Source: Leptolyngbya boryana PCC 6306 (GTDB lineage: Bacteria; Cyanobacteriota; Cyanobacteriia; Leptolyngbyales; Leptolyngbyaceae). From it: a stretch of DNA of 64,000 nucleotides. The stretch spans positions 3,242,577-3,306,576 of the forward strand of contig NZ_KB731324.1 in NCBI RefSeq assembly GCF_000353285.1, written 5' to 3'. The translations under genes were made by a program, and so were the position numbers. Positions 1 through 64,000 of the stretch are shown one piece after another. The stretch's first letter is position 1, and each line of letters begins with the position of its first letter. The notes beneath the pieces are model-generated. The model worked only from the letters and a program-made list of their open reading frames with translations, searched no databases and had not been told where the DNA came from.

Positions 1-479
1 GTGCCCCCATTCTTATAGCCATCAAACGCAATCACCGCATTGCCAAATACGACAACATTGCTGTTGGGTAATGCATAATCAATCCCTGGCTGAATCGCAA
101 AACTAGTGCGATTTCCCAACACCGTATCTCCGCCGAGCGGAATCGAAGCCCCTGCTCCGATATAAATATCAGTCTGCCAATTCAGTGGGTAATCGTAAGA
201 AACGGTGGGTACGATTGCGGTTCCACTGCCAATAAACGCTTGGGCGCGCAATGATATGGGTGCTCTGAGAAACTTGTAGCGTCCAGCCACAACCGCTGAA
301 ACGCGACTTCCATCTCCATCTCCGCTCGACAATCCAAATGCTGGTCCCACACCGACATAGCTACCATATGCGGCTTGCGCAGAAGCAGGCGCTTGAATTG
401 CACAAATTCCGATGAGCGCTGCTCCACAAATACCAAGTTTTTTATCGAATCGTCCAAACAAACCTGTTAAAAATTCCAT
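1..479 (-). CDS. Exported outer-membrane beta-barrel-like protein (3' end missing)
   Basis: The frame runs from an ATG at 479 to the window edge with no stop, so only the first 159 residues are seen. GAGGAG lies about 7 nt upstream of the ATG. Residues 1-36 look like a signal peptide (hydrophobic AALIGICAI core, then PASAQA). The mature part alternates polar and apolar residues and is rich in Gly (VGVGPAFGLSSG, YIGAGASIPLGG), as in opacity-like or small beta-barrel surface proteins. The exact family cannot be fixed from this fragment. It is divergent from the TPR gene that starts at 665. Confidence 0.6.
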   Translation of the reverse strand, partial: MEFLTGLFGRFDKKLGICGAALIGICAIQAPASAQAAYGSYVGVGPAFGLSSGDGDGSRVSAVVAGRYKFLRAPISLRAQAFIGSGTAIVPTVSYDYPLNWQTDIYIGAGASIPLGGDTVLGNRTSFAIQPGIDYALPNSNVVVFGNAVIAFDGYKNGG

Positions 480-664
480 TGCTCGACTCCTCATGACCAG
501 GAACAGCGACGCACCAAAATGCGATCGAATTATTTTTCATCATACCGAAGAATGCCCGATTCTCAAGCCCTACGCACTTAGTTTTGATCAGAACTTTGAT
601 CAGAAATAAAAGACTTTGGCGGAAACTTTTAGAATAGGGAAAGCTCCATTTATTCTGATTCGTT

Positions 665-2527
665 ATGTCTGATTCTGCACTGGGCGATCGCTATTCTAAT
701 TTGATTGAACAAATTATTCAGCAAACGCTGAAGGGGAATATTCGATCCAAAGAACAGGTTTATCAAATGCTGGTGCAAGAGATTGAACCGGATAGCGGTG
801 AAGTGTTTGATGCCAAATTTCGCGATCGCATGGTGCAGACTCAAACCACAGCGAATGATAAAAGTGATGAGTTAAAACAGGCGAAAGCGATGCGAGCGAT
901 GCGGGCATTGCAGACGATTGAAGGAGAATGGAAACGCTGGCAATCGGACAATCAAAATAGAAGTGCGATCGCAACTTCTGTGCGGCAACTTAATCAGGCA
1001 GATAAACGCGATCGCATTCTGATTTTTCTGACGTTAAGCGATCCAAATCATCCTGAAAGCCTCAATTCTGATCAACTCAAGCAAGTTGCGCTGACTCTCA
1101 AGCAGCAACCGATTTCTGATGCAGAAACTCAGCAAGAACTCTCGCAACTTAGTGATGGAATTCTGCGAGGATTCAAATCTTGGGAGGTTTTGCAGCCTCA
1201 TTTAATTAGCTGGATTTATAACCCGGAGCAATTAGGATTTGGAGGAACATCGAGAGGAGTCAGACCCTGGGAATTGTGGGCAGGGCAAGCGATCGGGAAT
1301 TTGCCAAAGTCGTTTTTTGCGGCTCTTGATCAAGAACAATCCGCAGGAGAATGGGCAGAATCGCAGACTGAAGTTGCATTATCAGATTGGATTGAATTTC
1401 TGATCGTTGTGCAAACGTTACAACGAGGATTAGTCAGTTGGGCGGAAAATCAAAGCTATAGTTCCAAAGCAGGAACGTCAATGTCGGTTTCGATTTTTCT
1501 TACATTTGCGTTGATTTGGTCGGAGCTAGCAGGAGGATTTTCTCGATCGACGGGTTTGAATTCGATCAATCGCGAACGTTTTTCAGAAGCCTCGTTTCGA
1601 GTCACGTTGCAGATTCTCCGAGTTTTTGCCCAACGGAAATACTTCCCCTTATATGGAACGATTTATACGTCTTTTACTGGAACTTACTTCCGCGAGGCAA
1701 TGAACTATCTGAGTGAGCCTTTGAAGCGAGTGAAAGGAACCCAGGAAAAGGCGCGAATTCTGACGCTGATTGGATCGACACAGCGCATCATTGGCGCATT
1801 AGAGGTTGCAAAAGAGCTACATACACAGGCAAAGGAGATTGCTCAAGACGCGGGTGACAGGCGTTGTGAGATTGCGAATTTCAATCATTTAAGCCGCATT
1901 AGTATCATCGAGAAGAACTATGCAGAAGCAATTAGTACCAGTCAAAGAGCTTTGATTCTCAGTCGGCAATCGGGAGATCGTATGGGTGAAGCAAATGCGC
2001 TGGCTAACTTGGGCTATGCTGAGGTTTTCCAAGCTCAATTACTCGAATCTGATCCGGATGCTTATGAATTAGCGATCGGCTATTTAGAACAAGGCTTAGC
2101 TTTGTCTGAAAAACTCGGAGATTTGCAGAGCCAAGCTTTATGTGCGATTAGCTTAGGCAGTGCTTACGTGACGTTGAATGACGCTGAACAAGCTTTGAAG
2201 TACCTCGAACAAGGCAGCTATGCGGCAGGAGAGTCAGGAGATCGCTATTTACATGCACTCTGTTTAGCGTATGTGGGTGAGGTATTTTATCAGCGTCAAG
2301 ATGCAGAAAAAGCAATTGTGGCTTCGGCAATGGCGATGTACAAACTTGAACAGATGGGTTCAACCGATTGGCGCACCTCGGCTGGATTGCTCACGATTTT
2401 GCAAGGACAATTAGGCGATCGCTTCGAGCAGATTTTGCAAAGTCAGCGATCGAGTTTGATCGCAGAAATTGGAGTCGATGGATTTGACTATTTGAGAGAA
2501 TTACTCGATCGATATCGCCAAGCTTAA
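665..2527 (+). CDS. Tetratricopeptide-repeat protein, 620 aa
   Basis: Probable cytoplasmic scaffold or adaptor protein; its partner is unknown. The C-terminal half (about residues 350-580) is a run of helical TPR-like repeats with the usual Gly/Ala/Leu pattern, for example AEAISTSQRALILSRQSGD and GEANALANLGYAEVF followed by further copies. The N-terminal 330 residues are Gln-rich and helical and I do not recognise a domain there. There is no signal peptide. The ATG at 665 follows a spacer of about 190 bp shared with the divergent gene. Monocistronic by appearance. TPR is confident; the function is not assignable. Confidence 0.7.
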   Translation: MSDSALGDRYSNLIEQIIQQTLKGNIRSKEQVYQMLVQEIEPDSGEVFDAKFRDRMVQTQTTANDKSDELKQAKAMRAMRALQTIEGEWKRWQSDNQNRSAIATSVRQLNQADKRDRILIFLTLSDPNHPESLNSDQLKQVALTLKQQPISDAETQQELSQLSDGILRGFKSWEVLQPHLISWIYNPEQLGFGGTSRGVRPWELWAGQAIGNLPKSFFAALDQEQSAGEWAESQTEVALSDWIEFLIVVQTLQRGLVSWAENQSYSSKAGTSMSVSIFLTFALIWSELAGGFSRSTGLNSINRERFSEASFRVTLQILRVFAQRKYFPLYGTIYTSFTGTYFREAMNYLSEPLKRVKGTQEKARILTLIGSTQRIIGALEVAKELHTQAKEIAQDAGDRRCEIANFNHLSRISIIEKNYAEAISTSQRALILSRQSGDRMGEANALANLGYAEVFQAQLLESDPDAYELAIGYLEQGLALSEKLGDLQSQALCAISLGSAYVTLNDAEQALKYLEQGSYAAGESGDRYLHALCLAYVGEVFYQRQDAEKAIVASAMAMYKLEQMGSTDWRTSAGLLTILQGQLGDRFEQILQSQRSSLIAEIGVDGFDYLRELLDRYRQA

Positions 2528-2558
2528 GATTTCACGGTGAACTCAAGGTTTTTCATCA

Positions 2559-3197
2559 TCAATGCTTTTCTATCGGCGTAGATTCAATCTTGCGCTCATC
2601 AGAGTTGCTTAAAATCAAATGAACTAATTGATCTACGACTCGATCGCGGGAGAGTTGCATCAATTCTTCTCCATAAAGCATTTTTTGCAAGATCACCCAA
2701 GAGACCATTGAGCCGAAGAAGATCTGAGCGATCGCTTCTGGGTCATGCAACTTGAGTTCTTTGCGCGATCGCAAATATTCACACAGCATTGATTTTCCAC
2801 GCTGCACAACTGCTTGTGTATAGAGTCGTGCTAATTCTGGAAATCGCTCTGATTCGCCAATCACAATTCTCAGGAGCGGAATATAGTTGCCGCGATCGAC
2901 CACATCATTGAAGAAAATTTCTGCCAATCGTCGGAGTAATTGTTCAGGCTCAACCTTTTGATGATCTAGCTCAAATAGAGTGGTAAAGCGAATAATCGTC
3001 GCTTGCTCGATCAGTGAGCGAAACAATCCCTCTTTGTCTTGGAAGTAACTATAAATTGTTTGTTTAGAAACGCCTGCCTCTGCTGCAACACGATCCATAC
3101 TCGTTCCAGCGTAGCCGGATGTGAGAAAGACGGTCATTGCACCTTTGAGAATTTGCTCTCGTTTAACCACTTGACGATCCGGGGAAAGTTTCGGCAT
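2559..3197 (-). CDS. TetR-family repressor (CecR/YbiH-like)
   Basis: A 212-residue TetR-type regulator. The N-terminal helix-turn-helix is at about residues 14-60 (TSGYAGTSMDRVAAEAG, then SKQTIYSYFQDKEGLF). The remainder is the all-helical ligand-binding domain, with a C-terminus of the AefR/CecR type. It is transcribed divergently from a HlyD-ABC-permease operon, and a perfect palindrome lies between the two. That is the layout of E. coli cecR with ybhGFSR, so it probably represses the exporter and itself until an effector binds. The effector cannot be read from sequence. Confidence 0.85.
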   Translation of the reverse strand: MPKLSPDRQVVKREQILKGAMTVFLTSGYAGTSMDRVAAEAGVSKQTIYSYFQDKEGLFRSLIEQATIIRFTTLFELDHQKVEPEQLLRRLAEIFFNDVVDRGNYIPLLRIVIGESERFPELARLYTQAVVQRGKSMLCEYLRSRKELKLHDPEAIAQIFFGSMVSWVILQKMLYGEELMQLSRDRVVDQLVHLILSNSDERKIESTPIEKH

Positions 3198-3228
3198 TTG
3201 GTGAACTTTTCCAAAGAAAACATTGTTT

Positions 3229-3255
3229 AATCATACTAGACCGTCTAGTATGATT
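3229..3255. promoter_or_regulatory. Perfect 27-bp palindrome, likely TetR operator
   Basis: The arms are AATCATACTAGAC and GTCTAGTATGATT around one central C, a perfect 13-bp inverted repeat. It sits 31 bp upstream of the tetR start and 26 bp upstream of the membrane-fusion gene, where a dimeric TetR repressor would control both directions. That it binds this protein is inferred. Confidence 0.8.
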
Positions 3256-3281
3256 TGTATTCTGCAACCAGACTTCACAAT

Positions 3282-4577
3282 ATGGCTCACACTCTTCCAC
3301 AGCCTGCAGATCACGTTCCAGATGCGCCGTCTCAGAAGCCATCTCAGAAATCGAAGCGAGTCTTGATCATTCCTGCGGTTTTCGCGATCGTCGGAATTGG
3401 ATTTGCTACTTGGCACTTCTTGCCAAAGCCAGAAGCCACGACCTTACCGCTTAGCGGACGCATCGAAGCCGATGAAACCGATATCGGTGCGAAAACAGCC
3501 GGGCGAATTAGTGCAATCAATTTTCGCGAAGGAGATGAGGTGCAGAAAGATCAAGTTGTCGCGCAATTGATCGATGAGGAAGTGAATGAGCAATTGCGGG
3601 CAGCAGAAGCACAGGTCGCAGCAGCACGGCAAGAAGAACAGCAGGCGCGATTAGAGATTACAGTCGCAGAGAGTCGGATTCAAGAAGCACAGTTGAATGT
3701 GCAACAATCGCAAGGGGATTCGCGGGGACGAATTGATCAAGCGACTTCTAATGTCTCGGCAGCAAAGGCACAGTTAGCACAGTCAGAAGCTCAAGTAAAG
3801 CAGGCAGAAGCTCAAGTGAAAGAAGCGCGATCGCGAGCCAAGCTAGCAGCATCCGATCGCGATCGCTATGCGCGGTTAGTGACTCAAGGCGCTGTGAATC
3901 GGCAGCAGTTTGATCAAGCTCAGATGAATTTTGAGACGGCTCAGGCAGGAGTAGAAACGGCGATCGCCACTTTACAAGCGCGAGAAGAAGCGGTGAATGC
4001 AGCGCGAGATCAGTTGAATGCGGCGCAGGGTGGATTAACCCAGACTGAAACGACCGAATTGAATCCGGAGATTCGCGGGGCACAACTGGCTGGATTACAA
4101 CAGCAACGACAGCAAGCTCAAGCAAAACTCGCTGCCGCACAGGCAAAAGTGAAAAATGCGTTAGCCAATCAGCAACAGATTCAGAAACGCTTAGATTCTT
4201 TCGTTGTGAAAAGTCCGATTCGTGGTGTGGTTACGGCTCGACCTGTTGAACCTGGAGCAGTGGTGGCAACGGGCAAGACATTGTTAACGGTGGTTGATTT
4301 GAACACAGTTTACTTACGAGGATATATCCCTGGAAGTAGTATTGGCAAAATTCGCGTAGGTCAGCGCGCTCAAGTGTTTTTAGATTCTGCTCCGAAAGAG
4401 CCGCTCAGTGCGAGAGTCGCTGCGATCGATCCGAAAGCTTCGTTTACGCCAGAAAATATCTACTTTCGAGACGATCGAGTCAAACAAGTCTTTGGAGTAA
4501 AAATTGCGATCGACGATCCAGCCGGATTTGCCAAGCCTGGAATGCCTGCGGACGGGGAAATTTTACTCAAGGAGTAG
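3282..4577 (+). CDS. HlyD/YbhG-type membrane fusion protein
   Basis: Periplasmic adaptor subunit of the ABC exporter encoded downstream. The ATG at 3282 is preferred over an in-frame TTG at 3255, which lies inside the operator palindrome. Residues about 25-43 form one transmembrane anchor. A biotinyl-lipoyl half-motif follows (SGRIEADETDIGAKTAGRI), then a long Ala/Gln/Glu-rich coiled-coil hairpin (about 85-305), the second lipoyl half (VVKSPIRGVVTARPVEPGAVV) and a beta-barrel end. Length 431 aa. First gene of an operon; the ATPase gene follows after 4 bp. Confidence 0.85.
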   Translation: MAHTLPQPADHVPDAPSQKPSQKSKRVLIIPAVFAIVGIGFATWHFLPKPEATTLPLSGRIEADETDIGAKTAGRISAINFREGDEVQKDQVVAQLIDEEVNEQLRAAEAQVAAARQEEQQARLEITVAESRIQEAQLNVQQSQGDSRGRIDQATSNVSAAKAQLAQSEAQVKQAEAQVKEARSRAKLAASDRDRYARLVTQGAVNRQQFDQAQMNFETAQAGVETAIATLQAREEAVNAARDQLNAAQGGLTQTETTELNPEIRGAQLAGLQQQRQQAQAKLAAAQAKVKNALANQQQIQKRLDSFVVKSPIRGVVTARPVEPGAVVATGKTLLTVVDLNTVYLRGYIPGSSIGKIRVGQRAQVFLDSAPKEPLSARVAAIDPKASFTPENIYFRDDRVKQVFGVKIAIDDPAGFAKPGMPADGEILLKE

Positions 4578-4581
4578 AGCT

Positions 4582-6513
4582 ATGACTGCGATCGTATCTG
4601 CTCCTCTTTCTCAGCGCGTTGCTGATCCGATTGTTCAAGTGCAGCACTTGCAGAAACAATATGGTCGCGTGACGGCAGTTCGCGGGATTGATTTTAGTGT
4701 TGCTTCAGGTGAATTGTTTGGCTTGATTGGGCCGGATGGAGCCGGGAAAACGACGACCTTTCATGTTCTGGGAGGGGTGATGGAAGCAACGGCTGGCAAT
4801 GTTCAAGTGTTGGGACGATTGCCGAGAGAGGCAAGATTGCAGATCGGCTATCTCACTCAGCAGTTTTCGTTGTACTTGGATCTCAGCATTGATGAAAATC
4901 TGCGCTATATGGCTGGCTTGCGAGAAGTTCCAGATCATCTTTTTCAACAGCGGCGAGAGAAGTATCTGCGATTGATGAGTTTAGATCAATTTAGCGATCG
5001 CTTAGCTGGACAACTCTCAGGCGGAATGAAGCAAAAACTCGCACTCTGTTCTGCTTTAATTTCTCAGCCTCAAGTGCTTTTGCTCGATGAACCGACAACG
5101 GGTGTCGATCCCGTATCGCGTCGTGAATTCTGGGATGTGCTTGCGACTTTAGCAGCAGAGGGAGTGACGATCATCGTAGCAACACCTTATTTAGATGAAG
5201 CAGAACGCTGCAATCGAGTTGCATTGATGTATGACGGAATGATTCAGCACATTGGCACTCCGGCTGAATTGAGACAAAGTTTAGGCTTGCATCGACTGGA
5301 AGTGCATACCCCGCAGCTTGCAGTCGCCGAACAGATGTTGAGCGATCATCGCGAGATTGCAGATGTGCAAACTTTTGGCGATCGCTTAGATGTGTTAGTC
5401 GTCGATGAAAAAGTGGGAGAGCAAGCCATTCGAGAGCAATTTCGCGATCGACAGCTAGAACTCTCCTCACTCCAGATTACAGAACCCACGTTAGAAAATG
5501 TTTTCGTCACTCAACTGCGGCAGCAAGGTTTAGCTCCGAAGATTTTAGAATTTCCGCGTGCTCGATCGGGTCGGAAATCTCCAGAAGAGATTGCAATCTA
5601 TGCGCATAATCTCAATCGAGTCTTCGGCACATTCCAAGCAGTTAGGAATGCGAATATTGAAGTTCGCTACGGTGAGATTTTCGGATTACTTGGTGCGAAT
5701 GGAGCTGGAAAAACCACCACGATCAAAATGCTGTGTGGATTGCTGCCGTCTAGCTCAGGTGAGATTGCCCTTGGTGGAGAACGGGGAAATCTTCGCAGTC
5801 GCGATTTGAGAAAGCGTATTGGCTATATGAGCCAGAAATTTACGCTATATGATGATTTGTCGATCGTTCAAAATCTAGAGTTTTACAGTGGTGTGTATGG
5901 CGTGCCTCGTCAACACAGACGCGAGAAGATCGACTGGGTACTTGCAACCTGCGGACTCGAAGGACAGGAAGATATGGTCACGGGACAATTGCCGGGGGGA
6001 TGGAAGCAACGGGTTGCTTTTGGCGCATCTGTGATGCATGAGCCTGATATTTTATTCTTGGATGAGCCGACATCTGGTGTTGATCCGCTCGCAAGACGGC
6101 AATTCTGGCGATTGATCAATGATTTTGCCCGAAATGGTGCTGCGATCTTGGTTACTACTCACTATCTGGAAGAAGCAGAACAATGCAATCGAATGAGCTT
6201 TATGGTGGCAGGTGAAACGGTACTAGAAGGCTCACCGAGTCAGATTAAAGCAGCGCAGCCTGGACAACTGATCGAAGTCGTTGTTCCTCACGCTCAAATT
6301 GCTTCCAACTTACTCAAGCAACAGATGGAAAGTTGGCGTGTTTCAATTTTTGCCGATCGCTTACATGTGGTCATCGATCATCCTGAAGAGATTGAAGAAC
6401 TGCGATCGCGGCTCATCGCTGCAAATTTATCTCCTATTTCCCTACTTCCCATTCCCTACTCCCTCGAAGATGCCTTTATCGGGGTTGTCCAGCGCGCTCA
6501 GGCAAAGCTATGA
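4582..6513 (+). CDS. Tandem ABC ATPase (YbhF-like)
   Basis: One 643-residue polypeptide carries two nucleotide-binding domains. The first has Walker A GPDGAGKTTT, signature LSGGMKQKLAL and Walker B LLLDEPTTGVDP. The second has GANGAGKTTT, the variant signature LPGGWKQRVAF and LFLDEPTSGVDP. The Asp in the first Walker A and the LPGGW signature also occur in YbhF. The ATG at 4582 has GGAG 8 nt upstream. The last four bases overlap the next start (ATGA), implying coupling. Near the C-terminus (6430-6470) the coding sequence runs through a C/T-rich repeat tract encoding SPISLLPIPYS. Confidence 0.9.
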   Translation: MTAIVSAPLSQRVADPIVQVQHLQKQYGRVTAVRGIDFSVASGELFGLIGPDGAGKTTTFHVLGGVMEATAGNVQVLGRLPREARLQIGYLTQQFSLYLDLSIDENLRYMAGLREVPDHLFQQRREKYLRLMSLDQFSDRLAGQLSGGMKQKLALCSALISQPQVLLLDEPTTGVDPVSRREFWDVLATLAAEGVTIIVATPYLDEAERCNRVALMYDGMIQHIGTPAELRQSLGLHRLEVHTPQLAVAEQMLSDHREIADVQTFGDRLDVLVVDEKVGEQAIREQFRDRQLELSSLQITEPTLENVFVTQLRQQGLAPKILEFPRARSGRKSPEEIAIYAHNLNRVFGTFQAVRNANIEVRYGEIFGLLGANGAGKTTTIKMLCGLLPSSSGEIALGGERGNLRSRDLRKRIGYMSQKFTLYDDLSIVQNLEFYSGVYGVPRQHRREKIDWVLATCGLEGQEDMVTGQLPGGWKQRVAFGASVMHEPDILFLDEPTSGVDPLARRQFWRLINDFARNGAAILVTTHYLEEAEQCNRMSFMVAGETVLEGSPSQIKAAQPGQLIEVVVPHAQIASNLLKQQMESWRVSIFADRLHVVIDHPEEIEELRSRLIAANLSPISLLPIPYSLEDAFIGVVQRAQAKL

Positions 6514-7616
6514 AACGTATTCTCACTCAAGCTCAGAAAGAACTGGCTCAATTTAGACGCGATCGCTTAACTCTAGCACTGGCGTTTATTTTGCCATTGA
6601 TGACCTTATTCATTTTTGGATTTGCAATTCGATTGGAGGCAAAGAATATTGCGTTGATTGTGCAGGACTTCGATCGCACTCATCTCAGTCAAACTTATAC
6701 AGAAAGGCTGTATGTGACGAATCAATTTGTTCCGGTGCAATGGAGCGGGCTTGATCCATTACGAGATGGCATCGAACGCGGGATTGCTCAAGCTGCTGTG
6801 ATCATTCCGCCTAAGTTTAGTGCAGATGTGGAGGCAGGTCGATCGACAAATGTGCAAGTGCTGATTGATGGAACTGATGTGAACAATGCGCGGGTGATTA
6901 AGAATAGTATTCAAGCCTTCACAAATGCGTTTATTCAGGATGAAGGTTTACTACGATCGTCTCCTAAATTAGTCGCAAAAATTCGATTGTGGTTTAATCC
7001 TGGGCGGCAAGAATCTCTGTATATTGTTCCTGGAGTGTTTGGGGTGATTTTGGCAGTTTATCCGAGTTTACTTGCAGCGCTAGCAATGGCGAGAGAGAAA
7101 GAGCAAGGGACGATTCTACAAACTTACGCCTCTAATATTAGTGCGGCTGAATTACTTTTAGGAAAATGTTTGGCTTATTTTCTAATTGCGATCGGACAAG
7201 CGATCGTGGTGATAGGAATTGGAGCAGCGATTTGGCAGTTGAGGTTTGTCGGCGATCCGACTCCGTTTCTGTTTGGAGGAGCATTGTTTCTGCTAGCAAG
7301 CGTGATATTTGGATTGTTAATTGGAGTGAGAACTGGAAATCGATCGGTTGCTGTGCAAGCGGTCGCAACGGCTGGCTTTTTACTTGCGCTGTTGTTATCC
7401 GGCTTTATCTATCCACTCAGCAACATTCCATTTCCGTTATCGCTAGTTTCGAGTGTCGTTCCAGCTCGATACTTTATCGAACTATCACGGGATGCGTTTG
7501 TGAGAGGAGCAGGATGGACTGGAGTGTGGGCGGCTCCGGTTTGTTTAGCTGCGATCGCGTTTGTCTTGTTCAATATTGCTCGTCGAATCCTAGGTCGAAT
7601 GCAGCTACCCGGATAG
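6510..7616 (+). CDS. ABC-2 type permease (first of two, YbhS/YbhR-like)
   Basis: A 368-residue integral membrane subunit. It has an N-terminal transmembrane segment (LTLALAFILPLMTLFIFGFAI), a large extracytoplasmic domain (about 45-170) and five further hydrophobic segments, ending in the ABC-2 pattern NIPFPLSLVSSVVPARYFI. The start overlaps the ATPase stop. With the next gene it should form the heterodimeric channel energised by the tandem ATPase. Substrate unknown; the E. coli relatives have been linked to drug and cation export. Confidence 0.85.
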   Translation: MKRILTQAQKELAQFRRDRLTLALAFILPLMTLFIFGFAIRLEAKNIALIVQDFDRTHLSQTYTERLYVTNQFVPVQWSGLDPLRDGIERGIAQAAVIIPPKFSADVEAGRSTNVQVLIDGTDVNNARVIKNSIQAFTNAFIQDEGLLRSSPKLVAKIRLWFNPGRQESLYIVPGVFGVILAVYPSLLAALAMAREKEQGTILQTYASNISAAELLLGKCLAYFLIAIGQAIVVIGIGAAIWQLRFVGDPTPFLFGGALFLLASVIFGLLIGVRTGNRSVAVQAVATAGFLLALLLSGFIYPLSNIPFPLSLVSSVVPARYFIELSRDAFVRGAGWTGVWAAPVCLAAIAFVLFNIARRILGRMQLPG

Positions 7617-7687
7617 CTTGCAGTTGAAGAACAAAAGAATGCTCCTATTCCCCCACTCCCCCATTCCAATTTATTGGAGATCAACCC

Positions 7688-8809
7688 ATGCCTATCCTTC
7701 GTCATTTCCTAGCCAGTCGATTTTTTGTCCTAGCACTCAAGGAAATTCGGCAGATTCTCCGCAACAAACAATTGATCTTTTTGCTTGTCTTTCCGCCAAC
7801 AGTACAGCTTTTGATTTTCGGATTTGCTCTGAGTCCGAATGTGCAGCATCTGAAGCTTGGAGTCGTAGACTATGCGAACACGACGCTGAGTCGAGAATTG
7901 ACGGCAACAATGACGGTCAATCGGGTCTTTGACGTTAAATCGAGTCCGATCGATGAGCGCACATTAGGTCAGCAAGTTCAAAAAGGCGAGATTACAGCGG
8001 GATTAGTCATTCCAAGCGATTTTAATCGATCGCTCAAAGGCGATCGACCTGCGGAAGTACAAGTTCTCATTGATGCAGTCGATGCGAATACAGCGGGGAT
8101 TGCTAGTGGCTATGCGTCTCAAATTATTCGACAATTTGGGCGGCAATTTTCTCCTGATACGGTTCCTCCAATTCAAACCGAAGCTGCAATCCTCTACAAT
8201 CCGGGATTAGTTTCAAGCTGGTTTATCGTTCCAGGTGTGATTGGGCTGGTGCTTAATCTGGGTAGCTCTTTAGTCTCAACATCAGCGGTCGTGCGAGAGA
8301 AAGATACGGGGACTTTAGAGCAGCTACTTATGACTCCTGCGGCAGATTGGGAGATTATCTTAGCGAAAGTTGTACCCTTGTTCTTTTTACTATTAGGTGA
8401 AGTGATGTTGGCACTTTCGGTAGCTTACTTTATCTTTCATGTACCGTTTCGCGGGAATTTGTTGTTGTTTCTATTTTTTTCTGGGCTGTATGCTTGTGTT
8501 GGAATTGGAATAGGCTTTTTACTAGCAACGATTTCGCGATCGCAGCAGCAAGCAATTTTGACTTCGTTTTTTATCAATCTTCCGTTGATTCAGCTTTCAG
8601 GAGCGATCGCGCCTGTAGAAAGTATGCCGAAGTTTTTTCAAATCCTGTCGCTTGCGAATCCACTGCGACATTACATTAAAATCGCGCGAGGCGTTTTACT
8701 AAAAGGCAATGGATTAGATGTGCTGTATCCAGAGGCGATCGCGCTTTTTGTATTTGCGATCGCGTTTCTGTTGATTAGTACAAATCGATTTCGCAGTCAG
8801 TTGAATTAG
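7688..8809 (+). CDS. ABC-2 type permease (second of two, YbhS/YbhR-like)
   Basis: A 373-residue paralogue of the preceding permease with the same layout: N-terminal membrane segment (LIFLLVFPPTVQLLIFGFAL), extracytoplasmic domain and five C-terminal membrane segments. The conserved REKDTGTLEQLLMTP is seen, along with the late segment VESMPKFFQILSLANPLRHY. The spacer from the first permease is 71 bp and contains a C-rich tract (about 7640-7672). TTGGAGAT precedes the ATG. The 3' end overlaps the convergent dus gene by 4 bp. Confidence 0.85.
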   Translation: MPILRHFLASRFFVLALKEIRQILRNKQLIFLLVFPPTVQLLIFGFALSPNVQHLKLGVVDYANTTLSRELTATMTVNRVFDVKSSPIDERTLGQQVQKGEITAGLVIPSDFNRSLKGDRPAEVQVLIDAVDANTAGIASGYASQIIRQFGRQFSPDTVPPIQTEAAILYNPGLVSSWFIVPGVIGLVLNLGSSLVSTSAVVREKDTGTLEQLLMTPAADWEIILAKVVPLFFLLLGEVMLALSVAYFIFHVPFRGNLLLFLFFSGLYACVGIGIGFLLATISRSQQQAILTSFFINLPLIQLSGAIAPVESMPKFFQILSLANPLRHYIKIARGVLLKGNGLDVLYPEAIALFVFAIAFLLISTNRFRSQLN

Positions 8810-9813
8810 ACTCCTGAATAAGGCGTTGACGCGAAAGTTTTCGTCTGATCGGTTAGTAAAACGCGATCGCATAAATGAAACAATTCCGTCTCAGTTTGAG
8901 TCTGGCGCATCGACTTCAAAAAATTCCCTTCAGCATCAATACTCAGCGCAACATAGTTCAAAAACATCTTGAGATAGCCAAGTCTTGCACGCTCTGGAAC
9001 ATTTGCTGCTGTTGGAGTTTTCCATAATCGATCGATATACTGACGCACTTCAGCTAAAGGGACAGGAGTAATCTTCTCACCTTGTAACCCTTGTCGAATT
9101 TGCTCAAAAATCCAAGGATTACCAATCGCCCAACGCCCAACCATTACGCCTGCTGCACCTGTTTTAGCCAGAACGTCGATCGCAGATTGTGCCGAGTGAA
9201 CATTGCCATTTGCTAGCACAGGACAATTCACCCATCGAACCGCTTCAGCAATCAAATCGTATTTCACAGTCCCGTGATACATATCTTTAACAGTTCGACC
9301 ATGCAAGCTGAGGAGATCAACGTTGTGGCGATTGATCAGGTCTAAAATTTTGTAGAAATTATCTGTATTGTCAAACCCAACTCTCATCTTGACGGTAAAC
9401 GGTCGATCGGTCACGGTTTGTCGGAGTGCGCCTAAAATTTGATCGACTTTTTCAGGTTCTCGCAGCAATCCGCCACCCACATTCTTTTTGTAGATTCTGG
9501 GTGCTGGACAGCCCATGTTTAAATCGATTCCAGCACACTCATAGCGGCAAAGATCTCTTGCAGTTCTGACGAGATCTGGAATGCTTTCCCCAATCATCTG
9601 CGCAAAAACTGGGCGACCTGTATCATTCTCAGTAATCGCTTCGAGAATGGTGCGATCGAGTCTCGATGTATCATTCACCCGAAAATACTCAGTGAAGAAA
9701 TAATCCGGGCTACCGTACTGAGCGATAACTTTCATAAACCAGAGATTCGTCACATCCTGCATCGGTGCAAGAGCAGTGAGCGGTAAATCTGGATGCGACG
9801 ATTGAGGGAGCAT
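8806..9813 (-). CDS. dus: tRNA-dihydrouridine synthase
   Basis: Flavoenzyme that reduces uridine to dihydrouridine in the tRNA D-loop. The 335-residue TIM-barrel protein shows the family marks: N-terminal LTALAPMQDVT for FMN, the active-site Cys in DLNMGCPAPRIYKKNVGGGLL, VKMRVG, LSLHGRTVKDMYHG, and the phosphate-binding region ANGNVHS followed by GVMVGRWAIGNPWIF. It is closer to the DusC-like subgroup than to DusA, but the target position cannot be assigned safely. Convergent with the ABC operon. Confidence 0.88.
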   Translation of the reverse strand: MLPQSSHPDLPLTALAPMQDVTNLWFMKVIAQYGSPDYFFTEYFRVNDTSRLDRTILEAITENDTGRPVFAQMIGESIPDLVRTARDLCRYECAGIDLNMGCPAPRIYKKNVGGGLLREPEKVDQILGALRQTVTDRPFTVKMRVGFDNTDNFYKILDLINRHNVDLLSLHGRTVKDMYHGTVKYDLIAEAVRWVNCPVLANGNVHSAQSAIDVLAKTGAAGVMVGRWAIGNPWIFEQIRQGLQGEKITPVPLAEVRQYIDRLWKTPTAANVPERARLGYLKMFLNYVALSIDAEGNFLKSMRQTQTETELFHLCDRVLLTDQTKTFASTPYSGV

Positions 9814-9888
9814 AGAGAAAAGCGCGATCGCTCGGATTGAACTCGCTCACTCTATCAAAAAACAGGGTTCAATAAGGGAATGGGTTGC

Positions 9889-10524
9889 CTATTTTAGATA
9901 GCTTTTAAGCTGAGTGCGCACCTCAAAGAAATCTTCCCAAGCTAGATAAGGCTTTTTCTGCTCTTCTAAATATTGAGTCAGCGGTGGACGTGCAAACACG
10001 AGAGAAGCTGCCATTGCGAGATTCCAATCTGTCACCGAATCTCCGATCGCAATTGTCTCATCTGCTCCATAGGTCGCCATAATCTCAGCTTTGGCAACAA
10101 TTTCAGTGCCACTCTCATAGGGCGAATTCAAACGTAAGCAAGTATCTGTCGTATCAATATCCATCGCATGAATTGCCACAATGCGATCGAGAAACGGTTC
10201 GAGTACAGCTTCCACCATGCCTCGAAATCCACCCGAAATCACAATAAATGGGATCGACTCTTGCTCTAGAAAATTTAGTAACTCAACAAACCCAGGTCGA
10301 ATCGCTTTTGGGCGCGTGAATTCAATAATATCCGAGTAACTCGAAGAAGGAATCGCTTCCACCATTTGCCGCACACCCTGCCGAAGCGTGACTCGTTTTG
10401 AGTAGATTTCAGGCAGCACTTGAGCCGCAGCTTCAGGTGCAAATCGTTTCAACATTGCTACAAATGTTTCTTCGACTGTAATCGTGCCATCGAAATCACA
10501 AAAAACCATTCGCTTCACAGACAA
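9889..10524 (-). CDS. mtnX: MtnX-like HAD phosphatase
   Basis: A 211-residue HAD-superfamily hydrolase. The nucleophile motif is FCDFDGTIT near the N-terminus, motif II is VISGGF, and the acidic motif is IGDSVTDW. The combination resembles 2-hydroxy-3-keto-5-methylthiopentenyl-1-phosphate phosphatase of the methionine salvage pathway, with ThrH/SerB-like phosphatases as the alternative. No other mtn gene lies nearby. The next gene upstream on this strand ends 3 bp before its ATG, so the two are probably co-transcribed. Confidence 0.7.
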   Translation of the reverse strand: MSVKRMVFCDFDGTITVEETFVAMLKRFAPEAAAQVLPEIYSKRVTLRQGVRQMVEAIPSSSYSDIIEFTRPKAIRPGFVELLNFLEQESIPFIVISGGFRGMVEAVLEPFLDRIVAIHAMDIDTTDTCLRLNSPYESGTEIVAKAEIMATYGADETIAIGDSVTDWNLAMAASLVFARPPLTQYLEEQKKPYLAWEDFFEVRTQLKSYLK

Positions 10525-10527
10525 CCC

Positions 10528-11412
10528 TCAACCCATCGCAGTTTGCCTTGTCAATTGTAACTGCTGAATGAGAGCGACAGTTTGCTGATACGCGATCGTA
10601 TGTCCGTGTTGCTCAAACAGAGAAGCTGCATTCTTCAAGTCTGAAAGTGCGCTTGCTGCTCGACCCTTCTGAGCGTGAGCAATTCCTCGCTCTAAATATG
10701 CGCTTGCATGATCCGGTTGAAGTGCGATCGCAGTTGTAAAATCGGCGATCGCCGCTACAAAATTCCCTTGCCAGCGATACAGACAGCCGCGATTGTAGTA
10801 AGCTCGCTCATCCTGTGTGTTCAAATCAATCGCTTGACTAAAATCTGAGATTGCCTTTGGCATCTGCTGCAATGCAAAATAAGCTAAACCGCGATCGGTA
10901 TAAATTTCAGCGATCGTGGATTGATCTTCTGGCTGTTGAGCGAGTGCTCGATCGTAATCAATTAAAGCCTGCCAGTACTGTTGCATTGCGACTTTTGCCA
11001 ATCCGCGATTAAAGTAAGCGCGAACATCAGCATGAGTGCGTAACAGAGTACTATTATCCGCGATCGCAGCTTGATAATTGCCCATGCGATAGTAAGCCAG
11101 TCCACGATTGAGCAGAACTTCGGATTGATTAGGCTGCTGATTCAACGAAGCTGTACAATCCGCGATCGCCTCTGAATAATGGGCTAATTCAAGCTGAGCA
11201 AGACAGCGATTCGCATATGCTAACGGTTGATTTTGATCAGCATCAATAGCAATGCTAAAGGCACGGACTGCATCTTCAAACTGCCCAGTCTGTAATGCTT
11301 CAACGCCTTGATGAAACGAGATCGAGCAAGATAGCGCAGGTTGGGGCGTAATCAGCCATATCAAAAATGCCATCAAACCAGCGAACACTTGCAGATAATT
11401 CGGTCGGCTCAT
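10528..11412 (-). CDS. Exported TPR protein, 294 aa
   Basis: The chosen start is the ATG at 11412, giving a clear signal sequence (LQVFAGLMAFLIWLITPQPALSCS). A longer frame to 11478 would bury that signal. The mature part is a regular chain of about seven TPR units of 34 residues, for example AYANRCLAQLELAHYSEAI, AYYNRGCLYRWQGNFVAAI and AYLERGIAHAQKG. Likely a periplasmic or membrane-associated protein-interaction module. Possibly in an operon with the mtnX-like gene (3-bp gap); no functional link is evident. Confidence 0.75.
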   Translation of the reverse strand: MSRPNYLQVFAGLMAFLIWLITPQPALSCSISFHQGVEALQTGQFEDAVRAFSIAIDADQNQPLAYANRCLAQLELAHYSEAIADCTASLNQQPNQSEVLLNRGLAYYRMGNYQAAIADNSTLLRTHADVRAYFNRGLAKVAMQQYWQALIDYDRALAQQPEDQSTIAEIYTDRGLAYFALQQMPKAISDFSQAIDLNTQDERAYYNRGCLYRWQGNFVAAIADFTTAIALQPDHASAYLERGIAHAQKGRAASALSDLKNAASLFEQHGHTIAYQQTVALIQQLQLTRQTAMG

Positions 11413-11710
11413 CAGGCTAGCTCCAGTGACGCGATCGCTTTCATTGTGAAAAGGCTTTTTGATCCCGTCAAACGACACTCCGTAGAATATAAAGTTAGTT
11501 AAACAAGAATTGATATCTGTTGAGTAAAATGATCAAATGTGTCGCAAATCTCTCAAATTCAGCCGCGATCGTGTCTAAAATTGCGTTACACCAACTCTGA
11601 TTAAGATATGTAAACGTTATCAGACTAAATCGAATAATGGCTCGCCTTCACCCTTATGATTATGAATAACTCACGTAAGAATTCGTAAGAATTAAGGGAG
11701 ATTATTAGGC

Positions 11711-12463
11711 GTGGCAATTCCTCTTTTAGAATATTCCCCGATTTCACAAAACCAACGGGTCGCTGGATATGAAGTGGGAAGTGATGAGCAGCCCCGGATT
11801 TACTCCACTGAAAACTTGCTGTCCCCATCCGATATGGACACGCTGATCGAAGTGGCATATCGTCAAATCTTTTTCCATGCGTTTGCAGCAGACAGAGAGC
11901 GTTTCTTAGAATCGCAACTTCGCAGTGGACAAATCACCGTGCGCGACTTCATTCGTGGACTCGTACTTTCTGATACCTACAAGCGTAGCTTCTACGATCT
12001 CAACAGCAACTATCGCTTTGTGGAACAGACCGTTCAACGGGTGCTAGGACGTGATGTCTATGGCGAACGTGAAAAAATCTCATGGTCGATCGTGGTTGCA
12101 ACCCGAGGAATTGTTGGGTTTATCGATGATCTGCTCAACAGTGCAGAGTATCTAGAAGCGTTCGGATACGACACGGTTCCCTACCAACGCCGTCGCATCT
12201 TGCCGAGCCAAACTGCTGGAGAACTTCCGTTCAACATCAAATCACCCCGCTACGATGATTACTATCGTGGCAAGCTTGGCTTCCCGCAAATCATGTGGCA
12301 GTCTACGGTTCGCAGTTTTGTGCCTCAAGACAAGCAAGCCAAAGCAGGCAGCCCAGCAGCGTTCTTGGATATGGCACGCAGTATCAGCCCAAGAGTTAAT
12401 CCGCCGCAACTGATCTCTGCACTCAACATTGATATTGAGAAGTCAGTTCCTTATCGTCGATAA
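11711..12463 (+). CDS. cpcG: Phycobilisome rod-core linker CpcG
   Basis: Joins phycocyanin rods to the allophycocyanin core. GTG start with AGGGAG about 10 nt upstream. The protein begins [17 protein letters not shown], typical of CpcG, followed by one pfam00427-type linker domain (about 22-175: [35 protein letters not shown] and the [25 protein letters not shown] end). The 250-residue length and a polar C-terminus without a hydrophobic helix indicate the core-anchoring CpcG1 type, not membrane-linked CpcL. First gene of the phycobilisome island, with its own terminator. Confidence 0.93.
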
Positions 12464-12510
12464 GTGCTGAAAGTTTGATCGATCAGTTCCGAATTAAGTC
12501 GATCGTTGAA

Positions 12511-12556
12511 AACCTGAAAGTAAGAGATTTTAGATTCTCTTGCCTTCAGGTTTTTC
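12511..12556. terminator. Terminator between cpcG and the XRE gene
   Basis: Near-perfect stem AACCTGAAAG-AAGAGA paired with TCTCTT-CTTCAGGTT, followed by a T run. It can serve cpcG and, from the other strand, the convergent regulator gene. Confidence 0.8.
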
Positions 12557-12571
12557 TATTGGCAAAAACGC

Positions 12572-12991
12572 TCAAGCTCGATCGGCGTTCTCTTCTAAAA
12601 AGCCTAGCTCTAGTAACGCTTTTCGGATTTTCGCTTTAGAGGGCAACACCTTTGGTGCAGTCAACTCTAGTTCACGAGCCGTGTCAAATAGCTCCCGAAT
12701 TAAGCGATCGAGCGAATCTTCCTCAGCCGTTTCAGGAAGCTGTTCGATTCGCCCTTCGTAAGCCAACGTGTAAAGCTCTAAATGGTTCTTGCCAATCACT
12801 CTTGCAAGCTTTCTCAACGTTTCAGGGGTCGGACAAGTCCCTTTAAAGCAAGCACCCCTCAAACGAGGTTGAGGCACACCGGATAGCTCTGCCAAGCGAT
12901 TCATACTGATTTGATTTTCTTCCAGATATCGGAGAATAAACTGCCCTAACGGAGAGCAATCTTCAGCTTTAATCTGCAACCGGGCTGGCAT
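12572..12991 (-). CDS. XRE-type helix-turn-helix regulator
   Basis: A 139-residue protein. Residues 15-80 hold a Cro/CI-type helix-turn-helix: LGQFILRYLEENQISMNRLAELSG, VPQPRLRGACFKG, PTPETLRKLARVIG. The C-terminal part is acidic and helical with no ligand domain I recognise. It lies inside the phycobilisome island and is convergent with cpcG, so a role in pigment control is possible but unsupported by motif evidence. Start ATG at 12991. Confidence 0.75.
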   Translation of the reverse strand: MPARLQIKAEDCSPLGQFILRYLEENQISMNRLAELSGVPQPRLRGACFKGTCPTPETLRKLARVIGKNHLELYTLAYEGRIEQLPETAEEDSLDRLIRELFDTARELELTAPKVLPSKAKIRKALLELGFLEENADRA

Positions 12992-13072
12992 GACTCAAGA
13001 TTCAGAAAGAGTAAGTATCTCCAGAATAATTGGCAAGGTGCAGCTTAAACAGAGATGATCAAAATTGTCATA

Positions 13073-13642
13073 TCACCACTCCTGCCCTTCGCCTCTCCAA
13101 AACGCTAAGGGGTCTGGGATTAAAGGACAAGGCGGATAAAATCGCAAACAGTCTTCCTGTCCAGGCTGCACGATCGGTGGTGTAATCTCCAACCCTAGAC
13201 AAAGATGCGTCAGCGATCGCGCAAACTGCAAATGATGACCCGGTGAGCCTGCATGAGCATGAGCATATTCGTGCAGAACCAGGAGCAACCAATCTTCCGG
13301 CAAGACTCGCCCCACATCGACCAAAATCGTGATTGGCTCAGTTTCAAGATTACAAATGGCATCGATGCCAAACGATCGAGCAAACGGTGCTGCAAAAATT
13401 TGGAGATTCGGCTGCTCCCACGTATGAAAGCAGTTGTGGCAGTCTTGCAGAATTTGATGGAGTCGTTGATTGACCGCATCAATTTTCCGCCCGATCCAAG
13501 TACAGATCACTTCACGATTCTTGGAATCATGAATCAGATCGATCATCTCTGGATCAGGCGCGAGACTGCGAATTCCGTAGAGGTAATCGAGTCCGCGCGC
13601 AAAAGCGTCTGCACTGGTTGTAACAATCAAACGATCGCTCAC
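13073..13642 (-). CDS. Conserved hypothetical protein with HExxH motif
   Basis: A 189-residue cytosolic protein. The segment LVLHEYAHAHAGSPGHH (about residues 123-139) contains HEYAH, a zincin-like HExxH, with extra His residues 7-11 positions on. That pattern fits a zinc-binding hydrolase fold of the SprT/WSS1 kind. Two Cys residues in DCHNCFHTW may add a metal site. The TTG or GTG alternatives add nothing, so the ATG at 13642 is used. It ends 81 bp before the XRE gene and starts 3 bp after the lyase stop, so it is probably in one transcript with the cpcS-like gene. Confidence 0.6.
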   Translation of the reverse strand: MSDRLIVTTSADAFARGLDYLYGIRSLAPDPEMIDLIHDSKNREVICTWIGRKIDAVNQRLHQILQDCHNCFHTWEQPNLQIFAAPFARSFGIDAICNLETEPITILVDVGRVLPEDWLLLVLHEYAHAHAGSPGHHLQFARSLTHLCLGLEITPPIVQPGQEDCLRFYPPCPLIPDPLAFWRGEGQEW

Positions 13643-13645
13643 CCT

Positions 13646-14233
13646 CTACCAACCAAAATAAGAGAAATACTTTGTAGATTCAGCCGCAGGAGCCTCAGCA
13701 TCTGATGTTTCAGCGATTCGAGTCTCTGTACAAAATGTCGCGGTGCTAAATCCACCAAACCGCTTAACGGTGCTGGTTCGCATACGCAGGTCAGGATTTG
13801 CAAACCAGAACCGTTCGGTCGAACTCATCGTTTCATATTCAGTCGTTAGCACTAAGCCATCTTCGTCGTCGATATGATATTGTCCGGCGACCGGAACGAT
13901 TTCGGCATAGCCACGTTCGCGCAACAGTGTGCCTCGCCGAGGTGTTTCTGCATCCGGAATTAATGCAAAGACGGTCGAACCTTGGTGATTTTCATCATCT
14001 TTATCCCAAGCCATCGAACCGTGCCATGCCACATACGCGCCGCCGATCGCTAAACTCGGATCGACCTCATGTAACTGGCAAATCTCAATCACTTTCGGAT
14101 GGTCAGCCGCGAGTGCCTCAACTTCAATCTGAGACTCGCCCGGTTCAGCGCGTTTAAATGCGAGGTGATGGGTGGTGCGCTGCGATCGCCAACGCCCTGT
14201 ACTTTGCTGAAAAAACTCCATCGCATCCTTCAT
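13646..14233 (-). CDS. cpcS: CpcS/CpeS-family phycobiliprotein lyase
   Basis: Chromophore lyase of the lipocalin-like CpcS/CpeS family, which attaches phycocyanobilin to Cys-82-type sites on beta subunits and allophycocyanin. Of 195 residues, the N-terminus MEFFQQSTGRWRSQRTTHHLAF is diagnostic; later family stretches are GTLLRERGYAEIVPVAGQY and ERFWFANPDLRMRTSTV. It is the most 5' gene of a leftward run with the HExxH gene and faces away from the regulator pair. It complements cpcE and cpcF, which serve the CpcA site. The paralogue (CpcS versus CpeS type) is uncertain. Confidence 0.82.
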   Translation of the reverse strand: MKDAMEFFQQSTGRWRSQRTTHHLAFKRAEPGESQIEVEALAADHPKVIEICQLHEVDPSLAIGGAYVAWHGSMAWDKDDENHQGSTVFALIPDAETPRRGTLLRERGYAEIVPVAGQYHIDDEDGLVLTTEYETMSSTERFWFANPDLRMRTSTVKRFGGFSTATFCTETRIAETSDAEAPAAESTKYFSYFGW

Positions 14234-14754
14234 CTCAATCTCGCTCCCTATAAATTCAACTCAAACGACCCTTGAAAAGCTGGTTGATTAAGCGTTGTGA
14301 ACTAACTTTCTCATCGTATCGCAGTTCTGATAGATTCGTAGCCTGCTGAAACCGCATGTTCGTCAAGCAACCGCAACCTCCCAAAGCGTAACTTTATTCA
14401 ACTCAACAAAGGCTAGACATTTTTTAATATTAAGGATTATTACTTTGTTTCTCATTCTTGAGACAGCAGCTCCCTTGATCTCTTATCGTCATGAGAAGCT
14501 GGTTCACGAATTCACCATTTTTATATAGATTATTCAGTTTTAATTTAAGGAGCACAAAATGTCTAGTTCTTTGACATTCACCTTTTAAGCCTGGGGCTGT
14601 AATTAGAAAATTTCAGCGATTCGAGTGACTCAGCATTCTTTCTGAATCCGTGCCAGCAGATGCTGGAGATGATCAATAAAAATACGGAGCAATTAGTGTG
14701 ATGGGTCAATCATGTTTTGGAGTTGCAACACCTTAGGGCAGAGGTAAGGTCACG
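14234..14754. promoter_or_regulatory. 521-bp divergent region before the regulator pair
   Basis: Contains the promoters of the leftward lyase gene and the rightward response-regulator pair. The only coding-like item is a 9-codon ORF with a good Shine-Dalgarno (see 14559-14588). No L-box copy was found here by eye. Confidence 0.4.
14559..14588 (+). CDS. Possible 9-codon leader ORF
   Basis: AAGGAG stands 7 nt before an ATG that opens MSSSLTFTF and then TAA. The ribosome site is better than those of many genes in the window and the product is too short to be a folded protein. It lies 166 bp before the rcaF-like start, so a leader peptide or the relic of a longer gene are both possible. Confidence 0.3.
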   Translation: MSSSLTFTF

Positions 14755-15213
14755 ATGGAAAAGCAATCCTGTAATCCCGCAGACTTGATGGACCAAGCAA
14801 CCGAAACAAGGCAGCCGAATGCCTGCGGGCATGAAACTCGCCCCAGAACGATTTTGATCATTGATGACGAAGAAGCAATCCAGATGGTGATTCGCTTTGG
14901 GCTGCAGATGACTGCCAGTTGGACGGTTTTAACAGCAGACTCTGGTTTAACCGGGGTTCAAATTGCTCAAGCCGAACAACCAGACGCAATTTTGCTCGAT
15001 TATATGATGCCAAAGATGGATGGTATGGCAACCTTAAAAGCGCTTCAATCCTGTTCCGAAACAAATCGAATTCCTGTGATCTTTTTAACGGCAAAAGTGC
15101 AGTCTTTAGAAGAGCAACTTCAGACTTTAGGAATTAGCGGAGTCATTACCAAACCGTTTAACGCTCTGGATTTGTCCAAACAGATCGCCAAGATTTTGGA
15201 GTGGATTGAATGA
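14755..15213 (+). CDS. rcaF: Single-domain response regulator, RcaF-like
   Basis: A CheY-like receiver of 152 residues. The acidic pair is in ILIIDDEE, the phosphoacceptor is Asp-82 in ILLDYMMPKMDG, the Thr is in VIFLTAK and the Lys in ITKPFN. There is no output domain. The ending SKQIAKILEWIE is typical of cyanobacterial relay receivers. The stop overlaps the next start (ATGA), so it is translationally coupled to the RcaC-like regulator. In Fremyella, RcaF carries phosphate between the photoreceptor kinase RcaE and RcaC, and the same role is inferred. The N-terminal 30 residues are longer than usual and the true start may be further in. Confidence 0.7.
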   Translation: MEKQSCNPADLMDQATETRQPNACGHETRPRTILIIDDEEAIQMVIRFGLQMTASWTVLTADSGLTGVQIAQAEQPDAILLDYMMPKMDGMATLKALQSCSETNRIPVIFLTAKVQSLEEQLQTLGISGVITKPFNALDLSKQIAKILEWIE

Positions 15214-16712
15214 AAATATTACTGGTTGAAGATGATGAGGCATTGTCTGCGATCTTAGTTCAGAACTTAGCTGCACATCATTATGTGGTGGATGCGGTTC
15301 ATGATGGAGAATCAGGCTGGACGTATGCCTCGACGTTTGACTACGATTTGATCATTCTGGACTTGATGTTGCCAAAGTTAGACGGCATTTGTCTGTGTCA
15401 ACGATTACGATCGGAAAACGATACTACTCCGATTTTGTTGCTTACTTCTGAAAGTGCGAGTACTGCTAAGGTCAGTGCTTTAGACGCAGGTGCAGATGAT
15501 TATGTTGTTAAGCCTGTTGACACTCAAGAACTTGTTGCCCGCATTCGTGCTTTACTTCGCCGGAGTAGCAATTGCCCTTTGCCTATCATGACTTGGGGGG
15601 CGTTGTTTCTCAATCCGAGTACGTGTGAAGTCACCTATGACGGGTTACCACTGACGTTAACAACTAAAGAATATGAGCTACTAGAACTGCTCTTACGCAC
15701 CAGTCCAAATTTATTAAGCGTAGAAGAAATTCTGGATCGTTTATGGTCTTCTGATGATTTTCCTTCAGAGGCAACGGTGCGATCGCACATTCGACGATTG
15801 CGTCAGAAATTAGTCGAAATTGGCGCACCTCAAAATTTCATTACAACGGTACATGGACGCGGCTACTATCTCGGTACGCTTCAATCTGAGCCAAGACCTG
15901 CGCCGACTCCCGAACAAGACAAGCAGCCCAATTATTTAGAATTTTTGAACCACCTTTGGAGTAAAACTCAGCCGAAAGCACTTGAGCAATTAGAAGTGAT
16001 CAATCAAGCGATCGCGGCACTACAGGCGGGAACATGCAGCCAGGAATTACAAGCTGAGGCGCGCCAAATTGCTCATAAGCATGTGGGCACGCTCGGAACA
16101 TTTGGACTGAATCAAGCGATGGAGCTTGCTCGCTTACTTGAGCAAGAATTTTCCAGCCAGACGATGCTTTCATCGCAGCAGGCAGAACGACTTGAGCCAT
16201 TGTCGATCGCGCTTCAGCAAACTGTGCAACTGACGGCAAAAATTCAATCGGTTCCAGGAACACAAAGCCAGCCGAATTCTACGATCGTCTCGATTCCACT
16301 TCAAATAGAACCGACCCCTAGGGCAAATCCTCGCGTCATGATCGTGGATGATGACCATGCTTTTCTACGGATGCTGCCGACATTACTCCAGCCCTGGCAC
16401 TTCAACATTACAACACTGGGAGAGCCGCAGCAGTTTTGGGCGGTTCTAGAAGCCGTTCAGCCTGATGCGCTGGTGTTAGACATCCATATGCCAGAAATCA
16501 ATGGATTACAACTCTGCCAGGCACTTCGGCAGCAGCCGGCTTGGCGACGGCTGCCGATTTTAGTCTTGAGTTCTGTGACTGACCTCAGTACTCAAAATCT
16601 CGCGTTTACTTTGGGAATTGATGATTATCTCTGTAAACCAATTGTTGCGATCGATCTCGCTAATCGAATTTTGAATCGCCTTCAGCGCGTTCAAGCTTGG
16701 AGCCAAAGCTAA
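15210..16712 (+). CDS. rcaC: RcaC-like multidomain response regulator (REC-OmpR-Hpt-REC)
   Basis: 500 residues with four modules in the order known for RcaC, the chromatic-acclimation regulator. N-terminal receiver 1-118 with Asp-51 (LIILDLMLPKLDG), OmpR/PhoB winged helix about 125-222 (ending TTVHGRGYYLG), an Hpt module about 245-345 with His-289 (IAHKHVGTLGTFG), and a second receiver about 373-495 with Asp-424 (LVLDIHMPEINGL). Asp-51 is also the key site reported in Fremyella RcaC. It is coupled to rcaF and is immediately upstream of cpcBACD, which has an L box, its expected target. It is shorter than the roughly 650-residue Fremyella protein, mainly in linkers. Other four-module regulators exist, so the name rests on architecture plus context. 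Confidence 0.78.
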   Translation: MKILLVEDDEALSAILVQNLAAHHYVVDAVHDGESGWTYASTFDYDLIILDLMLPKLDGICLCQRLRSENDTTPILLLTSESASTAKVSALDAGADDYVVKPVDTQELVARIRALLRRSSNCPLPIMTWGALFLNPSTCEVTYDGLPLTLTTKEYELLELLLRTSPNLLSVEEILDRLWSSDDFPSEATVRSHIRRLRQKLVEIGAPQNFITTVHGRGYYLGTLQSEPRPAPTPEQDKQPNYLEFLNHLWSKTQPKALEQLEVINQAIAALQAGTCSQELQAEARQIAHKHVGTLGTFGLNQAMELARLLEQEFSSQTMLSSQQAERLEPLSIALQQTVQLTAKIQSVPGTQSQPNSTIVSIPLQIEPTPRANPRVMIVDDDHAFLRMLPTLLQPWHFNITTLGEPQQFWAVLEAVQPDALVLDIHMPEINGLQLCQALRQQPAWRRLPILVLSSVTDLSTQNLAFTLGIDDYLCKPIVAIDLANRILNRLQRVQAWSQS

Positions 16713-16846
16713 AGAGAACTGACCCAAAATTCTGCTCAAAAATAAGAACGCGATCGCGAAAGATTGCGACAAGCTGCAATGCTTAAATTAAATGTTAAGA
16801 ACAGTATCTAAATGTAAACGGAATGCAAGGTTTCAGAAATCTTGTA

Positions 16847-16886
16847 AAAGCCTCAAACTTCTTGTCTGGTAAGGGTTTGAGGCTTT
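16847..16886 (+). terminator. Terminator after the RcaC-like gene
   Basis: Stem AAAGCCTCAAAC paired perfectly with GTTTGAGGCTTT over a 16-nt loop, followed by TTATTTCTT. It isolates the regulator operon from cpcBACD. Confidence 0.8.
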
Positions 16887-16928
16887 CGTATTATTTCTTA
16901 ACTTCTTCTTTGAGCCTGATCCTAGGAT

Positions 16929-16946
16929 TTGCACAAAATCTGCACA
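16929..16946 (+). promoter_or_regulatory. RcaC L box upstream of cpcBACD
   Basis: TTGCACA-AAAT-CTGCACA matches the known RcaC-binding L box (TTGCACA-N4-TTGCACA) with one mismatch. It lies 198 bp before the cpcB start. The second half could double as a -35 region, since CATAACT lies at a suitable distance downstream. In Fremyella this site activates the red-light-induced phycocyanin operon. Confidence 0.8.
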
Positions 16947-17143
16947 ATTAAGTTGCTTTAATCATAACTATCGGAGAGCCGCTGAGCAGTTGACCTGGTT
17001 TCAATCGTTCAGTTCGCTCAAGTTCAACTCAACGAACTTGAGATTAGGTGCGGAATAAGCAGCTTTATATAGCTACTCATTTCCACCAAAGTTAAGGCTT
17101 AAAACTCCTTAGTAAACTTATCTCATTAACAGGAGATGTTTGA

Positions 17144-17662
17144 ATGCTAGACGCTTTTACCAAAGTGGTTGCTCAGGCAGATACTCGTGGCGACTACATC
17201 AGCGATAGTCAAATCGATGCTTTGAAAGCAATGGTTGCAGACGGCTCGAAGCGGATGGACGTAGTTAACCGCATCACCGGAAACGCTTCCGCTATCGTTG
17301 CTAACGCAGCACGGGCATTGTTCGCAGAACAGCCTGCATTGATCGCTCCTGGTGGAAACGCATACACCAACCGTCGCATGGCAGCTTGCTTGCGCGACAT
17401 GGAAATCATCTTGCGTTATGTTACCTACTCTATTTTCACAGGTGACTCCAGCGTTCTCGATGATCGTTGCCTCAACGGACTTCGCGAAACCTACCTCGCA
17501 TTAGGCGTTCCTGGTAGCTCTGTCGCTGCTGGCGTTGGCAAAATGAAAGAAGCTGCAATTGCGATCGCAAACGATCCCAACGGTGTAACCCGTGGTGACT
17601 GTAGCTCCTTGATGGCGGAAGTGGGCGGCTACTTCGACAAAGCAGCAGCAGCAGTTGGTTAG
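17144..17662 (+). CDS. cpcB: C-phycocyanin beta subunit (copy with linkers)
   Basis: Light-harvesting rod subunit of 172 residues. Bilin-binding Cys-82 ([10 protein letters not shown]) and Cys-153 (RGDCSSLM) and the methylatable Asn-72 (GGNAYTNRR) are all present. AGGAGA precedes the ATG. First gene of cpcBACD, behind an RcaC L box and a leader of about 170 nt. It resembles the red-light-inducible cpc2 operon of chromatically acclimating strains. It differs from the facing copy at 22041-22559 at about thirty positions, so the two are distinct paralogues and not a recent duplication. Confidence 0.96.
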
Positions 17663-17741
17663 TCTCTAAGACCAACCCGCATCCAAACGATTGAATCAAT
17701 TTGAACATTCTTTGTACACCATCTTGAGAGGTTGATTAGGT

Positions 17742-18230
17742 ATGAAAACGCCTTTAACAGAAGCGGTCGCAACCGCAGATTCGCAAGGTCGCTTCCTCAG
17801 CTCGACCGAAATGCAAGTTGCATTTGGACGCTTCCGTCAGGCTGCTGCTAGCTTAGATGCTGCAAAAGGCTTGAGTTCCAAAGCATCCAGCTTGGCTGAT
17901 GGTGCAGCTAACGCTGTTTACCAAAAGTTCCCCTACACAACTCAAATGCAAGGGAACAACTTTGCTTCTACCCCTGCTGGTAAAGCAAAATGCGTTCGTG
18001 ACATCGGCTACTACATCCGCATGATCACGTACTGCTTGGTTGCAGGCAGCACCGGACCGATGGATGACTATCTGATCGGTGGATTGGCTGAAATCAACCG
18101 CACCTTTGATCTGTCTCCGAGCTGGTATGTAGAAGCTCTGAAGCACATCAAAGCCAACCATGGTTTGAGCGGCGACGCTGCTGTCGAAGCAAACTCCTAC
18201 ATTGACTATGCAATCAATGCCCTAAGCTAG
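17742..18230 (+). CDS. cpcA: C-phycocyanin alpha subunit (copy with linkers)
   Basis: 162-residue alpha subunit that pairs with CpcB in rod hexamers. It starts [20 protein letters not shown] and binds one phycocyanobilin at Cys-84 ([15 protein letters not shown]), the site served by the CpcE/CpcF lyase encoded downstream on the other strand. The gap from cpcB is 79 bp. A stem-loop follows the stop and may lower read-through into the linker genes. Confidence 0.96.
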
Positions 18231-18240
18231 GGAATTTTGA

Positions 18241-18311
18241 ATGCCCAGAGCGACTATTTCCTGCGGGATGCCCGATACGACGCATCTACAGGAGGTTGGA
18301 GGTCTGGGCAT
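18241..18311 (+). terminator. Stem-loop between cpcA and cpcC
   Basis: ATGCCCAGA pairs with TCTGGGCAT across a 53-nt loop. There is no long T run, so it looks like a processing, stabilising or attenuating hairpin that keeps linker expression below subunit expression. Confidence 0.55.
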
Positions 18312-18363
18312 CTTGCTGTCAATTTCACCCCGTTGAATTGAAACAATTAGAGGAGAAAATCCT

Positions 18364-19233
18364 GTGGCGATTACAACTGCTGCTTCCCGTTTGGGAACTG
18401 ATGCATTTAGCGAAGCCCGCCCGCTTGAACTACGATCGAATTGGACTCCAGAGGATGCCAAGATCGTAATTCAGGCGGTTTACCGTCATGTATTGGGCAA
18501 CGATCACTTGATGGCATCAGAGCGATTGCTGGGTCTAGAGTCGTTGCTGAGCAATGGCAAGATCACCGTGCGCGAATTCGTCCGCGCAGTCGCAAAATCT
18601 GAACTCTACAAGACGAAGTTTTTATATCCTAATTTTCATACTCGTGTGATCGAGCTGAACTTCAAGCATCTCTTGGGTCGTGCGCCCTACGATGAAGCAG
18701 AAGTGATTGAGCATTTGGATCGCTATCAGACGCAGGGATATGAGGCGGATATTGATTCTTATATCGATTCTGCTGAGTATGATGCAAATTTTGGGGACAA
18801 TATTGTTCCTTACTACCGCGGTTTTTCAACCCAAGTTAGTCAAAAGACCGTTGGATTTACTCGCATGTTCCGGCTGTATCGGGGCTATGCAAGTAGCGAT
18901 CGTTCTCAATTAGAGGGCGCAAGTTCTCGCTTGGCATCGGAACTGGCTCGAAACAGTGCTTCTGCTGTCATTGGAACTTCTGGCGGTTCGAGCGGGTTTG
19001 CTTATCGTCCTTCTTTGCAAGGCGTAACTCCAACTCGGACATTTGGACGGTCTTCCACTGGATCTTCGGATCGGCTCTACCGGATTGAGGTGGCTGGCAT
19101 TTCGTTGCCTCGCTATCCTTGGGTACGTCGCAGCAATAAAGCGATCGTGGTTCCTTACGAGCAGTTGTCTAGCACGCTTCAGCAAATCAATAAGCTGGGC
19201 GGTAAAGTAGCTAGCGTAACTTTGGCGCAATAG
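18364..19233 (+). CDS. cpcC: Phycocyanin rod linker CpcC
   Basis: 289-residue rod linker that stacks phycocyanin hexamers. GTG start with GAGGAGA upstream; begins [20 protein letters not shown]. The pfam00427-type linker domain spans about 25-165 ([54 protein letters not shown]). A CpcD-type domain closes the protein (about 233-288: [15 protein letters not shown] to [11 protein letters not shown]). Only one such linker is present here; Fremyella cpc2 has two. Confidence 0.95.
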
Positions 19234-19252
19234 ATAAAAGGAGCGTGTCATT

Positions 19253-19510
19253 ATGTTGGTTGGATCAAATCGGTCTGCAACAGCAGATAATCGTGTTTTC
19301 CTTTATGAAGTCGAAGGTCTACGTCAAAACGATCAGACGGAGAACAACAGCTATCCGGTTCGGAATAGCAGCACGGTGACCTATGCTGTGCCTTATCGTC
19401 AGATGAATGCTCAGATGCAAAAGATTACCCGCATGGGTGGAAGAATTGTGAACATTCGTCCGGCTGGGCAAGCAGCACCTGCACCTGCTTCTGAAGAGCA
19501 CGGCGAATAA
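19253..19510 (+). CDS. cpcD: Small rod-capping linker CpcD
   Basis: 85-residue capping linker that terminates phycocyanin rods. The CpcD fold covers residues about 13-68 (RVFLYEVEGLRQND to MGGRIVNIRPA), followed by an Ala/Pro-rich tail. Start 20 bp after cpcC, with AAAGGAG upstream. Last gene of the operon. Confidence 0.93.
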   Translation: MLVGSNRSATADNRVFLYEVEGLRQNDQTENNSYPVRNSSTVTYAVPYRQMNAQMQKITRMGGRIVNIRPAGQAAPAPASEEHGE

Positions 19511-19536
19511 TCGTTTCACAATTCTATTAATTAAGT

Positions 19537-19578
19537 GGGAGATCTAAAACGATGAGTTTGGATGCTCCCTCTTTTTTT
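19537..19578 (+). terminator. Likely terminator after cpcD
   Basis: GGGAG-ATC pairs with GAT-GCTCCC with one bulge, followed directly by a seven-T tract. Confidence 0.6.
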
Positions 19579-19652
19579 GTGAGGTTGCTAGTCATTGCAT
19601 TAATTTTGCGGAGTGGGGAGAACCCAAACTCAGATTGCTCCCTATCTCCTCA

Positions 19653-20468
19653 TCAGAGATTCTCATCACTTTGAGAAAGTGATAAAGCAAGTCCACGGTA
19701 GCGGCGAGGATCACCTTCGGCGAGGACAAGCCGTTCTTGCCCTTTGCGATCGTACAGTTTATCTAAAATCATCTGCCAATCAGAAGCCGATAGCGGAGAG
19801 GGTTGCTCCTCGACTTTAGCAGCGGGAACTGCGTTTTTCACTTGTTGCTGTGCCCAACACGCCCGAGCGCGAACGGCATCGCTCTCATCTTGCTCTGCAA
19901 TTTGTTCAAACTGAGCGAGAATCTGCGATCGCCATTCGGGATAGGTTTGTGAGATTGCTTGTGCCAAAGCTTGTAAGCCCACGATCGCTGAATAGCGCAC
20001 CACCCATTCTTCGTCCTGGCGTGCGACAAAGATCAATGCTTCTAGGGCCTCTTCTTGAGCAATCTCTAACAAATTTTCTGGGAACCAATGCCACTTCATG
20101 GTTCCGAGTCCTTTGGCTGCGGCTCGCCGCACGCTGAGCGAAAAATCAGCAGTTGCGACGCCTAACAATGTCACTAATCCTCTTGGATCACCAATGCCTG
20201 CCAGTGCCCGAATCGCCCAAGCTCGTGCTGTATAGTTATGTCCATCGAGTTGTTCGAGCAGGGGTGCAACCGCAGGTTCTCCTAACTCAATTAATCCTTC
20301 CACGGCTGCAACGGCTGCCCCTGGATTGTTATAGCTCAATGAGGCGACCAACGTTGGAATCGCACCTTCTAACTTTGCGTCGGCAAGATTTTGAACAGCC
20401 TTGAGCAAAGCATAAGCAGAATCTGCGGCATCGACCGCCTGAATCAACGATGAAAGAGAGTCAGACAT
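19653..20468 (-). CDS. cpcF: Phycocyanobilin lyase subunit CpcF
   Basis: HEAT-repeat protein of 271 residues that, with CpcE, attaches phycocyanobilin to Cys-84 of CpcA. Repeats run through the first 220 residues (AAVAAVEGLIELGEPAVAPL, ARAWAIRALAGIGDPRGL, VRRAAAKGLGTMKWHWFPE). The KGLGTMKWHW stretch points to CpcF rather than CpcE. The C-terminal 60 residues extend beyond the usual CpcF of about 215 and hold DWQMILDKLYDRKGQERL. It is 45 bp downstream of cpcE and convergent with cpcD. Confidence 0.88.
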   Translation of the reverse strand: MSDSLSSLIQAVDAADSAYALLKAVQNLADAKLEGAIPTLVASLSYNNPGAAVAAVEGLIELGEPAVAPLLEQLDGHNYTARAWAIRALAGIGDPRGLVTLLGVATADFSLSVRRAAAKGLGTMKWHWFPENLLEIAQEEALEALIFVARQDEEWVVRYSAIVGLQALAQAISQTYPEWRSQILAQFEQIAEQDESDAVRARACWAQQQVKNAVPAAKVEEQPSPLSASDWQMILDKLYDRKGQERLVLAEGDPRRYRGLALSLSQSDENL

Positions 20469-20513
20469 GAGGAGAAGAATTTAAGTGCTAAGTGTATTGT
20501 CGCTCGATCGCGT

Positions 20514-21350
20514 CTAAAGGAGTTCATCCATCAAGTGCATCACTTGAATTGCGCCCTCAGATAAGTTGGGGAGCGGACTTTCGACTAATTGCGTTTCGAG
20601 TAATCCCTTTAAAGAAATTAATTTCAGACTATTTTCTGCTAGGGTTTCAGAAATCGGTTTTGCTGCAGCTAAATACCCGATCGCGCCTAAATCTGCTAAG
20701 ACCGTGCGCCGAAGTTGCAGGTCTTGACTCGATAGTGCTTGCACTAAGCGATCGCCATATTCAGCCGCAATTTCAGGATTTGGGCTGAGTTGGTACATTG
20801 CTCTTAATGCAGCAAATTGGGTTCGAGGGACAAAATGGTTTAAAAATGGCTGAATGTGAGGAATCGCTTCGGTTGCACCCAAGGTTCCCAACGCTTCTAA
20901 AATGGCATCAAAAGGTTGTTCTAGCTGAGGGGGTTCAGGTGCGGGTAACGTGCCGGGAACTTGATTATTCAACAATTCGATCAGTCGAGGCACACAGGCT
21001 GAATCTTGTAACATCTCTAAAGATTGGGCTGCGGCTTCACGCACATAGAAATCCGAACATTCCAGCGCATGAATTAATGCCGGGACTGCACGTCGATCGC
21101 CTAATTTTCCCAAAGCTCTGGCTGCATTGCGTCGCAGCGGATATCCTCCCGCATCGGTGCGATCGTCTTCATCATCTAACGCTGCGATCAAAATCTCGAT
21201 CGCCTGAGGAGCATTGACGCGAAATCGCCCTAACCACCAAGCAGCATAAACACGCAATCCCAAATCCTCACCTTGAAGATTAACGATCGCTTGTTCTACC
21301 GTCAAACTCTCACCTTGAAGACCCGCTTGCAGCTCTGCTTCATTTGCCAT
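20514..21350 (-). CDS. cpcE: Phycocyanobilin lyase subunit CpcE
   Basis: Partner of CpcF, 278 residues of HEAT/armadillo-type repeats. The family signature GLRVYAAWWLGRFRVN is near the N-terminus, followed by GGYPLRRNAARALGKLGDRRAV, DFYVREAAAQSLEML and RTQFAALRAMYQL. Co-directional with cpcB-cpcA at 22559-21467, giving the order cpcB-cpcA-cpcE-cpcF as in constitutive cpc1 operons. A strong hairpin precedes it, so lyase output is probably well below subunit output. Confidence 0.92.
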   Translation of the reverse strand: MANEAELQAGLQGESLTVEQAIVNLQGEDLGLRVYAAWWLGRFRVNAPQAIEILIAALDDEDDRTDAGGYPLRRNAARALGKLGDRRAVPALIHALECSDFYVREAAAQSLEMLQDSACVPRLIELLNNQVPGTLPAPEPPQLEQPFDAILEALGTLGATEAIPHIQPFLNHFVPRTQFAALRAMYQLSPNPEIAAEYGDRLVQALSSQDLQLRRTVLADLGAIGYLAAAKPISETLAENSLKLISLKGLLETQLVESPLPNLSEGAIQVMHLMDELL

Positions 21351-21397
21351 AACAGTTTCTTTAAAAGTGATTCACCACTCTTATCTTAAATAAGAAA

Positions 21398-21451
21398 CTG
21401 CCCGGAAAAGAGCACAATCACGAATTCGCGATCGCGCGCTCTTCCGGGCAG
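21398..21451 (-). terminator. Strong hairpin between cpcA and cpcE
   Basis: CTGCCCGGAAAAGAGC pairs with GCTCTTCCGGGCAG with one bulged A. The loop contains a HIP1 octamer. Without a T run it looks like an attenuator or mRNA-processing hairpin that allows partial read-through to cpcEF. Confidence 0.7.
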
Positions 21452-21466
21452 GAGTCAACCTAAACT

Positions 21467-21955
21467 TTAGCTCAAAGCATTGATTGCGTAATCGAGGTAG
21501 GAATTTGCTTCAACAGCAGCATCGCCACTCAAGCCATGATTTGCTTTGATATATTTCAGCGCTTCTACATACCAACTCGGAGCCAAGTCGAACGTCCGGT
21601 TGATTTCAGCCAATCCGCTGATCAAATAGTCATCCATCGGGCCAGTTCCACCGACGACTAGGCAGTAGGTAACCATGCGCAGATAGTAACCAATATCACG
21701 CACGCACTTGTCTTTGCCGGTTTGCGTCGAAGCATAGTTCGGGCCAGACATGGTCGTGGTGTAGGGAAACTTTTGGTACACTGCATTTGCAGCACCACTT
21801 GCCAAGCTATTTGCATTCGCAGTTAATGCTTTTGCTGCTTCTAAACCTGCTGATGCTTGGCGGAAACGTCCGAATGCAACCTGCATTTCGGTTGAACTGA
21901 GGAAACGTCCTTGAGAATCAGCAGTTGAAACTGCTTCGGTTAAAGGGGTCTTCAT
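21467..21955 (-). CDS. cpcA: C-phycocyanin alpha subunit (copy with cpcEF)
   Basis: Second CpcA, 162 residues, with Cys-84 in [15 protein letters not shown]. The ATG at 21955 is chosen because it opens the universal [20 protein letters not shown]; the frame stays open upstream to 22078 but overlaps cpcB and is not coding. It differs from the other copy at scattered positions ([20 protein letters not shown]). It belongs to the leftward cpcB-cpcA-cpcE-cpcF operon, which has no linkers and no L box, and so is the likely constitutive set. Confidence 0.96.
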
Positions 21956-22040
21956 GATCGGAACTCTCCAATAAATTCTGGTCGGGTCTGTTGGAACGGC
22001 ATGGATCGATGTAGAGTTCTCGACCCATGCAGATGAGAAA

Positions 22041-22559
22041 TTAAGCAACAGATGCTGCTGCTTTATCGAAGTAGCCACCGATTTCCGACATTAAGCTAGA
22101 GCAATCGCCAAGCGTGATCCCATTGGTATCACCCACGATCGACAAAGCTGCGTCTTTCATTTTGCTAACGCCTGCTGCAACTGATGCACCTGGGGTGCCC
22201 AATGCCAAGTAGGTTTCTCTCAAACCATTCAAGCAACGATCTTCTAAAACACTTGCATCGCCTGTGAAGATCGCATAGGTGACGTAGCGCAAAATGATTT
22301 CCATGTCGCGCAAGCACGCTGCCATACGGCGGTTGGTGTATGCGTTTCCACCAGGAGCGATCAATGCAGGCTGTTCAGCGAACAGTGCCCGAGCTGCATC
22401 TGCAACAATTTTCGACGAGTTGCTGGTAATCCGGTTAACAGCATCCATGCGCTTGTTGCCATCTGCAACCATAGCGATCAAGGCATCGATTTGGTTTGCG
22501 CTCAGGTATTCGCCGCGTGTATCAGCTTGTGCAACTACTTTTGCAAATGCGTCCAACAT
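22041..22559 (-). CDS. cpcB: C-phycocyanin beta subunit (copy with cpcEF)
   Basis: Second CpcB, 172 residues, with Cys-82, Cys-153 and Asn-72 all conserved. AGAGAGA precedes the ATG. It leads the leftward operon; cpcA follows after 85 bp. The N-terminus [20 protein letters not shown] and the C-terminal [19 protein letters not shown] differ from the L-box-controlled copy, so the two sets can be separated by primers or peptides. Confidence 0.96.
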
Positions 22560-22928
22560 AATCTTTCTCTCTTAATAGCGTCTAGCGTGTAGGTTCAAAA
22601 AGAATCCGACCAAAGAATGCTTCCTTTAGTCCAGTTGAGAATCTGTGGGTTGAATTTTCCCGTCGCGATGCTGCGAGAGTCGTTCATTTCCTGCGATCGC
22701 TGATTGACGGTTCACTGCAAGATGACGAACCAATCGGCATCTCCAGGCAGTAGTCTGTCTTTCAGCTTGCTTGTTTATACTATGTCGTTCAATCCCGATT
22801 TGTTACAAAGTATTTTTACAAATCGTTACAATCTAAATGATGTCTAAAACTTCTGAATAGCGTGCCTGCTCAAGTTTTGCGGCGGATTGGGCTACTACAC
22901 GCTTAATTTCTTTTCTCAAAAATGAGAA
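22560..22928. promoter_or_regulatory. Upstream region of the cpcB-cpcA-cpcE-cpcF operon
   Basis: About 370 bp without a gene. It should hold the cpcB promoter and a long leader. No TTGCACA repeat was found on either strand, in contrast to the other phycocyanin operon. A run of TTACAAA/TTACAAT-like words lies at 22795-22832. Confidence 0.45.
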
Positions 22929-22954
22929 GGCGATCGTAGGAAGGTACGATCGCC
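22929..22954 (-). terminator. Terminator after the 103-aa gene
   Basis: Perfect 10-bp stem GGCGATCGTA/TACGATCGCC with a 6-nt loop, followed on the minus strand by an interrupted T-rich stretch. Confidence 0.65.
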
Positions 22955-22967
22955 GTTCGCGACAGAT

Positions 22968-23279
22968 TTAAGCAACGGTCGCTGTCCAGTCTTTTTTGCG
23001 TAGGGCGATGAAGGTTGCGAGTCCTTTAGAAAATCCTAGCGGGTCAGGAAGAAAATACTGGGGAAACTCTTCGTAATGTCGCCAGGGTTCTGCGTCGGTG
23101 TGTCGTAAATGTAAAACGCGATTGTTTCCTTCTAGTTTCCAAAGCATTTGCCCGCCCATAGGTATTTCACTCATACGGAAGTCCTCGTTCGTTAAATCAT
23201 CAGCAAATGGCTGATGCTCTACATTGTGCCAGCCTAAATCATTAAGTTCTGTCAACTTAACGACATTGAGGCTAGACAT
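22968..23279 (-). CDS. Small protein of unknown function, L-box-linked
   Basis: 103 residues, soluble, rich in Trp and acidic residues (NDLGWHNVEHQPFADD, GGQMLWKLEGNNRVLHL, DAEPWRHYEEFPQYFLPDP). I recognise no domain. The promoter region holds an RcaC L box 49 bp before the ATG, with TATAGT on the minus strand at 23310-23315, so the box would overlie the -35 position. A terminator follows the gene, so it is probably monocistronic. Its place next to cpc genes and the L box suggests light-colour control; the function is unknown. Confidence 0.65.
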   Translation of the reverse strand: MSSLNVVKLTELNDLGWHNVEHQPFADDLTNEDFRMSEIPMGGQMLWKLEGNNRVLHLRHTDAEPWRHYEEFPQYFLPDPLGFSKGLATFIALRKKDWTATVA

Positions 23280-23327
23280 TTATACCGAATTACGATACAG
23301 CAGAACTTTACTATACACCTCTATCTT

Positions 23328-23345
23328 TTGCACAAGATTTGCACA
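23328..23345 (+). promoter_or_regulatory. Perfect RcaC L box in a divergent promoter
   Basis: TTGCACA-AGAT-TTGCACA is an exact match to the Fremyella L box. It lies 49 bp upstream of the leftward 103-aa gene and 146 bp upstream of the rightward 119-aa gene, and has the same orientation relative to the rightward gene as the cpcBACD copy. Confidence 0.85.
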
Positions 23346-23491
23346 AAGATTTATGAACCTTAAGACTCAGAACTGCGGGCTTATAAGAGAATTCGATCAT
23401 AAGAAATCGTATAAATAAAACGTTCAGCCTTTGCGGACGGAGTTTGAATAAAAAGGCATCGCCTCCTGACCTTTGAATAGCGCTATTCGCA

Positions 23492-23851
23492 ATGAAAACG
23501 CACTCTTCGCCTGATCTCTATCGAAGTTCTGCTGAGGATGAGAAGCTTTCTCCCTCTCTCGCGCAAAAGAAAATGCAAGCTTGGATTCGCAGTCGTCATT
23601 TGATTTGTGCGGGTCATTTCTTTGTGTTTGAATCGGTTGATCTCAGCGCGATCGAGCGCTTTTCTGAGTGTGTGGCGGCGCTAGGAGGTTCGGTGATTTC
23701 TATTGATCCGGCGGATAAGCTTTGGATGGGGGAGCATCGGCAGGTTGTGCTGTATCAAGCGAAAGCGAGTTTGCATACGCCTTGTCATTCTTTGAAGCAG
23801 TATTGGCTGAAGTATGGGGGAGTGCGTTCTCGGTTTGATTCGACAAATTAA
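23492..23851 (+). CDS. Small protein of unknown function, L-box-linked
   Basis: 119 residues. The central part (about 45-95) reads FFVFESVDLSAIERFSECVAALGGSVISIDPAD, then a second strand region ending QVVLYQAKASLHTP. The rhythm of an F-x-x-E strand, a helix and an LGG-V-SI strand loosely recalls CpcD-type linker domains, but I cannot claim homology. It has no signal or membrane segment. It is downstream of the perfect L box and has its own strong terminator, so it is a candidate red-light-responsive gene. Confidence 0.65.
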   Translation: MKTHSSPDLYRSSAEDEKLSPSLAQKKMQAWIRSRHLICAGHFFVFESVDLSAIERFSECVAALGGSVISIDPADKLWMGEHRQVVLYQAKASLHTPCHSLKQYWLKYGGVRSRFDSTN

Positions 23852-23886
23852 AAGAGAGATCGCATCAAGTATGCGATCTCTCTTTT
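23850..23886. terminator. Bidirectional terminator at 23.86 kb
   Basis: Perfect 16-bp stem AAAAGAGAGATCGCAT/ATGCGATCTCTCTTTT with a 5-nt loop between two convergent genes. Confidence 0.9.
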
Positions 23887-23903
23887 ATTAGCTTAGAAGC
23901 AGA

Positions 23904-24275
23904 TTATTGGTTCGCAGGCAAAGAACCAATCCCTTTTTCTGCAAAGTACTTGTTCAAGAAAGTTGTTGCAAAAGACAGAACAACGGGTCCCAAAATGAAA
24001 GCTAGAAATCCGTGAACTGCGAACCCAGGCACAAAGACTGAAGCGAGCCAGAAGCAGAGTCCATTGACAACGAGCGAGAACAATCCGAGGGTTAGAAAGG
24101 TGATCGGCAGAGAGAGCACAGAAAGTACAGGCTTCACGAAACCGTTGACTAATCCAACAGAAACTGCGGCAACTAAAGCAGCAGGGAAAGTTGCGATCGT
24201 CACACCCGGAATCACAAGGTCAACAACCAAAAGACCGAGTGCCGTGGTCAGCGTGGTGAGCAAAAAGCTAAGCAT
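23904..24275 (-). CDS. Phage-holin-4-2/YvlD-type membrane protein
   Basis: 123 residues with four transmembrane segments and almost no loops (LLTTLTTALGLLVVDLVIPG, then FPAALVAAVSVGLVNGFVKP). The LSLPITFLTLGLFSLVVNGLC stretch is typical of the pfam04020 family, whose bacterial members are small envelope proteins and not lysis proteins. It is the most 3' gene of a leftward group of four small stress-type genes. Confidence 0.8.
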   Translation of the reverse strand: MLSFLLTTLTTALGLLVVDLVIPGVTIATFPAALVAAVSVGLVNGFVKPVLSVLSLPITFLTLGLFSLVVNGLCFWLASVFVPGFAVHGFLAFILGPVVLSFATTFLNKYFAEKGIGSLPANQ

Positions 24276-24320
24276 ATTTGTTTCTCCTTCATTTGAGAGT
24301 GTAGAAAGTGTAGGTGGAAG

Positions 24321-24506
24321 CTAGATCGTGGACTGTTTGATCTTTTCGTCATGCTTCGAGATTGCCCAGAGTGCATGAATGATGCCAGGCACCCAACCAA
24401 GCAACGTCAGCCCAATACTCACGATGAGCGTGAAGCTAAAGCCATAGGTCATGAAAACAGCCACAGGAGGCAGAAGGATTGCTAGAAGTAACCGAACGAG
24501 TTGCAT
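24321..24506 (-). CDS. YqaE/Pmp3-family membrane peptide
   Basis: 61 residues forming two transmembrane helices: LLLAILLPPVAVFMTYG, then LIVSIGLTLLGWVPGIIHALWAI. The PP-V and GWVPGIIHALW motifs are diagnostic of the Pmp3/UPF0057 proteolipid family, which is usually salt- or cold-induced. GAGGTTAA precedes the ATG. It sits 45 bp upstream of the holin-like gene. Confidence 0.88.
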   Translation of the reverse strand: MQLVRLLLAILLPPVAVFMTYGFSFTLIVSIGLTLLGWVPGIIHALWAISKHDEKIKQSTI

Positions 24507-24605
24507 AAAATTAACCTCAATGGAGTGAATTTTGGACGTTGGAGCGGTGATGAAGCGGTGCTCGTAGAGATTGAGCTGTAAAAGCTTGGCGCACCTCTGA
24601 AAGTT

Positions 24606-25151
24606 CTAGGATTTAGAGATTACGGTATTCAGGTATTCTTTGACTTGCTGCCGAATTTGCTGCTCTTTTCGGGCAACAAATGCACCCTGGTTAGCAATCT
24701 TGAGTTCGATCTCTGCTTGCTTTTGCTGCACTGGATCAATCTCACTTGCTTCTGCATTCGCCTTCGTTTTGTCGTACCAAAGTTGGAACAATCCGATGCG
24801 TTGCTTCACCGTTTCATACCGATTTCCATATTGAGTTGCCAACTTTGCATCTAGGTTAACAAGCTGACTTCTCAATTGATTCACAAGCCGTTTCCCCAAC
24901 CCTTTGAAAATGGTTGAAAAGGAAGGTGCTTCAGAACTTTCAGGCGTTTCTGCATCATTCAATGTTTGAGCAACTGTTGAAATGCTTTGATTGGCAGTCG
25001 CACGAATTTCACCCATACCTTCTTTCAGTTCTGTCATCGATTGGGTCGCGGCAGTCTGAATGATTTCGCGAATTCGAGATGTTCGGTTTCCGCCTTCTGT
25101 TTTGATGGCTTGCAGATCCGTCTTAAGGCGATCTTTAAGAGAGTCAGACAT
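24606..25151 (-). CDS. Coiled-coil protein of unknown function
   Basis: 181 hydrophilic residues predicted to be almost wholly helical, with many Lys/Glu/Gln residues and no membrane segment (TSRIREIIQTAATQSMTEL and QAEIELKIANQGAFVARKEQ). It resembles the small soluble proteins often found with Pmp3- and YkvA-type stress genes in cyanobacteria, but I do not recognise a named family. AAGGTTAACT precedes the ATG. Confidence 0.6.
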   Translation of the reverse strand: MSDSLKDRLKTDLQAIKTEGGNRTSRIREIIQTAATQSMTELKEGMGEIRATANQSISTVAQTLNDAETPESSEAPSFSTIFKGLGKRLVNQLRSQLVNLDAKLATQYGNRYETVKQRIGLFQLWYDKTKANAEASEIDPVQQKQAEIELKIANQGAFVARKEQQIRQQVKEYLNTVISKS

Positions 25152-25190
25152 AGTTAACCTTCCGCATGAAGTGATAGAGTGGCGATCGAC

Positions 25191-25457
25191 TTAAGTGGTT
25201 ACGACTGAATCAGCCTTGTTCGCTTTGGTTTTACGATTCTTCAGTTGTTCACCTAGAATCTGAGTAACTTCGGCTGCGAGTACAGTAATCACAACACCAT
25301 CATCAATCCAACCTAGAACTGGAACAACATCAGTTGCGAAATCAAGTGGACTAATCAAATAGAGCAAACTACCTGCAACCACAATCCAACGATATTTAGA
25401 ATTCCGCAGAAGGGCGCGATACCAGTTGTAGAGGGGCTGAACTAGGAACTTCTTCAT
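25191..25457 (-). CDS. YkvA-family (DUF1232) protein
   Basis: 88 residues. The DUF1232 core is clear: ALLRNSKYRWIVVAGSLLYLISPLDFATDVVPVLG, then WIDDGVVITVLAAEV. LSPLDxxPDxxPxxGxxDD is the family pattern and here reads ISPLDFATDVVPVLGWIDD. One or two hydrophobic helices suggest membrane association. Upstream member of the leftward small-gene group; 39 bp from the next gene. Confidence 0.85.
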   Translation of the reverse strand: MKKFLVQPLYNWYRALLRNSKYRWIVVAGSLLYLISPLDFATDVVPVLGWIDDGVVITVLAAEVTQILGEQLKNRKTKANKADSVVTT

Positions 25458-25647
25458 GATGGCGCTCTTTCAATCGACAACATCATCTTCGCAAACCTAG
25501 AAGCGACTGTCGGGTGTGGAAAACCCCTGGTTTTGGTGTAGTTCTACGACCTCGCAACCCTGGGGAGTGATCAGGTGATGCAATCCTGATGAATGGGCAG
25601 TTGCTAGGGTCATTTTTAGTGACGATCGCTGCGGATAAATGTCCAAA

Positions 25648-26145
25648 TTAAGGTGTTTTTTGCAGTTTCTGCAAGCGCAGGTTTGCTTCTTCAATCTGTT
25701 TCTGAAGCAGGGTTAAATTTGATTCCATGTTCTTCTTCTGAACTTCTAACACTTCCGTCTCTTTGCGGAGTCGTGCCATGCGGGCTTGATGATCTGCACT
25801 GCGTCCTGGTTGATAAATCAAGCCTAAATAAACGGTGACATTCGAGGCATCTAATGTATTGACACCAACTGACAAGTTCATCCCAAAATCATTCTCCGTA
25901 TTGACATAGGCATTCGGGAGGTTTTGTAGCGGGTAGATATTAGGAACGCGAATATTGGTGGTGTTGACGCTGTTGATGGGAACTTGTGGATTGTTTTGCA
26001 ACACTTGGTTGAAGTTTGAGTTTGCTCCAACGGTGCTGTTTTGATTACTCGTCGCGGTTTGGGCAAGACAGACCGGATTGTGAATGAATTGGACAGTGGC
26101 GATTCCAGACGCAATAGAAACAAAAGTTGTTAGAAGTCGTTTCAT
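25648..26145 (-). CDS. Exported protein with C-terminal coiled coil
   Basis: 165 residues, starting at the ATG at 26145 (MKRLLTTFVSIASGIATVQF) with a signal peptide ending near CLAQ. The middle is Asn-rich (QTATSNQNSTVGANSNFNQV) and then shows strand-like GMNLSVGVNTLDASNVTVYLG. The last 50 residues form a coiled coil (RLRKETEVLEVQKKNMESN, LQKQIEEANLRLQKLQ). It is the last gene of a leftward group of five small exported proteins with two curlin-like members, so a surface or anchoring role is inferred. It could be an outer-membrane accessory; no CsgF-like motif is certain. Confidence 0.65.
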   Translation of the reverse strand: MKRLLTTFVSIASGIATVQFIHNPVCLAQTATSNQNSTVGANSNFNQVLQNNPQVPINSVNTTNIRVPNIYPLQNLPNAYVNTENDFGMNLSVGVNTLDASNVTVYLGLIYQPGRSADHQARMARLRKETEVLEVQKKNMESNLTLLQKQIEEANLRLQKLQKTP

Positions 26146-26199
26146 CGTGATTAGAAAAGTTTTATTTCTATTTTTAAGATCAAGAAATGAGAAATTCGT

Positions 26200-26249
26200 C
26201 AAAAATCAACGATCGTTTAACGATTGAGTCTATCGATCGTTGATTTTTG
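26200..26249. terminator. 16-bp stem-loop between two exported-protein genes
   Basis: CAAAAATCAACGATCG pairs perfectly with CGATCGTTGATTTTTG. The A/T flanks make it a likely bidirectional intrinsic terminator. Confidence 0.8.
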
Positions 26250-26252
26250 TAT

Positions 26253-26738
26253 CTAACGGACGCTGACAATCAAACTGTGATTAAACGTGCCTGTGCCACT
26301 TGCTTGCTGTGAAACTTGAGTTCCTGCCCCTGAAAATTCAATGCGTAGCGCTCCACGCGCGGGCTGATATTTGCCGGAAATGTCGATCGTCTTGGTTCCG
26401 CGGGAGAGATAAGGAGCCAGATTAACAACAGTTCGCGAGCCTTTCAACGATTGAATCACTTTGTCTCCAATTTTGATTTGTCCACCGAGTTGTCCTTTTG
26501 CGATCGACACAGTTAACCAACACGGTTGCTTTAGCGCTGTTGATCTGAGCGTGACCGAAGTTCGTTGCCGATTGCTTTGCAAGGAAGAATTCAAAAGGGT
26601 TGTTTGCCCATTAGACTGAATCACCATACTGTTATTGCGGATTTGAAGCGAAGTTTGAGCAAAACTGCTCTGGCAAGCCAACAGCGAGAACACACAGAAC
26701 GTTCCAAAGCTCGATCTGAGTAATAATTGCGAATTCAT
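26253..26738 (-). CDS. Exported beta-rich protein beside curlin-like genes
   Basis: 161 residues from the ATG at 26738, preceded by GGACTCTTT. The signal peptide ends at SSFAQ, or is lipoprotein-like at SLLAC. The mature 130 residues are strand-rich with alternating residues: LQIRNNSMVIQSNGQTTLL, VTLRSTALKQPCWLTVSIAKG, GTKTIDISGKYQPARGALRIEF. This suggests a small immunoglobulin-like beta-sandwich. Size and position recall CsgC/CsgH chaperones of curli systems, but no sequence motif proves that. It is flanked on both sides by stem-loops. Confidence 0.6.
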   Translation of the reverse strand: MNSQLLLRSSFGTFCVFSLLACQSSFAQTSLQIRNNSMVIQSNGQTTLLNSSLQSNRQRTSVTLRSTALKQPCWLTVSIAKGQLGGQIKIGDKVIQSLKGSRTVVNLAPYLSRGTKTIDISGKYQPARGALRIEFSGAGTQVSQQASGTGTFNHSLIVSVR

Positions 26739-26772
26739 AAAGAGTCCTCCAAAGTACAATCACCGTCACAGA

Positions 26773-26806
26773 AATTCAGGAGATCGGATGGAGTCGCTCC
26801 TGAATT
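26773..26806. terminator. Intercistronic stem-loop in the exported-protein cluster
   Basis: AATTCAGGAG pairs with CTCCTGAATT across a 14-nt loop. T-poor flank, so processing or attenuation is as likely as termination. Confidence 0.5.
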
Positions 26807-26841
26807 GTGGGGCATATTTTTAGGCAAGGCATGAGTCGCAC

Positions 26842-27267
26842 TTAACCCATGTTTGTTTGTGGAATTCCACTAAAGCGATGCATAAAGGTCGGATCGAGCG
26901 CAGGACTATAAACATCAACTTGAGTATTGACTGGAATCTGAATCGTCGGACCTCCAATGCCTGGAACATTTGGAACTCCCTGCATTCCATCTGTAATTGT
27001 CGATTGACTATTGCGAATTTGCGTAGCGGTACCCGGTGTGACTGCTGTTTGAGAATTGGTCGTGACTGCTGCACCACCAACACATCCACCATTTGCAGTC
27101 ATGCCCACATTATTTTGCTGAGTGGAAGGGGTTTGCGATCCATGAATAGCTAACTGATTCGAGACATCAAGCATGACGCATTGAGCAGAAGCAGACGACG
27201 TAAATGCAGGTGCGAAAGGCAAGAAAGCTGCTGTAGAGAGAAGACCAATTGATAGTGACTTAAGCAT
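26842..27267 (-). CDS. Exported Gly/Asn/Gln-rich protein
   Basis: 141 residues from the ATG at 27267. The signal peptide is MLKSLSIGLLSTAAFLPFAP and cleavage is likely after SSASAQ. The mature part is low-complexity in Asn, Gln, Thr and Gly (TPSTQQNNVGMTANGGC, TNSQTAVTPGTATQIRNSQS) with two Cys that could form a disulfide. The composition fits a secreted fibre- or matrix-associated protein. It has no 34-residue repeat like its two neighbours upstream. It is third of five leftward genes, each separated by a hairpin. Confidence 0.6.
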   Translation of the reverse strand: MLKSLSIGLLSTAAFLPFAPAFTSSASAQCVMLDVSNQLAIHGSQTPSTQQNNVGMTANGGCVGGAAVTTNSQTAVTPGTATQIRNSQSTITDGMQGVPNVPGIGGPTIQIPVNTQVDVYSPALDPTFMHRFSGIPQTNMG

Positions 27268-27305
27268 GAGTGTGACTCCAGAATTGGGAGAGAGGAAAGG
27301 AACCT

Positions 27306-27331
27306 GCCGATTTTTTGCATCAGGAATCGGC
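27306..27331. terminator. Intercistronic stem-loop, copy A
   Basis: GCCGATT pairs with AATCGGC. The same stem recurs at 27913-27940 with related flanks (CTGCCGATTTTT and GGAATCGGC), so it is a repeated element of this cluster. Confidence 0.5.
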
Positions 27332-27366
27332 AAACCTGGGTGAATCTTGAGCGGTAAATCTTGAGC

Positions 27367-27870
27367 TTAGTGCTGACCTACAACGGCGGTAGCTGCATTG
27401 CCTTGAGCACTGGTATTGCCATAGCCATACTGACCTGCATTTTGCACATTGCCTTGATAGACCATTGCACCATTGATGTTCGTAGGATTAGAGGGATAGT
27501 AAGGATAGTAGGGAGCGCTACCTTGGAAGACATTGGCAGTAGCAGAGTTGCCTTGAATCGAAGTGTTGCCATGACCAATTTGAGTGGCATTTTGATCATT
27601 CGATTGAATCACGCTTGCGCCATTGATTCCAGCAGTTGGGCAGGGTGCAGCAAAGCACTGAATTCCGTAGTAAGGCGAACCATTTTGAGTGACAACTCCA
27701 GTTTGGACGTTTCCTTGAACAGATACATTACCGCTACCGACTTGAGTGGTGCTCTGATCCGAAGTTTGAACGACCGAAGCTGCATTTTGAGCGAAAGCGG
27801 GAGCCGTTGCGAAGCCACAAACAGAAGTTAACAATGCGATCACGCCAAGTTTGATTGATTTAACAGACAT
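27367..27870 (-). CDS. Curlin-like repeat protein (three 34-residue repeats), paralogue 2
   Basis: 167 residues. The signal peptide ends at APAFA-Q. Three repeats occupy residues 29-62, 83-116 and 133-166 with the shared pattern N-(G/A)-A-x-V-x-Q, x3-Q, x3-Q-x-G-x-G-N, x-S-x-Q-G-N, x2-T-x2-V-x-Q. The regularly spaced Gln, Gly and Asn are the hallmark of curlin (CsgA/CsgB) amyloid repeats. Linkers of 20 and 16 residues are Tyr/Pro-rich (SAPYYPYYPSNPTNI). The first linker has two Cys. Expected location is the cell surface or matrix. No CsgG-like secretion pore gene is in the window. Confidence 0.75.
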   Translation of the reverse strand: MSVKSIKLGVIALLTSVCGFATAPAFAQNAASVVQTSDQSTTQVGSGNVSVQGNVQTGVVTQNGSPYYGIQCFAAPCPTAGINGASVIQSNDQNATQIGHGNTSIQGNSATANVFQGSAPYYPYYPSNPTNINGAMVYQGNVQNAGQYGYGNTSAQGNAATAVVGQH

Positions 27871-27912
27871 GATGAGTTTTTCCTTTTGTTGAATAGAGTG
27901 TGAAGTGAGTCT

Positions 27913-27940
27913 GCCGATTTTTAGCGAGTGGGGAATCGGC
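27913..27940. terminator. Intercistronic stem-loop, copy B
   Basis: GCCGATT/AATCGGC with a 14-nt loop, related to the copy at 27306-27331. Confidence 0.5.
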
Positions 27941-27958
27941 GAAACCCGGTTGTGAAAT

Positions 27959-28435
27959 TTAGTGTTGGGTTACGGTTGCATCCGTTGCACTGCCTTGAAC
28001 AGAGCTGTTGAATCCACCGAATTGAAATGCACCTTGTTGGCTGCCTTGAACGACATTTGCACCATTCACACCCGGAGTCGGATAGCCGGGGAACCAAGGA
28101 GAAGTCGGTGTTCCTTGCGTTACCGTTGCGCTGGTTGCGTTGCCTTGAATGTTGGTGTTGCCGTAGCCAATTTGACCTGCTTGTTGAGAGTTGCCTTGAA
28201 TCACGTTTGCGCCGTTGATGCTGGCGCCGTAAGGATACACGGGTGAACTCAATTGAGTCACATCAGCCGTTTGTAAGTTGCCTTGCACCGAAACGTTTCC
28301 GACTCCAGCTTGTTCTGTGCCTTGGCTGGATTGTTGAACGACCGAAGCTGCGTTTTGAGCGAAAGCAGGAGCGGTCATCAATACAGCAGACATTAAACCG
28401 AAGAAGGAAGTTTTGATTGCTTTTGCAGTAGTCAT
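27959..28435 (-). CDS. Curlin-like repeat protein (three 34-residue repeats), paralogue 1
   Basis: 158 residues. The signal peptide ends at APAFA-Q. Repeats at residues 28-61, 74-107 and 124-157 follow the same consensus as the next gene, for example NGANVIQGNSQQAGQIGYGN followed by TNIQGN. The linkers are YPYG- and PWFPGYP-rich. Both paralogues end in a repeat plus a single His. The leaders of the two genes share a block ending TATTCAACAA, which supports origin by tandem duplication. It is the promoter-proximal gene of the leftward cluster. Likely a functional amyloid subunit or nucleator. Confidence 0.75.
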   Translation of the reverse strand: MTTAKAIKTSFFGLMSAVLMTAPAFAQNAASVVQQSSQGTEQAGVGNVSVQGNLQTADVTQLSSPVYPYGASINGANVIQGNSQQAGQIGYGNTNIQGNATSATVTQGTPTSPWFPGYPTPGVNGANVVQGSQQGAFQFGGFNSSVQGSATDATVTQH

Positions 28436-28913
28436 TGTTCGTTGTCCCTTGTTGAATAAAGTGTGTGTTTGAGTTGAACCTGAGAGGTTGTTTTAGCGGT
28501 TCACTCTTCTCTACGACTCGTTTTTCGATTTATGCAGCTCTGAATCTTTTGGTCTATTTTTTGTGACACATTCAGTGTTGTTCTGCGTTGTCGAATCTAT
28601 TGCTGAACTTGTTAGTTCGAGTGAGTCAGATTTGAGTGATTTGCTTTGTTTCCTCTCACACTCTGAACTACGACCTGTTCTTGTGGCTTATGCAGGCTTG
28701 CTCGAAAATTTTTGAATTTAAAGCCTTGAAACTGCTGCTGTATATGAATTGCACAATTTTAGGAAAAGTTTTACGCTTGCTTTTAATATAGGGTGAGCTG
28801 CATAAAACCTGTTCGTCATTCGCATAGAAAAGAAGAAGCCAGCAATCATCTCAACTGTGCTTCTAAATTTATCCAGTCGTTGGATTACAAGATTATCCAC
28901 ACAGGAGGTTTTT
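28436..28913. promoter_or_regulatory. 478-bp divergent region, curlin-like cluster and kinase
   Basis: No coding frame of note. It should hold the promoter of the exported-protein cluster and that of the kinase gene. An AGGAGG lies at 28902-28907, just before the kinase ATG. No palindrome stood out. Confidence 0.4.
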
Positions 28914-30158
28914 ATGGTTGAGCATCAAGCAGGAGATGCCTTTGTCAGAATTGTCTACGCCAAAGTGCAGTCCAACGGCAGAACTGAGATGGTTCCACTC
29001 AAACTCTATGTCGATGGCTCACTCGAACACATTACCGGATCGCTGTTTGCCTCTTCTGAATCAGAAGTCTCTGCTCAATCTTTACTCAGCAATCGCTATC
29101 AGATTCAGCGAGTCCTCGGTCAGGGAGGCTTCGGTAGAACTTATCTCGCTGTCGATCGACATCGGTTTAATGAGCTTTGCGTCGTCAAAGAGTTTCATCC
29201 GCACAGTACAGAAGAATATGAGCTTGAAAAATCTCGTGATCTATTTGAGCGAGAAGCTAAAATTTTGCATGACATTGATCATCCTCAGATTCCAAAGTTT
29301 CTGGCTTGTTTTGAAGAAATGGATCGTCTGTTTCTGGTGCAAGAGTATGTGAAAGGACGCACCTATTCTGCATTGCTGCGAGAACGGCAGGGAGAAGGAT
29401 TTGCTGAAGGAGAAGTTCTGCACTGGCTGAAAGATTTACTGCCAGTGCTAGCTTATATTCACGATCGTAATATCATTCACCGTGATATTTCGCCGGACAA
29501 TATCATGCTGCATCAAGATCTCAATGTTCCGATGCTGATTGATTTCGGGGTCGGAAAATGGACGATCGAGCAGCTTTCTAATGAAGTTCCTGCTTATTCG
29601 AGAAAGCATTCGATCGTTGGAAAAGTAGGGTATGCACCTCATGAGCAGCTTTGGATGGGGCAGTGTTTTCCTAGTAGCGATTTATATGCTTTGGCAGTAA
29701 CCGCGATCGTACTTTTAACCGGAAAAGAACCAAAGAATTTAGTCGATTCTCGGACACTTTCCTGGCAGTGGCAAAAGCATGTGCAAGTCAGCGATCGCTT
29801 TGCCAAAGTGCTTAATACTATGCTGAATGACAAGCCGAGTGAACGGTATGCTTCCGCTCAAGATGTGTTAGCAGCATTAGAGAACTCAGATACTACCTTA
29901 GTGAGCCAGGTTCCTGTGGTTACAGTGGTGAGTCAATCCGCGATCGCACCACAGCAGGCAACAATTAGTGCGGTATTGATTGATCAATGCGAGCGAGAGT
30001 TAGTCAATTACATCGGGCCAGTTGCTCGATTTTTAGTTCAAGAAGTTCTCAGTGGTGTCACTTCGTCAGAGGGATTGCTCACAGCATTGGCCGCTAAAAT
30101 TCCGAATGCTCAACATGCGATCGAATTTCAACGTAAGTTATCTCGAATCGTTGCATAA
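28914..30158 (+). CDS. Serine/threonine protein kinase (Hanks type)
   Basis: 414 residues. The ATG at 28914 is chosen because AGGAGG is 7 nt upstream. The glycine loop is GQGGFGRTY (69-77), catalytic Lys at about 92 (CVVKEF), catalytic loop HRDISPDN with Asp-191, DFG at 210-212 and an activation segment ending in GYAPHEQ. All catalytic residues are present. An N-terminal 60-residue segment precedes the kinase domain and a C-terminal 80 residues follow. There is no transmembrane segment. The divergent gene encodes a curlin-like protein and the next gene an exported Pro-rich protein, so it could regulate surface structures; that is inference. Confidence 0.88.
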   Translation: MVEHQAGDAFVRIVYAKVQSNGRTEMVPLKLYVDGSLEHITGSLFASSESEVSAQSLLSNRYQIQRVLGQGGFGRTYLAVDRHRFNELCVVKEFHPHSTEEYELEKSRDLFEREAKILHDIDHPQIPKFLACFEEMDRLFLVQEYVKGRTYSALLRERQGEGFAEGEVLHWLKDLLPVLAYIHDRNIIHRDISPDNIMLHQDLNVPMLIDFGVGKWTIEQLSNEVPAYSRKHSIVGKVGYAPHEQLWMGQCFPSSDLYALAVTAIVLLTGKEPKNLVDSRTLSWQWQKHVQVSDRFAKVLNTMLNDKPSERYASAQDVLAALENSDTTLVSQVPVVTVVSQSAIAPQQATISAVLIDQCERELVNYIGPVARFLVQEVLSGVTSSEGLLTALAAKIPNAQHAIEFQRKLSRIVA

Positions 30159-30226
30159 GCTCGTTTTTCAAGTCGTAGTGATTCATAGAAGTAACAGATT
30201 TATCATTTTGTAAAAGAGGTCAACTC

Positions 30227-30760
30227 ATGTCTAAGCCCCTTCATGCTTTCGTTCAAGTAAGTGGAATGCTAGCGATTTTACTCAGTGCAACTTATAGTAG
30301 TCCGTCAAAAGCTTCTGCCCAGTCTCTTCTCCCGGATATTAGCCTGATCGAAGGCGGACAAGTTTGTCTAGCACTGTGTACTTCAACACCGACTCAAGGT
30401 GCTCCGAATCAAGGGTTAGGTGCATTACCTGCTCAATTGATGCAGCTTCCCGGTCAAGTCCTTCAACTTCCAGGTCAAATTCTATCTTCTCAAAGCTCTC
30501 AAGTGATGCGCTCTAATCTTCCAATACTGCCACCTGGAGGTGCGCCGATGATACCACCGGGAGCACCACAAGGATTGCCGCCCGGAGCACCACCTCAAGG
30601 ACTCCCACTTGGAGCACCTCAAGGACTACCACCTGGAGCACTGCCGCCTGGAGCACCGCCTCAAGGATCAGTATCACAAGCTCCACAGTCTCAACGCACT
30701 AGTTTTCTGAAGAAGATTGCACCTGTGTTGCCAGTGGTGATTCAGCAGTTGGCGAAGTAA
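30227..30760 (+). CDS. Exported proline/glycine-rich repeat protein
   Basis: 177 residues. The signal peptide ends near SKASAQ. Residues about 100-150 are repeats of PPGAPQGL-like units (variants PPGAPPQGL, PLGAPQGL, PPGALPPGA), an extended polyproline-II-like region. The protein ends in a short basic, hydrophobic helix (SFLKKIAPVLPVVIQQLAK). Two Cys near residue 50 (CLALC) may form a disulfide. The start has AAGAGGT upstream and follows the kinase by 68 bp, so both may share a transcript. Probable cell-wall or extracellular protein. Its 3' end overlaps a decayed convergent gene. Confidence 0.65.
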   Translation: MSKPLHAFVQVSGMLAILLSATYSSPSKASAQSLLPDISLIEGGQVCLALCTSTPTQGAPNQGLGALPAQLMQLPGQVLQLPGQILSSQSSQVMRSNLPILPPGGAPMIPPGAPQGLPPGAPPQGLPLGAPQGLPPGALPPGAPPQGSVSQAPQSQRTSFLKKIAPVLPVVIQQLAK

Positions 30761-31440
30761 TCTAAATTCACAGCAGAGAAGTAGATGGGCAGAATTAAAC
30801 ATCAGTTTGGCGAGTTCTCTCGCTTCGCTGCTGGCTCGCCCTGGAATGGAATTCCGGGGCGAGTTGAACGAAGACCTGTCATGGGATTTGTCAAGTAGCT
30901 GTAAGACATCATTTGCCTGCATTTCTAGCAACCATTCATTGAAATGTGATCGCTCAACTCGCTCCCCAATTTCCCGACGAATCCGGTAAATTGCCACTAA
31001 GTTATCGAGGTTGAAATCACGATTCAGGCGATCGTATACTTCCAGCGCAACAGGCTTAAAGTCCTCATAAGATGCGATCGCGCTTTTCTTCCCGTTACCA
31101 TTTATCACACTGGCTGCACAATTTATCCGAATCCATTTCAACAAAGCATTTGCTGTCTTCGCCCCAATACTGGCATCAAATTCAAACGACTCTGCTCTTA
31201 GACCCTCTCTAAGAGTTGTTGCCCTTTCGGATTGAGTTGAACCATTTTGTTTTTTAACGCGATCGCGCCATTTTTATCTAATGTCGAAAAAATTGGCTGG
31301 TAATCTGCGGCTTTTTCACCTTTGCGCTGCAACCGCCTCGTTAAATCACTCTTCTTGATTTCGGTCTCAATACTGCTCATCTCCCACAATGTCAGCAAAA
31401 GGCGAGTTTTTGCCTGGGATTCAGTTCCTCGTAACGTCAT
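30674..31440 (-). pseudogene. Conserved cyanobacterial protein, split by a frameshift
   Basis: The 5' part (ATG at 31440, AGGAGA upstream) reads to a TAA at 31198-31200 after QLNPKGQQLLERV. The adjacent frame then continues without a stop through RAESFEFDASIGAKTANALLK and on to EWLLEMQANDVLQLLDK. The frame change is equivalent to loss of one base near 31198-31212. There is no start codon for the second part except a TTG at 31144. The tail after about 30850 overlaps the opposite gene and looks non-native. I read this as one protein of about 230 residues broken by an indel. A sequencing error or programmed slippage cannot be excluded. Function unknown. Confidence 0.55.
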
Positions 31441-31917
31441 CAACTCTCTCCTGGGGACTAAGTTTGTTTACGTACACGTCGTCCACTCAGTATTTACTCA
31501 AGAAACATCGGTTTCTCCCAAAATACCTGGACATAAAAAACGATTAACGTAAAGAATTAAACTGCATACTTAGGTTTTATAAAAAACACTCAAAGGGGTG
31601 AAAAACACTTGTATTGCAAACAATTGAGCAACCTGCTAAGTATGCGAAAGAAGTCCGTCTACTACCATACAAGCTACAAATGCTGAGTGTCGATGGTGAT
31701 CAGGCGAAATTCGAGCGCAATCGGTAAAGTTCTGATGAAGAATGCGTAGGATCGATACATTATTCGATAATGAATCCGAAATATTACTGAAGCATTTAAT
31801 CTCGATTCTTCTACATCAAATAAAGTCTCGTCTAGTCAAAAACAAGAAATCATCTTCCTTTCCCTGTGCCGATTAACGTATGTCTTTCTGAGGCACTCAC
31901 AGTCTTATAATTGAGAA
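31441..31917. other. Intergenic region before pyrC
   Basis: 477 bp. A 37-residue TTG-initiated frame at 31614-31727 has plausible composition (IEQPAKYAKEVRLLPYKL) but no ribosome site and is probably a relic. Nothing else is recognised. Confidence 0.4.
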
Positions 31918-32946
31918 ATGCAAAAGCTCACGATTACCCGACCTGACGACTGGCATCTCCATCTACGCGACGGCGCGGCATTGAAAGCAGTTCTGCCGCA
32001 TACGGTGCGTCAGTTTGCCCGCGCGATCGTCATGCCAAATTTGAAGCCTCCAGTTCGCTCGGTCGCTGATGCCGCAGCCTATCGCGATCGCATTCTTGCA
32101 GCCGTTCCAGAGGGGCAACAGTTCGAGCCACTGATGACGCTCTACCTCACTGACAATACCAGCCCCGAAGAAATTATCGCGGCAAAAGCCTCTCAGTTTG
32201 TCAAAGCAGTCAAGTACTATCCAGCCGGAGCAACGACCAATTCAGACCTTGGGGTAACGGATATTCGCAAGTGCGATCGCGTTTTTGAAGCGATGCAGCA
32301 GGTCGATCTGCCTTTACTGTTGCATGGAGAAGTGACTGATCACACGGTTGATATGTTTGATCGCGAGAAGGTGTTTATCGATCGACATTTAATCCCACTC
32401 AAGCAACAGTTTCCCAAGCTGCGCGTCGTTCTTGAACACATTACGACCTCAGATGCAGTGCAGTATGTTCTATCGGCAAGCAACATTGCTGCAACTATCA
32501 CGCCACAGCATTTGTTGTTTAATCGCAATAGCCTATTTCAAGGTGGGATTCGCCCCCATTTTTATTGCCTGCCCATTTTGAAACGAGAGGAACATCGATC
32601 GGCGCTTTTGCAAGCAGCAACCTCTGGTAATCCTAAATTCTTTCTAGGCACCGATAGCGCTCCTCATCCTCGCAATAGCAAAGAAAGTTCCTGTGGCTGT
32701 GCGGGTTGCTATTCGGCTCTGCACGCGATGGAGTTGTATGCAGAAGCATTTGAGAGCGTTGATGCTCTGGATAAACTTGAAGCTTTCGCCAGCTTCTATG
32801 GAGCAGATTTTTATCAACTTCCACGCAATACCGAACATATTATTTTGACCAAAACGACTTGGCGTGTTCCCGATGAAGTTCCATTTCCGGAATCTGAGCT
32901 TGTGCCTTTATGGGCAGGTCAAGAAATGACTTGGCAAATGGCGTGA
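31918..32946 (+). CDS. pyrC: Dihydroorotase
   Basis: Class II dihydroorotase of pyrimidine synthesis, converting carbamoyl-aspartate to dihydroorotate. 342 residues, the family's usual length. The zinc ligands HLHLRDG are at the N-terminus, the carbamylated Lys is in [14 protein letters not shown], further ligands are in LLLHGEV and VLEHITT, and the catalytic Asp is in GTDSAPHP. It stands alone with no pyr neighbours, as is common in cyanobacteria. A TTG-AGAA context precedes the ATG, with no clear Shine-Dalgarno. Confidence 0.95.
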
Positions 32947-33115
32947 TCTTAGTACAAGAGCCGTGGATTGATGTCAGCGATCGTATGTTATCGATATGCT
33001 GTTCCTTGATCATTGAAAGCTAGAAATTCTTACGCTCCTTCGAGTGCTTCGAGATACAGAAACCTTACAAGGCTTTACCCGTTAAAATGCTTTTTCCAGC
33101 AATGTGTAGGGGCTG

Positions 33116-33631
33116 TTAACCACGCATCACCTGAATAGACATTAGGATGCCAAACCATAGACCTATACATGCGCCAAGTGCTCCCCCATAGAAGAGGGCA
33201 TTCATACCTGGAGAAAAAATGAGTCCATCCCAATCTCTGTCTATGTAGGCTGAAATCGGTATTGCGATGACTAATGCAAGAACCCAACCAACAATGGGGC
33301 TAAACAATTGTGTAGTAATAATGGAAACTCTTTTCCTTAAAGGAATCAGTTGACCTTCTCTTATTCTCAGCCGAATCAAAAGAAAAATGATTGAGAGATT
33401 GATTAGCGCTCCGATTGATAATAAAGCAATAGTACCACCTAGACTATTTAATCCTGGAAACCATTGCAACAAAAGCAACAGAACTGCTCCTGGCAAAGTT
33501 ATGCCAAGTAAGAACGAACTCAGGAAAAACAAGCCAGCCTGTTGAAATAAAAGCATGACGACAATCGTCAGCACTACCAAGCTAACATAGGTGCAGAGTA
33601 TGGTTGCTGTTATCTTCTGAAGTCTATGCAT
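33116..33631 (-). CDS. Multi-pass membrane protein of unknown function
   Basis: 171 residues with five hydrophobic segments (TYVSLVVLTIVVMLLFQQ, GLFFLSSFLLGITLPG, TIALLSIGALINLSIIFLL and two near the C-terminus). A basic loop sits between the third and fourth (LRIREGQLIPLRKRV). I recognise no family. It lies at the edge of a gene-poor, rearranged stretch. Confidence 0.55.
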   Translation of the reverse strand: MHRLQKITATILCTYVSLVVLTIVVMLLFQQAGLFFLSSFLLGITLPGAVLLLLLQWFPGLNSLGGTIALLSIGALINLSIIFLLIRLRIREGQLIPLRKRVSIITTQLFSPIVGWVLALVIAIPISAYIDRDWDGLIFSPGMNALFYGGALGACIGLWFGILMSIQVMRG

Positions 33632-33755
33632 AGTCGGTTCAATGTCTTGGAGATGAGTGTACTCTAAATCTGATAGCAGAGTCTAGACTGTATGATCGAT
33701 AACCTAGAGTAGTGGAGCGAGCATCTCAGTGATTTGGTGAAGTAGCACTTTTAGT

Positions 33756-33851
33756 AAGGAAACCCACATTATTCAGGTTTGGAGTGCCGTATGAAAGTCA
33801 AACAAGGAAACCCACATTATTCAGGTTTGGAGTGCCGTATGAAAGTCAAAC
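33756..33851. repeat. Exact 48-bp tandem duplication
   Basis: Two identical 48-bp units lie head to tail (33756-33803 and 33804-33851), each beginning AAGGAAACCCAC and ending GAAAGTCAAAC. Each contains GGAGTGCCGTATGAAAGTC, which resembles the 5' strand of group II intron domain V. Confidence 0.9.
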
Positions 33852-33990
33852 TTAGAGAGATCTTATTTGCTTCTCCAACGTCTTCTAACTCTCGATTTGT
33901 TTTACTAAGCTCTTTACGATCTAAAGAAGAACCGTTTTAGGGAAGGCTAACAGTTCGCCTCATACCAACTTGATTCGGCATCACCCACTG
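33756..33990 (+). mobile_element. Possible remnant of a group II intron 3' end
   Basis: GAGTGCCGTATGAAAGTC resembles the start of domain V, and ACCGTTTTAGGGAAGG-CTAACAG-TTCGCCT (33932-33961) resembles the end of domain V plus domain VI of bacterial introns. About 80 bp of unrelated sequence now separates them, so the catalytic hairpin is broken. No reverse-transcriptase frame is present. This rests on motif memory, not a covariance search. Confidence 0.35.
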
Positions 33991-34099
33991 TTAGCAGCAG
34001 TTCCTTGAGCAAGGAGAAAATAGCAGTTTGACTGCTTAGCCCGGAATAAAAGACTTAAAATACATTCCCAGCAAGGGTTTCAACTGAGGCGATCGCGAT

Positions 34100-34902
34100 T
34101 TAGCTCAAAGTCGATCCAGTCTTTTGAGCAATGATATAAACATGATTCTCAGGATATTGATCGTATTCAAGGTGAAGACACGTACACTGATGCTCAGCCA
34201 GAATCTTTAGGAAAGCATTTACGCCCAGCGTGCTGTACTCAAAGTCCTGACCTTGAAACGTTCCAGAAACTTCACTTTGTCGATATCCGCCTCCACAGGT
34301 GAACATCAGCACGCCATCCGGTTCAAGAGCATCGCATAGCTTTTGTGTAACAGGTTTTGGCGTTGCTGAATGATGGCATGAATTCTGCCCTCATCCCCTA
34401 ACCCCTTCTCCCAATTTGGGAGAAGGGGAACTAGAATTCTGGCTCCCTCTCCCAATTTGGGAGAGGGTTAGGGTGAGGGCTGCAACCGATTCAAACGAAG
34501 AAAACATACTGTGATTCAGCAACGCCCAGGTTTTTGCATCTCTAACGGCAGATGAAATGTGCTATCCCAAGCAACAATCAAGCTATAGCGTTTGGGAGGG
34601 TTCCAACGGCAGATGTCTGCTCGATAGAAGGTGATGCCTGGATGCAGTTGTTTAGCTAAATCAATCATTTCCTCAGACATATCAAGCCCTTCTACCTGAA
34701 ATCCATGTTCTTTTAGGACTTGAATAAAACGTCCGCTGCTGCCACATCCTATATCGATCGCCAATTGCTTCTTAGGAGTAAATTTGATAGCCCGCTCCAA
34801 CTGTGCAATCCCATAAGACGAGCTTTGATGCTGAGTCTGCCACCAAGAGGCAATGCGATCGTATCGAGTAGCGGTATCCTTTGGATGCATATTGATTCTC
34901 AA
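34100..34902 (-). pseudogene. SAM-dependent methyltransferase split by a MITE
   Basis: The N-terminal part (34902 to about 34527) holds the Rossmann motif LAIDIGCGSSGRF, the acidic EGLDMSEEMIDLA and FYRADICRW. It runs into the inserted element and stops after three foreign codons. The C-terminal part (34350-34100) carries VLMFTCGGGYRQSEVSG and ends HVYIIAQKTG. Removing the 168-bp element and one 8-bp target copy restores a single open frame of 208 codons plus stop, in phase, joining LEMQKP to VTQKLCDALEPDG. The gene is therefore a class I methyltransferase recently inactivated by the insertion. Substrate unknown. Confidence 0.88.
34359..34526. mobile_element. 168-bp MITE with 13-bp terminal inverted repeats
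   Basis: The ends are GGCGTTGCTGAAT and ATTCAGCAACGCC, perfect 13-bp inverted repeats. They are flanked by the 8-bp direct repeat CAGGTTTT (34351-34358 and 34527-34534). The interior has two strong hairpins, CCCCTTCTCCCA/TGGGAGAAGGGG and CCCTCTCCCA/TGGGAGAGGG. There is no coding capacity, so it was moved in trans. The parent transposase is not in the window. Confidence 0.9.
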
Positions 34903-35086
34903 CTGACAACTCTCTAAATTCTATTGCTCACACTTCAAACTAAGCTCAGTTGTAACTAACAATTCCAGCAGTCTAGCGTTCTCAAGCAGCAGCTCCAAGC
35001 CGCGTACCGCCATTATCAATCTTGTGAGTCCGTCTGTCTTGAGCTTGTTAGACGACAAAACTGAACAACCGGCCCAAGCCTAAAAG

Positions 35087-35467
35087 CTATCGCCTACGGT
35101 TACGATATTTGGTTTTCGCTTCTTCCGACGCAAGACTATCTACAAAACTTTCTAAAACTCCTCGTACATTGTCATCCATAAAGTGAACATTCAGGGTGGA
35201 AAATGCCAAGTTTACATATTCACTACTTGAATCATTCAATAAATCAATCAGGGCAGCTACATGACGATTAGAATCCTGCTTCATAATTTCAATCACGACC
35301 TCATCTAGTCCGAACGATATGTAATGCTCAACTCTAAGCAATAACTTGCAGTAAAGACTTTCTAGAGGCTTCCAGTATGAGCCAGATAGCCGTGCATAGA
35401 TAACAGATAAGCGCCCTAGTATAAATGCCAGAATAAGATATGGAATACCAACAAGAAGCTGAAGCAT
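35087..35467 (-). CDS. Membrane-anchored protein of unknown function
   Basis: 126 residues. One N-terminal hydrophobic helix (LLVGIPYLILAFILGRLSVIY) is followed by a soluble helical region that could form HEAT-like pairs (DSNRHVAALIDLLNDSSSEYVNLAFSTL). It ends in a basic tail (KTKYRNRRR). No family recognised. It stands alone between decayed regions. Confidence 0.5.
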   Translation of the reverse strand: MLQLLVGIPYLILAFILGRLSVIYARLSGSYWKPLESLYCKLLLRVEHYISFGLDEVVIEIMKQDSNRHVAALIDLLNDSSSEYVNLAFSTLNVHFMDDNVRGVLESFVDSLASEEAKTKYRNRRR

Positions 35468-35522
35468 GAAATAAAATTACTAATTTCTATCGAATACCAT
35501 GAACATCAATAGACATTCAGCA

Positions 35523-35551
35523 ATTCAGTCTAACTATTGTTTAGACTGAAT
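35523..35551. repeat. 11-bp inverted repeat at the start of a repeat array
   Basis: ATTCAGTCTAA and TTAGACTGAAT face each other across 7 nt. The right arm carries the TTAGACTG word that recurs through the next 200 bp. Confidence 0.7.
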
Positions 35552-35747
35552 CTTTCCACCTAATTCTCCAAATTTGGACATTAGACCGAAAGCTCCCTCT
35601 AGAGGGATTTAGACTGCTCAAAGCCAGCATAATATCCCAAATTAGAGAATTAGACCGATTTTTTCTGCATAATTCCGGCTTCTGGAACATTAGATCGACA
35701 GATCGACTGATATTCCGCATAATACCCCTCGACAGCATGTTAGACGG
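35541..35747. repeat. Degenerate interspersed array of TTAGAC(C/T)G words
   Basis: TTAGA-pyrimidine-(C/T/G)G occurs at 35541, 35581, 35609, 35650, 35690 and 35740, spaced 40, 28, 41, 40 and 50 bp. GCATAAT precedes the word by 30 bp or less in three units (about 35627, 35667, 35717). The units are too diverged and too short for a CRISPR. They may be ends or recombination sites of a lost mobile element. Confidence 0.5.
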
Positions 35748-35771
35748 AAAATTTAAGTATTGCTTCTTCAA

Positions 35772-36423
35772 GAAAGCTAGTTCTCGTCTGCCTACGATTC
35801 CAGTTCACCCGGTTAGCTTGAACGGTAACAGTTCTGCTGTGTAGTTGCGGGGGCACTATCAACGAAGCAAGGAGACTCTATTCGCTGCTCCAACAGAACT
35901 GATAGCTAGCAATGAAGATTTCGGCTTGATTTCAAACTTAGACTTGGGGTGGTAAAAACAAATATCAAATTCAAGCAAAAAGCATTGCTAGCTGATTGAA
36001 GACCAAACTCATAGAATAACGAGAACTACTATCAGCTTGATGTAGAGCTTACTAGGATAGATAATGCGACCTTGTATCACATCAACAGAAAACGTTCACA
36101 GCATTTGCTAAGTAACAATTGCTTGTCGAAAAAGTGGTTCTACTTGAGCTTTAAATTGAGCTTTAGGCACGCTATGCAGATGAGCGCCTTGTCACTTGAA
36201 TAGATAGCTTGAATACCGTGCCCTTGTCGATCGAAAAAGTCAGCCAACTGAATTGGTTTCGATGAGATCAAAATCTTCTTTCGCAGAATGAAAAGCTGAC
36301 TAGATTGCAGTTCTATTTTTCTGAACAGCGATATTACAAAATCGGCACACATCCTGCTAACTTTAATAAAGACCACTTTTCCGATGTGAAAAGCGGAAAT
36401 TTAAACCCTTTAATTTCCATACC
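35772..36423. other. Intergenic region before sat
   Basis: About 650 bp with no convincing gene. A minus-strand frame at 36140-36376 lacks a ribosome site and has an unusual Ile/Lys-rich make-up. The sat promoter should lie in the last 100 bp. Confidence 0.4.
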
Positions 36424-37587
36424 ATGAGTCACCCTGACGGCATCGCACCGCACGGCGGAGAATTAATTAACCGCATTGTTACTGGCGCTCAGCGCGAAGA
36501 ATTCCTCTCAAAAGCTGAATTCCTGCCTCGTGTTCAATTAGACGAACGAGCAGTCTCTGATCTACAACTGATCGCGATCGGTGGATTTAGCCCTTTGACC
36601 GGATTTATGGGCAAAGCCGATTACGATCGTGTGGTCGAAGAAATGCACCTGGCCAATGGGTTACCCTGGTCGATTCCGGTCACACTTTCGGTGACTGAAG
36701 AAGTTGCTGCACCGCTACAAGAAGGCAGCTTAGTCCGTTTAGATGACTCGGCTGGACGATATATCGGCGTATTACAGTTGAGCGAGAAATACACATACGA
36801 CAAAGCGCGCGAAGCCGTAAAAGTTTACCGCACCGATGAAGAAAAGCATCCTGGAGTTGCGGTCGTTTACGCTCAAGGCAATGTCAATTTGGCAGGCGAA
36901 GTTTGGTTATTAGAGCGTGATCCGCATCCGCTATTCCCGTCTTATCAGATTGATCCAGCCGTGTCGCGGGCTGCATTTCGAGAAAAAGGATGGAAAACAG
37001 TGGTTGGATTCCAAACTCGCAATCCGATTCACCGCGCGCATGAATACATCATCAAGTGCGCCTTGGAAACGGTAGATGGATTGTTCTTGCATCCATTGGT
37101 CGGTGCAACGAAAGAAGATGACATCTCGGCAGACATTCGGATGCGCTGCTACGAAATCATGTTGGAGCATTACTTCCCCAACGATCGAGTCATTCTCGCC
37201 ATCAATCCCGCAGCCATGCGCTATGCCGGACCTCGCGAAGCCATTTTCCACGCGCTCGTTCGGAAAAACTATGGCTGTACCCATTTCATTGTGGGACGAG
37301 ATCATGCAGGAGTCGGCGACTACTACGGCACATACGACGCTCAATATATCTTTGATGAGTTTGAGCCAGGTGCATTAGGCATTCAGCCTCTGAAATTTGA
37401 ACATGCGTTTTACTGCACTCGGACACAAGGGATGGCGACGACCAAGACCAGCCCGAGTTTGCCAGAAGAACGCATTCACTTGTCAGGGACGAAAGTGAGA
37501 GAAATGCTGCGTCGGGGTGAGTTGCCGCCACCTGAATTCTCACGTCCTGAAGTTGCAGCAGAATTGGCGAAGGCGATGAAGGTTTAA
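36424..37587 (+). CDS. sat: ATP sulfurylase
   Basis: Adenylates sulfate to adenosine-5'-phosphosulfate, the first step of sulfate assimilation. 387 residues, the normal size of the bacterial single-domain enzyme without an APS-kinase fusion. Signature stretches are [15 protein letters not shown], the nucleotide-binding [43 protein letters not shown] and [17 protein letters not shown] at 36424. Monocistronic, closed by a perfect terminator. Confidence 0.96.
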
Positions 37588-37603
37588 TCACATCTCCATC
37601 ATT

Positions 37604-37639
37604 AAAAAAGAGACGTTGCGATCGCAACGTCTCTTTTTT
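37604..37639. terminator. Perfect-palindrome terminator after sat
   Basis: An 18-bp perfect palindrome centred on a HIP1 octamer, with arms AAAAAAGAGACGTTGCGA and its complement. It ends in a T run on both strands and serves sat and the convergent oxidoreductase. Confidence 0.92.
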
Positions 37640-37690
37640 TAGCAAGACATTCTGCCTCGGGTAGAAGCAGAATTTGCGAATGATTGCGTT

Positions 37691-39388
37691 CTACACTACG
37701 CTCTGTTCTAGCTTGATCGCTCTCTGTGCTCTTGGTAAGTAGTTAAACTTCAACCAATCGGCTAACCGCAGCGACATACCAACAATCATCAGCGTCGGAT
37801 TAGCATAGCCCGCCGTTGGGAAAACAGAGCTACCTGCAATGAACAGTCCTTCTACGCCATGAACTTGGCAATTAGAATCGACCACGCCTTGAGTGGGATC
37901 ATCTGACATGCGCGTTGTGCCCGTCGGATGAGCGCGATCGCTAAAGTTCGACTCCCACCCTTCTTTTTGATCCAACCACGCTGATAGCGTTGGCTTCGGT
38001 AGACCTAAGCGATCGAATTCATCACAAATTAAATGCGCTAAGCGTCGAACAGATTGCCGTTCTTGTTCGCTAATTTTCCAGTTCAGTTTGGAAATCGGCA
38101 TGCCTAAGCGATCGACTTTATCCGACAACATCACGCGGCTATCGGGATCAGGACGCTGCTCAACATGACAGAACAATTCCACTTTTTCTGCCTTGTTAAT
38201 CGTGGGACGATGCTTTAAATAGCGGCGATACAGCCCATGTCCAATCTCAGGAGAACGAGTCAGGACGTTCAAAGCCGTTTGGTAAGACTTGAGCGAAATT
38301 TTCCCTTCTTTTAAGCGGGTCTTCAAGTCTTTTAACGTGTTCCAAGCATCGTCTTCAGAGGCTACCGTTTCGAGATAAGCTGCACAGTTGAGTAGTTGCT
38401 CTTTCTCCTGCAATTTGTGGCTTAAAGCAATGCCATGCAGATACACATGCCGCCCTTTCGCATCATCTAGCCAGTAATGCCCAAAGCGATTGCGCACCTC
38501 TTGTGCCGAGTCTGGGTCAAAACTGCCCAACACACAGCCTGGATGATCCATTAAGAAGCGCCCAACGAGATCGTTTTGATTACCAACGCCATGCGGCACA
38601 ATCCGATTCGATGCCAACATGAGCCGGGCATTTTCGACTCCACCACAGGCAAGCACGATCGCTCGAGCTTTCACACAGGCTTTTTTCCCTTCTAGTGTCG
38701 AAACTTCAACCGATTCCAGTTTCGTTCCAGCTTGATTCGTATTGAGATGCGTGACATTCGCGTGCAGAATCAACTGGATATTAGGCGCGCCCTCCGGCAT
38801 AAAGTCTTGTCCAAATCGCATTGGTTCATGGCGGTTTGTCACGTGTTTGCTAAACTGCCAGAACACAGGCTGCACCTTTGATGTATTCAGCGAAGCAGGG
38901 CGATTGACTCTAAATTTTTCCCAAAGCCGCTCATCATAACAGTGAGGACCAATCCCCAGATTCTCGCCGCCTCGGACTAAATAAGGATCGAGGCTACGAC
39001 GAGAGATTGACCAACCTGAGTAAGGAACCCACGATCGTTCCTTAAAATCTAATTCATCAAACGGTGCCACCCGACCTGTCCAAATATGAGACGATCCGCC
39101 CAAAATTCGAGAGCGGATTACATCTTGATTGAGTTGGCGCGGCGCACCAATATTTTCAATTTCATACAGCGCTTGCGTTTCAGGTTCTTCTGACTTGCCC
39201 CCGCTTTCTAAAATCACAACTTTAACATTCGTTCCTACAAACTCTTTCGCGATTGAGAGTCCTGCTGGACCACTTCCCACAATACATAGATCAGTTTCGA
39301 TAACCAGATTATCTTTCAAAGCTCTGAGGTCACTGACGTTCACACTAACTACTCCGTTGCCAAATCGAATCCTTTCAATCACACTCAC
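37691..39388 (-). CDS. GMC-family FAD-dependent oxidoreductase
   Basis: 565 residues. The FAD-binding Rossmann motif is DLCIVGSGPAGLSIAKEF at about 35. The GMC pattern ILGGSSHIWTG follows, and the C-terminal part holds HPTGTTRMSDDPTQGVVD and FPTAGYANPTLMIVGMSLRLAD. It resembles the glucose-methanol-choline and cholesterol-oxidase-like group, often linked to polysaccharide clusters in cyanobacteria. The substrate is probably a sugar or sterol-like alcohol but is not predictable. It faces sat, and an O-antigen-ligase-like gene diverges from it. Confidence 0.85.
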   Translation of the reverse strand: MSVIERIRFGNGVVSVNVSDLRALKDNLVIETDLCIVGSGPAGLSIAKEFVGTNVKVVILESGGKSEEPETQALYEIENIGAPRQLNQDVIRSRILGGSSHIWTGRVAPFDELDFKERSWVPYSGWSISRRSLDPYLVRGGENLGIGPHCYDERLWEKFRVNRPASLNTSKVQPVFWQFSKHVTNRHEPMRFGQDFMPEGAPNIQLILHANVTHLNTNQAGTKLESVEVSTLEGKKACVKARAIVLACGGVENARLMLASNRIVPHGVGNQNDLVGRFLMDHPGCVLGSFDPDSAQEVRNRFGHYWLDDAKGRHVYLHGIALSHKLQEKEQLLNCAAYLETVASEDDAWNTLKDLKTRLKEGKISLKSYQTALNVLTRSPEIGHGLYRRYLKHRPTINKAEKVELFCHVEQRPDPDSRVMLSDKVDRLGMPISKLNWKISEQERQSVRRLAHLICDEFDRLGLPKPTLSAWLDQKEGWESNFSDRAHPTGTTRMSDDPTQGVVDSNCQVHGVEGLFIAGSSVFPTAGYANPTLMIVGMSLRLADWLKFNYLPRAQRAIKLEQSVV

Positions 39389-39923
39389 TCCGATAGAGCA
39401 AAGCTTTCTTCACAACGATGTTGCGAAAATGACTTCAATGCACCTAAAGATAAAGTGAGTAGCACTATTCATTCCGTATAGAAAAGACGAAGATGAACAT
39501 CTCGGGAAATGCCCATCAATCCGACTGTTCCTTTTTGTTCTTTAAAGCACAAGTTTGCTCTCAAGATCGGCGCGGAAGAACACGTAGAATATACGCTAGG
39601 GGACAAGTTGATTCTGTAAACTCCGATCAACTTTGCAGAAAATCTATGTAAAAACCCGGGATCATTAGGTTTGCATCAAAGAATGTTTAATTTGTGTAAA
39701 GTTAGCTTGTGCTGATCATTGAAATTACTACTGTGAAAGGTTTTTATCAGATTTTTCGGTGATCAAACTCCGGAGTTTTACGGTTGTTGAATTCCTCATA
39801 ATTGGTAAGGCAGTGTCAAGATTCTCCGGATTTCGGGTGTCGAATGTGATTTTGAGGAGCAAGACCCTTTAAACTCATTGCAGGTCTCGATCGAGATATT
39901 GCATTCAATCCATAGACTGAGAC
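39389..39923. promoter_or_regulatory. 535-bp divergent region of the polysaccharide locus
   Basis: No gene. It separates the leftward GMC gene from the rightward ligase gene and should hold both promoters. A few TTTGCATC- and GTGTAAAG-like words are present but no repeat stands out. Confidence 0.35.
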
Positions 39924-41213
39924 GTGAAAAAGCTGCTTCTGTTTGCTGAAACCTGTTTCGTCATCTTCGGCTTAACCTTCTTTACAGGCGGTCTTGCCTT
40001 GGGAGGCAGTGAGGATGGAACCACATCTGGTCCTGTTCCAGTGATTGTGATGACCGCCATACGGTACTTCATCTGGTTAGTGAGTACCTTACTAGTGATG
40101 CTCAATGCCAAACGCGCCATCATCACAGTGAAGCGAGATTGGATATTGTGGCTCTTTATCGGAATTGTCCTTTTCTCCTTCGCCTGGTCAGACTTTCCCC
40201 AATGGACGCTCCTCGCCAATCGAGAAGTGCTCCAGATGACTACCTTTGGGCTGTACATCGCTACTCGGTTTTCACTGACTCAGCAGGTGAAACTTTACGC
40301 GATGACATTTGCGATCGGGGGACTAGCAAGTGCTGCGCTTGCCTTGGGCGTACCCTCGATTGGAAAACATCTTGTCGATCACCCTGGGGCGTGGAAAGGG
40401 ATTTACGACTACAAAAACACCTTTGGCAGCATGATGGTGATCGCAATGGTGTCGTTCTTTGCGCTGCCGATTGAACATCCGCGCGATCGCTGGCTCAAAT
40501 GGATTGGGATTGCTGGAGCAACTGCACTGATTCTGCTCTCGACCTCCAGAACGGCTTTGCTTTTGGGTGTCGCGATGTTAGCCATGATGACATTTTATCG
40601 AAACTTCCGATGGCAAGGGAGAAAATCGATCGTGCTTGGAAGTTTGGGAGTTTTAGTCTTAGGTTCGACTGTGGTTGGGGTCTTATCGAATTGGACTGAG
40701 TTGCTCAAAGCATTTGGAAGAGATCCAACGTTGACGGGACGAACCTACATTTGGTCAGTTGCGCTTGATCGCTTGTGGGATCGCCCTTGGTTCGGCTTTG
40801 GTCGCAGTGCGTTCTGGTCGCCTGAAAGCCCGTATCCAAAGGCGATTGGTTATTATCTATCCCAGAGTTTTAATGCACCTCACGCTCACAATGGGTTTAT
40901 TGAAGTCGCTCTAGATGTTGGTTTGGTTGGATTAGCGCTGTTTTTAATCTGCTATGTGATTGGGTTTGTGATGGCTCTGATGAAAGCGTATGGGTCTAAG
41001 CATCCAGAGCATCTTTGGGCGTTGGGCTTTTTGACCTTTCTAGCGCTAAATAATGTCACCGAGAGCTACATGTTGCGGTTGGCAAATATCTACTGGGTTT
41101 TGTTTGTTGCTACCATTCTGACGGTGAAGCAGAAAGTGCCAGCGTTTGAGGATGAACGTGAACGAGTTCCAGAAGTTTCACAGTTGCGACAGTTCTCTGA
41201 GTCTCAAACTTGA
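39924..41213 (+). CDS. O-antigen ligase/polymerase-like membrane protein
   Basis: 429 residues with about ten transmembrane helices. The pfam04932-type core is seen: FGRDPTLTGRTYIWSVALDRL, PWFGFGRSAFW and the periplasmic-loop PHAHNGFIEVALDVGLVGLA with the key His. The start is a GTG at 39924. Expected to polymerise or ligate repeat units of an exopolysaccharide at the periplasmic face of the inner membrane. First rightward gene of the polysaccharide locus; closed by a terminator. Confidence 0.85.
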   Translation: MKKLLLFAETCFVIFGLTFFTGGLALGGSEDGTTSGPVPVIVMTAIRYFIWLVSTLLVMLNAKRAIITVKRDWILWLFIGIVLFSFAWSDFPQWTLLANREVLQMTTFGLYIATRFSLTQQVKLYAMTFAIGGLASAALALGVPSIGKHLVDHPGAWKGIYDYKNTFGSMMVIAMVSFFALPIEHPRDRWLKWIGIAGATALILLSTSRTALLLGVAMLAMMTFYRNFRWQGRKSIVLGSLGVLVLGSTVVGVLSNWTELLKAFGRDPTLTGRTYIWSVALDRLWDRPWFGFGRSAFWSPESPYPKAIGYYLSQSFNAPHAHNGFIEVALDVGLVGLALFLICYVIGFVMALMKAYGSKHPEHLWALGFLTFLALNNVTESYMLRLANIYWVLFVATILTVKQKVPAFEDERERVPEVSQLRQFSESQT

Positions 41214-41233
41214 GGACGGATCATCTCTCTTGC

Positions 41234-41274
41234 AACAGCGCGGCTCCATCCATGGATAGAGCCGCGCTGTTTTG
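41234..41274. terminator. Terminator after the O-antigen-ligase-like gene
   Basis: Perfect 13-bp stem AACAGCGCGGCTC/GAGCCGCGCTGTT, then TTTT; usable from both sides of a convergent pair. Confidence 0.88.
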
Positions 41275-41336
41275 ATCTAATGTTCAATTCGATGACTTTA
41301 GTCTGTTCCAAAGCGCGATCGCAGTTCACACTTTGC

Positions 41337-42344
41337 TTAAATCGCAGGCTCTTTATACTCGATCAACTTAGCTTGTTGACCACGTAGCTTAGTTGACCAA
41401 TAGTTAAACTGTCCAATCGATTCAGGAAATTTTCCTAACACACAAAATCCTGCATACGATCGCGCATCAGATGCCGAATCTCCCCGACTCAGACGATAGC
41501 GATAGATTTTCCAGCACAGCAACGGATAGCCCAAAAACGCGAGCAAGCTTAGCCCTGACGTAAAATACGCTAGCCCGATTGCAACTAGCGGCAGTCCCAT
41601 GACCCAGCCCCAGTGCTTGCGATTTTCGCGCACCATATACCGTTCAGGTGGCGCCCCATGTAAATCTGTCCACGCTGCCATTGCCCAACCGCCACGAACT
41701 GAACGCTTCCACCACTGCCGAAATTCCAGCATAGCGGCATCATGTCGCGTCATTTCGGCATCAATTCGCTGAATCTTCCAGCCCAATTTCCGCAAGCGCA
41801 CACACATCTCAGGCTCTTCACCTGCGATCAGGGTTTCGTTATATCCGCCCACGGCTTGGATCGCTTCGACCCGTATCAAGGCATCGCCTCCACAGGCTTC
41901 TGCTTCTCCCACAGGCGTATTCCACTCCATGTCAGCTAAACGGTTATAGACAGATCGCTCTGGAAATCGCTCTCGCCGTCGTCCACACACGATCGCGAAT
42001 GTTGCGTCACTCGCGAATGCCGCGATCGCAGTCTCGATCCATCCTTCAACGAGTTCGCAATCGCCATCAATGAATTGCACATATTTGAGATCTGGAACCT
42101 GGGCGACCAGATGCCGGAATCCAGCATTTCGCCCCCGCGCCATCGTAAACGGAATCGATAAATCCAAATTGACAACCTGAACTCCAAGCGACTCCGCAAA
42201 TGCAACGCTGCCATCGGTTGATCCTGAATCCACATAGACGATCAATGTTCCGGTTGGCATTTGGGCGACCAAGGATTTCAGACATCGCACCAGTCGATCT
42301 CCTTCATTTCTGCCGATCGCGACTACCCCAATTTTTTCCAACAT
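41337..42344 (-). CDS. Family-2 glycosyltransferase with C-terminal membrane segment
   Basis: 335 residues from the ATG at 42344; a TTG at 42371 is the alternative. The GT-A fold begins IGVVAIGRNEGDRLVRCLKSL, with VYVDSGSTDGSV, the DXD-like FIDGDCEL and CGGDALIRVEAIQAVGGYNE. Two hydrophobic stretches near the C-terminus (VMGLPLVAIGLAYFTSG, LLAFLGYPLLCW) anchor it. Likely transfers a sugar to a lipid-linked intermediate of the exopolysaccharide. Leftward, unlike its neighbours. Confidence 0.82.
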   Translation of the reverse strand: MLEKIGVVAIGRNEGDRLVRCLKSLVAQMPTGTLIVYVDSGSTDGSVAFAESLGVQVVNLDLSIPFTMARGRNAGFRHLVAQVPDLKYVQFIDGDCELVEGWIETAIAAFASDATFAIVCGRRRERFPERSVYNRLADMEWNTPVGEAEACGGDALIRVEAIQAVGGYNETLIAGEEPEMCVRLRKLGWKIQRIDAEMTRHDAAMLEFRQWWKRSVRGGWAMAAWTDLHGAPPERYMVRENRKHWGWVMGLPLVAIGLAYFTSGLSLLAFLGYPLLCWKIYRYRLSRGDSASDARSYAGFCVLGKFPESIGQFNYWSTKLRGQQAKLIEYKEPAI

Positions 42345-42773
42345 GATCTTAAGTCGCTCAACTTTGTCCAAGTTAATGATTACAAGCCCTGCACCGTCAC
42401 GAGTAACAATCTATAACTTTTAGGATTTGATAGATTGCTGCTCTATCTATAAATCGCCCCATCCATCAATCGTTGCGGTATGTAATTAGGATGACAGTAA
42501 ATTATCTTCAAAAAAATTATATTGGCATTTACAGTAATCGTGATTAGAACCTTTTAACCATGAACAGATGAATCAATCTTATCGGTAGACCTAGATCACA
42601 TTCGCAGCGTTTCAGTGCTATTCCATGGCGTGGTTCAATATTTTCATCGCTCCTTCACAATTCCATGACTTCCAGCAAAGAATGAAAAAGAGTAAGCTCA
42701 AAGAATTGTGAAAATATGCTCCGTTCTTATACTGAGACTAATTTCCTATCCGTAAGTTGCACTCTGAAGTCTT
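42345..42773. other. Intergenic region between two divergent glycosyltransferases
   Basis: About 430 bp, AT-rich, without a gene; must contain the promoters of both flanking genes. No distinct element seen. Confidence 0.35.
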
Positions 42774-44060
42774 ATGAAAAATGATATGACTAAAATTGCA
42801 TATCTGGTGAATCAGTATCCGAAAGTCAGTCACAGTTTCATTCGGCGTGAGATTCACGGAGTCGAAGCTAGCGGTATTTCGGTCGGTCGGTATGCCATCC
42901 GCTCCTGTCATGCAGAACTCGTAGATGACGAAGATCAAAAAGAACTGGCGCTCACCCGCACAGTTTTAGAGAGCGGTGGATTTACATTATTGAAGAGTCT
43001 GGCAGCCGCAATCGTCACTCGTCCTCATCAAGTTCTCCAGGCACTTAAGCTCGCTGTAAAATTTGGGCGACGCTCCGATCGCGGAGTCTTACGCCATTTG
43101 ATTTATTTGGCTGAAGCTTGTGTTCTAAACGACTGGTTTCAAGCAGACGGTATTCAGCATATCCATGCCCATTTCGGCACGAATTCAACGACCGTTGCGA
43201 TGCTGTGCACTGCCCTAGGTGGTCCAACCTACAGCTTCACAATCCACGGACCTGAAGAATTCGACATGATTCAGTCTTTATCGATCGTCGAAAAGGTTCA
43301 GCGTTCCTCTTTCGTCGCAACGGTGAGTTCATTTAGCAGAAGCCAGCTTTATCGCTGGTGCGATCAATCGCAATGGGACAAGATTAAAGTTGTGCATTGT
43401 GGAGTCGATCGTTCTTTCTTCACAGACGCCACTCCTATGCCTTCAGAACCCAGAATCGTCTGTGTCGGACGACTCTGTGAAGCGAAAGGGCAACTGCTTT
43501 TAGTTGAAGCGATTAAGCCGATCGTGGCTGCAGGCATTGCAATTAAGCTAGTGCTTGTAGGAGATGGTCCCTTACGTCCTCAAATTGAAGCTTTGATCGC
43601 TGAAGGAAACCTTCAAGATCACGTCGAAATTACAGGCTGGGCAAGTGGCGAAACAGTGCGCGAACACATTCTCGCTTCGCGTGCTTTAGTTCTTCCGAGT
43701 TTTGCAGAAGGGCTACCTGTTGCCTTAATGGAAGCACTCGCCTTACACAGACCTGTGATTAGTACCTATATCGCAGGCATTCCTGAATTGGTCATCCCGA
43801 ATGATTGCGGTTGGCTAGTTCCTGCAGGCTCTATCGCAGAACTCACCTCTGCAATTAAAACTGCGATCGAACTTCCTGCCGAAGTCCTAGCTCAAATGGG
43901 GCAAACTGGAGCAGCACGAGTACTGGAGCAGCACGATGTGGCGATCGAGGCGCAGAAGCTTGCCAATCTCTTTAAAGATATGACTGCAAAGCCTGCTGTA
44001 GAAAGGGGTTTGACTGAAACCCGTGATCTGATTGTTCCACTTGTGCAATCTTCTCAATAG
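42774..44060 (+). CDS. Family-4 glycosyltransferase
   Basis: 428 residues, GT-B fold. The N-terminal domain begins KIAYLVNQYPKVSHSFIRRE, typical of colanic-acid-type exopolysaccharide transferases. The C-terminal nucleotide-sugar domain has CVGRLCEAKGQLLLVEA, LVGDGPLRPQIEALI and the E-x7-E region PSFAEGLPVALMEALA. Cytosolic or peripheral. The acetyltransferase gene follows after 24 bp, suggesting one operon. Confidence 0.85.
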   Translation: MKNDMTKIAYLVNQYPKVSHSFIRREIHGVEASGISVGRYAIRSCHAELVDDEDQKELALTRTVLESGGFTLLKSLAAAIVTRPHQVLQALKLAVKFGRRSDRGVLRHLIYLAEACVLNDWFQADGIQHIHAHFGTNSTTVAMLCTALGGPTYSFTIHGPEEFDMIQSLSIVEKVQRSSFVATVSSFSRSQLYRWCDQSQWDKIKVVHCGVDRSFFTDATPMPSEPRIVCVGRLCEAKGQLLLVEAIKPIVAAGIAIKLVLVGDGPLRPQIEALIAEGNLQDHVEITGWASGETVREHILASRALVLPSFAEGLPVALMEALALHRPVISTYIAGIPELVIPNDCGWLVPAGSIAELTSAIKTAIELPAEVLAQMGQTGAARVLEQHDVAIEAQKLANLFKDMTAKPAVERGLTETRDLIVPLVQSSQ

Positions 44061-44084
44061 TTTCCTCTCGATCGTTTCTTCTCA

Positions 44085-44729
44085 ATGACTCACCCTACCC
44101 TTAGACAAGAGCCTCAATCCATGAGCAATGCACCCGACTCCCTAACCTTGTGGCAACAGATTGTCGAAGACTGGAATGCCCATGGGCGTGACTGGACAAA
44201 ACCCGGATTTCGAGCCGTTGCCGTTTACCGTTTCGGGGTTTGGAGAATGCAAATTCAGCCTCTTGCCTTGCGTGCTCCGCTGAGTGTGCTCTACCGTATG
44301 CTCTTTCGCAAAGTTCGCAACCATTACGGCATTGAGTTACCTTATAGTGCCAAGCTAGGGCGAAGAGTGGTGATCGAGCATCAAAGTGCGATCGTCATTC
44401 ATGGAAATTGTGAAATTGGAGATGACTGCATTATTCGCCAAGGCTGTACCTTAGGCAATCGTTATCTGGATCGCGCCTACGAAGCCCCGAAGCTGGGAAA
44501 TCGGGTAAATGTCGGAGCAGGGGCGAAGATTTTAGGAAAGGTTGTGATTGGAGATGATGCTTGTATTGGAGCCAATGCAGTAGTTCTCAAAGATATTGGA
44601 GCTGGAGAAACTGCCATTGGGATTCCTGCCAAAATTCTTAAGCCAAAAGCTGTTCCCGTAGGGACATCTGATGATGTGTTGAACCTAGAAGCAGCAATGG
44701 CTGCTCCTGCTGCTCCCATTACTAAATAA
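44085..44729 (+). CDS. Serine acetyltransferase-like hexapeptide transferase
   Basis: 214 residues. Begins at the ATG at 44085, with a second in-frame ATG at 44121. A helical N-terminal part (TLWQQIVEDWNAHGRDWTKP) is followed by left-handed beta-helix hexapeptides: GRRVVIEHQSAIVIHGNCEI, GDDCIIRQGCTLGNRY, GNRVNVGAGAKILGKVVIGD. This is CysE-like, but beside glycosyltransferases it more likely acetylates a polysaccharide sugar. The CysE alternative would link to sat, which is 7 kb away and transcribed separately. Confidence 0.75.
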   Translation: MTHPTLRQEPQSMSNAPDSLTLWQQIVEDWNAHGRDWTKPGFRAVAVYRFGVWRMQIQPLALRAPLSVLYRMLFRKVRNHYGIELPYSAKLGRRVVIEHQSAIVIHGNCEIGDDCIIRQGCTLGNRYLDRAYEAPKLGNRVNVGAGAKILGKVVIGDDACIGANAVVLKDIGAGETAIGIPAKILKPKAVPVGTSDDVLNLEAAMAAPAAPITK

Positions 44730-44763
44730 CCCTACATAGGCATATTAATATATAGCAATATAA

Positions 44764-44810
44764 CCCCCTAACAGGTGATTCAGCCGCGCCTATTAGGGGG
44801 CTTTGTTTTG
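44764..44810 (+). terminator. Terminator after the acetyltransferase gene
   Basis: CCCCCTAACAGG pairs with CCTATTAGGGGG with one mismatch, followed by CTTTGTTTT. Confidence 0.8.
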
Positions 44811-46331
44811 CGAAGCGATCTCGTCTTCTCTCTGAAATCATATAGTCTGCTGGTTCTTATCGATCTCGGTCAGATCTACAAATTTCCACGGGAAGTAGCA
44901 ACGTCTAAGTAGCCCATCATACTGCCAAGCCTAGAATTCACTACTGCAACCTGAACTGTTGAAAGGAAGCTCGATCGTGTGATTCTAGATCGAGCACTCC
45001 CCAAGCGATTCAGCCGAAAAAGCATTGCTATGGCTCCATACTCTCGTTGAAAAAACTCTGCCTATATCCAAGGAGGTAGAAAGTTCTCAATCGAATTGAG
45101 TCGCTCATGTAGTTGGGTATGCCAGACCATAGCCTAGAGTGCGGCAAGCCTTCGTAAAGCATCAATGAAGAAAATCTGGACTTTTAGAGCGAAAAAGATA
45201 TTGTTCAGTGCATTCACGTAATCTACAATAGAGCGCTCGTAAAATGGTTCAAATGCCCAGTTCTGACATTGATAAAATTAGCCCTAAAGCATGGCTAAAT
45301 TATCATAATGCACCAATTCTACTTGCAAGATATTCTGGTATTGCAAGCTAGACTATTCCTTGAGAATAAATGATACATTCCTAAAAAATAGCGTTGATAA
45401 GATTCAGGTTTTATTTAAGCTGAAAATTGACGATCTTAGATATATTTCAATATAATTCTGTTTGTTTTATAACAGCGCAACTTGCGCCCACGCTGAAAGA
45501 CTTCTAGTTTAGAACAACGTAAATCCATTCTTTTGTAAATTGGTAACGCCCTAAAAAACCTAGTCTCAAATCATTAGAACGATAAAATAGTTCATGTAGT
45601 GATGGCGTAAATGCATATCATCTTCGTTGGACTAGAAGTCTATATACGTCTAAATTAGTAAATCAGGTGTTTAGAATCTAAGTCTTGTGATATTTCAAAA
45701 GCAGGCCTGTTAATAAATAGACAGATAGTTTCATGGATTTATGTCAGATTTTATCCAGTAATATGATGAGAAATTATCAAAATCTCTATTGGTGAGATCG
45801 CTAAATCTTGAGCCTATTTTGTATCAAATTCATAGAAAAAATCTGCTAATGAATTTGTTGTTAATCGTTCAATTGATTGAAGTATGTTGTTCCAAATTAG
45901 AAGATAGCTTCTCTCTAAACCGCTTAGCTCAATACGATCAGGCGCAGCAAAACTTTTAGAGCGCTTCGTGTGTTGTCTTTGTGTAACAGATGATTAACAA
46001 CTTCACAGATTCATTAGAAACATGTTCCGTAGTTCCACGGTTCCCTAACCGAATAATCCCTTAATAGTCGCGTGAAGATTCAGTAAAGCGAGTAGACGCA
46101 CCTTCAGAAAGCCACTTAGATTACATACAGAGCCGCCTCGGAGTTCGATAGGGCAACTGCTCAAAATAACTTCTGAATCAGCTGGGCTTCTTGTGTGTTG
46201 TTTTTTCAACTTGATACGGGTGCAAATCAGCAGATCACCGAAATATGTCTCCCAACTGGGACAGATATTTCGGTGCACAGGCTCTAGCTCTCCATTGGGC
46301 AAGCCGTAGTAGAGATCTTTCGGGCAAAGTA
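44811..46331. other. 1.5-kb AT-rich gene-free region
   Basis: No frame with a ribosome site or recognisable product on either strand. The base composition is clearly more AT-rich than the flanks, especially 45200-45900, and HIP1 octamers are absent. Possibly a remnant of deleted or foreign DNA inside the polysaccharide locus. The only defined structure is the inverted repeat at 46237-46275. Confidence 0.5.
46237..46275. promoter_or_regulatory. 19-bp inverted repeat upstream of the WecG-like gene
   Basis: CACCGAAATATGTCTCCCA faces its near-complement (TGGGACAGATATTTCGGTG) across one A-C spacer, with two mismatches. It lies 57 bp before the chosen start, so it could be an operator or a leader hairpin. 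Confidence 0.55.
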
Positions 46332-47138
46332 ATGAGACAGGTTCACCTTCTTAACATTGGAATCCACAACCTCACGATGATTGAGCTACTCGAAAAGCTG
46401 CGGCTTGGCGGGACAGTCTTTACACCCAATGTGGATCATCTCATGAAGTTACAGCATGACTATGAATTCTACCGTGCCTATCAAGGGGCGGATTTCAAAG
46501 TCTGTGATAGTCGTGTGTTAGTATATGCCTCCTATTTTTTAGGAACCCCGGTGCAAGAAAAAATCTCTGGCTCTGATCTGTTTCCAGCTTTCTACACGTA
46601 CTATCAAAACGACCCCAGCGTCAAAATTTTCCTTCTTGGGGCTGCTCCTGGCATTGCAGAGGTTGCCCGAACTCGAATTAACGACAAGGTTGGTCGCAAC
46701 ATGGTTGTTGCGGCTCATTCTCCTTCTTTCGGTTTCGAGCGAAACGAAGCAGAGTGCCAAGCCATCATTGACCTGATCAATCGTTCTGGCGCAACCGTGT
46801 TAGCGATCGGGGTTGGCGCACCGAAACAGGAACTCTGGCTCACAAACTATAAAGATCAGCTTCCGAATGTCAAAACCTTTCTCGCGATTGGGGCGACGAT
46901 CGATTTTGAAGCTGGCACAATCCAGCGTTCTCCTCGCTGGATGAGTGATGTAGGACTGGAATGGTTGTTCCGGATTCTGTGTGAACCGAAGCGACTTTGG
47001 AAACGGTATCTCGTTCACGACCTGCCGTTCTTCTGGCTGATTCTTCAGCAGCGCTTTCGCAATTATCAAAACCCCTGGGCATCCGAACCGACCACTGCAT
47101 CGCATAAAAAATCACGATCATTAATGAAAACAATCTAG
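46332..47138 (+). CDS. WecG/TagA/CpsF-family glycosyltransferase
   Basis: GT26-type enzyme of 268 residues that adds the second sugar to a polyprenyl-linked primer. The ATG at 46332 opens MRQVHLLNIGIHNLTMIELL. An upstream extension to 46245 runs through an inverted repeat and is unlikely. Family marks: FTPNVDHLMKLQHD, DSRVLVYASYFLGTPVQEKISGSD, IFLLGAAPGIAE, VLAIGVGAPKQELWL, GATIDFEAGTIQRSPRWM and GLEWLFRILCEPKRL. Confidence 0.88.
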   Translation: MRQVHLLNIGIHNLTMIELLEKLRLGGTVFTPNVDHLMKLQHDYEFYRAYQGADFKVCDSRVLVYASYFLGTPVQEKISGSDLFPAFYTYYQNDPSVKIFLLGAAPGIAEVARTRINDKVGRNMVVAAHSPSFGFERNEAECQAIIDLINRSGATVLAIGVGAPKQELWLTNYKDQLPNVKTFLAIGATIDFEAGTIQRSPRWMSDVGLEWLFRILCEPKRLWKRYLVHDLPFFWLILQQRFRNYQNPWASEPTTASHKKSRSLMKTI

Positions 47139-47446
47139 GGAGACTACGGATGCATTTCAGCATGTTTTCTATATCAAATCCTTAATCTCACCTTTTTGAA
47201 GGCTAAGTTATGGCATAGTTATGGGAGAAAGGCTGACAAGGTGATCCGAACGCGATACCATCTAGCGAAACTGTACTTAAAAAGCTGCGCTCAAAGTCGT
47301 ATCGGTTGACTGAACTCAAAGCCGAATATTTTCAGGCTTGCATCTCAACCGAATCCTGTTTGCTTCTCAAATCATTCTCAGCGCCATCAGTTTTCGGCTT
47401 CCTATGTTCCCCAGGTTATGAGTCCCTCATTCCTCAATTCCCCTTT
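47139..47446. other. Leader region before the Wzc-like gene
   Basis: About 300 bp. The Wzc frame stays open back to 47306, but that part has no family match and no ribosome site, so it is treated as untranslated. Confidence 0.4.
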
Positions 47447-49666
47447 ATGACAAGCATGAAAATGGAGACCAAGCAATATTCTGAAGACTTCGATCTTCAA
47501 AACTATTGGCTTATCCTGAAACGCCGTTGGTTAACTGCTGCTACTGTTCTTGCAGCAACCGTTGGGCTGGTTGGGCTAGCTACTTCGATGCAACGTCCTA
47601 GCTTTGAAGCAAACGGGCGACTCTTAGTTCAGTCAAACCGCACGACCTCTTTAACCGGAGTCGGTGAAAAAGTCGGGACACTGGAATCGCTCAAGCGCGA
47701 GGGTAACCCGCTTGACACGCAAGCGGTTGTCGTTACGTCGTATCCGATCTTGCAGCGTGTGATCGATACTCTGCAGTTGAAAAACTCCAAGGGTCGTCCG
47801 ATGGATCCCGAGGAACTCAGCAAGCAGCTCAAGGTTGAGGCAGTGCCGACAACGGACATTCTCAACTTGAAGTACAGCGATAATGACGCAGAGATGGCAG
47901 CAAACGTGGTCAACCAGATCATGAAGGCTTACATCGACAATAATCTGAAGACGAACCAAGAAGAAGCAAATAAAGCAGGTCGCTTTATTGAAAGCCAACT
48001 GCCGCGAGCGGAAGCAGAGTTGCAAAAAGCCTCTGAAGAGTTACGCCTATTTAGAACTCAAAATCAGATTGTAGATTTAGAACGCGAATCCGCTGCAAAT
48101 ATTAATTCGCTCTCGCTCCTACAAGATCAGCTCAACCAAGCGCGATCGCAGTTAGCAGATGTCGCCCGTCAAGAGCAAGTCGTGCGCGATCAGTTAGGGT
48201 TAGAGACAGGGCAAGCAATCGATCTCGCTTCACTCAGCCAGTCGCCTGGAGTTCAAGAAGCCTTGAGCCAATTGCAACAAGTCCAAACTCGTTTGGTCAC
48301 TGAGCAAGCTCGCTTCAAGAGCACCACTCCGCAAATTCAGACCTTGCAGCAACAAGAGCAAGACTTGAATGCACTACTGCAATCTCGGGTGAGCGAAGCA
48401 GTCGGAGCAAGTGTGCAAGTTGCTCCTGGTGCGCTACAAGTCGGCGATATCAAGCGGAAATTAGCAGAGAGCCTAGCCACTCTGCAGTCGCAAAAATTAG
48501 GGTTAGAGGGCCGTGTAGGAACGCTTGCTGGATTGCAGTCAAGCTTCCGCAGTCGCATGGCAGCAACCCCAACATTAGTGAAACAGCAAAGCGAATTAGA
48601 GCGTAAGCAAGACTTAGCACAGAAGGCTTATGAGAATCTCACAAGCCGCTTGCAAGAAATTCAAGTTGCAAGAAATCAGCAAGTTGGCAACGCCCGTGTG
48701 CTACAAAACGCGCTTGTTCCGACACAGCCAACCGGACGGATGCGGTTGATTCTCTTAGCCGCAGGCACAATGATCGGCTTGCTCTTGGGAGTTGCGGCAG
48801 CATTCTTTAGAGACATGATGGACAAGTCGCTGAAGACGGTCAAAGAAGCCGAAGCGCAATACGGCTACACAATGTTGGGGTTAGTTCCGAAGTTTGAAAC
48901 CAGTGATACGCCAACGATCGTTTCGCCGAGTGCCGATGACATTTCGCCACGGGTGATTGCAATGACTTCACCGCGATCGATGATTCATGAAGCTTATCAG
49001 ATGCTGCAAGCCAATCTGAAGTTTATGAGTCTCGACAAGAAAGTGAAGACGATCGTAATCAGCAGTGCGGTACCCCGTGAAGGTAAGTCTGAAGTAGCAG
49101 CGAACTTAGCCGCTACGATGGCACAGTCGGGTCGCAAAGTCTTGCTCGTCGATGCCGATATGCGAAATCCCTCGCAGCATCACTTGTGGGGCATTGTCAA
49201 CTCGGTTGGGTTGAGTAACGTGGTTGTCGATCAGAGCGAACTGCGCCAAGCAGTCAAGCCGATTACGAACAATCTTTCGATTCTGACTGCGGGTGTCATG
49301 CCACCGAATCCCCTGGCAATTTTGGATTCTGAAGCAATGACGACCTTGTTAGAAACGATTGCTAAGGATTATGATTACGTCCTGTTTGATACGCCACCCC
49401 TAGCGGGAACTGCAGATGCGGCTGTCCTAGGCAAAATGGCGGATGGCGTCTTGATCACAGTTCGTCCAGGCGTAGCTGATGCTGGCAGCATCTCTGCTGC
49501 TAAATCTTTACTCGATCGCTCTGAGCCAAATATTCTAGGCCTGGTTGCGAATGGAGTCAACGTGCGTTATGAGCCGGACAGCTACTTCTACTACACCAGC
49601 CCGCGTGAGCAGGTTTCGGAACGGGGAGAAGGTGCGCGTTCAGTCCGTTCGTTACTGACAAAATAG
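47447..49666 (+). CDS. Wzc-like polysaccharide co-polymerase and tyrosine autokinase
   Basis: 739 residues from the ATG at 47447 (starts at 47456 and 47462 are also possible; the conserved part begins METKQYSEDFDLQNYW). The N-terminal Wzz domain has one membrane helix (LTAATVLAATVGLVGLAT), a long periplasmic coiled coil with a GNVR-like region, and a second helix (LILLAAGTMIGLLLGVAAAF). The cytosolic BY-kinase follows: Walker A SAVPREGKSEVAANLA, Walker A' VLLVDADMRNPS, Walker B VLFDTPPL. A Tyr-bearing tail (YEPDSYFYYTSP) is present. Controls chain length and export of the exopolysaccharide. Confidence 0.9.
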   Translation: MTSMKMETKQYSEDFDLQNYWLILKRRWLTAATVLAATVGLVGLATSMQRPSFEANGRLLVQSNRTTSLTGVGEKVGTLESLKREGNPLDTQAVVVTSYPILQRVIDTLQLKNSKGRPMDPEELSKQLKVEAVPTTDILNLKYSDNDAEMAANVVNQIMKAYIDNNLKTNQEEANKAGRFIESQLPRAEAELQKASEELRLFRTQNQIVDLERESAANINSLSLLQDQLNQARSQLADVARQEQVVRDQLGLETGQAIDLASLSQSPGVQEALSQLQQVQTRLVTEQARFKSTTPQIQTLQQQEQDLNALLQSRVSEAVGASVQVAPGALQVGDIKRKLAESLATLQSQKLGLEGRVGTLAGLQSSFRSRMAATPTLVKQQSELERKQDLAQKAYENLTSRLQEIQVARNQQVGNARVLQNALVPTQPTGRMRLILLAAGTMIGLLLGVAAAFFRDMMDKSLKTVKEAEAQYGYTMLGLVPKFETSDTPTIVSPSADDISPRVIAMTSPRSMIHEAYQMLQANLKFMSLDKKVKTIVISSAVPREGKSEVAANLAATMAQSGRKVLLVDADMRNPSQHHLWGIVNSVGLSNVVVDQSELRQAVKPITNNLSILTAGVMPPNPLAILDSEAMTTLLETIAKDYDYVLFDTPPLAGTADAAVLGKMADGVLITVRPGVADAGSISAAKSLLDRSEPNILGLVANGVNVRYEPDSYFYYTSPREQVSERGEGARSVRSLLTK

Positions 49667-49746
49667 TCTCAGATTCTCTGTAGATGTGAAAAGGTTGCGG
49701 CAAATCATCTGACCGTAACCACACCGATCTTCTTGATTTTGTATTT

Positions 49747-50940
49747 ATGCTGAGTGCCTGTTTTTTGGGAGTTGCAGCTCTTTTCTTGGGGCTGAGCTGC
49801 TGGACATTTTTAGAAACTCTGGCTGCTGTGTTCGCACGGCGAATCGAGCCAGCTTATCCGTCGTCTTCATCTGCGCGGGTGGCGATCTTAGTCCCTGCTC
49901 ACAACGAAGAAATTGAAATTGCAGAGACGCTGCAAACCTTAACAGCACAAAAGCGACCTCAAGATCAGCTGATTGTTATTGCAGATAACTGCACGGATCG
50001 AACTGCCGAAATTGCTCGATCGATGGGTGTGACTGTACTAGAGCGCCATGACACACTCCGGCGTGGCAAAGGATATGCTTTGGACTATGGCACAACGCAT
50101 CTAGCTGCAGATCCACCTGATGTCGTGATTGTAGTGGATGCAGACTGTCAGGTGCAGCCAGGCACGATCGAACAATTAGTCGATACAGTGATGGCAACGG
50201 GCAGACCGGTTCAGGCGACCTATTTACTCCAGAAACCGCCTCAAGCGACGGCTAAACACTCTGTTGCCGCATTTGCTTTCACGCTCAAAAATCTGGTGCG
50301 ACCGCTCGGATTAACTCATCTTGGGCTGCCGTGTTTATTAACGGGGACAGGGATGGCGTTTCCTTGGGCAGCGATTCAAGCCGTGAGTTTAGCGAGCGGT
50401 CATATCGTTGAAGATATGAAGGTCAGTGTGGATTTAACGATCGCTGGATTTGCCCCCCTTTATTGTCCAGAGGCACGAGTAACGGGGGTGCTGCCGCAGA
50501 ATAGCCGTGCGGGTGAAAGTCAACGCACCCGATGGGAGCATGGACATTTGCAAGCGATCACCACCTTTGTTCCAGTCTTAATCAAGAGTGCAATTCAGCG
50601 AAGAAATTTGGATGCGCTAGGAGTTGCTCTAGAGCTGAGTGTCCCGCCCTTATCGCTGTATGTCATGAGCTGGTTGGCAATCAGTGCCATTACGCTGTTT
50701 TGGGGTTGGATAAGTGGGCATTGGTTCCCTGGAATGATTGCGATCGCGGCTGGAGCTTGTCTTGCAGGGACAGTTTTTGGAGCTTGGGCGAAGTTTGGGC
50801 GCGACGATTTATCGCTGCGCGACCTGATCACAGTTCCAATGTACATATTGTGGAAGATTCCGGTGTATCTGAAGTTTTTAGTGCGCCCGCAGAAAACTTG
50901 GGTGCGCACAGAGCGGGATGTGCGCTCGGCTTCAGAGTAG
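49747..50940 (+). CDS. Membrane glycosyltransferase, family 2
   Basis: 397 residues. An N-terminal membrane helix (MLSACFLGVAALFLGLSCW) is followed by a cytosolic GT-A domain: VAILVPAHNEEIEIAETL, ADNCTDRTAEIAR, VVDADCQVQPG, TGTGMAFPW and the QXXRW-type QRTRWEHGHLQ. Three C-terminal membrane segments follow. The QxxRW motif points to a processive or cellulose-synthase-like fold. Rightward, 80 bp after the Wzc-like gene and probably in the same operon. Confidence 0.85.
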   Translation: MLSACFLGVAALFLGLSCWTFLETLAAVFARRIEPAYPSSSSARVAILVPAHNEEIEIAETLQTLTAQKRPQDQLIVIADNCTDRTAEIARSMGVTVLERHDTLRRGKGYALDYGTTHLAADPPDVVIVVDADCQVQPGTIEQLVDTVMATGRPVQATYLLQKPPQATAKHSVAAFAFTLKNLVRPLGLTHLGLPCLLTGTGMAFPWAAIQAVSLASGHIVEDMKVSVDLTIAGFAPLYCPEARVTGVLPQNSRAGESQRTRWEHGHLQAITTFVPVLIKSAIQRRNLDALGVALELSVPPLSLYVMSWLAISAITLFWGWISGHWFPGMIAIAAGACLAGTVFGAWAKFGRDDLSLRDLITVPMYILWKIPVYLKFLVRPQKTWVRTERDVRSASE

Positions 50941-51039
50941 TGACTCGTGAAGCGTAAATAATTAGGAACTTTGGCAGAGGATTTAAGTCGGGGTTAAAGT
51001 CGAACATAGCGCACACAAGCTGGTATAGGAAGTCTTACC

Positions 51040-52659
51040 GTGAAGCGATTCGTCTCCCTGAAAACACTCGGTCATAGTTTTATGTGGGGTGCAGCCCTAG
51101 CTCTGTCAGCTGTTGCTCCTAGTTTCGCTGCTGAACGTTTAAATTTGCGATTTGGACCGTTTGAGCAATCGATTGAGGTTGCGGATTTAGAACAGTTTGC
51201 TCAAAGTGGAAAAGTCTCTACATCGCTTCAGCTCTATACTGCAATTCTGACTCCTGAATTTCGCAAAGCTTTAACGAGTCGATTAGAGCTTGATCCCAAC
51301 TTGGGCACGCGGATTGTTGAAGACTTGTTAAAGTCTCCATCGGGGCAGCAGGTTTTAAATTCGATCCGACAAGCTGCTCCAGAATTAAGTTTAGAAACGC
51401 TGCAAGCGGGGTTTTGGTTAGCAGCTCGGCAGGCAAATCAACTCGATGCAATTGGGGTGATCAAAGCGATTCCACAAGATACGGTGACGATCGATGTCAC
51501 CCAAGCGCTAGGCATCGCGTCTCAGTTGAATTTTTCCTACTGGAAAACTCAAGGGATTCAATCGCTATTAACGAATAGTTTGCCAGCGGGCAATCCAGGA
51601 TTTCGCGCTGAACTTGATCCATCTGCGCCCGGAAATCAGCCGGTTCGAGAACAGTTTTTTTCATTCTTCGATGATCAACGGAATCGCCAATTGCCTGTGG
51701 ATTTGTATTGGAGTTCGACCAATCCTCAAGCGCCTTTGATTGTGATTGCGCCAGGGTTTGAGGCAAATCGGAAGTTTTTAACATATCTGGCTCGACATTT
51801 GGCATCGCATGGATTTACAGTCGCCGCGATCGAGCATCCGTTTGTCACGCGTGGTGGAGCACTGCCCGCTTTGAATCCTGATCGCTTAGTGCCTGGAACT
51901 GAGTTTATTGATCGCCCCAAAGACGTGAGTTTTTTGCTCGATCGCTTTGCGGAATTGAATCAACAACCGGGCGAACTACAAGGAAAACTCAATACTCAAA
52001 AAGTTTCAATGATTGGGCATTCGTTGGGGGGGTATGAAGCGTTGGCGCTGGCTGGGGCTGAGTTGCGGATTGATGAATTACGCGATTTCTGTCGAGAAAG
52101 TGGTCTATTAGAGCGGGTTCCAGCGGATTGGCTGCAATGTGCAGCGGCTGAACTTCCCCAAAACCGAATTAGTGTTCGAGATCCAAGAATTGTGCAAGCG
52201 ATCGCGCTCAACCCGGCGATCGGGCAAATTTTTGGTAAGGAAGGTCTAAAATCTGTAGCTACGCCAACGATGATCTTGACCAGTACCGACGATCGGTTAG
52301 CTCCAGCATTTACGCAGCAGCTTCAACCCTTTTTGCAATTACCGACTCCGAAGTATTTATTAACGGCAATTGGGACAACCCATCTCAGTGTGAGCGATCC
52401 CGGCAATTTCAGTGGAGCCGTGGCGCAAGGAACGTTAGTCAAAGAGCGCAGGGGCAAGGAAGTTGAACCATTGCGGCGATTGTTGCAAGGGGTCACTTTG
52501 GCATTTGTGCAACAAGCGACTCCTGCTGCCAAAACCTATCAGCCGTTCTTAACCCCGGATTATGCGCGATCGCTATCGAAGCCAGAGTTACCCATGCGGT
52601 TGAATACTGAACTGCCTGAAAATATTACGCGTTGGCTGAGTTTGGCGTCGGTTTTTTGA
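51040..52659 (+). CDS. DUF1400-containing alpha/beta hydrolase, copy 1
   Basis: 539 residues, GTG start. The signal peptide ends in SVAPSFAAE. The N-terminal DUF1400 region follows (LNLRFGPFEQSIEVADLEQF, about 30-160), then a platelet-activating-factor-acetylhydrolase-like alpha/beta hydrolase: PLIVIAPGFEANRKFLTYLARHL, nucleophile Ser in MIGHSLGGYEALAL, acid residue near TSTDDRLAPAF and a late His (GTTHLSV). Periplasmic hydrolase of unknown ester substrate. A clear paralogue of the gene at 61939-63585. Confidence 0.85.
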   Translation: MKRFVSLKTLGHSFMWGAALALSAVAPSFAAERLNLRFGPFEQSIEVADLEQFAQSGKVSTSLQLYTAILTPEFRKALTSRLELDPNLGTRIVEDLLKSPSGQQVLNSIRQAAPELSLETLQAGFWLAARQANQLDAIGVIKAIPQDTVTIDVTQALGIASQLNFSYWKTQGIQSLLTNSLPAGNPGFRAELDPSAPGNQPVREQFFSFFDDQRNRQLPVDLYWSSTNPQAPLIVIAPGFEANRKFLTYLARHLASHGFTVAAIEHPFVTRGGALPALNPDRLVPGTEFIDRPKDVSFLLDRFAELNQQPGELQGKLNTQKVSMIGHSLGGYEALALAGAELRIDELRDFCRESGLLERVPADWLQCAAAELPQNRISVRDPRIVQAIALNPAIGQIFGKEGLKSVATPTMILTSTDDRLAPAFTQQLQPFLQLPTPKYLLTAIGTTHLSVSDPGNFSGAVAQGTLVKERRGKEVEPLRRLLQGVTLAFVQQATPAAKTYQPFLTPDYARSLSKPELPMRLNTELPENITRWLSLASVF

Positions 52660-52798
52660 ATTTAAAGGACTGGAGAAGTTCTATCCAACCTGTGCGGATT
52701 GGCTCGAACTTGTTCGTAAAAGTTTCATAAAAGTTCATATCATGAACCTGTGCGATCGTCCGCGCACGGAAACCTACGAGACAGAGGAGTCACCTTAA

Positions 52799-53413
52799 AT
52801 GAGTTCAGCTTTAGCTGTATGGATTACCAGTACAATGCAGTCGCTGGGATACATCGGAATCGGATTTCTCATGTTCATGGAAAATCTATTCCCACCGATT
52901 CCGTCCGAGCTGATCATGCCGCTAGCTGGATTCACTGTCTCGAAAGGAGATATGGACTTTCAGTATGCCGTGCTGGCTGGTGTGGTGGGGACAATCTTAG
53001 GAACGCTGCTCTGGTACTATGGTGGACTTTTGATCGGCGAGAAGCGAATTCGAGAACTGGCAGATCGCTATGGCAAATGGATCGGCGTAACCGGTCAAGA
53101 CATTGATAAAGTCAATCGTTGGTTTTACAAACATGGAACCAAAGCCGTTTTATTTGGGCGACTCGTTCCCGGCATTCGCACGTTGATCTCGCTCCCTGCG
53201 GGGTTAAGTGGAATGCGACTCATGCCGTTTTTGGTGTATTCCACGATCGGGACAACGATTTGGACTGCCGCTTTAACGTATGTTGGGTATGTTTTGGGCG
53301 ACCAGTATGAATTGGTGGATGAATATCTTGCGCCTGTTTCTAAGATTGTTCTCGGCATTTTAGTCATCGCCTTTGTGGTTTGGTTAATTCGACATCGAAA
53401 GGCTTCCCAATAA
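52799..53413 (+). CDS. DedA-family membrane protein
   Basis: 204 residues. AGAGGAG stands 8 nt before the ATG. DedA/SNARE-associated pattern: ENLFPPIPSELIMPLAGF near the N-terminus, GTILGTLLWYYGG and the motif FGRLVPGIRTLISLPAGLSGM, whose basic residues are essential in E. coli DedA proteins. Four or five membrane segments. Now thought to be lipid flippases; the exact lipid is unknown here. Confidence 0.9.
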   Translation: MSSALAVWITSTMQSLGYIGIGFLMFMENLFPPIPSELIMPLAGFTVSKGDMDFQYAVLAGVVGTILGTLLWYYGGLLIGEKRIRELADRYGKWIGVTGQDIDKVNRWFYKHGTKAVLFGRLVPGIRTLISLPAGLSGMRLMPFLVYSTIGTTIWTAALTYVGYVLGDQYELVDEYLAPVSKIVLGILVIAFVVWLIRHRKASQ

Positions 53414-53831
53414 GGCATGGGTATCTCTAGAATTGTGCCGCAATTTTGAGATGAGACGGGGAACAGATTCAGGCGTAAACTCTTCCAGAAATAAGGCTCC
53501 TAGCTTTTGAGCAGATTGTCTCAGCACAACCGTTTAGATCACAAGCACAGGCATCAAGCGGTCGTGCCAACGCGATTTCGACTTATTGTGCGAACCTTGA
53601 CTTCAATCGTTGCGAGGATATGAGCAATGCGCGATTGTCCCTTTATTTCGTTTAATCTGATAAGGGGATTGGACATTTAGACGGACGGTGATAGGATACT
53701 CGCTCGGAAAAGTCACTCCGGATGTAGATCAATCGCTGGTGCCGATCCTTCTAATTATTAATCGTTATGATTGCAAGTTCACTTTTGCTCTCTCACATTC
53801 ACATCTACCAGGAACACAAGTCAAATCGATC

Positions 53832-55556
53832 TTGAAAAAACGTTCTAACTACTGGCAACTTCTCGCTTATCTTCGCCCCCAATGGCGCACGATCGTTTAT
53901 GCCTTGATGTGTGCGGTCATTTTTGCTGTGACTTGGCCCGCCATGGCATTTTTGTCAGAAAAAATGTCTCGGTTTATCAGCGAGGGGCGAATTGCTGCAA
54001 TTGCGGAAACCGCTGGCTATGTGATTTTGATTTGGGGAAGCCAAAAACTTGCACAATACGGTCAAGAAACGCTGATTGCCAAAGCTTCGTTGAGTATTGC
54101 GATGGAGTTGAGAAATCGCACGTTTTCTCATATTCAACGCTTGAGTCTCGCTTATTTTGAGACTGTGCAGACTGGAGATCTCACCTATCGATTGACAGAA
54201 GATGTCGATCGCATTGGTGAGGTAATTCAGAAGCTCTTTAGCCAGTTTGTGCCGAATGCGATGAAGCTCGTTGTGACGCTGATTACGATGCTGTATTTCA
54301 ATTGGCAGTTGACGCTTTCAACGCTGATCGTGGCTCCGTTGCTAGCTGGATTAACGGCTTGGTTTGGCGAGAAGATGCGGAAGTTGTCGTATCGGAGCCA
54401 GAGCCGGATTTCAGACTTGTCGGCGTTGCTGACAGAGATGTTAAGTGGCGTGAGATTAGTGCGCGCCTTTGCAGCGGAGGATTATGCGATCGAACAATTC
54501 CGCCGAGGTTCAGAACGCAATCGTCAAGCCAGATACGCGACAGAACGCTTGAGAGCGATTCAATACCCAGTTCAAGGATTTTTAGATGCGCTAGGAATTC
54601 TCGCGCTCTTGTTAGTGGGCAGTTGGCAAATCTCCCAAGGGAATTTGACGGGCAGTGAATTCATTGCGTTCGTGGTCGCGGTCGCGATGTTGTTTGAGCC
54701 GATTAGCACAGTGACATTGAACTACAACGAGTTTAAGCAGGGAGAGGCTTCGGTCGATCGTGTGTTTGAACTGTTGCAGATTAACCCGTCGATCGTGGAA
54801 CAACCCGATGCCAAAGTTCTGCCTTCTGTGACCGGGAGAATTGAATTTGAGAATGTCTCTTTTGCCTATCGTCCGGATCGTCCTGTTCTGCAAGATTTGA
54901 GTCTGCGAGTCTATCCGGGCGAAATGGTGGCTTTAGTGGGGGCATCGGGTGCAGGTAAAACGACGCTCGTGAATTTAATTCCACGATTTTATGATCCTCA
55001 AGCAGGAGAAATCTGGATTGATGGCACGAACATTCGCGATGTCTCGCTGAAAAGTTTGCGGCATCAAATCGGGATTGTGCCGCAGGAAACGATTTTGTTT
55101 ACGGGAACGATCGCGCAAAATATCGCCTTTGGACAACTCGATTTTGATATGAATGCAGTTCGAGAAGCTGCCAAGATTGCCAATGCTCATCAGTTTATTA
55201 GTCAATTCCCCGATGGCTATGAAACTTGGGTCGGTGAGCGAGGAGTAAATTTATCGGGAGGACAGCGGCAGCGGTTAGCGATCGCGCGGGCGGTGCTGCT
55301 CAATCCTCGGATCTTGATTCTCGACGAAGCAACTTCAGCGTTGGATTCAGAATCCGAAGCTTTGGTTCAAGAAGCTTTAGAACGCATTATGCAAGGTCGA
55401 ACTGTGTTTATCATCGCGCATCGTTTAGCGACGGTGAGACGCGTCGATCGCATTCTGGTCATGGAGAAAGGACGAGTTGTAGAGTCTGGAACTCATACAG
55501 AATTGCTCGCAGAAGGCGGACGATATGCACGATTCTATGCACAGCAGTTTAGCTAA
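53832..55556 (+). CDS. MsbA-like ABC exporter (fused permease and ATPase)
   Basis: 574 residues from a TTG at 53832, which opens just before the conserved YWQLLAYLRPQWRTI. A GTG at 53688 would add 48 residues with no family match. Six membrane helices span about 15-300, with the coupling-helix region AYFETVQTGDLTYRLTEDVDRI. The ATPase has Walker A GASGAGKTTL, signature NLSGGQRQRLAIARA, Walker B ILILDEATSAL and the H-loop IIAHRLATV. A lipid or lipid-linked sugar exporter is likely, given the nearby polysaccharide genes and DedA. Confidence 0.88.
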   Translation: MKKRSNYWQLLAYLRPQWRTIVYALMCAVIFAVTWPAMAFLSEKMSRFISEGRIAAIAETAGYVILIWGSQKLAQYGQETLIAKASLSIAMELRNRTFSHIQRLSLAYFETVQTGDLTYRLTEDVDRIGEVIQKLFSQFVPNAMKLVVTLITMLYFNWQLTLSTLIVAPLLAGLTAWFGEKMRKLSYRSQSRISDLSALLTEMLSGVRLVRAFAAEDYAIEQFRRGSERNRQARYATERLRAIQYPVQGFLDALGILALLLVGSWQISQGNLTGSEFIAFVVAVAMLFEPISTVTLNYNEFKQGEASVDRVFELLQINPSIVEQPDAKVLPSVTGRIEFENVSFAYRPDRPVLQDLSLRVYPGEMVALVGASGAGKTTLVNLIPRFYDPQAGEIWIDGTNIRDVSLKSLRHQIGIVPQETILFTGTIAQNIAFGQLDFDMNAVREAAKIANAHQFISQFPDGYETWVGERGVNLSGGQRQRLAIARAVLLNPRILILDEATSALDSESEALVQEALERIMQGRTVFIIAHRLATVRRVDRILVMEKGRVVESGTHTELLAEGGRYARFYAQQFS

Positions 55557-55724
55557 GCTTCACGTTTACCATCTGTGGAGCAACGATCGGGTGTCATTTT
55601 GATTGTTCTATAGCAATCCGGTTTGAGGTGTAGAGGCTAAGAAGAGTAGGGAGTAGGGAGCTAATCCAGAGAACTACTCCCCACTTCACAACTGATTTGG
55701 AATTGCGATTTATAGGTTTCGATC

Positions 55725-56210
55725 ATGACCCTACCCATTAAATGCCTGACTCAACCCTTGATGGATGCGATCGCTGAACAAGCCCGCACGAGTCCTCGCC
55801 ATCGCAAGAACTACAATTTTCATGAGCATAGCGACATTGTTCAACGCTTTCTCAATGTTTTGCAGCCTGAAACTTATGTTCGCCCACACCGCCATGTTCG
55901 CCCAGAAGGTAAGAGTGGCTTTGAATTCTTTCTAGTGTTGCAAGGCGCGATCGGTATTCTGATTTTAGATGGATCCGGAGAAGTCATTCATACCGAGAAA
56001 ATTAGCGCAACTGGAACGACTAGAGGAGTAGAACTTGGAGAAGGCATGTTTCACACTTTGATCGCGCTTGAGCCAGATACCGTCATGTTTGAGTTAAAAG
56101 AAGGACCTTACATGCCGATCGAAGACAAGGACTTTCTGCAAACTTTTCCTTTAGAAAATACAGCCGAAGCTCAACAGTGGATTCAAACTTGGATGCAACA
56201 TTTTCAGTAG
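55725..56210 (+). CDS. WbuC-family cupin protein
   Basis: 161 residues. Single cupin fold with the metal-binding pattern VRPHRHVRPEGKSGFEFFLVLQGAIGILI and a late HTLIALEPDTVMFELKEGPY. The length and N-terminal LTQPLMDAIAEQARTSPRHR fit WbuC, which is found in O-antigen and capsule loci. ATG at 55725 with an AGGTTTCG context. The biochemical role of WbuC is not established. Confidence 0.82.
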   Translation: MTLPIKCLTQPLMDAIAEQARTSPRHRKNYNFHEHSDIVQRFLNVLQPETYVRPHRHVRPEGKSGFEFFLVLQGAIGILILDGSGEVIHTEKISATGTTRGVELGEGMFHTLIALEPDTVMFELKEGPYMPIEDKDFLQTFPLENTAEAQQWIQTWMQHFQ

Positions 56211-56371
56211 TACTGTGCAGGTGCATCTATTCAGAATCGATCGTAGAACGAGACTTCAACTTGAGTCTATTGCTCAAGCAAAATTGAAGTGAGCTTTTCG
56301 GAATACTAAAGTTCTGATTCATGGCAACCTTCTTTTACTGTCAGTCGCTTCTGAGTCAAAGCGCAATGTGC

Positions 56372-56809
56372 TTACACTCCAGTCGAACCGAATCCACCTG
56401 CTCCGCGAATAGTGTCAGATAAACGATCGACTTCTTCAAGCTCTGCGCGAATCACAGGCACAATGACCATTTGGGCAATTTTCATATGCTTCAGCACCTT
56501 GAAAGATTCTTGCCCATGATTGATCAAAATCACTCCAATTTCACCTCGATAGCCTGCATCAACTGTGCCTGGAGTATTGAGAACCGTAATCGAATGCTTC
56601 AGTGCTAGCCCACTTCTCGGACGAATTTGGGCTTCAGTTCCGAGCGGTAGCTCGATCGCGATTCCTGTTCCAATCAGCGCTGTCTTTCCAGGAGGAATGT
56701 CTTGCTCTTCTAGCGCAAACAGATCCAAACCTGAATCATCTTCATGTTCGTATCGGGGTAGCTTAGCAGAGTCTACTAGCTTGACAAGTTTTACTTTTGC
56801 GCTTTGCAT
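56372..56809 (-). CDS. dut: dUTPase
   Basis: Trimeric dUTP diphosphatase, 145 residues. All five motifs are present: [50 protein letters not shown] and the C-terminal [10 protein letters not shown] that closes over the active site. Start ATG 11 bp after the stop of the leftward hflX gene, so probably co-transcribed. Confidence 0.95.
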
Positions 56810-56820
56810 ACCTTACAACA

Positions 56821-58539
56821 TTAGCTTGACATCGCATATCGAACCAACTGACATAATCGCTGTCTGAGTGTTTCCAGCCCTAGTCGCTCATGGGCTGAGA
56901 TAAATGCGGCTTGAGGAAACTCTTCGCGAGCGATCGCTAATTGTTCTGCATCGACTTGATCGATTTTATTAAACGCTAAGAGTGCAGGCCCCGGTGTAAT
57001 AGGCATCTCACCCAGAATGTGCATCACCGATCGAATCTGACTTTGCCAAGCCGGATGCGACAGATCCACCACATGCAGCAAAGCGTCCGCCTCTGTCACT
57101 TCTTCTAATGTGGCACGAAACGCATCCATCAAAGAAGGCGGCAATTCATGAATAAATCCAACGGTATCCGTTAACAACAGTTGCGTTGCTTCATGTGTTT
57201 CTGAATCGGTGAAATTTAATCGCCGAGTTGTTGGATCAAGTGTTGCAAAAAGCTGATCGGCTGTATAGACTTCAGCATTTGTTAAAGCATTGAGTAATGT
57301 AGATTTTCCTGCATTGGTATAGCCGACCACTGCGATCGAGGGAATTTCTTCGTGCTGTCGGCGCTGTCTCAGGCGCGCTCGATGCGCTTGGAGCTGATTC
57401 ACCTCTTGCTGAAGTCGCGAAATTCGCCGCTGAATTGCGCGGCGTTCGGTTTCTAGCTTCGTTTCTCCAGGTCCTCTTGTACCGATCCCGCCTCCTAATC
57501 GAGACATCGCTTGTCCGCGTCCTGACAATCGCGGCAGCATATATTCAAGCTGAGCCAGTTCCACTTGAAGTTTTCCGGCTCCAGACTGTGCTCGTTGCGC
57601 GAAAATATCCAAGATGACTTCGGTACGATCGACAATTCGGATGCCAATCTGCATCTCTAAATTACGAACCTGAGCCGGGGAAAGATCACGATCGAACACA
57701 ATCAAACTTGCCCCGACCGTTTGCGCTGCCAAAGTAATTTCTTGGACTTTTCCTTCTCCGACTACGGTTTGAGGATGCGGACGCGGGCGTTTCTGCTTCA
57801 CCGTTTGCAGGACTTCGCCGCCTGCGGTTTCGACCAGTCTTGCCAGTTCCTCTAACTCGGTCTGAAACCGTTGCGCTGACTTATTATCCGTTTGTAATCC
57901 GACAATTAAGACCTGATCATGATCGCGATCGACTTGCTGAGCAATATACTCACGGCGAAATTCTTCTTCTAGCCCTTCAACCAACGCCAGAAAATCTTGC
58001 TCTGAAACCACGTCTAACCCTAGCGGCGGCGAGACTGTCCAACTCACCTCTGGATGCGGCACTAAATGCGCTAAGTAAGCCGCCTTCACATATCCGGTTG
58101 CACCACCACCTCGCCGCTCAAATCCGCCTCCCGTCAGCGTTAATGCTACATAGGTATCTAGTCGTTGCAATGCCATCACCGTCAGCATTGCGTCTCCCGG
58201 TGGATCTGACTTGAGTTGAGTCGCAATACAACGAATGCCACAGAGTCGCTCTGCACCATAACGCGGCAGTTCCAGCATTGGAATCTGAGTTTGGCGTAAA
58301 GTTCCAACCCCAACCCGAATCACTTGACCGCGACGATTCACATACGTACAAACGGGCTGATTGATTTCAGAACTAATGGCTGCGATCCGTTGAGCAAACT
58401 CGGCTGTAGTGATGCGATCGCCCGGTAAGCGCTGATGATACAGCCGTTGAAGCTGCTTGAGTTGACTGCTCTTTAGACCTTGGAGGTTTCCGTAGACGGT
58501 TTCGATAACTAAACTTTGCCAAACGCGACTTGATCTCAT
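56821..58539 (-). CDS. hflX: GTPase HflX, cyanobacterial long form
   Basis: 572 residues from the ATG at 58539; an in-frame TTG at 58590 adds 17 residues without family match. The HflX N-terminal domain (LIVGLQTD to IFDRDLSPAQVRNLE) precedes the GTPase domain with G1 GYTNAGKSTLLNAL, G3 DTVGFI and G4 AFNKID. About 200 residues (ETVYGNLQGLKSSQLKQL onward) stand before the usual HflX start; this is the extended form seen in many cyanobacteria. Acts on ribosomes, splitting or rescuing them under stress. Confidence 0.92.
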   Translation of the reverse strand: MRSSRVWQSLVIETVYGNLQGLKSSQLKQLQRLYHQRLPGDRITTAEFAQRIAAISSEINQPVCTYVNRRGQVIRVGVGTLRQTQIPMLELPRYGAERLCGIRCIATQLKSDPPGDAMLTVMALQRLDTYVALTLTGGGFERRGGGATGYVKAAYLAHLVPHPEVSWTVSPPLGLDVVSEQDFLALVEGLEEEFRREYIAQQVDRDHDQVLIVGLQTDNKSAQRFQTELEELARLVETAGGEVLQTVKQKRPRPHPQTVVGEGKVQEITLAAQTVGASLIVFDRDLSPAQVRNLEMQIGIRIVDRTEVILDIFAQRAQSGAGKLQVELAQLEYMLPRLSGRGQAMSRLGGGIGTRGPGETKLETERRAIQRRISRLQQEVNQLQAHRARLRQRRQHEEIPSIAVVGYTNAGKSTLLNALTNAEVYTADQLFATLDPTTRRLNFTDSETHEATQLLLTDTVGFIHELPPSLMDAFRATLEEVTEADALLHVVDLSHPAWQSQIRSVMHILGEMPITPGPALLAFNKIDQVDAEQLAIAREEFPQAAFISAHERLGLETLRQRLCQLVRYAMSS

Positions 58540-58662
58540 TCTAGATCGCAGAAGACAGTTGCAAGTTACAGTTTGTGAAATCGCAGACAAATTCTCGCTG
58601 CCCTAAACCGCCTGCGTCAACCTCGATCGCTTGAGTCAATCAATTTGACATCCATCTTACTT

Positions 58663-60489
58663 TTACCCGATCGCATTTCCTGATTCCATCAAAATCTGAC
58701 GCACCTGATCATGCGTTAAAGTTGGGTTTGCGCTTAACATCAATGCAACTACACCCGACACATAAGGTGCTGCCAGAGATGTGCCCCACCAGCCCGATTG
58801 ATAGCTATTTCCTGGCACTGTTGTTTCAATGTCTTGTCCAGGTGCAAGCACATAATTCATCTTTGGATTCGACCCCGATCGATTTGAAAAGGCAGTGAGT
58901 TGTCGATCGCGATCAACTGCTCCCACAGCAATCCCAAACTGTGTTGCATAGCTCGCTGGATTGCTCGGTTGAGAGGCTCCTTCATTTAATGCCGCAGTCA
59001 CAGTTATCACATTGCGGCTAGCAGCATAGGCAATTGCCTCTCTGAGTTCTGCGGAATCTGTCCACCACAGCGACATATTAATCACACGTGCCCCATTATC
59101 CACGGCATAGCGAATCGCTCTTGCTAAGTTCCCATTCCAGTTATCTTGAGCATTCGTCACCCGCAGTGGCATTAACTTAGCACTGTAAGCAACTCCTGTG
59201 ATACCAACATTGTTTTGAGCCGCAGCAATCACTCCACTTACCGCAGTTCCATGAACACTCGAAGGTGAAATATCGTTGTTGTTTAAGCTAAAGTTCCAGC
59301 CATTTACGTCATCAATAAAGCCATTGCGATCGTCATCAATGCCATTGTTAGGAATTTCACCTGGATTCGTCCAGATATTAGACTTGAGATCAGAATGAGT
59401 GATATCAATACCAGAATCAATCACAGCGATCGTAATTCCCTGCCCCGTATAGCCTCGCGCCCAAACTTCTGGAATATTCAGCATATCTATGCTCCAAGAC
59501 GTTGCTGGAACTGAAGTCATAGGAGCTTGTTTCACAGCAGTAGCAACTGCGATCGCGGCATTCACAAGCCCATAACCAAAACTTGCACTATAGCTTGGGC
59601 TTGGAGCATAACTTTGCTCAAAGGATTGAATGCGGAAATTTCCGAAGTCTAGAAGTGTGACCGTCTGGAATTGAAGCTGATTGATGCCCCAGTAGCCGGC
59701 TGCACCTGTCGTTGATTGCTGCCATAAAATATCCGTTGTTCCATCTTGGTTGTAGTCACTTAAGCCTTTGATATCCCAAGAAAAATCAGGCGCGATCGAC
59801 AAATTAGACTTCTTGCCGACGCTCATGCCATTAATTTGCCAGATCTGAACTTGTCCCGATTGCCCATTGCGCCAAAGCAGATCGAATTGTCGATCTCCAT
59901 TAAAGTCACCGCTGCCTTCCAATGTCCAACCTGCAACAGAGTCGATGTAGAGACTGCGTTCTAAGGTTGTGCCATTCATCTGCCAGAACGCGTTTTCATG
60001 AGTTCGATCGTTGCGCCAAAACAGATCTAAATCGCCATCATTGTCATAGTCCTGAACATCTGCAATCTGCCATGCTAAGTCACTGATTGTTGTCGTAATT
60101 TGGCTCGATTCGAGAGACATGGCATTCAAGCGCCAGAATGCGACTTCTCCAGAACGCTGATTACGCCAAAGAATATCGCGATCGCGGTCGCCATCAAGGT
60201 CTCCAATTCGCTCAATCTGCCAGTTCAGGTCACTAACGGTGTAAAGATCGACGCGCTGTCCCTTGGTCAGAAAGTAGTAGCTTTGACGATCGCGCCAGAG
60301 TAAATCAGGATTGCCATCGCGATCGTAGTCATAGATATCAATGATTTGTGTATTGCGATCGAGAACGTAAGAAGCTCGATTGACCGCACGATTTTCCGCG
60401 ATCGAGAACCAAGACAATTCATTGGAGTTTGCAGCAATCAGATCACTGGGATTCGCGATCGCACTCCAAGCAGGCTTGTCGAAAGACAT
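58663..60489 (-). CDS. Subtilase (S8) with N-terminal FG-GAP repeats
   Basis: 608 residues. Five calcium-type repeats with D-x-D-x-DG-x-x-DLLW lie at about 50-270 (YDYDRDGNPDLLW, GDFNGDRQFDLLW and others), each followed by a W-x-x-N/W strand. A linker region (FGYGLVNAAIAVATAV) leads to the catalytic domain: Asp-358 in AVIDSGID, His-413 in SSVHGTAVSG, Asn-502 in ALNEG and Ser-571 in GTSLAAPYVSG. All catalytic residues are intact. There is no signal peptide, so export would need a non-classical or type I route. ATG at 60489. Domain order is unusual but seen in some cyanobacterial subtilases. Confidence 0.87.
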   Translation of the reverse strand: MSFDKPAWSAIANPSDLIAANSNELSWFSIAENRAVNRASYVLDRNTQIIDIYDYDRDGNPDLLWRDRQSYYFLTKGQRVDLYTVSDLNWQIERIGDLDGDRDRDILWRNQRSGEVAFWRLNAMSLESSQITTTISDLAWQIADVQDYDNDGDLDLFWRNDRTHENAFWQMNGTTLERSLYIDSVAGWTLEGSGDFNGDRQFDLLWRNGQSGQVQIWQINGMSVGKKSNLSIAPDFSWDIKGLSDYNQDGTTDILWQQSTTGAAGYWGINQLQFQTVTLLDFGNFRIQSFEQSYAPSPSYSASFGYGLVNAAIAVATAVKQAPMTSVPATSWSIDMLNIPEVWARGYTGQGITIAVIDSGIDITHSDLKSNIWTNPGEIPNNGIDDDRNGFIDDVNGWNFSLNNNDISPSSVHGTAVSGVIAAAQNNVGITGVAYSAKLMPLRVTNAQDNWNGNLARAIRYAVDNGARVINMSLWWTDSAELREAIAYAASRNVITVTAALNEGASQPSNPASYATQFGIAVGAVDRDRQLTAFSNRSGSNPKMNYVLAPGQDIETTVPGNSYQSGWWGTSLAAPYVSGVVALMLSANPTLTHDQVRQILMESGNAIG

Positions 60490-60573
60490 AGTGACGAATT
60501 AAGGCAGGAACGACCTTCCCAGAGTTCCCGCTTCAATTCGTCAAATCTTTATAACACTGGTGATCCTAATCAC

Positions 60574-61047
60574 CTAGCAACAGTTCACCCAGCTAGAGCG
60601 AATCGCGCCATCTTCACCGTAGTAAAACTCTTTTTTCCAAATCGGGGCGCGATGTTTCAGCGTATCGATCGCGTATTTACAAGCCTCAAATGCTTCCGTC
60701 CGATGCGGGCATCCAACGGCAATTAATACACTGATTTCCCCAATCTCTAATCGTCCAACGCGGTGATGAATCACGACATGAGTGACATCCTTCCAAGTTT
60801 GTCGAATCTCAGATGCAATTTCTTTGAAAACCGCGATCGCCATCGGTTCATATGCTTGATACTCCAGATGCAGCACTGAAAATCCATCAGTATTGTTCCG
60901 AACCATACCGCTCATCAGCACGATCGCGCCATTGGCTGCGTCATCTGCTTGGCTGTAGACTTCTTCGATCGAAAGCGGCGCGATCGTAATCGTGAAACGA
61001 TCGCCGGGATGCGTGGGAACGGGCTTTGGCGGAGTCGATGAAATCAT
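60574..61047 (-). CDS. moaE: Molybdopterin synthase catalytic subunit MoaE
   Basis: 157 residues from the ATG at 61047; a TTG at 61062 is the alternative. Family marks: GAIVLMSGMVRNNTDGFSV, LEYQAYEPMA, VVIHHRVGRLEIGEISV, VGCPHRTEAFEACKYAIDTLK and APIWKKEFY with the catalytic Lys. It transfers sulfur to precursor Z with MoaD, which is not in the window. Just downstream of truB on the same strand. Confidence 0.93.
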   Translation of the reverse strand: MISSTPPKPVPTHPGDRFTITIAPLSIEEVYSQADDAANGAIVLMSGMVRNNTDGFSVLHLEYQAYEPMAIAVFKEIASEIRQTWKDVTHVVIHHRVGRLEIGEISVLIAVGCPHRTEAFEACKYAIDTLKHRAPIWKKEFYYGEDGAIRSSWVNCC

Positions 61048-61079
61048 AGAAGAACGCAGCAAATCAATGTTTTCTCATT

Positions 61080-61937
61080 CTAAGCAATCGGTTCGTATAC
61101 CATCTTCGGAACTAGCACCCCATCTTCTCGAACCTCCCCAATTCCTAAAAAGCGATCGCACTTCACCCGCACAATTCCTGCCGCAAGTCCCAAGGCAATT
61201 TTCTGTCCCTGACACCAGCGCCGCGCAATGATTTCGTCCACCTCCACCTCTGGCAAATGCAAAACTGCATGTTCAGAATTCATCAAAGGCGCAGGCAAGT
61301 CTTCAAGCCTCAAACTATCTGCGAGCAAAAAACCATTACTCTCGGTTCTGAGCAACTTCGCCAAAGTCGCACCTGTGCCAAGTTCCGCTCCTAAATCGCG
61401 AGCAATCGATCGAATATAAGTCCCACTCCCACAAGCGATTTCCAGATCCAACTCCGGAAACTCGCCCGCTCTCCAATCCAGCACCTTTAGGCTGTAAATT
61501 TCTACAGTTCGAGCCGGAACCTCGATCGTTTTGCCTGCCCGAGCCAAGTCATACAATCGCTTGCCATCGATTTGAATCGCACTGTAATTTGGCGGAATCT
61601 GCTCAATCACTCCTTGAAACAAAGAGAGCTTCTCTTGCACATTCTCTAAGCTCAGATTCGCAACCGCTTCTTGCGTCAGAATTTCGCCTTCCAAATCATC
61701 GGTTGTGGTCGTTACCCCAAATCGAATCGTCGCATGATAAGCCTTATCGTGATGCAGATATTGCAGCAATCGAGTCGCCCGACCGATCGCGATCGGTAAA
61801 ACGCCCGTCGCTGCCGGATCAAGCGTTCCCGCATGTCCCACTTTCTTCGTCCCCAGAATCCTCCGCACCTTCGCCACACAATCATGTGACGTAAATCCAA
61901 ACGGCTTATTGAGATTCAAAAACCCATCCACAAGCAA
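61080..61937 (-). CDS. truB: tRNA pseudouridine(55) synthase
   Basis: Makes pseudouridine-55 in the T-loop of tRNAs. 285 residues. The N-terminal GFLNLNKPFGFTSHDCV and the catalytic Asp in GHAGTLDPAATGVLPIAIG are plain; VARAGKT- and GTYIRSIARDLG-type stretches also match. The C-terminal RNA-binding extension is of ordinary length. It is 1 bp from the hydrolase gene upstream and 32 bp from moaE downstream, so the three form one leftward unit. Confidence 0.95.
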   Translation of the reverse strand: MLVDGFLNLNKPFGFTSHDCVAKVRRILGTKKVGHAGTLDPAATGVLPIAIGRATRLLQYLHHDKAYHATIRFGVTTTTDDLEGEILTQEAVANLSLENVQEKLSLFQGVIEQIPPNYSAIQIDGKRLYDLARAGKTIEVPARTVEIYSLKVLDWRAGEFPELDLEIACGSGTYIRSIARDLGAELGTGATLAKLLRTESNGFLLADSLRLEDLPAPLMNSEHAVLHLPEVEVDEIIARRWCQGQKIALGLAAGIVRVKCDRFLGIGEVREDGVLVPKMVYEPIA

Positions 61938-61938
61938 A

Positions 61939-63585
61939 TCACCTACCCAACTGCGAAAGCGTTAACGATTGCACCAGACTTAACCGTAACGGATCTTGGG
62001 AGATTGCACGGGCATAGGTTGCAGAAATATAGGGTCGGAAGCTCGATTGATTGTTAATGTAAGTTTGAAAAAATGCCAAACTCAGCGCATTCATATAGCG
62101 CCGCGCGATCGCGGGATTCGCTCCAATCACTTCCGGCGGCACCGGAACCCCTTCATCATTCCCCTGTCCTAATGCTGAGAAGTGCGTTCCTTGCTCAATC
62201 ACCGCCAAATATCGTTCATTCGTTTGTAACCACGTAAACGGCTGAATCTGCTCTGGCAAAGCAGGCGCGATCGTATCTGCATTGCCTCCTACCATCAAAA
62301 TCGGTGTTTTAATCTGACTCACAGATGCCTGTCCGAACACACTACTGGTGATCGGATTAATCGCAACGATCGCTTTCACCCGTGGATCGCTCAAATTGTA
62401 GTTAATCGGCGGTAAAGCAGCCGCACGGCATTGCAGCAAGAGAGAAAGATTCAAGGTTCGATCGATCTCATCTGGACGACAGGATTGCTGAAGCTGTGCA
62501 AAATTGATCGGCGCACCCGCTAATGCCATCACCGTATAGCCGCCAAAAGACTGCCCCAACAGTCCAACTTGCTTGACATTCAAACGACTGTATTGAGGAT
62601 CAGACTTGGCTCTACGCTCCAGTTCATCCAGTACATACTTAATATCGAGCGGGCGATCGACAAACTCACTCGGACTCGTGACCTCATTGGCGATGCCATC
62701 GACTAAAGCTTGCAACTGTTTGGCATTACTGCCGGGATGTTCTGGAACGGCAACCGCAAATCCATGAGACGCGAGGTGTTCTGCTAAATATCGGAACGTT
62801 CCGCGATCGGAACCCAGTCCATGCGAAATCACAATCACGGGAATCGATGTTGGCAAAGCTTGACGGCGCGCGATCGGCAAATAGACATCCACCGGAAATA
62901 CGCGCTCTCGCCCTAACGCTTGCACAAATCCGCGCGTTCGATCGACTAATCTCCAAGAGTCTCGCCGAAATCCATATGCGCCTCGCGCTGTTAAATCAGG
63001 AATGTTCCCCGGTAGGGGGGTAGAGTCTTGGCTCGCAAGTTGAGCGACTACATCAGTAGCTTGCTTCGTACGTCCAATCAAATCTCCAAAATCATCCACA
63101 ATCTGGAGGCTTCGCTGCAAATCAATCCGAATCCCTCGCGTCGGAAACCTCCGAAATACATTCAGCAACGTCAACCCTTCTGGATCAGCCGATGCCAAAA
63201 TCAATGCCGCTCGAATCGCGAAAAATCCTGTATCGCGAGATTCCGGTTGAATCACTTCTCCCAAACGGCGTAACAAAATCTCTCCCTGCTGTGTATACAG
63301 GAATTGCGAAACCGCAACAGGACTAAGGTCTGCCTTTGCAACCAACACCTTACGCAATGTCGCCAATTGCGTTGCATCGACATATTGCGAATACACGTAA
63401 AGGTCACTATCGAGTACTCCCTGACGCGCATACGCTTCCAGCGCCGACACAGAAACCGATCGCTCTAAAATGCCATACGACAGAAAAATCCGCTCAGCAC
63501 TCCGGGCTGGGGAACTCATAGCGAGAACAGAAATCAGTCCTGCGATCGCGGAGAAGAAAAATTTGGCGACTTTCGACTGTTGCAT
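61939..63585 (-). CDS. DUF1400-containing alpha/beta hydrolase, copy 2
   Basis: 548 residues. The signal peptide includes FFFSAIAGLISVLAMSSP, ending in PARSAE. The DUF1400 part (RIFLSYGILERSVSVSALEAY) is followed by the hydrolase domain: IPVIVISHGLGSDRGTFRYLAEHL, nucleophile in LLGQSFGGYTVMALAG, then VGGNADTIAPAL and a His in EQGTHFSAL. It shares the whole layout with the gene at 51040-52659. Periplasmic; substrate unknown. Head of the truB-moaE unit. Confidence 0.85.
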   Translation of the reverse strand: MQQSKVAKFFFSAIAGLISVLAMSSPARSAERIFLSYGILERSVSVSALEAYARQGVLDSDLYVYSQYVDATQLATLRKVLVAKADLSPVAVSQFLYTQQGEILLRRLGEVIQPESRDTGFFAIRAALILASADPEGLTLLNVFRRFPTRGIRIDLQRSLQIVDDFGDLIGRTKQATDVVAQLASQDSTPLPGNIPDLTARGAYGFRRDSWRLVDRTRGFVQALGRERVFPVDVYLPIARRQALPTSIPVIVISHGLGSDRGTFRYLAEHLASHGFAVAVPEHPGSNAKQLQALVDGIANEVTSPSEFVDRPLDIKYVLDELERRAKSDPQYSRLNVKQVGLLGQSFGGYTVMALAGAPINFAQLQQSCRPDEIDRTLNLSLLLQCRAAALPPINYNLSDPRVKAIVAINPITSSVFGQASVSQIKTPILMVGGNADTIAPALPEQIQPFTWLQTNERYLAVIEQGTHFSALGQGNDEGVPVPPEVIGANPAIARRYMNALSLAFFQTYINNQSSFRPYISATYARAISQDPLRLSLVQSLTLSQLGR

Positions 63586-64000
63586 ATCTTCGGACGGAAT
63601 CCTAACGACCTGAACCTAGACTGGCTCATTTTGACGCACCTACAGAAAAAGCGGCAACTTCCAAAGAAATAAAAAGAATTCCTTCTATACAAAAATTAAG
63701 CCAAGCTGAAATTTTGATCATTAGCTTGAAGTCTAATTTGCAACTCCGGGCACTTTGGATAGAGTGTGACAGATGAGTTTGATTGATTTCTGCTACTAGT
63801 AGTGTGTCTCATATTTAACGAGCACCCTTACCAAGTTCAGACTTTCGATCGACATAATTTCCTCAACTTAGTCGTATAACATCTGGTACGGCAATTTTAA
63901 ATTTCAGATTTTCCCCCTGAAGTCACAGTTAAAGCAGCACAAGGACGAATTTTTAGTGATAGGATGATGTCCCTGCGCTCCGACAGCCTAAAAAAACATC
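63586..64000. other. Gene-free right end
   Basis: 415 bp upstream of the hydrolase gene; its promoter must lie here. No frame, repeat or RNA is recognised. Confidence 0.35.

Follow-up and report, generated by a model that had tools for sequence, protein, structure and literature searches.

The window, i.e. the whole stretch of 64,000 nt of Leptolyngbya boryana PCC 6306 analysed here, carries a unit of five genes in the order P1-P2-C-D-E, all on the minus strand and headed by the P1-P2 pair. The genes are separated by gaps of 88, 99, 103 and 107 bases, each of the four containing an inverted repeat, and the same five-gene order is found in three genomes (that of the window, G001 and G025). The features are, from the first gene onwards:

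27959..28435, minus strand: P1, exported-looking protein of 158 aa with three repeats, conserved in G001 and G025
28253..28357, minus strand: P1 repeat 1, 35 residues
28115..28219, minus strand: P1 repeat 2
27965..28069, minus strand: P1 repeat 3
27913..27940, minus strand: possible stem-loop in the P1-P2 gap, 7-nt arms GCCGATT / AATCGGC
27367..27870, minus strand: P2, paralogue of P1, 167 aa, three repeats
27685..27789, minus strand: P2 repeat 1
27523..27627, minus strand: P2 repeat 2
27373..27477, minus strand: P2 repeat 3
27305..27332, minus strand: possible stem-loop in the P2-C gap, arms TGCCGATT / AATCGGCA, no chance control
26842..27267, minus strand: C, exported-looking, without a match in Pfam at E <= 1; two cysteines are invariant, and the gene serves as marker of the wider system
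26773..26806, minus strand: possible stem-loop in the C-D gap, arms AATTCAGGAG / CTCCTGAATT, no chance control
26253..26738, minus strand: D, exported-looking; its C-terminal domain is all-beta and probably a sandwich
26200..26249, minus strand: stem-loop in the D-E gap, perfect arms of 16 nt
25648..26145, minus strand: E, exported-looking, with an N-terminal stretch similar to a single repeat, a conserved middle and a helical-looking C-terminus
28857-30158 and 30227-30760, plus strand: neighbouring Ser/Thr kinase and Pro-rich exported protein

The reading frames bear out an earlier note on this DNA, which had described two exported tandem paralogues with three repeats each; the repeat core comprises 35 residues in both proteins. 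P1 and P2 begin with a signal-peptide-like sequence ending AFAQ and, judged by eye, their N-termini follow the n-h-c pattern of signal peptides ending in A-x-A. The repeats of the window proteins are joined by Tyr/Pro-rich linkers of 11–19 residues, which gives a full period of 46–54 residues. Both proteins are rich in Gln, Gly, Asn, Ser, Thr and Ala, and charged residues (D, E, K, R) number 3 in the 131 mature residues of P1 and 2 in the 139 of P2. Compared to the copies in G001, dN/dS is 0.195 for P1 and 0.177 for P2; both genes are under purifying selection. Few genomes have the three-repeat form, namely 3 of 42 in the order and 3 of 388 in the class; within the genus, too, its occurrence is patchy (2 of 8 genomes). 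When the own genome was searched for further copies of the repeat with a wider profile, only P1, P2 and one frame of 54 aa (E 0.042) were returned, the latter being taken as chance. The same holds for matches of P1 to the NCBIfam models BhsA (E 0.041, 14.4 bits against a cut-off of 90) and BsmA (E 0.19), and of P2 to PRK10691 (E 0.04, below the curated cut-off). All cluster members scanned stay below the cut-offs of Pfam and NCBIfam.

From the window, G001 and G025 a set of 18 repeats in six proteins was derived. Their spacing is fixed, without indels, and eight residues (Q8, Q12, Q16, G18, N21, Q25, G26 and Q35) are invariant in all 18. These eight were named by the very pattern with which the repeats were cut; a free alignment of the six proteins likewise shows no variation in these eight columns, whichever of the three repeats is considered. 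By majority the repeats read x-N-[GA]-A-x-V-x-Q-x-[NS]-x-Q-x-x-x-Q-x-G-x-G-N-x-[SA]-[VI]-Q-G-[NS]-x-x-x-[AG]-x-V-x-Q. Thus the Gln/Gly/Asn ladder with the spacing Q-x3-Q-x-G-x-G-N stands as described before, but the second element of the earlier note, x-S-x-Q-G-N, has to be relaxed to x-[SA]-x-Q-G-[NS], because 10 of the 18 repeats have S at position 23 and 7 have A, and just 15 have N at position 27. The motif Q-x3-Q-x3-Q-x-G-x2-N-x3-Q-G, which was chosen post hoc, occurs three times in P1 and three times in P2, compared to four times in total among 20,000 shuffles of each mature protein (2 x 20,000). A chance origin of the repeat motif is excluded.

The conserved positions alternate, falling on 4, 6, 8, 10, 12, 14 and 16 before the turn and on 23, 25, 27, 29, 31, 33 and 35 after it. 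In the 18 window-type repeats facing versus interleaved positions have 3.80 versus 1.89 bits in strand 1 and 3.63 versus 2.56 in strand 2; for the 62 repeats of the wider family described below the values are 2.35 versus 1.13 and 2.15 versus 1.00, and in neither set did any of 20,000 label permutations reach the observed alternation. Such alternating conservation is the signature of two beta-strands, constrained on one face, around a G-x-G-N turn. If the repeat is folded on this turn, the pairs 4(A)/33(V), 6(V)/31(A or G), 12(Q)/25(Q) and 16(Q)/21(N) are each compatible in 18 of 18 repeats, a count which takes T and I as small or hydrophobic and infers the facing itself. Since glycine is found at position 9 in 9 and at position 26 in all 18 repeats of the window family, a kinked four-strand Greek-key-like unit is possible, too; according to PMC12822426 the FapC repeats form such a Greek-key-like unit. 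The curlin repeat has four inward positions per strand (PMC10192328), compared to about eight in the repeats of P1 and P2. The description of the unit as about one and a half canonical repeats is better replaced by that of one long arch with two strands of about 15 residues, or of a folded four-strand unit. AlphaFold2, run on P1 and P2 together, returned a model of P1 with a mean pLDDT of 39.9, too low to count as evidence on the beta-solenoid prediction named as a check in the earlier note. In this model the G-x-G-N of repeat 2 lies between strands 78-89 and 94-107.

Gene C was used as a marker to look for the system beyond these three genomes. Its profile matches 42 of the 388 genomes of the class, including one doubtful case (G132, E 9.2e-4, internal stops), from 26 of 160 genera and ten numbered families. 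The profile of E matches 11 of the 388, one of them by a fragment (G362, 56 positions, one stop). Outside the window, 24 C loci were read; they come from 23 of the remaining 41 genomes with C. An iterated repeat profile finds a relative of P1/P2 in 22 of these 24, in 21 of them upstream and on the same strand; none of the repeat proteins lies on the opposite strand and all are within 2.3 kb. Two of the 22 positive loci (L008 and L009) had supplied seed repeats. By profile, repeat proteins adjoin C in eight of the ten C-bearing numbered families. The iterated profile started from window-type repeats and was refined on the very 852 ORFs (26 loci) that it was used to search, with G18 and N21 forced by the choice of segments. 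At E < 0.001 it matches 39 of these ORFs, all in C loci, and 0 of 852 shuffled ones. At the same threshold 16 further proteins, from 14 loci, are matched by the non-iterated profile A1, which covers the whole protein with its signal peptide, and just two non-seed proteins by the seed repeat profile alone. The C loci L089 and L100 gave no match to the iterated profile; by eye, both hold repeat-like exported proteins. Most of the wider relatives have two detected repeats, a few have one and one has four. In the 62 segments from these proteins position 8 is Q in 55, position 12 in 58, position 25 in 55 and position 29 in 61. D is present in 15 of the 24 loci and E in 7, some of the stretches reaching contig ends. 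Contig scans with P1 and with alignment A1 yielded no relatives; these came from the search of the genome set.

Members of the cluster are also found on a plasmid. In Rippkaea orientalis PCC 8801, pP880101 carries a copy of C together with D and a 358-aa protein with two detected repeats, furthermore a caspase-domain protein, a sigma-70-like protein and DUF1822. The annotation lists C, D, the repeat protein and the gene preceding C as hypothetical only. This was the one match of the plasmid search with the C of L092 as query; with the window's C the plasmid search gave no match.

Several other observations were made at these loci. A small exported protein with a C-terminal cysteine is often seen by eye between the repeat protein and C. 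Upstream of C, L097 (2199-3910) has four and L099 (6367-7779) three similar exported proteins in tandem; they are about 111-116 aa long, have two Gly/Asn/Gln repeats and are missed by the repeat profile. Exported proteins of 368 aa with four profile-detected repeats and of 358 aa with two are encoded at L095 6110-7216 and L102 1660-2736, respectively. A match of one wider repeat protein to SpoVAE (E 0.00069) was below the curated cut-off and is taken as chance. A sigma-70-like protein adjoins a DUF1822 protein near the cluster in L008 (8606-10988), L089 (799-3175) and L104 (5346-6868), and dedicated regulation is possible. In all three genomes with the five-gene order a divergent Ser/Thr kinase (PF00069 in the window) and the Pro-rich exported protein adjoin the cluster; in G001 and G025 an FHA-ABC2 transporter follows this pair, and a caspase-domain protein is near in both. 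These neighbours were assigned by Pfam for the window kinase and for the transporter and caspase of G001, and by eye for the others.

The inverted repeats in the gaps have counterparts as well. In the P1-P2 gap of G001 the arms are 8 nt long (TGCCGATT/AATCGGCA, L008 6237-6267), and arms like those of the window's P2-C gap are found at L008 6815-6839 and L009 8595-8634. G001 has arms of the GCCGATT/AATCGGC type, as in the window's P1-P2 and P2-C gaps, in both of these gaps, and G025 in one; each region yields 19-20 inverted-repeat pairs, a number without chance control. These elements may tune mRNA stability or stoichiometry.

A relationship between the N-terminus of E and the repeats of P1/P2 is weakly suggested by profile comparison. 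At E <= 1 the profile of E has 12 matches other than E, of which 10 are below E 0.1; all 12 belong to the 39 repeat proteins, and after removal of the signal peptides 7 of the 12 score above all 200 shuffles. The reverse test, E proteins against the repeats, was positive (at most 2 of 200 shuffles) in just 3 of 9.

The earlier note had seen in the Gln/Gly/Asn ladder that of the curli subunits CsgA and CsgB. The ladder itself and the Q-x-G-x-G-N turn fit a stacked beta-arch, but most of the tests for curlin failed. The Pfam curlin model PF07012, put forward in that note as a check that could refute it, has no match in the own genome, nor at E <= 10 in any of the six members or of ten wider relatives. 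QX10Q is the kernel of the curlin repeat, which is about 23 residues long (PMC10192328); in turn register it occurs in none of the 18 window-type and none of the 62 wider repeats, and anywhere in the repeat in 7 of 18 and 11 of 62, E. coli CsgA holding 7. The turn Q-x-G-x-x-N, i.e. an X-G-X-X arc preceded by Q and followed by N, is found in 18 of 18 window-type repeats, the Q before the arc in just 6 of the 62 wider ones, and the half-motif N-x-Psi-x-Psi-x-Q in 17 of 18. Against CsgA the profile of the window-type repeats scores 12.0 bits, which 1 of 500 shuffles reaches; it gives nothing against CsgB (reached by 368 of 500), and the wider profile matches neither CsgA nor CsgB (346 and 419 of 500). 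Homology to CsgA and CsgB is not claimed here, because the match of the narrow profile to CsgA is the only one that stands out. In a comparison with solved structures, a curlin chain (8enq) comes third with E 0.7, below two cyanovirin-N chains.

Components for curli export were looked for in the own genome. CsgE and CsgF were not found there, and one gene of the CsgG family is present; the search for CsgG proposed in the earlier note therefore had a positive outcome as such, but the gene lies 0.8 Mb away and is not tied to the cluster. It encodes a stand-alone protein of 261 aa (L001 1420-2205) with Gly-rich stretches; its neighbours within 3.6 kb look unrelated by eye. E. coli CsgG is a lipoprotein, and by eye no lipobox cysteine is seen in the protein found here. 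Genes of the CsgG family occur in 118 of the 388 class genomes, namely in 8 of 42 with C versus 110 of 346 without C, as counted by hand from both lists on the assumption that they cover the same 388 genomes. By Fisher's test (p 0.11) there is no association; avoidance is not proven. No CsgG-family gene was found in G001, a 96% complete genome with the full cluster. The Pfam CsgG model also picks up paralogues, 171 of 601 matches being correct (PMC3521004, Table 1). We reject CsgG as a partner of the cluster. As C, D and E stay below every Pfam cut-off, none of them is the CsgE, CsgF or CsgG of Pfam.

These results bear directly on the possibility that P1 and P2 are diverged CsgA/CsgB proteins which leave the cell through the genome's CsgG-family protein. 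The fully conserved turn, the nearly constant half-motif, the weak similarity to CsgA and the single CsgG-family gene speak for it. They are outweighed by the lack of PF07012 matches and of the QX10Q register, by CsgE and CsgF not being found in the genome and by a CsgG-family gene that is remote, has no visible lipobox, is no more frequent in genomes with C and was not found in G001. This possibility is already largely refuted and very improbable, and we reject bona fide curli. Membership in curli is what the failed tests deny; a protein that works like curli is still compatible with them. By analogy P1 and P2 do resemble curli subunits, while standing outside the curli family: they are exported-looking, consist of imperfect repeats with the Q-x-G-x-x-N turn and the N-x-Psi-x-Psi-x-Q half-motif and come as two adjacent paralogues, but their repeat core, with 35 residues, is longer than the curlin repeat of about 23, and linkers separate the repeats. 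Alternatively, the repeats might form a low-complexity Gln/Asn-rich spacer with no defined fold, whose likeness to curlin is one of composition. The low-confidence model of P1 and the richness in Gln, Gly, Asn, Ser, Thr and Ala would agree with a spacer, but the fixed, indel-free spacing of 18 repeats, their alternating conservation, the shuffles and dN/dS values near 0.2 make it improbable.

A more serious alternative is that of exported beta-solenoids, monomeric or oligomeric, which act in a sheath, slime or polysaccharide-binding matrix without forming self-propagating fibres. Proteins of two to four repeats are short for a subunit of a solenoid fibre, several wider relatives have charged tails that by eye look disordered, and the four-repeat protein of L095 has a PEP-CTERM-like end (E 0.0037, below the cut-off), which would suggest anchoring in the wall or matrix. 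On the other hand, P1 and P2 are almost without charge, and Gln/Asn ladders stabilise the amyloids of CsgA and FapC (PMC10192328, PMC12822426). We regard such non-amyloid solenoids as a minority possibility to be taken seriously.

Two further systems invite comparison. Fap has three imperfect repeats split by linkers and conserved Gln/Asn (PMC12822426); P1 and P2 likewise have three imperfect, linker-joined repeats with conserved Gln/Asn, whereas their wider relatives mostly have two. In a set of solved structures that may or may not include FapC, no Fap chain was seen at E <= 10. The biofilm proteins EbfG1-4 of Synechococcus elongatus are small, secreted and cyanobacterial, as P1 and P2 appear to be. 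The EbfG leader is of the double-glycine type, and by eye there is no Gly-Gly in the N-terminus of P1 or P2; unlike EbfG as described, both have Sec-type signal-like sequences at their start. In a heterologous assay EbfG1-3 form amyloid, and EbfG secretion involves PteB, of the C39 peptidase family, and EbfE (PMC9981879).

Weighing all this, we consider it about an even matter that P1 and P2 are subunits of an exported cyanobacterial beta-arch repeat system which is like curli and Fap and a member of neither. That they form fibres, probably at the surface or in the matrix, is put forward with the same reserve. The 35-residue repeat would be one long strand-arc-strand arch of about 15 + 15 residues with the inward row N-A-V-Q-s-Q-a-Q / N-s-Q-N-t-A-V-Q or, alternatively, a kinked four-strand Greek-key-like unit. 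Repeats would stack via Gln/Asn ladders with the Tyr/Pro linkers looping outward, and P1 and P2 may co-assemble into a surface or matrix fibre. As guesses from their sequence features, C with its two cysteines might be a minor, stabilising or anchoring subunit, E with its repeat-like N-terminus and helical-looking C-terminus might nucleate or anchor, and D with its all-beta domain might be a periplasmic accessory protein or chaperone. Exit through the outer membrane probably does not use a dedicated CsgG pore; an exporter for P1 and P2 was not found. The undescribed surface fibre proposed in the earlier note is the leading idea, though unproven. More tentatively, the cluster with C, D and E may constitute a cyanobacterial functional-amyloid system, widespread in the class and independent of CsgG, with double-width arches, two to four per subunit, that builds the matrix of sheaths, biofilms or mats.

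The cluster to which these cyanobacterial genes belong is not curli and apparently has no name yet. Among the open-licence matches listed, none describes it in the title or the beginning of the abstract, which is weak evidence of absence. Carriers of curli have been named among the Proteobacteria and Bacteroidetes, besides one Firmicutes and one Thermodesulfobacteria strain (PMC3521004); a later survey adds Desulfobacterota, Nitrospirota and Bacillota for curli and/or Fap, and the sections of these surveys considered here name no cyanobacterium as a carrier of either. Whether or not amyloid is formed, the repeat proteins make up a widespread cluster with C, D and E, and its scanned members lie below the cut-offs of Pfam and NCBIfam. 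Should P1, P2 and their relatives polymerise, the amyloid beta-arch would gain a wider variant with a different set for export and anchoring, and the mats and sheaths of cyanobacteria would contain a conserved scaffold of protein, the genes of which are open to knock-out.
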